From positions 1 to 22,955 of IMG/VR virus record IMGVR_UViG_3300038701_000796: 22,955 bases of DNA. One strand, 5' to 3'. This DNA comes from a virus. Position 1 is the first letter of the stretch. Each line of letters begins with the position of its first letter. This document shows, piece after piece, positions 1 to 22,955 of this stretch. Made by a program: the position numbers and the translations under genes. Under the pieces are notes generated by a model. The model searched no databases and was not told the DNA's origin. It saw nothing but the letters and a program-made list of their open reading frames with translations.

Positions 1-136
1 AAGTTAATACTTCTGAATCTACAAACTGACCTTTTTCGTTTGCCTCATCTCTAGTAGTGTTTTTAGTAACTATTGCTACAAATCCGTTAGTAGTTTTTTT
101 AGTACTCCAAGAAAAATAAGTGTTTTGAGTTGTCAT
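1..136 (-). CDS. Partial small gene of unknown function (N-terminal part)
   Basis: An open frame reads leftward from the ATG at 136-134 and runs off the window edge without a stop, giving 45 residues that begin MTTQNTYFSWSTKKTTNGFV. I do not recognise the family. The visible part is polar, rich in Thr, Asn and Lys, and has no signal peptide or membrane segment. A good Bacteroidota-type promoter lies about 28 bases upstream on the same strand, which supports this being a real gene. It is divergent from the packaging cluster that starts at 315. Confidence 0.6.
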   Translation of the reverse strand, partial: MTTQNTYFSWSTKKTTNGFVAIVTKNTTRDEANEKGQFVDSEVLT

Positions 137-163
137 TTTATTAGGTTTTGAATTAAACATACG

Positions 164-195
164 CAAATATATATCAAATATATATACTACACAAA
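164..195 (-). promoter_or_regulatory. Bacteroidota-type promoter for the leftward partial gene
   Basis: On the minus strand TTTG (195-192) is followed by 20 bases and TATATTTG (171-164). This matches the known Bacteroidota -33/-7 pattern exactly. Transcription should start near 157, leaving a leader of about 20 bases before the ATG at 136. Confidence 0.65.
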
Positions 196-219
196 CTTTT
201 TTTAACTTTTTTTTATTTA

Positions 220-251
220 TTTGTGTAATTCACTAATTTTTAGTATTTTTA
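220..251 (+). promoter_or_regulatory. Weak candidate promoter for the packaging cluster
   Basis: TTTG at 220-223, a 20-base spacer and TATTTTTA at 244-251 match the host pattern except for the last base of the -7 box. It is the best plus-strand candidate before the gene at 315. The leader would be about 55 bases. Confidence 0.3.
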
Positions 252-314
252 TCAAAAATAAGGGTTTTAAACCGAATTTGTAATAATTAGGCTTATAACC
301 CGAATACTAACATA

Positions 315-1250
315 ATGATTAAAAAAAACAATAAAGGAGACAGCGAGTATAGATTTAGAATGAATGATTATACTGCTAAAAAAATAGGATTAACACCTGT
401 TAAATCTAAAAGATATAGATTAAAAAAAAATACAGATGCCTTAAAAAAATTCTCTGAATTAAATATGGAAAAACCTATAAAGCGTTTGTTTTTTGATATT
501 GAAACAAGTCCTATGATTGTTTATAGTTGGCGGGTTGGTTGGAAATTAAATATACATACGGATAATATAATACAAGATTGGAAGGTTATATGTATCTCTT
601 ATAAGTGGGAACACGAAGATAAAGTTAGAAATTTAACTTGGGATAAAAACCAATGTGATAAAAAAATGTTAAAAACATTCATTGAAATAGCTAATTCAGC
701 AGATGAAATAATAGCACACAATGGAGATAGATTTGATATAAAAAAAATAAGAACAAGGTGCATTTACCACAGAATCCCTACTTTTCCAAAATATAGAACT
801 TTAGATACATTAAAAAAAGCTAAAAGTGGCTTTAATTTTAATTCTAATAGATTAGATTATATTGCTAAGTTTTTGGGGGTTGGTGCTAAATTAGAACACG
901 AGGGTTTCGATATGTGGGTTAAATGTATGCAGAACGATAAAAAAGCGTTAAAAGATATGGTAAGATATTGTGATATGGATATAATCGTGTTAGAAGATGT
1001 TTATCTAACAATGCAATCTTACATTAAACCAAATACACACGCTGGAGTTATTAATGGTAATATGAAATACAGTTGCCCAAATTGTGGTAATGAACACGAT
1101 ATAACATTATTAAAGAATGATGTTACAGAAAAAGGCACAGTTAGTCGCGTTATGGAATGTAACAGTTGTGGACATAATTATAATATTAGTAATTCAAGTT
1201 ATAAAAATTTAATTCAATTTAAAACTGATAAAGGACTGTTAAATGGCTAA
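315..1250 (+). CDS. DEDD-type 3'-5' exonuclease (RNase H fold) with C-terminal zinc ribbon
   Basis: This 311-residue protein carries the three acidic motifs of DnaQ/PolB-type 3'-5' exonucleases. Motif I is FDIET with D61 and E63, motif II is IIAHNGDRFD around H135-D141, and motif III is YCDMD with Y218 and D222. The C-terminus holds two CxxC pairs (C254/C257 and C282/C285), as in a zinc ribbon that could bind nucleic acid. No polymerase domain is present, so it is a stand-alone nuclease. It is the first gene of the packaging cluster and overlaps the next gene by eight bases. By family it would remove nucleotides from DNA or RNA ends with two metal ions. The substrate is unknown; DNA-end trimming, recombination or host RNA turnover are all possible. 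Confidence 0.8.
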   Translation: MIKKNNKGDSEYRFRMNDYTAKKIGLTPVKSKRYRLKKNTDALKKFSELNMEKPIKRLFFDIETSPMIVYSWRVGWKLNIHTDNIIQDWKVICISYKWEHEDKVRNLTWDKNQCDKKMLKTFIEIANSADEIIAHNGDRFDIKKIRTRCIYHRIPTFPKYRTLDTLKKAKSGFNFNSNRLDYIAKFLGVGAKLEHEGFDMWVKCMQNDKKALKDMVRYCDMDIIVLEDVYLTMQSYIKPNTHAGVINGNMKYSCPNCGNEHDITLLKNDVTEKGTVSRVMECNSCGHNYNISNSSYKNLIQFKTDKGLLNG

Positions 1251-1731
1251 CATACTACAATCATTATCAAAAAAAGATGCTTACTGGCGTGAAGTGGCTC
1301 TAAAGATAACAGGAAACAAACACTTGGCAGATGAATTAGTACAAAATATGTATCTTAAAATCTATTCTGCTAATCCTGAAAAATGGAATTACAGCTATGT
1401 TATATTAACAATCTATAATCTATTCAAAGACGTTAAGAAATCTAATAAATATAATGTAGAAATAGAGGATGATAAAACAAAAGATGTTACAATATCAGAT
1501 AATTATAGTTATACTAATAGAGAGATTGAAATCTTAAATAGAATCGAAAATTTAACAGATTACGAAAAAGAATTAATCTATTTAAATTACGATTTGTCAA
1601 CTGGTAAAATAGCTAAAGAGTACAATCAATGTCGAATAAAGACGTACAGGCACTTAATTAAAATAAGAAAAAAGATATTAGGGGAGGATTTACAAGGCTA
1701 TAATAATAAACGTTTAAAATGGAGGAAATAG
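1243..1731 (+). CDS. Small sigma-70-family-like transcription factor
   Basis: The 162-residue product has the two-domain layout of a minimal (ECF-type) sigma factor. Residues ~12-68 resemble region 2, including the helix ending LADELVQNMYLKIY, which is close to the conserved ADDLVQE stretch. Residues ~95-145 resemble region 4, ending in a helix-turn-helix (GKIAKEYNQCRIKTYRHLIKIRKKIL, residues 119-144). The linker is short and acidic. It overlaps the exonuclease gene upstream and the small gene downstream, so it is translated with the packaging cluster. Inferred role: directing host RNA polymerase to phage promoters, possibly the repeated element found at 3650, 10556 and 13651. Similar proteins beside phage terminases could instead act as DNA-binding packaging regulators, so function is not certain. 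Confidence 0.65.
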   Translation: MANILQSLSKKDAYWREVALKITGNKHLADELVQNMYLKIYSANPEKWNYSYVILTIYNLFKDVKKSNKYNVEIEDDKTKDVTISDNYSYTNREIEILNRIENLTDYEKELIYLNYDLSTGKIAKEYNQCRIKTYRHLIKIRKKILGEDLQGYNNKRLKWRK

Positions 1732-1940
1732 AAATTACATTTACGCCTGAAATAGTTGAAGATATTACAAAAGATTTAGTAAGTAAAACAACTATTGACT
1801 TTATTATTAATTATGAGGATAGCATCTTAAACATAGAACAGTTAACAGAAATAAAAAATAATTTTATACAAGATGAATTTTATTATTATGCTGAGGCTGT
1901 AAATAGAGCGATTAAAGCTATTAAAATTATATTTGAATAA
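1719..1940 (+). CDS. Small acidic helical protein of unknown function
   Basis: This 73-residue acidic protein (MEEIEITFTPEIVEDITKDL at the start) is predicted mostly helical, with aromatic clusters such as DEFYYYAEAVNRAI near the C-terminus. The start codon lies inside the end of the sigma-like gene (13-base overlap), suggesting coupled translation. I do not recognise a domain. Its place between the sigma-like gene and terS fits a small phage accessory protein. Confidence 0.6.
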   Translation: MEEIEITFTPEIVEDITKDLVSKTTIDFIINYEDSILNIEQLTEIKNNFIQDEFYYYAEAVNRAIKAIKIIFE

Positions 1941-1960
1941 ACAATACTAAAATCAAACAA

Positions 1961-2257
1961 ATGGCAAGAGGGGGTAAAAGAAAAGGTGCTGGACGCCCAA
2001 CTAAAGTAGATGAAGAAAAGGCTAATCATATATTTTTAACAGCACTTAAAGAAATACATAAAACAGATACAGACGACAAAACAAAGATAGCTTTTGTAAA
2101 AGATTTGTACGATTCTCAAAGGGGGCAAATGTTTATTGCTGAACACGTTTTCGGAAAGCCAAAAGAAACCGTAGAGAATATAAACCACACAATAGACAGT
2201 ACACTATCTAAAGAAGAAATAAAAGCGTTAAAGTCTGAAATTATTAATGACTACTAA
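1961..2257 (+). CDS. Terminase small subunit (putative)
   Basis: This 98-residue basic protein begins MARGGKRKGAGRPTK, the GxRxGAGRP signature common at the N-terminus of phage small terminases and other phage DNA-binding proteins. The rest is a helical segment (~18-70) and an acidic tail. It lies directly upstream of, and overlaps by 11 bases, the large terminase gene, the standard position of terS. It would recognise the phage packaging site and load the large subunit. The family is small and divergent, so the call rests mainly on the signature and position. Confidence 0.7.
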   Translation: MARGGKRKGAGRPTKVDEEKANHIFLTALKEIHKTDTDDKTKIAFVKDLYDSQRGQMFIAEHVFGKPKETVENINHTIDSTLSKEEIKALKSEIINDY

Positions 2258-3650
2258 TGTTAAGAAATTAAAAGTATTAAAGTATATGTGCGAGGATAGT
2301 TTACTATTTTACGCACGTTATATTTATAAAGAAAATCATAATAGAAAATTCATTCAATCTAAACACTTTGAGATAATAGCAGAGTATTTAGAAAAGGTTT
2401 ATAGATTAGAAACTACTAGGCTAATTATAAACATCCCTCCAAGATATGGTAAAACAGAATTGGTTATAAAGATATTTGTTAGTTGGTGTTTAGCAAAAGT
2501 AAATTATGCTAAGTTTATACACTTATCTTATTCTGATTCCCTAGCCTTAGACAATTCAAGCCAAACAAAAGAATATATTCAATCCGAAGCTTATCAAAGA
2601 CTTTGGAAAATGGAGCTTAAAAAAGATGCTCAATCTAAAAAGAAATGGTTTAATGAGTTTGGAGGTGGTATGTATGCTACAGCTTCTGGTGGTGCAATTA
2701 CTGGATTTGGTGCGGGTGTAGATGGTGTAGACGGTTTTGGTGGTGCAATCTTAATTGATGACCCTTTAAAGCCTGACGACGCATTTAGCGAGGTTGAGCG
2801 TAATAAAGTAAACCAACGTTATAACAATACCATAAGGTCAAGAACAAATACAGATAACACGCCTATTATTGTTATTATGCAAAGACTACACGAAGATGAT
2901 TTAAGTGGTTATTTGTTAGGTGGTGGCTCAGGTGAAACTTGGGAACATTTATGTTTACCAGCGTTAAACGAAAACAATGAGCCTTTATTCCCTCACAAAC
3001 ATACATTTGAGCAATTAGAAAGTATACGACAGGCAGACAGATATACTTTTGCAGGTCAATATATGCAAAAACCTGCACCTGACGAGGGTGGTGAATGGCG
3101 TCGAGATTGGTTTAATATTATAGATAAAAAAGATTTGCCAAAAGGAATAAGATGGACTATGTATATCGATGGTGCTTATACTAAAGATACGAAGAACGAC
3201 CCTACAGGTATACAGGTTTCTGCAAGGTCTGGGAATGATTTGTACATATACTCTAGTATAGATAAATATTTAGAAATGCCTGAATTAATAAAGTATATTG
3301 ATTCACATATAATAGCTTTAGATTTAGATATACAAATGATAAAAGTAGAGCCTAAAGCAAGTGGTAAATCCTTGGTTCAGTTAATCAGAGATACTACAAA
3401 ATACAATATATCAGAAATTAAATCAAATTTTGTTAAGGTTTCTAAAATAGAACGTGCTAGGACTTCATCACCTTACATTGAAGGGGGGCGTGTTCATTTA
3501 GTAAAAGGTAATTGGAATGAACCTTTTTTACATCAAATTTCTTTATTTCCAAATGGTAAACACGATGAACATATAGATTTAACTGCATACGCTATAGAAG
3601 ACCATCTACTCATAAACTCAGACCTTTACAATCATAAATTACGTTGGTAG
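2247..3650 (+). CDS. terL: Terminase large subunit, ATPase and nuclease
   Basis: The 467-residue protein has the normal length and domain order of a phage packaging motor. Walker A is PPRYGKTE (64-71) and Walker B is AILIDDP (167-173). A following block VIMQRLHEDDLSG (209-221) is typical of the coupling region. The C-terminal nuclease domain begins near MYIDGAY (D308) and continues through EPKASGKS to DEHIDLTAYA, providing the expected acidic residues. It pumps DNA into the prohead through the portal and cuts the concatemer. The stop codon overlaps the first base of the candidate late promoter at 3650. The portal gene is more than 10 kb away, which is unusual, since the two are commonly adjacent. 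Confidence 0.95.
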   Translation: MTTNVKKLKVLKYMCEDSLLFYARYIYKENHNRKFIQSKHFEIIAEYLEKVYRLETTRLIINIPPRYGKTELVIKIFVSWCLAKVNYAKFIHLSYSDSLALDNSSQTKEYIQSEAYQRLWKMELKKDAQSKKKWFNEFGGGMYATASGGAITGFGAGVDGVDGFGGAILIDDPLKPDDAFSEVERNKVNQRYNNTIRSRTNTDNTPIIVIMQRLHEDDLSGYLLGGGSGETWEHLCLPALNENNEPLFPHKHTFEQLESIRQADRYTFAGQYMQKPAPDEGGEWRRDWFNIIDKKDLPKGIRWTMYIDGAYTKDTKNDPTGIQVSARSGNDLYIYSSIDKYLEMPELIKYIDSHIIALDLDIQMIKVEPKASGKSLVQLIRDTTKYNISEIKSNFVKVSKIERARTSSPYIEGGRVHLVKGNWNEPFLHQISLFPNGKHDEHIDLTAYAIEDHLLINSDLYNHKLRW

Positions 3651-3682
3651 TAACAATATAGCAAAATTTTAGTTATACAAAT
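3650..3682 (+). promoter_or_regulatory. Candidate phage late promoter, copy 1
   Basis: GTAACAA (3650-3656), 13 bases, then TAGTTATACAAAT (3670-3682) directly abuts the ATG at 3683. The same element, with identical 13-base spacing, precedes the genes at 10592 and 13685. It does not fit the host TTTG/TAnnTTTG consensus. If the second box acts like a -7 or -10 element, the mRNA would be nearly leaderless. Confidence 0.6.
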
Positions 3683-4240
3683 ATGAAAGTTAAAGTTAAA
3701 GTACCATCTAGTTTAGATGATATCACAGTAGGGCAATACCAAGCTATTCAAAAACTTTTAGAAAATGAAAATCTAAAGGGTAAAGAATTGGATAATGAGA
3801 TTTTAAAAATAGTTTTAGGCTTTGATAATATTGATGCGATTAGTGTAAAGGATAGGAATAGATTATATGTAGATGTTCAGAAAGCTTTACAAAAAGAAGG
3901 GGAGTTTAAACAAACGTTTGTGTTGAATGGAATTGAGTTTGGATTGATTCCTAACTTTGATAAAATTAATGACGCGGAATATACTGATTTGATTAGATAC
4001 TCTAAAAATGATGAAGATTTACATAGATTCTTAGCAGTAGCGTACAGACCTACTAAATTTAAAGATAGGTTCAAGAATTATACTATCGTTAATTACGAGG
4101 GAACGAAATATAATGCTGAAAGGCTAAAAGAATTGCCTATGTCAATAGCTAAGGGTGTACAGGTTTTTTTTTTCAATTTGTCGAAAGACTTATCGAATTA
4201 TATCCTGACGTCTACGGTTCAGGAACAAGTGAAGGAGTAG
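3683..4240 (+). CDS. Probable tail-assembly chaperone, short form (gpG-like)
   Basis: The 185-residue protein starts MKVKVKVPSSLDDITVGQYQ and is a soluble, mixed alpha/beta acidic protein with no membrane segment. Near its end it runs through a T10 stretch (V-F-F-F codons) where the -1 frame opens into a well-formed further domain. This gpG/gpG-T arrangement is characteristic of tail-assembly chaperones that coat the tape measure protein in siphophages. Unlike lambda or HK97, the gene is not adjacent to the tape measure: about 4.3 kb of tail genes lie between. It is the first gene after a candidate late promoter. Chaperone identity is inferred from the frameshift architecture and tail-gene context, not from a recognised domain. 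Confidence 0.65.
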   Translation: MKVKVKVPSSLDDITVGQYQAIQKLLENENLKGKELDNEILKIVLGFDNIDAISVKDRNRLYVDVQKALQKEGEFKQTFVLNGIEFGLIPNFDKINDAEYTDLIRYSKNDEDLHRFLAVAYRPTKFKDRFKNYTIVNYEGTKYNAERLKELPMSIAKGVQVFFFNLSKDLSNYILTSTVQEQVKE

Positions 4241-4425
4241 ATGCGAAAAGATATTTTGAAAAATGGGATTTTTACGCTACTATTTACGATTTGGCAAATG
4301 GGGATTTATTTAAAATAGATAAGTTACTAAAAGAAAATATACATAAAACACACGTTGTATTAGCTTGTCGAAATGATACAATGAAATTAAAACATAAGAT
4401 ACAAACCAATGGCAGTAGGTCTTAA
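4153..4425 (+). CDS. Frameshifted extension of the tail chaperone (T part of gpG-T)
   Basis: The -1 frame is open from 4153 to the TAA at 4423-4425. Read from the slippery run it gives a protein-like extension of about 84 residues (FQFVERLIELYPDVYGSG, then a segment with AKRYFEKWDFYATIYDLANG, then LFKIDKLLKENIHKTHVVLA). It lacks its own good start codon. Fusion to the upstream frame gives about 247 residues. It overlaps the next gene at 4409. The sequence has normal amino-acid composition with aromatic and charged patterns typical of helices, unlike the short-frame tail it replaces. The alternative is a real single-base indel in a homopolymer. Confidence 0.7.
   Translation, partial: GCTGFFFQFVERLIELYPDVYGSGTSEGVDAKRYFEKWDFYATIYDLANGDLFKIDKLLKENIHKTHVVLACRNDTMKLKHKIQTNGSRS
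4164..4173 (+). promoter_or_regulatory. Slippery site for programmed -1 ribosomal frameshift
   Basis: A run of ten T sits at the zero-frame codons GTT TTT TTT TTC. Tandem slippage of the two tRNAs by one base on T TTT TTT leads into the -1 frame that is open to 4425. The position, 22 codons before the zero-frame stop, fits phage gpG/gpG-T genes. Confidence 0.65.
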
Positions 4426-4882
4426 CCATTATAGCGAGTTATTAAGATATATCAAATCACTTTTAGAACAAGATGATTTGGTAAACACAATTACATTCGG
4501 CAATCCCGAGGAAATGGATTTGAATAAAATGAACATTTACCCTTTGGCTAACATAGAGATAAACGACGCTATTTTTACTAACGGTCAAAATGTGGTGTTT
4601 GATGTAGTAATATCAACAATGAACCAAAGAGATACAACTAATGAGATAAACGATTCTAAAATATGGTATCAAAATGAAGTAGATAATTATAATGAAATGC
4701 TAGCTATTTTAAATAGGTTATGGAGTAAGATGTTGTACGGGTTTAATGACAATAATATAACAGCAAGTGAGAATCCCCAAGCATTGAAAAGAAAGAACGT
4801 ACAAGACAAAAATAATTTGGAGGGGTGGCAGTTATCATTCCAAGTCACTATGCCTAATACTGCTTTAAACTTATGTCAGTAG
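4409..4882 (+). CDS. Putative tail terminator / tail completion protein
   Basis: The 157-residue protein (MAVGLNHYSELLRYIKSLLE at the start) has an alternating helix/strand pattern with a central strand pair (NVVFDVVIST) and an ending strand (GWQLSFQVTMPN). This resembles the compact alpha/beta fold of gpU-like tail terminators and related neck proteins, but I see no decisive motif. It follows the chaperone, overlaps the T extension by 17 bases, and overlaps the next gene by 10 bases. Role inferred from position and size: capping the tail tube at the head end. Confidence 0.5.
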   Translation: MAVGLNHYSELLRYIKSLLEQDDLVNTITFGNPEEMDLNKMNIYPLANIEINDAIFTNGQNVVFDVVISTMNQRDTTNEINDSKIWYQNEVDNYNEMLAILNRLWSKMLYGFNDNNITASENPQALKRKNVQDKNNLEGWQLSFQVTMPNTALNLCQ

Positions 4883-5415
4883 AAAGTGAGTTAAATAGAT
4901 TTGGTAAAGTAGTTGTAAAGGAATCTAGGACAGCTTTAACTAAGCAAAAGAGAAACGTATCAAAAGACTTGTATAATAGTCTAAAATACGATGTTAAAGT
5001 AAGCAAGAATAGTTTTGAAATGAACTTCTATATGTCTGATTACGGGCAGTTTCAAGATAAGGGGGTTCAAGGTAAAAGTAGTTCAGCAAAAGCACCTAAT
5101 AGCCCTTTTAAGTTTGGTAAAAGTAGTGGTAAAAAAAAACAAAAAGGAGGTTTAAGTGATTCTATTTTTGAGTGGGTTAAAGCTAGAAGGTTTCAATTTC
5201 AGGACACAAAAAAATATAATAAGAATGCTACAGGTAGATTTATGAGTTATAAAAATACAGCTTTTTTAATTAGTCGTAGCATTTACCACAAAGGACTAAA
5301 ACCTACAAAGTTTTTTAGCAAACCATTTGAGGCTGCTTTTAAAAGATTGCCAGATGATTTAGTAAAAGCGTATGGCTTGCAATTAGATAAATTTTTAGCA
5401 AATACATTAAAATGA
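4873..5415 (+). CDS. Putative tail completion protein (HK97 gp10-like)
   Basis: The 180-residue, very basic protein has an N-terminal helix rich in Lys/Arg, a segment YGQFQDKGVQG, a Ser/Lys/Gly-rich loop (about 70-97), and a C-terminal part with HKGLKPTKFFSKPFEAAF. A Y..FxxxGxxG motif and a late G-x-x-P-x-x-F-x-x-P-F-x-x-A motif are typical of HK97 gp10-like head-tail or tail-completion proteins. Its start overlaps the preceding stop, and its TGA overlaps the next ATG (ATGA). The assignment is by motif likeness and context. Confidence 0.55.
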   Translation: MSVESELNRFGKVVVKESRTALTKQKRNVSKDLYNSLKYDVKVSKNSFEMNFYMSDYGQFQDKGVQGKSSSAKAPNSPFKFGKSSGKKKQKGGLSDSIFEWVKARRFQFQDTKKYNKNATGRFMSYKNTAFLISRSIYHKGLKPTKFFSKPFEAAFKRLPDDLVKAYGLQLDKFLANTLK

Positions 5416-6470
5416 TATTAACACGTTCACCATATAAGTTAACAATCCCTTGGAATCCTTATGGAGCTGGGTCTGTTCCTGAAAAGTACATATTACAGCT
5501 CTTTATTTGGAGTGGATTAAAAGCAAGCGTACCAGCAACGCCAACTTATGAGATTGAAAACAAGAATCCTTTAGAGCGTACAGGTAACAGTTACGTTAAC
5601 ATATCAAATGAGGTAGATTCTGAAATTGAAAATATACTACCTGACATTAGCGTAAAGGGTATAATTGATTCAGATAGTCAAGTTTGGGTGAAAAGTCAAG
5701 TGATATACTATTTAAACGATACGCCACAAACAGTAGAGCAAGTTAGCACAGATTTAGCGTATAAAGGTTATGGATATGGTATAGAGGGTTCTAACTATCA
5801 ATTAACTAAATTAAGCAGTGTAAACTTTGCGAATATAAGCAATAATAGTACATACATTTTACCTATCCAAGCTAGCGAGGTTGATAGTATTGATATAGAC
5901 GTAATATCTCAACCAAACAATAGTATAAACGATAGTTATATAATTAGTAGTACAACAGATTCAGGTGGATTAATAAAATATGTAGTTGTAGATTGTTCAG
6001 AGATTGGCATAGATACAAGCATACAAATAAAAAAAGATGATGTAGTAATTCATACGCTAATATTAAAAGAGGAAAAGAAATATACGCCTATTGATATTGC
6101 TTTTATAAATAAAGCAGGTCAACTACAAACAACTACTTTTTTCAAAGATAAAATAGAATCGTTAAATGTAACCAATGAAAACTACGAGGGGTCAAGTGGT
6201 CAAGCTATTGATGGAGTTCACCAATTTGTAGACTATAACACAAATGGAAAAACCGAATACAAAATTAATACAGGATGGGTAAAAGAAAGTTATAACGAAA
6301 TCTTAAAACAGTTAATGTTGAGTAATAAGATTTGGGAACTACAAAACAACAAATTTATACCAATTAATTTAAAAAAGAAATCAATCGAGTTTCAAACACG
6401 AAAAAGAGATAGGTTAATTAATTATGAATTTGAGTTCGAGTATTCTTTTAACGAAATAAACAGCCAATGA
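5412..6470 (+). CDS. Tail structural protein, Bacteroidota phage type (role unknown)
   Basis: This 352-residue protein is mainly beta-stranded, begins MILTRSPYKLTIPWNPYGAG, and includes IDIAFINKAGQLQTTTFFKD (~229-248). This resembles a stretch I associate with conserved tail proteins of Bacteroidota phages. No enzyme motif, signal peptide or membrane segment is visible. It is linked by ATGA overlaps to both neighbours and precedes the large tail-hub-like protein and the tape measure. A distal tail or baseplate role is therefore likely. Exact function is not known to me. Confidence 0.55.
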   Translation: MILTRSPYKLTIPWNPYGAGSVPEKYILQLFIWSGLKASVPATPTYEIENKNPLERTGNSYVNISNEVDSEIENILPDISVKGIIDSDSQVWVKSQVIYYLNDTPQTVEQVSTDLAYKGYGYGIEGSNYQLTKLSSVNFANISNNSTYILPIQASEVDSIDIDVISQPNNSINDSYIISSTTDSGGLIKYVVVDCSEIGIDTSIQIKKDDVVIHTLILKEEKKYTPIDIAFINKAGQLQTTTFFKDKIESLNVTNENYEGSSGQAIDGVHQFVDYNTNGKTEYKINTGWVKESYNEILKQLMLSNKIWELQNNKFIPINLKKKSIEFQTRKRDRLINYEFEFEYSFNEINSQ

Positions 6471-8464
6471 TAACAGCCATTTACATAGGTAACGATAAGT
6501 TAGATTTGTTTAAAGATGAGGATATTGTTATAGATAGTTCAGTATCTAAAATCGAGGATATTACAAAGGTTTTTACTGATATTTCTAACACTTTTAGCGT
6601 GCCAGCCTCAGAAACAAACAACAGGGTACTAAAACACTTCTATAACCAAAATATAGTAAATGGTTTAGACTTGCGTAAAAGTTTGCTTGGAGTTGTTGAA
6701 TTAAATGGTGTTTATTACAAAAAAGTAAAGATTAAGGCTGTTAAAGTAGAGTTAGAAAGCAACAAACCGATTAGTTATAGCTTAGAGTTGTTTGGCAATT
6801 TGATTTCGTTAAAAGAGGTGTTAAAAGAAAGTCGTTTATCTGACTTAGATTTATCATCTTATAATTTCACGTATAACAGTGCTTATGCTTTTACTAAATT
6901 ACAAAATATACAGAGTGTTTCAGCTTCTTTATTTAGCAAAAATAGGCAGTACTTCTATGATAGTTCAGAGGTTACACAAACAACAGATACGCAAACTAAT
7001 TTATATTACAATAATAATGATGATTTAAGTGGGGTTGATTGGACGGAGTTAAGCTATTCTATAAAAGATATACGTATAATAGAAGCTATTGAAAATGATT
7101 TCGGTTTGACTTTTAGTCGTGATTTCTTTGGAGGGTCTGATTTCCTTAACTCGTTTACTTTATTGTCAGCTCCAAGAAAAAAGACTACTAGCCAAGTTGT
7201 TTTAACTAATAACGTAGATAACGACCCAGTAACTAATGGTAACACGATGCTAGCAATAGGTTACGGAACTGAATTAGAAAGAGATACTAGAGCAATTAAT
7301 TTTGAGGTTACGCCTTCAAATGATGATTTCAGTAAAACATACACAATATACATCAAACAAAATGATACTGTTATTTCAAAATTTAGCGATGTTATTGGTA
7401 AAAAGAATTTATACATAGAGCAAATAGATTTTGATGAACCACTTGAAAATATAACTTTTTGGATTGAATCTGTTGACCCTATCGTTTATAGTGCTTATAT
7501 AGGTAGAGATACTTGGGAAAATCTAGTCGAATTTCGTTATTTAACAGGAAATTTAACAGTGACAGGGATTTTTAATGTTGCTGAAAATATGCCAGACCAA
7601 AAAATAATTGACTATTTGAAAGGGTTATTTCAACAATATAGGCTTGTAGCTATTGGTCAAGATGATGACAGCATTTATATTGATACACTAAACCAATTTT
7701 ATAAGAAAGGTAAGGTAGTTGATTACACTAAACACATAGACTATAGTAAAACAACAGTATCAAAAGGGAAGTTATTAAACAGTATAAACTTTAAATTTTC
7801 AGAACCTAAAACGTTATTAGCAGAACAATTTGAAAACGATAATTTAACAGCGTACGGAGATTTAGAGTTGGAGATATTAGATGAGAATGATAATTTAATA
7901 GACGGTGAAAGCCTAGATTATAAGTTACCATTTGAACAGGTAGTATATGAAAGAATAACAGATTTAAATGGTACGGATGATATAGAGGTTTGCTATGGAT
8001 TGCTAACTGATGATAGTTTCAAAGTACAAGATATCAAACAGCATAGACACTATCTATTTAACCAATCTTTGAGCAATCCTATAAAAGTAGTTGATATAAA
8101 CAATGTAGGTCAACAAATTAACACGATTAACATACCATTGCACACCAATTCGTTAACAGCTCCAATCTATTCTAACACGTTTGGCGAGGAATTTAATGAA
8201 TTTAACGGTTCGTTAATTACAAATACTTTGTATAAAAATTATCACGAACCATACATATTAGAGGCATTTAGTAAAAATAGACGTATGTTTTATTTTGAAA
8301 GCAAAGATACGCCTTTAAATATAATTCTTAACACGAAATTAAACGATGTAATTGAAATAAAAGAACAATATTACAGGATTGATAGTATTAAGACTAATAT
8401 TTTGACTAGGGAGGTTAAAATGACTTTATATAACATAATTAACTTAGACTTAAATATTACATAA
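6467..8464 (+). CDS. Large tail-tip / baseplate hub-like protein
   Basis: At 665 residues this is one of the two largest tail genes. The N-terminus (IYIGNDKLDLFKDEDIVIDS, then FTDISNTFSVPASETNNRVL) resembles the start of a tail protein widespread in Bacteroidota phages. A later stretch, VVDYTKHIDYSKTTVSKGKL followed by INFKFSEPKTLLAEQF (~417-450), resembles the second conserved part. It is beta-rich and has no enzymatic signature. It sits between another tail protein and the tape measure. By position it may form the hub of the tail tip. I cannot tell from sequence alone whether it has the gp27-like fold. Confidence 0.55.
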   Translation: MITAIYIGNDKLDLFKDEDIVIDSSVSKIEDITKVFTDISNTFSVPASETNNRVLKHFYNQNIVNGLDLRKSLLGVVELNGVYYKKVKIKAVKVELESNKPISYSLELFGNLISLKEVLKESRLSDLDLSSYNFTYNSAYAFTKLQNIQSVSASLFSKNRQYFYDSSEVTQTTDTQTNLYYNNNDDLSGVDWTELSYSIKDIRIIEAIENDFGLTFSRDFFGGSDFLNSFTLLSAPRKKTTSQVVLTNNVDNDPVTNGNTMLAIGYGTELERDTRAINFEVTPSNDDFSKTYTIYIKQNDTVISKFSDVIGKKNLYIEQIDFDEPLENITFWIESVDPIVYSAYIGRDTWENLVEFRYLTGNLTVTGIFNVAENMPDQKIIDYLKGLFQQYRLVAIGQDDDSIYIDTLNQFYKKGKVVDYTKHIDYSKTTVSKGKLLNSINFKFSEPKTLLAEQFENDNLTAYGDLELEILDENDNLIDGESLDYKLPFEQVVYERITDLNGTDDIEVCYGLLTDDSFKVQDIKQHRHYLFNQSLSNPIKVVDINNVGQQINTINIPLHTNSLTAPIYSNTFGEEFNEFNGSLITNTLYKNYHEPYILEAFSKNRRMFYFESKDTPLNIILNTKLNDVIEIKEQYYRIDSIKTNILTREVKMTLYNIINLDLNIT

Positions 8465-8610
8465 TGAAAGATATACTAGACTTACTACATAGTCAGGATT
8501 TTATAGGGGTTTCTAAAAATATAGATATCGCAAAAGGATTGAACGAATATACAACCGACTTTAAAGAGGCGTATAAAAAAATAAAGAGGGTATGGCAGAA
8601 GAAAGAGTAA
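8464..8610 (+). CDS. Small protein of 48 residues before the tape measure
   Basis: A short frame starts at an ATG overlapping the previous stop (TAATG) and ends inside the tape measure gene at 8610. It reads MKDILDLLHSQDFIGVSKNI and ends KKIKRVWQKKE. It is helical with a basic C-terminus. The tight overlaps on both sides are typical of real genes in this operon. The function is unknown; tape measure genes are sometimes preceded by small chaperone-like proteins. Confidence 0.6.
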   Translation: MKDILDLLHSQDFIGVSKNIDIAKGLNEYTTDFKEAYKKIKRVWQKKE

Positions 8611-10430
8611 TTAAAATAGTTGGGGACACCTCCGACGCTGACAAGAAAATAAAAGGCACAACAGACGGTCTAAAGGACTTAGATAAACAAGCCGAAAAGA
8701 CAAGCGATAATACAGCTAATGGAGTTGAAAAGATAGGAAAAGCAAGTAAGAAATCAACTAAAAGTGTTAGTTTCTTAACTGGTGGATTCAAGAAATTAGG
8801 CTTAGCAATTAAAGCTACTGGAATAGGCTTGGTAGTTTCTTTAGTAGCTTCTTTAGGTGTTGCTTTTAGTAAAAATCAAAGGTTTATAGATGCTTTTAAT
8901 ACTGTTACCGAAACTTTAGGTATTATATTATCACAGGTAGCAAATGCTTTTGTAAATGTTTACGATAGTGTAAGCCAAAATACAGAAAATTTTGATGCTT
9001 TAGGTAAGGTCTTAAATGGTTTACTTACAGTTACGTTAACACCGCTAAAATTAGCGTGGTACGGTATTAAACTAGGTATTCAAGAAGCTCAATTAGCTTG
9101 GGAGGGTTCTGTTTTTGGAGGCAAGGATAAAGATAAAATGGATGCCTTAACCGAAAGTATAAAAGAAACAAAACAAGCACTTTATGACACAGGTAAGGAT
9201 GCTATTTTAGCAGGGTCTGATATTGTAAGTAATTTTAGTGAGGCAATTACAGAAACAGGCGAAATTGCTAAAAAAACACAAAACGAATTAAGTAAAGTAA
9301 GCATAAAAAACGCAAAATTACAAGCCGAAAATATAGTAAAATTACAAAAAGCGTCTGAATTGGCAGAGGCTAAACTTGCTGGGTTAACGCTAAAATATCA
9401 AAATGAAGCTGAATTACAAAGACAAATTCGAGATGATGTAAGACTAAGTATAGAGGAAAGAATACAAGCAAATGACAGATTAGGTGAAATACTAGAGGAA
9501 CAAACAAAAGAGGAATTAAAACTAGCAAATACACGTCTAAGTTTAGCAAGTGCGCAATTAGCAACAGATAAAAATAAAATAGAAAACCAAGTCGCTTATC
9601 AAAATGCGTTAAATGAGGTTATAGATGTTGAGGAAAGAATAAACGGACAAAAATCTGAACAAATAGTAAATGAGGCTGCCTTACTAGATGAACGTAAAGC
9701 AAACTTACAGGAATTACAAAATATTGGTAAGACTGAACAGGAACTAGCAGAACAGGAACTATTAACAAAGTTAGAAAACCAAAAGACATTAATTGAAAGG
9801 ACTGTAAGTGATGAGTCTTATAAAAATGAATTACTTTTAAATGCTGAAAATGAATATCAAACAAAATTAGCAGAAATAAAGGCAGAGGAAAAAGCAAAAA
9901 AAGAAAAAATAGAGCAAGAAATAAAAGAAAATGAAATAAAAGCCAATAAAGAAAAAGAACAGTCAGCGAGAGCCTTAGAAAATGCTAAAATAAACCTTGC
10001 TCAAAATGGTTTATCTATTTTAGGTCAACTAGCTCAAAAAGGTAGCGCATTGGCTAAAGGGGTTGCAGTTTCACAGGCTGTTATTTCAACATACCAAGGT
10101 ATTAACAAAGCCTTAGCAGAAACAACAGATTTTACACCTACTCAATCGTTAAGGTTTGCAAACGCAGCAGCTGTTGGTATTGCTGGTTTGTTAAATGTTA
10201 AGTCTATTTTATCTACAAATGAAAGCAGTACAGGGGGTGCAAACGCATCAACACCTACACAACAACCAAGCGCACCAAGTTTTAACTTAGTACAAGGCAC
10301 AGGCTCAAACCAAGTGGCTCAAACAGTAGCACAACAAAATCAACAGCCAGTCAAAGCGTATGTAGTGGGTAGTGATGTTACTACTCAACAACAGTTAGAC
10401 AGAAACAAGATAAATGTAGGTAGTATATAA
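8592..10430 (+). CDS. Tail tape measure protein
   Basis: The 612-residue protein begins MAEERVIKIVGDTSDADKKI, a common opening for tape measure proteins. It has a hydrophobic segment at ~70-95 (LGLAIKATGIGLVVSLVASL) and a long coiled coil at ~230-450 rich in Ala, Glu, Lys and Gln. A second weakly hydrophobic Ala-rich region follows (~480-545), then a Gln/Ser-rich tail. It sets tail length; at about 0.15 nm per residue, 612 residues suggest a tail of at most roughly 90 nm. It is the last gene of this operon and is followed immediately by a hairpin terminator at 10434. Confidence 0.9.
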   Translation: MAEERVIKIVGDTSDADKKIKGTTDGLKDLDKQAEKTSDNTANGVEKIGKASKKSTKSVSFLTGGFKKLGLAIKATGIGLVVSLVASLGVAFSKNQRFIDAFNTVTETLGIILSQVANAFVNVYDSVSQNTENFDALGKVLNGLLTVTLTPLKLAWYGIKLGIQEAQLAWEGSVFGGKDKDKMDALTESIKETKQALYDTGKDAILAGSDIVSNFSEAITETGEIAKKTQNELSKVSIKNAKLQAENIVKLQKASELAEAKLAGLTLKYQNEAELQRQIRDDVRLSIEERIQANDRLGEILEEQTKEELKLANTRLSLASAQLATDKNKIENQVAYQNALNEVIDVEERINGQKSEQIVNEAALLDERKANLQELQNIGKTEQELAEQELLTKLENQKTLIERTVSDESYKNELLLNAENEYQTKLAEIKAEEKAKKEKIEQEIKENEIKANKEKEQSARALENAKINLAQNGLSILGQLAQKGSALAKGVAVSQAVISTYQGINKALAETTDFTPTQSLRFANAAAVGIAGLLNVKSILSTNESSTGGANASTPTQQPSAPSFNLVQGTGSNQVAQTVAQQNQQPVKAYVVGSDVTTQQQLDRNKINVGSI

Positions 10431-10431
10431 T

Positions 10432-10513
10432 TAAAAAGACGTGCTACCTAGTAACACGCCTTTTATCAACCAAACCCCAATAAAAAAATAATAACTAAAA
10501 AACTATATATGAA
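10432..10513 (-). ncRNA. Candidate small RNA antisense to the operon junction
   Basis: A strong Bacteroidota-type promoter at 10519-10549 points leftward and should start transcription near 10513. The only sizeable structure downstream is the hairpin at 10434-10464, which on this strand ends in five T. The transcript would be about 80 nt and contains no ATG frame. Existence is inferred from promoter plus terminator; no RNA family is recognised. Confidence 0.4.
10434..10464. terminator. Bidirectional hairpin terminator after the tape measure
   Basis: AAAAG-A-CGTG (10434-10443) pairs with CACG-C-CTTTT (10455-10464), with an inner TAC/GTA pairing. It has four T on the plus strand and five on the minus strand. 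It ends the first tail operon and could also end the leftward small RNA. Confidence 0.65.
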
Positions 10514-10515
10514 TG

Positions 10516-10542
10516 ATACAAAGATAATACTTTTTATTTAAT
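10516..10542 (-). repeat. 27-bp promoter-associated repeat, copy 1
   Basis: On the plus strand this begins ATACAAAGATAATACTTTTT. It recurs at 22621-22647 with one mismatch (G to T at the eighth base). It spans the -7 box and most of the spacer of a leftward promoter. Confidence 0.6.
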
Positions 10543-10549
10543 ACGCAAA
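10519..10549 (-). promoter_or_regulatory. Leftward Bacteroidota-type promoter between operons
   Basis: On the minus strand TTTG (10549-10546), 19 bases, TATCTTTG (10526-10519) match the consensus fully. No leftward gene follows; the transcript would run into the hairpin at 10464-10434. It lies back to back with the candidate late promoter at 10556. Confidence 0.6.
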
Positions 10550-10555
10550 TAAAAT

Positions 10556-10591
10556 GTAACAAAAAAAATTAATAATAGTTATATAGATGAT
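10556..10591 (+). promoter_or_regulatory. Candidate phage late promoter, copy 2
   Basis: GTAACAA (10556-10562), 13 bases, then TAGTTATATAGAT (10576-10588) lie just before the ATG at 10592. There is no TTTG/TAnnTTTG promoter on this strand before the head operon, so this element is the best candidate for driving it. Confidence 0.6.
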
Positions 10592-11563
10592 ATGATTAAG
10601 ACATATAGAGCAAAATTTAATCCAGACGCTAAGAACGTTTACGGCGTGTCTTTAGTAGAGAATCCAGCAATGGAGGGGGATTTTATCCAATTTAGTAAGC
10701 AAAAAATACAATTTGCGGATGTAGACAAAGATAAACGTAGGGTTATGGGTCTTATTTTAGAACCTAATAAAGTAATTCCAAGATATAGCCCTGATGGTGG
10801 TTATAATATAGTTTTCACAGCGCAAGATATTGAAGATGTAGCTTATAATTTCCAGAAACAAGCTAATCAAAGCACATCAACAATAGAGCATAGTAACCAA
10901 AATATAGAGGGTGTTACGTTTGTTGAGACTTGGTTAGTTGAAAATCCAAATATTGATAAAAGTACAAACTTTGGGTTTAGTTATCCAAAAGGTAGTTGGA
11001 TGGGTGTTATGCAGTTGGATAATGATGATGTTTGGAATGATTATGTAAAGAGTGGTAAGGTAAAAGGGTTTAGTATAGACGCTTTTATGCAATTAGAAGA
11101 AGTAAATTTAAAACAAGTAGATATGAGTGAAAATAAAGAAGATAATCTTGTACAAAAGATTGTCGAGGGTGTTTCTGTTGCTTTTGAAAAATTAAGAGGT
11201 AAAGCTCCAGTTTCAGAAAGTGAAATCGAAACAAAACAGGAATTATCAAAAGATGAAACCAAAGAGACTGAAAAAGTAGATTTAAAAGATGAGGTAAAAG
11301 AAGTTAAACTTAATGCAGATGACTTAGCGTCTATTTTAGCAGAGATTGACAAACTTTTTACACCTATTAAAGATGAAAATGTAGCTTTAAAAGAACAGGT
11401 TAAAGAGATTGAAACTAAGTTATCAGAACAAAACGAAACCTTACTAAAGTTAGCAAAAGAGCCAGCTACAAAGACTATTCGTAAAGGGGAGGATAAAGAA
11501 AAGAAATACGAGGAGATGACAAACCTTGAAAAAATGGAATGGAATCGTAAAAACAAAAGATAA
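10592..11563 (+). CDS. Prohead protease fused to scaffold (XkdF-like)
   Basis: The 323-residue protein has two parts. Residues 1-~170 resemble XkdF-type prohead serine proteases: NVYGVSLVENPAMEGDF, STIEHSNQNI with a likely catalytic His (~H100), FGFSYPKGSWMGVMQ, and VKGFSIDAFM with the likely catalytic Ser. Residues ~175-323 are highly charged and coiled-coil forming, as in internal scaffolds. Such fusions assemble the prohead and then cleave scaffold and capsid N-termini. It is the first gene of the head operon, behind the second candidate late promoter. The start was chosen because an ATG at 10587 stops after two codons. Confidence 0.8.
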   Translation: MIKTYRAKFNPDAKNVYGVSLVENPAMEGDFIQFSKQKIQFADVDKDKRRVMGLILEPNKVIPRYSPDGGYNIVFTAQDIEDVAYNFQKQANQSTSTIEHSNQNIEGVTFVETWLVENPNIDKSTNFGFSYPKGSWMGVMQLDNDDVWNDYVKSGKVKGFSIDAFMQLEEVNLKQVDMSENKEDNLVQKIVEGVSVAFEKLRGKAPVSESEIETKQELSKDETKETEKVDLKDEVKEVKLNADDLASILAEIDKLFTPIKDENVALKEQVKEIETKLSEQNETLLKLAKEPATKTIRKGEDKEKKYEEMTNLEKMEWNRKNKR

Positions 11564-11730
11564 TGAGCAAAGTAGATACTACAAATCCATTTAATAAAGG
11601 TGTTTCTTATAAAGACTTTTTATCCAATGTTAAAGGGAAGGTAACAGTAGATAGTTTGCTAAAAAAACACAAGTTATCTGATGAACAGATTAATTGGGTA
11701 AAAACAGAATTAAAAAACTTAGAAAAATAA
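11563..11730 (+). CDS. Small protein of 55 residues between protease and capsid genes
   Basis: An ATG overlapping the protease stop (TAATG) opens a frame of 55 residues: MSKVDTTNPFNKGVSYKDFL at the start and a basic helical C-terminus ending LKNLEK. It ends three bases before the capsid gene. No domain is recognised. Its position and tight spacing suggest a capsid-assembly accessory or minor head protein. Confidence 0.65.
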   Translation: MSKVDTTNPFNKGVSYKDFLSNVKGKVTVDSLLKKHKLSDEQINWVKTELKNLEK

Positions 11731-11733
11731 AAC

Positions 11734-12783
11734 ATGGCAGTAAATTATACAGGTGGTAAACAAAACCAACAAGAATTAGCAAAGATTCAAAAGGAATTAT
11801 ACGCAGAATCATTCACAATTAGAGACGGATTAGTTGAAGTTAACGACGGTTTCAAGTCGGGAGCAGACGTCTACGAATCTAGTGCAACAGTAACAGCATC
11901 AGATTTCTCAACAGCTGGGGTTGATTCAGCAACAGGGGATATTGCTTTAAACGCAAATAAAACAGCAGTAACATTAAACACTTTTCAATTTGAAGACCAA
12001 TTAGATGAAAACTCTTTAAAAGGTACAAGATTTGAGCGTTCAATGGCTAGAGGTGCTTTTAACATTGATTCAGGCGAATTTGACAGAGAGGTTTTAATTC
12101 AAGTAGCACCAGCAATCGGAGAAACTATTGAAAATTGGATTTGGAATGGCGCAACGTCAGCAACTAAAACAGCAATCGCAGGATTAACTCCTGGAGCTGC
12201 TCAAGGTTCAATTTCAGCAGGCGCAAAAACTTTAGCAGCTGCAATGCCAACTACTTATTTTAATAGTATTCCAGCTACTATTTTATATAATGATTCTCAA
12301 GCAAAGGCAACGCCTGGTGCTGGTTTAGGTGACTATATTAAAGTACCATCTATTGCAACAGTAACTAAAGATACAATTGGTGCAGAATATGCTAAAATGT
12401 ATGAAGTAACACCTAGTAAGACTATTAATCATATGTCAGAGCCTAGTGAGATTTTCGCTCCATTAGGTGACAGACAGTTAATCAAATTGGCAAACAATAA
12501 AGTTTCAGCAACAGCAGATAACAAAAACTTTGTAATTGAGGGGTCAGGTGTAAATGAAGTGATTTCTTACAATGGTCATAAAATTAATTTTGTGCCTTTA
12601 GTAGGTTTTAGAATTTTTGCAATACCATCTTATTTAAAGATTTTAGCAGATTTAACTTCGGATGTTTCTACATTGAAAATTGGTGAAGTTGCTAATGGTG
12701 CAATGAGACGTTATATTAAGAATGTACAAACTATGACTACTTGGGTTGTAGGTCAAAAGTACATTACTTTATACGGAGGATAA
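11734..12783 (+). CDS. Major capsid protein
   Basis: The 349-residue protein follows the protease-scaffold gene, the classical place of the capsid gene. It is rich in Ala, Thr and Gly with balanced composition. An N-terminal helical region (QQELAKIQKELYAESFTIRD) precedes the body. A middle part (DENSLKGTRFERSMARGAFN) and the C-terminal part (GVNEVISYNGHKINFVPLVG, then RIFAIPSYLKIL) read like the P and A domains of an HK97-fold capsid. No fold-defining motif exists, so the call relies on context, size and composition. A strong terminator lies just after the stop, which would limit expression of the next gene relative to capsid. Confidence 0.85.
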   Translation: MAVNYTGGKQNQQELAKIQKELYAESFTIRDGLVEVNDGFKSGADVYESSATVTASDFSTAGVDSATGDIALNANKTAVTLNTFQFEDQLDENSLKGTRFERSMARGAFNIDSGEFDREVLIQVAPAIGETIENWIWNGATSATKTAIAGLTPGAAQGSISAGAKTLAAAMPTTYFNSIPATILYNDSQAKATPGAGLGDYIKVPSIATVTKDTIGAEYAKMYEVTPSKTINHMSEPSEIFAPLGDRQLIKLANNKVSATADNKNFVIEGSGVNEVISYNGHKINFVPLVGFRIFAIPSYLKILADLTSDVSTLKIGEVANGAMRRYIKNVQTMTTWVVGQKYITLYGG

Positions 12784-12796
12784 AAATTAACAATAT

Positions 12797-12823
12797 AAGG
12801 GGTGTTTAATTACATCCCTTTTT
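12797..12823 (+). terminator. Terminator after the capsid gene
   Basis: AAGGGGTGT (12797-12805) pairs with ACATCCCTT (12812-12820) around the hexaloop TTAATT and is followed by a T run to 12823. It lies between capsid and tail tube genes and probably attenuates. Confidence 0.8.
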
Positions 12824-12837
12824 AAAACAATATAAAT

Positions 12838-13359
12838 ATGTGCGATACATCAATAGGAGCTAACAGACTTTGCCGAAATCAAGGGCAGGGAGGTTTAGCT
12901 GGTGAAGTGTATTTCTTTAATTATGTTGAAGACGCTTTTACATTAACAGGTAGATTAGCTACAGCCTTGGATGGTTTAACTGGTCAAACTGTTTATAAAT
13001 ATGTAATTAAAGGGGATTCAAACACATTTGAAGAAAATATAGTTTCAGACCATAAAACAGGGTCAAAAGTTAACACACAAACTTTAGTTACTCAATTATT
13101 TAGACAAGATTCAGAAACAAGTGTAGAGTTAGACGCTTTACTTGAATCAAACGTTTCAGCAGTTGTAAAAGACGCGAACGGACAATATAGATGGATGGGT
13201 GAAGATGGTATTAACGTAACATCAACAGCGCAAGCCATTACAGGTGGAGCTTCAACAGATACTAATGGTTATAACGTTACCTTAGTAGCAGAAACTTTGA
13301 AATCCGCGCCTTTTTTAGACGCATCAACAGTAACAGCGTTTTTAGATTTAGTAGCTTAA
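12838..13359 (+). CDS. Tail tube protein (major tail protein)
   Basis: The 173-residue protein starts MCDTSIGANRLCRNQGQGGL and shows the strand-rich pattern of a tail tube monomer. The same layout recurs in the protein at 16288. Both have a Cys- and Gly-containing N-terminus leading into (E/K)VYFF or KVYLF, a central long loop, then VVKDANGQYRW versus IIKDNNGNIRL, and a final SAPFL versus SAPYL. It lies after the capsid gene and between two terminators. A structural tail tube role is inferred from architecture and location. No promoter of host type is seen before it, so it probably depends on read-through from the capsid transcript. Confidence 0.65.
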   Translation: MCDTSIGANRLCRNQGQGGLAGEVYFFNYVEDAFTLTGRLATALDGLTGQTVYKYVIKGDSNTFEENIVSDHKTGSKVNTQTLVTQLFRQDSETSVELDALLESNVSAVVKDANGQYRWMGEDGINVTSTAQAITGGASTDTNGYNVTLVAETLKSAPFLDASTVTAFLDLVA

Positions 13360-13381
13360 TTTAATTTTAATATTTCATTTT

Positions 13382-13412
13382 AACCCTTACTTTAATTAGT
13401 AGGGGTTTTTTT
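13382..13412 (+). terminator. Terminator after the tail tube gene
   Basis: AACCCTTACT (13382-13391) pairs with AGTAGGGGTT (13398-13407) around TTAATT, with one G-U pair, followed by five T. The leftward gene at 13631 ends inside its loop (stop at 13394-13392). Confidence 0.85.
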
Positions 13413-13631
13413 AAATCTAAAATTAAACAAAACACTTCTTAAAAAATTAATTAGTTTAGGGTGTTCTAAAACTTGAAACTTTGTTAAATTACTTTTTGTT
13501 TTTTCATTAAATATAATTACAACTTTATACTTATCTTTTAAAAAGTTAATTAACATTTCTCTATATTTTTCTTTTTCTTTATCATCCCAATTCGCTGAAT
13601 TTGGTACTTGTACTATTAAATGTTTTTCCAT
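13392..13631 (-). CDS. Small leftward protein sharing a peptide with the portal
   Basis: This 79-residue protein is read against all surrounding late genes. It begins MEKHLIVQVPNSANWDDKEK and continues with charged helices and a hydrophobic strand (YKVVIIF). Residues 9-23 (VPNSANWDDKEKEKY) closely match portal residues 229-243 (VPNSAHWDDAQKDEY). I chose the ATG at 13631 over an in-frame TTG at 13646, because a good host-type promoter ends four bases before this ATG; the message would be leaderless or nearly so. The family is not recognised. The C-terminal codons overlap the rightward terminator. It may be an early-expressed regulator or moron inserted between two late operons. Confidence 0.6.
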   Translation of the reverse strand: MEKHLIVQVPNSANWDDKEKEKYREMLINFLKDKYKVVIIFNEKTKSNLTKFQVLEHPKLINFLRSVLFNFRFKKTPTN

Positions 13632-13635
13632 AAAA

Positions 13636-13665
13636 CAAATATACAAAAAAGTAACAATAAAACAA
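13636..13665 (-). promoter_or_regulatory. Leftward Bacteroidota-type promoter overlapping a late promoter
   Basis: On the minus strand TTG (13665-13663), 19 bases and TATATTTG (13643-13636) fit the host consensus and drive the gene at 13631. The box positions overlap the candidate rightward late promoter (13651-13683), so the two polymerases could not bind at once. Confidence 0.65.
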
Positions 13666-13683
13666 TTAATTAGTTATATAAAT
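13651..13683 (+). promoter_or_regulatory. Candidate phage late promoter, copy 3
   Basis: GTAACAA (13651-13657), 13 bases, TAGTTATATAAAT (13671-13683), then one base before the ATG at 13685. It is the same two-box element as at 3650 and 10556 and precedes the portal operon. Confidence 0.6.
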
Positions 13684-13684
13684 A

Positions 13685-13993
13685 ATGAAAGTGATACTTC
13701 CTGAAAATACAACGCATACAATCAAACTTATACCAAGATTTGAGCCTACTGAAATTAATTTACTAATAAAGATTACTAAAGAGGGTTTTAACGAGGTTTT
13801 AGAGCAGGTTTCTACATATACGTTTGCTAATGGTATAATGTCGCTTACATTCGATTTAACAGGGGTTGAGCAGGATAGATTTAACTTTGATTTATACAAT
13901 GATAATGAGATAATTTATAAAGGTAAATTATTTTTTACAGAACAAAACCCGCAAGATTTTAAATTAACAGAAAATACTTATACCTATGTCTAA
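13685..13993 (+). CDS. Small beta-rich protein before the portal
   Basis: The 102-residue protein (MKVILPENTTHTIKLIPRFE) is predicted to be almost all beta strand, with a segment DNEIIYKGKLFFTEQ and an ending KLTENTYTYV. I associate similar small proteins with the position just before portal genes in Bacteroidota phages, but their role is unknown to me. It is the first gene of the third late operon and overlaps the portal gene by eight bases, so the two are likely translated together. A small structural or assembly role is the most likely. Confidence 0.6.
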   Translation: MKVILPENTTHTIKLIPRFEPTEINLLIKITKEGFNEVLEQVSTYTFANGIMSLTFDLTGVEQDRFNFDLYNDNEIIYKGKLFFTEQNPQDFKLTENTYTYV

Positions 13994-15698
13994 AAACGGC
14001 GATATTGTTTTTATAGGCTTTAACAAATATACTAAACAGCCAATCAAAGAAAATACCTACAAGAATTGGGTAATGAATGGCAAAAATAATGAAAATTACA
14101 AGTTCATTATTGATATGTATAATGGCTCAACTACAAATAAGGCTATTAATAACGCTTACATTGATTTAGCTTATGGTAGAGGTTTAGCTATACATGATGA
14201 TGATGAAAATGAAACTAAATTAAAAGAACTTTTAGAGTATTTTCCTAAAAAGAATCATAAACCAGTTTTAGTTGACAATCAAATTTTAGGGGAGTTAGCT
14301 TTTCAAGTGCATAGGCAAAAAGGTAATAAAAAAGCCTTAGCAAAGATTGAACATATAGCAAAAGCGAATGTAATTCCAAGTATAGAAGATGAAGACGGTA
14401 ATATTCGCAGTTATTGGTATTCTGCGGATTGGGATAAACAATATCAAAATAAATATAAGCCTCGAGAATACCCAGCTTTAGGTTATGCCGAAGATTTTGA
14501 TTACGAAAGACCTGAAATATATGTAGGTAAGCCTTATGTAATTGGTACAGAATACTTTGCAACCCCTGACTATGACGCTTGTTTACAGTATTGTAGTATA
14601 GAGCAAGAAATATCTAATTTTTACGACAGCCATATAAAAAATGGTTTAAGTTTTGGAACTATTATAAACGTACCAAATTCGGCGCATTGGGATGATGCTC
14701 AAAAAGATGAGTATATTAAAGACGTAAAAGGGCGTTATACAGGGTCAAGTGCGGCAGGTAGATTAGCGTTTAATTTCAAGCCTCACGATGGGCAAGATAG
14801 TACCATTTCAAATGTAGAGAATAATACAGCGCACAAACAGTGGGATTTCTTAACTAAAGAGGCTAGTAGTAAGATTATTTCAGCACATAAATGTATGTCG
14901 CCTATGATTGTAGGTTTAGGGTCTGCTAGTGGTTTTAGTTCGAAATCAGATGAAATGGATATGATGGAACAGCAACTAATGAAAAGAGTAATTGCACCAA
15001 AACAAGATTTCTTTTTAGACTGCTTAAAAGAAGTTTTTGAAACTTTTAATTTAGAATTTGATTGCTATTTAAGACCGCTTACAGAAATAGAGGGCGAAAA
15101 AGAAGAAGAAGAAAAAGTAGATAAAAAAGACGTTGAGCAAGAAGTTGAAATGTCTAAAAAAAAAAGTGAATTAGAAATATTTATAGATAAGGGCGAAATT
15201 GAAGACTTAGAAAACTATGATATTATAGATGAAAATGAAGTTGATTATAATGAGGAAATACAACTTGTAAGTACAGGAACTGCAAGACCAAATAGTAAAA
15301 GTAGTCAAGATACTGATGATATTGTAATTCGTTATAGATATGTAGGTAATAAAAACCCTGAAAGAGCATTCTGTAAAGCTATGATGTCAGCGAATAAGGT
15401 GTATAGAAAAGAGGATATTGAACAGTTGAGTAATAAAACAGTAAATGCGGGTTGGGGTCCTAATGGAGTAGACCAATACTCTATTTGGTTATATAAAGGC
15501 GGTGGTAATTGCCATCATAAATGGAATAGAGTAATTTATTTAAAGAAAGGGAAAAGTGTTGATGTTAACAGTCCTTTAGCTAAAATGATTAGCACAAGTG
15601 AGGCACGTAGACGAGGTTATAAAGTAGAAACTAATGATAGTAAAGTAAGTATAGAGCCTAGAAATATGAAAAACAAAGGATTTTTAAAACCAAGATAA
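13986..15698 (+). CDS. Portal protein with an extra C-terminal domain
   Basis: The 570-residue protein has a portal-like body (residues 1-~365). It includes GLSFGTIINVPNSAHWDDAQ followed by RYTGSSAAGR and later SAHKCMSPMIVGLGSASGFS, a pattern typical of Bacteroidota phage portals. A very acidic Lys/Glu linker (~369-425) then joins a second domain (~440-520) with ERAFCKAMMSANKVYRKEDI, GWGPNG and KGGGNCHHKWNRVIYLKK, which has Cys/His residues that could bind metal. The portal forms the dodecameric DNA gate at one capsid vertex. The extra domain may be a fused minor head or morphogenesis protein, since no separate gp7/gpF-like gene is present. It overlaps genes on both sides. Confidence 0.8.
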   Translation: MSKNGDIVFIGFNKYTKQPIKENTYKNWVMNGKNNENYKFIIDMYNGSTTNKAINNAYIDLAYGRGLAIHDDDENETKLKELLEYFPKKNHKPVLVDNQILGELAFQVHRQKGNKKALAKIEHIAKANVIPSIEDEDGNIRSYWYSADWDKQYQNKYKPREYPALGYAEDFDYERPEIYVGKPYVIGTEYFATPDYDACLQYCSIEQEISNFYDSHIKNGLSFGTIINVPNSAHWDDAQKDEYIKDVKGRYTGSSAAGRLAFNFKPHDGQDSTISNVENNTAHKQWDFLTKEASSKIISAHKCMSPMIVGLGSASGFSSKSDEMDMMEQQLMKRVIAPKQDFFLDCLKEVFETFNLEFDCYLRPLTEIEGEKEEEEKVDKKDVEQEVEMSKKKSELEIFIDKGEIEDLENYDIIDENEVDYNEEIQLVSTGTARPNSKSSQDTDDIVIRYRYVGNKNPERAFCKAMMSANKVYRKEDIEQLSNKTVNAGWGPNGVDQYSIWLYKGGGNCHHKWNRVIYLKKGKSVDVNSPLAKMISTSEARRRGYKVETNDSKVSIEPRNMKNKGFLKPR

Positions 15699-16288
15699 TG
15701 GCTAAACTAATTTTTATAACACCACAAGAAATGACACAAACCACTTTAATAGGTGGTAATGTTGATACAGATAAGTATACTATGTGTATTTTAAACACCC
15801 AAATACGTATAATTGAGCCGTTGTTAGGTTCTGAATTATACGAAAAATTAATTACTGATTTAACACCTAGCAAATACTTATTGCAAGATGGTAACGAAAA
15901 CGTAATTAACAATGGCAATAACTTAATTATTTCTACTTTACATACTGCGGATTTAGTAGAGCCTTATCGAAGTCTGTTTTTTGATTACGTTAAACCAATA
16001 ACAAAATACGAGGCGGTTGCTGACTATATTGCTATTTCGCCTTATACGTTAACGAATGGAGGTTTATTTAAAAATAGCCCTGAAAATGTAGAGGTAGTTA
16101 CAAAAAAAGAAACAGACGCTTTAAGCGAACGCTATTCATCAATAGCACAAACTTATGTTGATAGGTTTGAAAAGTTTATAGAATTGAACAAAGATAACAT
16201 TCCAGAATATAAAAGAGACCAAGACAAGGTTAATGCAATTGATGTGAATGTAAATAACGGATGGTATATGCCTAAAAGCGGTTATTAA
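15698..16288 (+). CDS. Head-tail adaptor (gp6-like connector), putative
   Basis: The 196-residue protein begins MAKLIFITPQEMTQTTLIGG and continues with VDTDKYTMCILNTQIRIIEP and LLGSELYEKLITDL. A helical protein of this size with a Gln-x-x-x-(I)-x-P-x-LGSxLYxKL stretch is typical of a head-tail connector family in Bacteroidota phages. It starts on the last base of the portal stop (TAATG) and ends into the next gene the same way. Adaptor function, joining the portal to the neck, is inferred from its place next to the portal. Confidence 0.6.
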   Translation: MAKLIFITPQEMTQTTLIGGNVDTDKYTMCILNTQIRIIEPLLGSELYEKLITDLTPSKYLLQDGNENVINNGNNLIISTLHTADLVEPYRSLFFDYVKPITKYEAVADYIAISPYTLTNGGLFKNSPENVEVVTKKETDALSERYSSIAQTYVDRFEKFIELNKDNIPEYKRDQDKVNAIDVNVNNGWYMPKSGY

Positions 16289-16833
16289 TGGATTACAGCA
16301 GACAAATAAAATGTAATAATTCTCAAGGTGGTAACTCAAAAGTTTACCTTTTTCCGTTTGTTGAGTATTTAGATTCTGAAATTACAGTATCTAATAATAT
16401 TTTAACTGATTTTCCTTATAACGTGATTTATGATATGAACGCTGTTAATATTAATTTTAGTTTAGATGCTAAGCAAGATAATGATATAGAATATTCAGAA
16501 AAAATAAGTTTCCAATTAAAGAAACTAAGCGAAAAGGATAAATTTAAAGAATATTTACAACAAGATTACAGAATTATAATTAAAGATAATAACGGAAATA
16601 TACGACTGTTTGGGTTACAAAACGGCTTGCTTGGTAGTTATAAAGAAGAAAGTGGAACGAATAGAAATGAGTTTAGCGGTTATTCTTTTAACTTCGAGGG
16701 TAAAGAGGAAAACAGCGCACCATATTTAAACAACTTAGATTTGTTTGGAGTTATGAATTTAGATGATTTACTAATTACAGACGGACAAGGCAATCTTTTA
16801 ACAGACGGACAAGATAATATAATTACAAACTAA
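16288..16833 (+). CDS. Second tail-tube-like protein
   Basis: The 181-residue protein is a distant relative of the tail tube protein at 12838. It shares the Cys-Gly-Gly N-terminal part, KVYLFPF, IIKDNNGNIRLFG, GYSFNFEGK and SAPYL. Its C-terminus adds two near-repeats, ITDGQGNLLTDGQDNIITN. It lies between the adaptor and the tail fibre gene. It may form the last ring of the tube, a tail-tip adaptor, or a decoration protein. The sharing is by motif order; overall identity looks low. Confidence 0.55.
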   Translation: MDYSRQIKCNNSQGGNSKVYLFPFVEYLDSEITVSNNILTDFPYNVIYDMNAVNINFSLDAKQDNDIEYSEKISFQLKKLSEKDKFKEYLQQDYRIIIKDNNGNIRLFGLQNGLLGSYKEESGTNRNEFSGYSFNFEGKEENSAPYLNNLDLFGVMNLDDLLITDGQGNLLTDGQDNIITN

Positions 16834-19031
16834 TGGCAGAAAATACAATAGACTATTCAGGATTAACAACAAAAGCATCTATGCTTTTAACTGATTTAAT
16901 GGCACTATCAGACAAAGATGGTGTTTTATACAAAAAAGAATTACAATCTTTTGTTAACTTCTTTAGCACAACAAGTGGGGTTGCTTTTAAAGGCTCAATT
17001 TCAGTTGGTACATACCCTAGCAAAGATGCTGGATGGTATTTTGCTAGTGAGGTAGGTGATTATATAATGGGTTCAACTACGTTAACGGTATCATCTCAAA
17101 ATTTAGGTATAATTATAGTACCTAGTGCTATAAACGATTCTAACTTAGTTTCTATACCTATTTCGATAAACATAGATAACGCTTTAGACGCCAACTCTAC
17201 TAATGCGGTTGAAAATGGAGTTGTTACGGATGCCATTAAAAAACCAACAATAGACTACATAGCATTTTCTAATTACACCACAGCAAATAAAAACTTAATA
17301 GATGTTTCAGATACAACTAAAACCTATGTCGTTTTTGATTCTGATTTAGGTAGATTAGAAAATTATAAAGATGGTGCTTGGAAAGCTGTTTCTGATGAGG
17401 AGGCTTTAGCTTTAAAAGCAGATAAAACAGAAGTAGATAAAAAACTAAATAAAAAAACTACAGGACAAGCAAAAATACAAGATGATAGTGAGTCTTTTAT
17501 TTTTGTAGATGGTGAGGGAAATCCATTTGGTGAAATTGGAGTAGATGGAACAAAAGCAACTAACTTTCAAGTTATTGATCCAGTAACGAAAGATGTGGTT
17601 GCAAATATTAATAAAGTTTTTATTGCTCAATTATTGGCAGGTTCTGATGTAGATTTAGCAAATATAAAATTAGATTATAAACAAGATGGTTTTTATTTTA
17701 CAGCACCTCATCCTACTGATGATAAATTAGTAGTTCCATTTGCTAAAATAACAGCTCATGGAATACAGGCTGTAAAGTTTTTTAATAAAAACGGAGATGA
17801 AATTACTGGCGCAAAAAAATTAGAAGGTGAATTTGTAGTTTCTTTAGGAGATAGTCATTCAACTGCTTGGTTAAACGCATTTTGTGAATACACAGGTGCA
17901 ACTTGGTCTCAAGAGTTGCAAACTTACATTAAAGACAATCAATATATTTATGAGGGTTATGGCAGGTTACAAGGGATTGCGAAAGCTTTAAAACAATATT
18001 TAATTGATAATCCAGAAACTGTAGTTAATAGAATTTTTATAGAAAATGTGCATTATACGGTTGGAAGTGGAACTATTGATAGTGTACCAGAAATATTTGA
18101 AAACGTAGAAACATTTGGAACAACTTATAATTCATATCAAGATTTTGCAGATAACAGAAGTGTCGATAAAAACGCTTTCATAGACTCTTTAACACCAAGG
18201 CTTAGAACTGCTATAAAATTCAACTATAATAGTTCTGAGGCTACTCTACAATTTTCAAGTGTAGGAAATTTAAATGAAGGAACAATTACACTAACTATTG
18301 ATGGGAATGATTTCCCTGTAAATATTTCAGAAGGTGCAACATTAATTGAAGCAGTAACTTTACTAAACGACTGGCAATTTGATACATACCTAACTGATTG
18401 GAGTAATAGTTCCACAAAAGGTTCTACAAGAACCGACGGAACAATTGTCTTAAAATATATTGGCACAACCAATGCTGTTTTACCTACCATTACTTTTGAT
18501 GATGGTGGTACAGGAATGGTTTTAGATAGTAGCGTTTTGGGTACAGCGGTTGCTTTTAATTATGATTACTTTGGTTCAAATGATTTATCAGAGTGGCAAG
18601 ATTATAGTAAATGGTATGCTACAAATGGTAAGTCCTTTTATCCAAGAATGAAAGGATTAATGGAATATTTACAACAAAATTTTCCAGAAATACCTTTAGT
18701 TATATGGACAGCACAATACTTGAATGTGTCGGATGTTCCAGCAGATGCTTCAAGTTTTCAAAAAGAAACATCTGCTGGAAGTGGTGAATATATTATTGAT
18801 ATAGATGCGTATTTCAATGATTCTAAAGTTGCTAATTATATGTTGGCGAAAAAAGGTTTTGAAGAAATTTCGAAAAGATATAACGTTGAATTTTTAGATA
18901 TGGACTCAAATTGTGGAATAACAATACATAATATGTTTAGCGGTGATTTTTATAGAAAAAATGATTTACACCCTTTACCTAAAGGTTATGATATTTGGGG
19001 AATAACAAACGGAAAATTAATAAAAAAATAA
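16833..19031 (+). CDS. Tail fibre / receptor-binding protein with SGNH hydrolase domain
   Basis: The 732-residue protein begins with a short N-terminal part (1-~70, likely virion attachment) and fibre-like repeats, and has KADKTEVDKKLNKKTTGQ at ~195-212. From ~335 it has an SGNH/GDSL hydrolase domain: block I VVSLGDSHS with the nucleophile Ser341, and the final block KNDLHPLPKGYDIWG with His713 and Asp711. A beta-rich insertion (~460-570: TLQFSSVGNLNEGTITLTID and following) interrupts the hydrolase. Such domains in phage tails remove acetyl or acyl groups from host surface polysaccharide. The Asp is two residues before His rather than the usual three, so catalysis is likely but not certain. 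It acts on the outside of the host envelope. Confidence 0.75.
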   Translation: MAENTIDYSGLTTKASMLLTDLMALSDKDGVLYKKELQSFVNFFSTTSGVAFKGSISVGTYPSKDAGWYFASEVGDYIMGSTTLTVSSQNLGIIIVPSAINDSNLVSIPISINIDNALDANSTNAVENGVVTDAIKKPTIDYIAFSNYTTANKNLIDVSDTTKTYVVFDSDLGRLENYKDGAWKAVSDEEALALKADKTEVDKKLNKKTTGQAKIQDDSESFIFVDGEGNPFGEIGVDGTKATNFQVIDPVTKDVVANINKVFIAQLLAGSDVDLANIKLDYKQDGFYFTAPHPTDDKLVVPFAKITAHGIQAVKFFNKNGDEITGAKKLEGEFVVSLGDSHSTAWLNAFCEYTGATWSQELQTYIKDNQYIYEGYGRLQGIAKALKQYLIDNPETVVNRIFIENVHYTVGSGTIDSVPEIFENVETFGTTYNSYQDFADNRSVDKNAFIDSLTPRLRTAIKFNYNSSEATLQFSSVGNLNEGTITLTIDGNDFPVNISEGATLIEAVTLLNDWQFDTYLTDWSNSSTKGSTRTDGTIVLKYIGTTNAVLPTITFDDGGTGMVLDSSVLGTAVAFNYDYFGSNDLSEWQDYSKWYATNGKSFYPRMKGLMEYLQQNFPEIPLVIWTAQYLNVSDVPADASSFQKETSAGSGEYIIDIDAYFNDSKVANYMLAKKGFEEISKRYNVEFLDMDSNCGITIHNMFSGDFYRKNDLHPLPKGYDIWGITNGKLIKK

Positions 19032-19043
19032 AATAAAAAAAAT

Positions 19044-19940
19044 ATGATTTTTATAGCGACAGGCGCAGATGCCACAGGTAAAAGTATTGGTGATGCATTA
19101 TCAATTAAAGGAATAGAAGATGTACAGCAAAGTACCTTAGATTTGATACAAGACTTTGGCGGTAAATCTTTCACAGATGAAAAAATAGTTGCAATAGACG
19201 ATTTCATGATATGGTTTAATTCGTTGAGTTACAAAAGTAAAATTAAAATAGCAGTACCATCATTCTTAATACCTAGCGCAAATGGTTTATTACCAGCAGA
19301 TTTATCGACTGGTAGCCCATATTTAAAAAATTTAGCAGATTTAAACACGGAGTTAATTCCAGCATTAACGAATGTGAGTGTGAATTATGGCTTAATTGGA
19401 GTTGGTAACAATGGTTACGTTCTTCAAAATGCTAGTGAAGATGGAGCAGGAAATCAAGGAACTCTATGGAGTAATACTAATTTTTCTTTTGATATTTCTG
19501 CAATGAACATCACTAATAAAGACGCTCATTTTGGCTGTTATTTAAAAACAAGTAATACAATTTCGGTAGGTACAGCAGGCTCTTTCCAACCTTACATTGC
19601 TGTTAACGATACTTCTTTTCAAGCAAGATTTTATGATTCTATTGAAACACCAAACTTGACAATTCCAACAGAAAATGAATTCTTAGTCATAGTTAATGGA
19701 AATAATGCTTTAGGAAATAGTAAATCATATGTTGATGGTCAAGCTAATACTATTTTAGATACTGTTTTTGATACAAATACGGAAAGAGTTCAGACAACTT
19801 TCGGGATTTTGAGTGGCTTGTCGTCTACTCATAATAACTCTACTAATGCTTTTATGTTCGGTGGTACACATTTAACTGAATCTGAATTAACTGAAATAAG
19901 TTCAGAAATAAAAAAGTTAATGAATATTGTTTTGAATTAG
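19044..19940 (+). CDS. Lectin-like tail fibre-associated protein
   Basis: The 298-residue protein starts MIFIATGADATGKSIGDALS. Its C-terminal half (~115-298) is beta-rich with a pattern typical of concanavalin/LamG-like domains: SYVDGQANTILDTVFDTN, then FMFGGTHLTESELTEISSEI. That last motif is common at the end of LamG-like domains in phage fibres. It follows the SGNH fibre gene and could be a second receptor-binding or carbohydrate-binding subunit. No catalytic motif is seen. Confidence 0.6.
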   Translation: MIFIATGADATGKSIGDALSIKGIEDVQQSTLDLIQDFGGKSFTDEKIVAIDDFMIWFNSLSYKSKIKIAVPSFLIPSANGLLPADLSTGSPYLKNLADLNTELIPALTNVSVNYGLIGVGNNGYVLQNASEDGAGNQGTLWSNTNFSFDISAMNITNKDAHFGCYLKTSNTISVGTAGSFQPYIAVNDTSFQARFYDSIETPNLTIPTENEFLVIVNGNNALGNSKSYVDGQANTILDTVFDTNTERVQTTFGILSGLSSTHNNSTNAFMFGGTHLTESELTEISSEIKKLMNIVLN

Positions 19941-19983
19941 AGCATTTTCAGTTGGTGCGATGATTTTAAAAAAATAATTAATA

Positions 19984-20289
19984 ATGGAGTTAGTTAAAAT
20001 AATAAAAGAGAATGTCCCTGTAATAATAACATTTATTACAGGGGTTTCCGCTTGGTTTTACGAGCGTAACAAAAGAAAAATAGATTTAAAATTTTCAGAA
20101 ACACAAAATAATAAGTCTATTATGGATTTATACCAAGAAGCACTAGACGATTTGAAAACAAGATACGACTTGAAATTTTCAGAATTACAAATAGAGATAA
20201 AAGAATTACAAGTAAAACTACAAAGTCGTGAAAATGATTACATAAAGTTAAAAAAAGAATTTAACGAGTATAAGCGTAAACACCAATAA
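19984..20289 (+). CDS. Small membrane protein, probable holin or inner-membrane lysis protein
   Basis: The 101-residue protein has one N-terminal membrane segment (~10-27: ENVPVIITFITGVSAWFY) and then a charged coiled coil to the end. It sits one base before the endolysin gene. A single membrane span plus coiled coil could be a small holin or an i-spanin. Because a single-gene spanin is encoded at 20862, a holin is the better guess. Subunits would accumulate in the inner membrane and set lysis timing. The identity is from position and topology only. Confidence 0.55.
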   Translation: MELVKIIKENVPVIITFITGVSAWFYERNKRKIDLKFSETQNNKSIMDLYQEALDDLKTRYDLKFSELQIEIKELQVKLQSRENDYIKLKKEFNEYKRKHQ

Positions 20290-20290
20290 A

Positions 20291-20662
20291 TTGAAATTAA
20301 CAAAAAACTTTTATAAGTCAGAATTTGAATGTAAGTGCGGTTGTGAAATGCCTGAACATATTTTAGAGAATGTAAAAGATTTAGCATATCACTTACAACG
20401 CCTTAGAGATAAGTTTAATAAACCTATTAACATAAATAGTGGTTATAGATGCGAACTACACAATAGCGTTATAGGTGGTTCAAAAAATAGCCAACATTTA
20501 AAAGGTTTAGCCGCTGACATTGTAGTGAAAGACAAAACACCTTTTGAAGTTTATAATTTTATAGATAAGTTATCTAATTTAAATATGATAAAACAAGGTG
20601 GTTTAGGTTTGTACAATACTTTTGTACATTTTGACATTAGAGGTTATAAAGCGAGGTGGTAA
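20291..20662 (+). CDS. Endolysin, M15-family peptidase
   Basis: The 123-residue protein shows the zinc-peptidase M15 pattern: NINSGYRCELHNS, then SQHLKGLAADIVV with the metal-binding His and Asp, and VHFDIRG with the second HxD. Family members are D-Ala-D-Ala carboxypeptidases or L-Ala-D-Glu endopeptidases that cut peptidoglycan cross-links. The start is a TTG at 20291, one base after the previous stop. The first downstream ATG would delete the conserved N-terminal part (FYKSEFECKCG). No signal peptide is seen, so export depends on the holin. It is the last gene of the third late operon. Confidence 0.85.
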   Translation: MKLTKNFYKSEFECKCGCEMPEHILENVKDLAYHLQRLRDKFNKPININSGYRCELHNSVIGGSKNSQHLKGLAADIVVKDKTPFEVYNFIDKLSNLNMIKQGGLGLYNTFVHFDIRGYKARW

Positions 20663-20688
20663 ATATTGCGTATTGCGATATGCAATAT
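20663..20688. repeat. Perfect 11-bp hairpin after the endolysin
   Basis: ATATTGCGTAT pairs with ATATGCAATAT around the loop TGCG, one base after the endolysin stop. There is no T tract on the plus strand. It may act as an mRNA 3' end or processing structure. Confidence 0.5.
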
Positions 20689-20696
20689 AATAAAAA

Positions 20697-20718
20697 ACCC
20701 CACTAATTAAAGCGAGGT
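20697..20718 (-). terminator. Leftward terminator of the tRNA gene
   Basis: On the minus strand ACCTCGCT pairs with AGTGGGGT around TTAATT (two wobble pairs), followed by six T (plus-strand A run 20692-20697). It lies just after the tRNA. Confidence 0.7.
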
Positions 20719-20723
20719 AAAAG

Positions 20724-20796
20724 CACAATGGGTAAGACTCGAACTTACAACCTTTAGTTTTGGAAACTAACGCTCTACCAATTGAGCTACCAAAGT
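20724..20796 (-). tRNA. trnW: tRNA-Trp (anticodon CCA), with an imperfect acceptor stem
   Basis: The 73-nt cloverleaf has D arm GCTC/GAGC, anticodon stem TTAGT/ACTAA with loop TTCCAAA (anticodon CCA), a 5-nt variable loop and T arm GTAAG/CTTAC with loop TTCGAGT. The acceptor stem ACTTTGG/CCATTGT has two adjacent U-U mismatches at positions 3 and 4. CCA is not encoded. It has its own host-type promoter and terminator and is read against the late genes. Genes here use TGA as a stop (for example at 5415 and 6470), so this is an ordinary Trp tRNA rather than a recoding one. Confidence 0.75.
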
Positions 20797-20842
20797 GGGT
20801 GTTTTAATAATATTTTTGAATCCGACCCCAATAATATTACAG

Positions 20843-20873
20843 CAAATATAAAACAAATAAAATGAAATTACAA
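20843..20873 (-). promoter_or_regulatory. Bacteroidota-type promoter of the tRNA gene
   Basis: On the minus strand TTG (20873-20871), 20 bases, and TATATTTG (20850-20843) fit the host consensus. Transcription would start near 20837, about 40 bases before the tRNA. It overlaps the start of the spanin gene on the other strand. Confidence 0.6.
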
Positions 20874-21284
20874 CATATTTTTTTACTTTTTTTAATTTTT
20901 AGTTGTGTAGCTAAAAAAAACACTACAACTACGAAAGAAACTAAAGATACTATCTACAAAACCAAAACGATTAAAGAAGTTGAAAGATTTACAGATACTT
21001 TAACTATTAAGCAACCCTGTGATAGTTTAGGTAATTTAAAACCTTTTAAACAACTTATAAAAGTGAAACAGGGTAACATATCACTAACGGGTTTAAACAA
21101 CGTTATAACTGCTGAAATTGACTTAAAAGGTTATAAAGAGCAATTAGAACAAATATACAAGTCTAAATATCAAAATAAAACAGAAATAAAAGAAGTGATA
21201 AGATACAAGGTTTCTTTTACGCATTGGATTGTTCATTTAATTTGTGTTATAATTATTTTAATTTTGCTTAGAACCTCTCGTTAG
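20862..21284 (+). CDS. Unimolecular spanin (u-spanin), putative
   Basis: The 140-residue protein has an N-terminal lipoprotein signal (MKLQHIFLLFLIFSCV, lipobox IFS-C with Cys15) and a C-terminal membrane segment (~119-137: THWIVHLICVIIILILLRTS). The middle is about 100 residues, charged, with predicted strands and a helix. An outer-membrane lipid anchor and an inner-membrane span in one chain are the defining features of a u-spanin, which bridges the periplasm and fuses the two membranes at lysis. It lies after the holin and endolysin genes, as expected. Its end overlaps the leftward HTH gene by 17 bases. Confidence 0.75.
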   Translation: MKLQHIFLLFLIFSCVAKKNTTTTKETKDTIYKTKTIKEVERFTDTLTIKQPCDSLGNLKPFKQLIKVKQGNISLTGLNNVITAEIDLKGYKEQLEQIYKSKYQNKTEIKEVIRYKVSFTHWIVHLICVIIILILLRTSR

Positions 21285-21504
21285 ATGACCATATAATTAA
21301 ATCATAGCCAAAATAAGATAAAATATTATCAGCTAAAAAAATATTAAATTTACCTTTTTCAAAATCTGATATTTGGCGCCTGTCTAATTCTAAAATTTTA
21401 GATAATTGTAAAATAGTACAATTATCTTTTTTTCGTAAATGTACGCATTTTTGTATTATTTCATCGATTTGTTTTTGGATTTGTTCAGATTCTTGTACTT
21501 TCAT
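21268..21504 (-). CDS. XRE-family helix-turn-helix regulator
   Basis: The 78-residue protein has a helical N-terminus and a helix-turn-helix of the XRE/Cro type at ~30-67 (TILQLSKILELDRRQISDFE, then KGKFNIFLADNILSYFGYDL). The pattern resembles HipB-like antitoxins and small phage regulators, but no partner toxin is next to it. It is convergent with the spanin gene. It likely binds DNA as a dimer and regulates its own or nearby genes. It lies left of the first cassette boundary at 21559 and has no GTT/AAC termini, so I do not count it as a cassette. Confidence 0.7.
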   Translation of the reverse strand: MKVQESEQIQKQIDEIIQKCVHLRKKDNCTILQLSKILELDRRQISDFEKGKFNIFLADNILSYFGYDLIIWSSNERF

Positions 21505-21558
21505 ATTTGTAATCTTTTGTTTTTTAATGGTTTATAATTGTGTTGTTATTATGAATTA

Positions 21559-21573
21559 GTTGGCAGTAATAAC
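21559..21573 (-). repeat. Cassette A distal end (half attC-like site)
   Basis: On the minus strand GTTATTACTGCCAAC ends cassette A just after its stop codon. It is inverted relative to GTTGGCAGTAGTAAC at the cassette's other end (21791-21805), matching 14 of 15. No partner hairpin arm is found to its left, so the array ends here. Confidence 0.55.
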
Positions 21574-21575
21574 TA

Positions 21576-21764
21576 CTATGCGTACCATCTACCAACTTTT
21601 ACAAATTCATCAACTACATCTTGGCAATCTAATTTTTCCAGTAACTTACATAGTATTTCATCTGCGTTGCTGTGTGCTATTTCATAGTCTGTATTTTCCT
21701 GTTGTTGTTTTAATTCTAACTTTATTGCTTCTTTAAATTCTAATTGTTTTTTGGTAAGTGCCAT
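21576..21764 (-). CDS. Cassette A: small protein of unknown function
   Basis: The 62-residue acidic protein begins MALTKKQLEFKEAIKLELKQ and ends DVVDEFVKVGRWYA. It is helical with no membrane segment. The gene fills most of the unit bounded by the inverted ends at 21559-21573 and 21791-21805. I do not recognise the family. Its placement suggests an accessory gene captured as a cassette rather than a phage structural gene. Confidence 0.6.
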   Translation of the reverse strand: MALTKKQLEFKEAIKLELKQQQENTDYEIAHSNADEILCKLLEKLDCQDVVDEFVKVGRWYA

Positions 21765-21798
21765 TTTATTAATTTTTAGTTTATTATTCCGTTACTAC

Positions 21799-21916
21799 TG
21801 CCAACAAAGTATATAACACATTGTCAATCAGTATTTGGTTATTATTGTTTTAATTCTAAATTCATTCTATTTTTGCGGTCTAATCGCTCAACGTGTCATA
21901 TACAACAACGTTAGGC
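21799..21916 (-). repeat. attC-like site between cassettes B and A
   Basis: The outer boxes are GCCTAAC (minus strand, 21916-21910; an exact RYYYAAC) and GTTGGCA (21805-21799). Inside them GTATATGACACGTTG (21903-21889) and CAATGTGTTATATAC (21823-21809) pair over 15 bases using only Watson-Crick and G-U pairs. The 118-bp size is within the known attC range. Confidence 0.6.
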
Positions 21917-21924
21917 ACAATAAA

Positions 21925-22194
21925 TTATTCGTTTATATCTTCCAAAAATTCATCTTGTTCGTGCTTATTTAAGAAGTTTTCAAATATTTCCTTTACTAAA
22001 TCAACATCACTTCTTCCATTAAATCTTGTTATATCAAAAGCAGAAGTTATTAATTGTTCAACAATATTTGAATCTGCTTCATATTTTTTTGTTTCTCTAT
22101 TTAAAAAGGTTAGGTCTTCTGTAATTTTTGTGTTTTCGCTTTCTACTGTTATTTCGCATAATGTATCAGCGTAAGTTCTTATTTCGATATCCAT
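21925..22194 (-). CDS. Cassette B: small acidic protein of unknown function
   Basis: The 89-residue acidic protein begins MDIEIRTYADTLCEITVESE and ends NKHEQDEFLEDINE. It has a beta-rich first half and helical second half. I chose the ATG at 22194 because an in-frame GTG at 22215 lies in the cassette-end repeat. The unit ends are GTTAGGCAC (22213-22205) and GTGCCTAAC (21918-21910), perfectly inverted. A possible host-type promoter lies in the upstream attC-like spacer. No family is recognised. Confidence 0.65.
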   Translation of the reverse strand: MDIEIRTYADTLCEITVESENTKITEDLTFLNRETKKYEADSNIVEQLITSAFDITRFNGRSDVDLVKEIFENFLNKHEQDEFLEDINE

Positions 22195-22206
22195 AATTTT
22201 AAAAGT

Positions 22207-22334
22207 GCCTAACACCGTATAAAATTTATACTAATTAGGTCTTTTTTAAGGTTAATATTATTTTTTGTAAATGTATTATATATTTCAATAACACGCAAAT
22301 TAAAACCGTACAAAGTTTATACATAACGTTATCT
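22207..22334 (-). repeat. attC-like site between cassettes C and B
   Basis: Outer boxes are AGATAAC (22334-22328) and GTTAGGC (22213-22207). Inner arms GTATAAACTTTGTAC (22322-22308) and GTATAAATTTTATAC (22231-22217) pair with two mismatches or wobbles. The 128-bp length fits attC sites. The loop holds a candidate promoter. Confidence 0.55.
22268..22299 (-). promoter_or_regulatory. Candidate promoter for cassette B inside the attC-like loop
   Basis: TTTG (22299-22296), 20 bases, TACATTTA (22275-22268) on the minus strand match the host pattern except for the last base. Confidence 0.35.
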
Positions 22335-22470
22335 ACAATTTACCCTTACAGTAGGCTATCAATGCAGTTTCTAGCAAGTTATTAAAACTTCGGTTTTCTA
22401 GTTTGGCTACTTCTTTAGAATCTTTTAAAATCTTTTCTTCGACTCTTGCGCTTATTGGTTGTTTAGGCAT
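22333..22470 (-). CDS. Cassette C: ribbon-helix-helix small DNA-binding protein
   Basis: The 45-residue protein MPKQPISARVEEKILKDSKE...LIAYCKGKL has the length and pattern of Arc/CopG/MetJ ribbon-helix-helix proteins. A short strand (PISARV) is followed by two helices with the turn LENRSFNNLLETAL. Such proteins bind operators as dimers and often serve as antitoxins. Its start overlaps the 43-residue gene upstream by eight bases, so the two form a pair. The stop codon lies within the cassette-end repeat (22328-22345). Confidence 0.65.
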   Translation of the reverse strand: MPKQPISARVEEKILKDSKEVAKLENRSFNNLLETALIAYCKGKL

Positions 22471-22594
22471 TTTTAAAATAGTTTACGATTTCCATATATT
22501 CCTCAATTTCTTTAGAAGATTTAACCATCTTACTTTCTAATTCTTGTTTTCTTTGTAACATTTCGATTTCCTTGGTGCTAATTGCTGTTTTCAT
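22463..22594 (-). CDS. Cassette C: 43-residue coiled-coil protein
   Basis: The frame MKTAISTKEIEMLQRKQELE... ends EIVNYFKNA with a stop overlapping the next gene's ATG. It is a single charged helix. A good -7 box (TATATTTG at 22631-22624) lies upstream, inside a copy of the 27-bp repeat. It may act with the ribbon-helix-helix protein, for example as a partner or inactive toxin-like peptide; this is inference from overlap only. Confidence 0.6.
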   Translation of the reverse strand: MKTAISTKEIEMLQRKQELESKMVKSSKEIEEYMEIVNYFKNA

Positions 22595-22620
22595 AATTAT
22601 AATATTTAATTGTTTTGTAT

Positions 22621-22647
22621 ATACAAATATAATACTTTTTATTTAAT
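22621..22647 (-). repeat. 27-bp promoter-associated repeat, copy 2
   Basis: This matches 10516-10542 at 26 of 27 positions and contains TATATTTG on the minus strand. No good TTG box lies 19-20 bases upstream (TGC is there), so the promoter may be weaker or activator-dependent. Confidence 0.6.
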
Positions 22648-22689
22648 TATAGCATATTTAACAAAAAATATTTTAAAAAATTCCGAAAC

Positions 22690-22708
22690 GGGTAAACAGA
22701 TAGATAAC
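22690..22708 (-). repeat. Cassette C proximal end
   Basis: On the minus strand GTTATCTATCTGTTTACCC. It is inverted relative to GGGTAAATTGTAGATAAC at 22345-22328, with the outer 8 and inner 7 bases identical around a 4- or 3-base difference. Confidence 0.55.
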
Positions 22709-22778
22709 AGCACATATAATTTATTTGCAATCACTCAATCCCAATAAGCAAACAAATCATATCTGCATCACGTTATGC
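22702..22778 (-). repeat. attC-like site between cassettes D and C
   Basis: Outer boxes are GCATAAC (22778-22772, overlapping the stop of gene D) and GTTATCT (22708-22702). Inner arms 22766-22748 (GCAGATATGATTTGTTTGC) and 22728-22710 (GCAAATAAATTATATGTGC) pair at 16 of 19 positions. At 77 bp it has a typical attC length. Confidence 0.6.
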
Positions 22779-22955
22779 CACATTTAAGTCTTTCAAACTA
22801 TAAGTGTCGCTTATCCATTTAGTTGTTTTGCTTCCTGTACCAAACCAAATTTGAGCCTTACTTCTTTCAGGAGATATATATAATCCATTCCATTCCATTT
22901 CTAGCTTTACAATTATACCGTTTCCATCTTTGGTTTTAACTTCTTGCCCAATACC
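22773..22955 (-). CDS. Cassette D: partial small gene (C-terminal part)
   Basis: A frame enters from the right edge and stops at 22773, giving 60 residues: GIGQEVKTKDGNGIIVKLEM at the start and WISDTYSLKDLNVA at the end. The (I)GQxVxTxDGxGxI pattern is typical of small beta-barrel-like proteins found in phages and mobile cassettes. Its start lies outside the window. If this is a cassette, its start should be preceded by GTTATGCCAC. Confidence 0.55.
   Translation of the reverse strand, partial: GIGQEVKTKDGNGIIVKLEMEWNGLYISPERSKAQIWFGTGSKTTKWISDTYSLKDLNVA

Follow-up and report, generated by a model that had tools for sequence, protein, structure and literature searches.

The sigma gene and its surroundings

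The window, an IMG/VR virus record of 22,955 bases (G+C 30.5%), carries terminase, protease, portal and endolysin genes of a virus of marine Bacteroidota bacteria. Its nearest named relatives are the Nonlabens phages P12024L and P12024S (genus Inhavirus), which are the only named phages to match the window's sigma or portal protein; many other late genes of the window also match theirs, and in the same order. Around the gene at 1243-1731 the order is an exonuclease gene, the sigma gene, a small reading frame (orf1719), a probable terminase small subunit gene (terS) and the large subunit gene terL (Table 1). The probable terS has no family match in Pfam or PHROGs. The initial annotation placed the sigma-like gene directly before the first operon headed by a repeated element; the order was right, but orf1719, terS and terL intervene before the copy at 3650, which follows terL.

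A cognate anti-sigma gene beside the sigma gene is common in ECF groups. The frame that occupies this position here, orf1719, matches no family in Pfam, PHROGs or NCBIfam, and on comparison its equivalence to gene 36 of P12024L was unsupported.

Table 1. Features of the window at the sigma gene and at the repeated element
Feature	Position	Strand	Basis and remarks
Phage sigma factor gene, 162 aa	1243..1731	+	Sigma2 residues 1-70, linker 71-88, sigma4 89-147, from profiles and predicted fold
Embedded fourth element, GTTACAA-N13-TAGTTATA	1486..1513	+	One mismatch; score 20.3; in sigma linker codons
orf1719, 73 aa	1719..1940	+	No family match; kept after the sigma gene in close relatives
Probable terminase small subunit gene (terS)	1961..2257	+	Position before terL; GGKRKGAGRPTK start; start of P12024L gene 38 similar
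Terminase large subunit gene (terL)	2247..3650	+	phrog_38, 8e-90
Element 1	3650..3677	+	Exact motif; 5 nt before ATG of gene 3683; conserved in orthologues
Element 2	10556..10583	+	Exact motif; 8 nt before ATG of S78-type protease gene 10592; conserved in orthologues
Element 3	13651..13678	+	Exact motif; 6 nt before ATG of gene 13685; conserved in orthologues

A two-domain sigma protein

Profile matches and a predicted fold support the reading of the 1243-1731 product as a sigma-70 protein of two domains, region 2 and region 4, in an ECF-like design. Taken alone, the window protein matches NCBIfam TIGR02937 (sigma70-ECF) at E 5e-6 with 26.2 bits, which does not reach the curated cut-off of 42.9, PHROGs phrog_1740 (sigma factor) at 2e-4 and Pfam Sigma70_r2 at E 0.018, while a phmmer search of the PDB with the single protein gave nothing useful. 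Support for sigma identity is moderate from this one sequence and strong when its 30 relatives are added. In the resulting alignment of 31 members, TIGR02937 matches 29 at 0.001 (best 4.6e-14) and Sigma70_r2 is present in 25; region 4 is weak by sequence, Sigma70_r4_2 being found in only 4 of the 31. The family profile finds ECF sigmas in the PDB, with M. tuberculosis SigL at 1e-4 and SigE at 2e-4. All 31 members belong to phrog_31712, a PHROGs family of unknown function. Models of RinA/ArpU-type late activators are absent from the Pfam, PHROGs and NCBIfam matches at E <=1, a search that distant kinship could escape.

Structure prediction, proposed as a check when the small sigma-like protein with region 2 and region 4 features was first noticed, gives both domains and agrees with the family profiles. 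The AlphaFold2 model (mean pLDDT 80) has two confident domains joined by a loose, low-confidence linker at residues 71-85, and its pTM is only 0.41 because the arrangement of sigma2 relative to sigma4 is not fixed. The predicted sigma2 domain superposes on SigR (1h3l) at 1.8 A over 66 residues (Z 9.2) and on RpoE (5uxx) at 2.3 A over 75 residues (Z 10.1), and the predicted sigma4 domain on the -35-reading domain of SigC (2o8x) at 2.0 A over 59 residues (Z 7.8). Full-chain matches of the model to ECF sigmas cover residues 1-152. As in group IV sigmas, only a short linker separates sigma2 from sigma4 in these 162 residues, and regions 1.1 and 3 are missing.

Scanning IMG/VR with a small family alignment found 163 relatives confirmed by tblastn, including gene 35 of P12024L, and 80 of these loci were retained. 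The same search of a prokaryote collection with one genome per species (about 85,000 species) returned 63 pattern matches and 0 relatives. No prophage form thus came to light in these genome contigs, as would be expected of lytic phages.

The repeated element

The element repeated in the window consists of two boxes, GTAACAA-N13-TAGTTATA, and occurs there in three exact copies; a spacer of 13 nt fits, and a pattern scan with 14 nt misses the element. A family weight matrix finds 4 sites in the window at a score of at least 20. All four lie on the + strand, and 100 first-order Markov shuffles of the window gave a mean of 0.00 such sites. The element is real, and chance in AT-rich DNA is ruled out by the shuffles together with the collection scans. 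The same two boxes stand upstream of the orthologues of genes 3683, 10592 and 13685 in other contigs, and gene 13685 itself stands ahead of the portal gene.

When the element is sought together with an ATG 5 nt downstream (element-N5-ATG), IMG/VR yields 33 stretches, each with at least two genes of the phage family of P12024 and the window, and most of them fall exactly at the start of an orthologue of gene 3683, 10592 or 13685. With 33 of 33 stretches in one phage family, the element serves as a diagnostic tag. In 257 Gb of prokaryote genomes the pattern occurs in only 5 stretches, unrelated and without any gene of the phage family, on contigs whose titles name Burkholderiales, Erysipelotrichaceae, Acidimicrobiaceae, Ecksteinia and Clostridia. 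Across 28 thinned sigma loci, an ATG lies 3-7 nt downstream of 20 of the 22 intergenic sites and exactly 5 nt downstream of 13; in several relatives the gap is 20-28 nt.

Sites of the sigma-70 consensus TTGACA/TATAAT occur in the first 4.5 kb at chance level (28 against 27.3 expected). The host primary sigma reads TTTG/TAnnTTTG (PMC6847099). No host-type -7 box (TAnnTTTG) lies alongside the elements on the + strand, and a promoter of this type was sought but not seen before gene 315, upstream of the window's sigma operon.

Joint occurrence and divergence of sigma and element

Of 8 records that bear the element and are 19 kb or longer, 7 have the sigma gene; the one exception, of 23 kb, is possibly a fragment. 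Conversely, most sigma loci have the element upstream of gene 3683, and a few that show no clear element (L189, L196 and L144) are fragments. The sigma of the P12024 branch has diverged, and the element there takes the form ACAAA-N14-CGTTAATATA; the exact motif of the window is missing from P12024L. With a weight matrix trained on other P12024-like contigs and P12024L held out as the test, seven diverged sites were found in that phage, before the late-unit genes 01, 05, 08, 37, 42, 45 and 46, and in each the ATG lies 30-31 nt from the start of the site. Both refuting conditions set with the initial annotation were tested and neither held: a sigma fold is predicted, and relatives that bear the sigma gene carry either the motif or a diverged form of the same design in the same kind of place. 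The protein family and the motif occur together across phages, and the initial interpretation is supported.

Over 30 loci, a partial Mantel test between sigma and promoter distances, given the gene-3683 protein, leaves r 0.34 (p 0.0005), whereas no correlation remains when the correction is reversed (r 0.02, p 0.36). Distances of the sigma and of the neighbouring protein correlate at 0.95; the co-occurrence and co-divergence of sigma and element are in part shared ancestry, which the partial test only partly removes. Inspection by eye found no single sigma residues that would explain whether A or C precedes GTT in the -10-like box.

In two relatives (L139 and L141) an element lies before the sigma operon itself, in tandem with a host-type TATATTTG box, an arrangement that fits a first synthesis driven by the host and then autoactivation, or self-amplification. 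A TATATTTG box also lies in P12024L just ahead of the operon whose last gene is the sigma gene.

A copy within the sigma gene

The cluster of sigma and terminase genes had been described as lacking the element. This has to be corrected, since the copy embedded in the sigma gene means that the cluster does carry it. Sigma genes, 12.9 kb in all, contain 6 sites scoring at least 15, and coding sequence outside them, 303 kb, contains 3. All of the embedded sigma-gene sites map to residues 73-82, within the linker, and share one reading phase, and the linker peptides that they encode differ by lineage (VTISDNYSY, VTNDNIISY, VTKEDNFSY, VTNTEVISL and ETKINDFSL). Members of the P12024 branch have the corresponding site downstream of the sigma gene and not inside it; at loci L158, L149 and L143 it is immediately 3' of the gene, and in P12024L the site before gene 37 heads the terminase genes, one small gene past the sigma. 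To judge from these positions, the embedded site would be the terminase promoter, which in the branch of the window would have become part of the sigma gene.

A probable late sigma and its promoters

The reading favoured here, with a probability of roughly 0.86, is that of a phage late sigma with its cognate late promoters, whose transcripts would have their 5' ends at the AUG or close to it. A CGT core in the -10 region, comparable to the core of the -10-like box here, marks a putative class of ECF promoters in Flavobacterium psychrophilum (PMC9723704). The scheme that we infer, from core-polymerase binding and element recognition to middle-gene timing and near-leaderless starts, begins with early promoters that would be read by the host polymerase with its primary sigma. 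The phage protein, with its group IV/ECF-like design of region 2, linker and region 4, would be made from the upstream operon, whose transcription in relatives would begin at host-type promoters. It would bind the host core RNA polymerase and direct it to late promoters that the host primary sigma does not read. Region 4 would read the -35-like box GTAACAA with its AAC core, and region 2 the -10-like box TAGTTATA with its GTT core, 13 nt away. In this way it would turn on the terminase unit, from the putative promoter within the sigma gene, and the structural units that elements 1 to 3 precede. With about 5 nt between the -10-like box and the AUG, the late mRNAs probably begin at the AUG or within a few nucleotides of it. 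Starts at or next to the AUG would also be expected by analogy with phage 7-11, in which transcription starts 6-9 bp from the promoter box (PMC8948821).

Three other explanations of the element have to be weighed against a cognate sigma. The element might be the binding site of another phage activator or antiterminator that recruits the host holoenzyme, the sigma-like protein acting elsewhere or only helping. Several conserved genes of unknown function, such as orf1719, lie nearby, and co-occurrence cannot separate genes that are inherited jointly. The boxes, however, lie 20-22 nt apart, which suits a two-domain sigma, and no host-type TAnnTTTG -7 box accompanies the elements on the + strand. 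The divergence of the element moreover tracks the sigma and not the gene-3683 protein, and phage 7-11 has a distant homologue whose role as a late sigma is proven (PMC8948821). This explanation is accordingly considered improbable, though it is the strongest of the three.

Far less credence is given to the two that remain. If a host alternative (ECF) sigma read the element in place of the phage protein, the flavobacterial ECF promoters with a CGT core in the -10 region (PMC9723704) would offer a parallel. Yet 257 Gb of prokaryote genomes hold only 5 stretches with element and ATG, none from Bacteroidota, so that no host regulon uses the element in its element-ATG form, and the phage has a sigma of its own that keeps step with the element; a host sigma is therefore very unlikely to be the reader. 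That the element is a translation signal or other mRNA feature of late genes, and not a promoter, would account for its near-constant distance from the ATG, and an A-rich context before the AUG does favour initiation in Flavobacterium (PMC6847099). Against this, the GTAACAA box is conserved about 30 nt upstream of the start codon while the spacer is degenerate, the distance widens to 20-28 nt in several relatives, and the copies within sigma genes have no start codon at a matching spacing. The element is also limited to the first genes of late units, and an Rfam search found only a tRNA, and hence no known structured RNA under the element. A translation signal or mRNA feature is accordingly considered very unlikely.

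A wider claim may be attached to this reading: that a large family of lytic Bacteroidota phages relies on a phage-encoded ECF-like sigma and on late promoters at a fixed distance of about 5 nt from the AUG, with leaderless or near-leaderless mRNAs as the product of essentially every late unit, and that one branch holds the terminase promoter in the linker codons of the sigma gene, which would then carry a target of its own product. The odds on this broader statement are put at a little better than even. Leaderless late mRNAs would, if real, be unusual for the phylum, since leaderless mRNAs make up 5.5% in F. psychrophilum (PMC9723704); in F. johnsoniae 87% of predicted leaders exceed 10 nt (PMC6847099). 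A fixed promoter-AUG spacing would, if true, mean that late phage genes are as a rule translated from leaderless mRNAs. Phages of Bacteroidota are common in the sea, and the sigma and its promoter form a testable pair whose dozens of naturally diverged versions are a data set on sigma/promoter co-evolution and would probably also supply orthogonal parts for gene expression in Flavobacteria.

Comparison with known systems

The sigma orthologues in Inhavirus, gene 35 of P12024L and gene 33 of P12024S, occupy the same place before the terminase genes and were annotated by their depositors as containing Sigma-70 region 2, in a record that names no promoters. The initial annotation knew of no such sigma-promoter pair in Bacteroidota, and neither a pair of this kind nor a late-promoter system for phages of the phylum was found described in the open-access literature searched.

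Phage-encoded factors of comparable function are known from other hosts. Like the window protein, T4 gp55 is a small specificity factor that works with the host polymerase at late-gene promoters; T4 late transcription further uses gp33 as co-activator and gp45 as sliding clamp (PMC7892883), and the window system differs from it in having a -35-like box and a region 4. The gp36 protein of phiEco32, a phage sigma that is annotated as ECF type, likewise serves middle and late promoters, but it has no region 4 homology and a single-box promoter, tAATGTAtA (PMC8948821). The Xpf protein of Bacillus subtilis PBSX, a sigma-like positive control factor, has the same two domains (sigma2 and sigma4; group IV) (PMC10141391); PBSX is a defective Firmicute prophage, and the likeness is one of described domains.

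The closest proven counterpart found is gp47 of the Salmonella phage 7-11, which blastp (7e-4 in a single comparison) and hhalign (probability 94%) show to be a distant homologue of the sigma family. It is a small sigma of regions 2 and 4 that uses the host core polymerase, as the window protein would, at bipartite late-gene promoters of the form GTAAtg-16-aCTA (PMC8948821). Identity to gp47 is about 29% over 140 columns, and the letters and the spacing of the promoters differ. Phage 7-11 also differs from the window's phage in being a podovirus of Salmonella with a 90-kb genome; its gp47 gene has an exonuclease gene and hypothetical genes as neighbours, whereas those of the window's sigma include the terminase genes. 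No fixed promoter-AUG spacing is reported for 7-11 in the accessible text of PMC8948821, in contrast to the near-fixed spacing here. Since a homologous late sigma is proven in 7-11, the system is of a kind already known, that of the phage late sigmas such as T4 gp55 and 7-11 gp47; what is new is its phylum, as a family-wide system in phages of Bacteroidota, the fixed geometry of promoter and AUG, and the putative promoter embedded in the sigma gene.

Late elements woven into terminator-like hairpins and genes

Ahead of gene 13685, which itself precedes the portal gene, a terminator-like hairpin is interlaced with the inferred late promoter, here called the late element, in six related phage loci from IMG/VR (locus and position: L007 937, L046 6690, L049 5548, L061 3576, L093 331 and L097 4478), as for example in CCCTAATT-GTAACAA-ATTAGGG-TTTTTT-TAGTTATA. 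The hairpin loop is the -35-like box and the T tract continues into the -10-like box, so that terminator and promoter are built from common bases.

In L063 (1467), L041 (3183) and L090 (upstream of gene 10592, the S78-type protease gene), the element lies 20-28 nt ahead of the ATG, and a second box, TAGTTATA-like or TAGTTTTTA, adjoins the ATG, which suggests that the start is shifted or doubled in these relatives. A further element is embedded near the 3' end of the gene 6467 homologue in L125 (18324), L155 (17708), L141 (12651), L136 (7967) and L153 (8927), where the encoded peptide is VTN[G/L]GNFS[F/Y]N; this element is not present in the window. Either the gene downstream is transcribed from it as an internal promoter, or what is conserved here is the peptide.

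Small genes near the sigma gene and late units

Additional features of the window
Feature	Position	Strand	Remark
orf1719	1719-1940		73 aa; no family match
Small gene	13392-13634	minus	between late units
tRNA-Trp	20723-20796	minus	anticodon CCA; right end of late region

Close relatives keep orf1719 immediately 3' of the sigma gene, and its product is a possible sigma partner or anti-sigma. The host-type TTG/TATATTTG promoter of the small gene between the late units overlaps late element 3 on the opposite strand. A stretch of its protein, VQVPNSANWDDKEKEKY, resembles NVPNSAHWDDAQKDEY of the portal protein (window coordinates given alongside, 14665-14715). Comparable small genes on the minus strand, immediately ahead of late elements, are genes 04, 07 and 44 of the Nonlabens phage P12024L.
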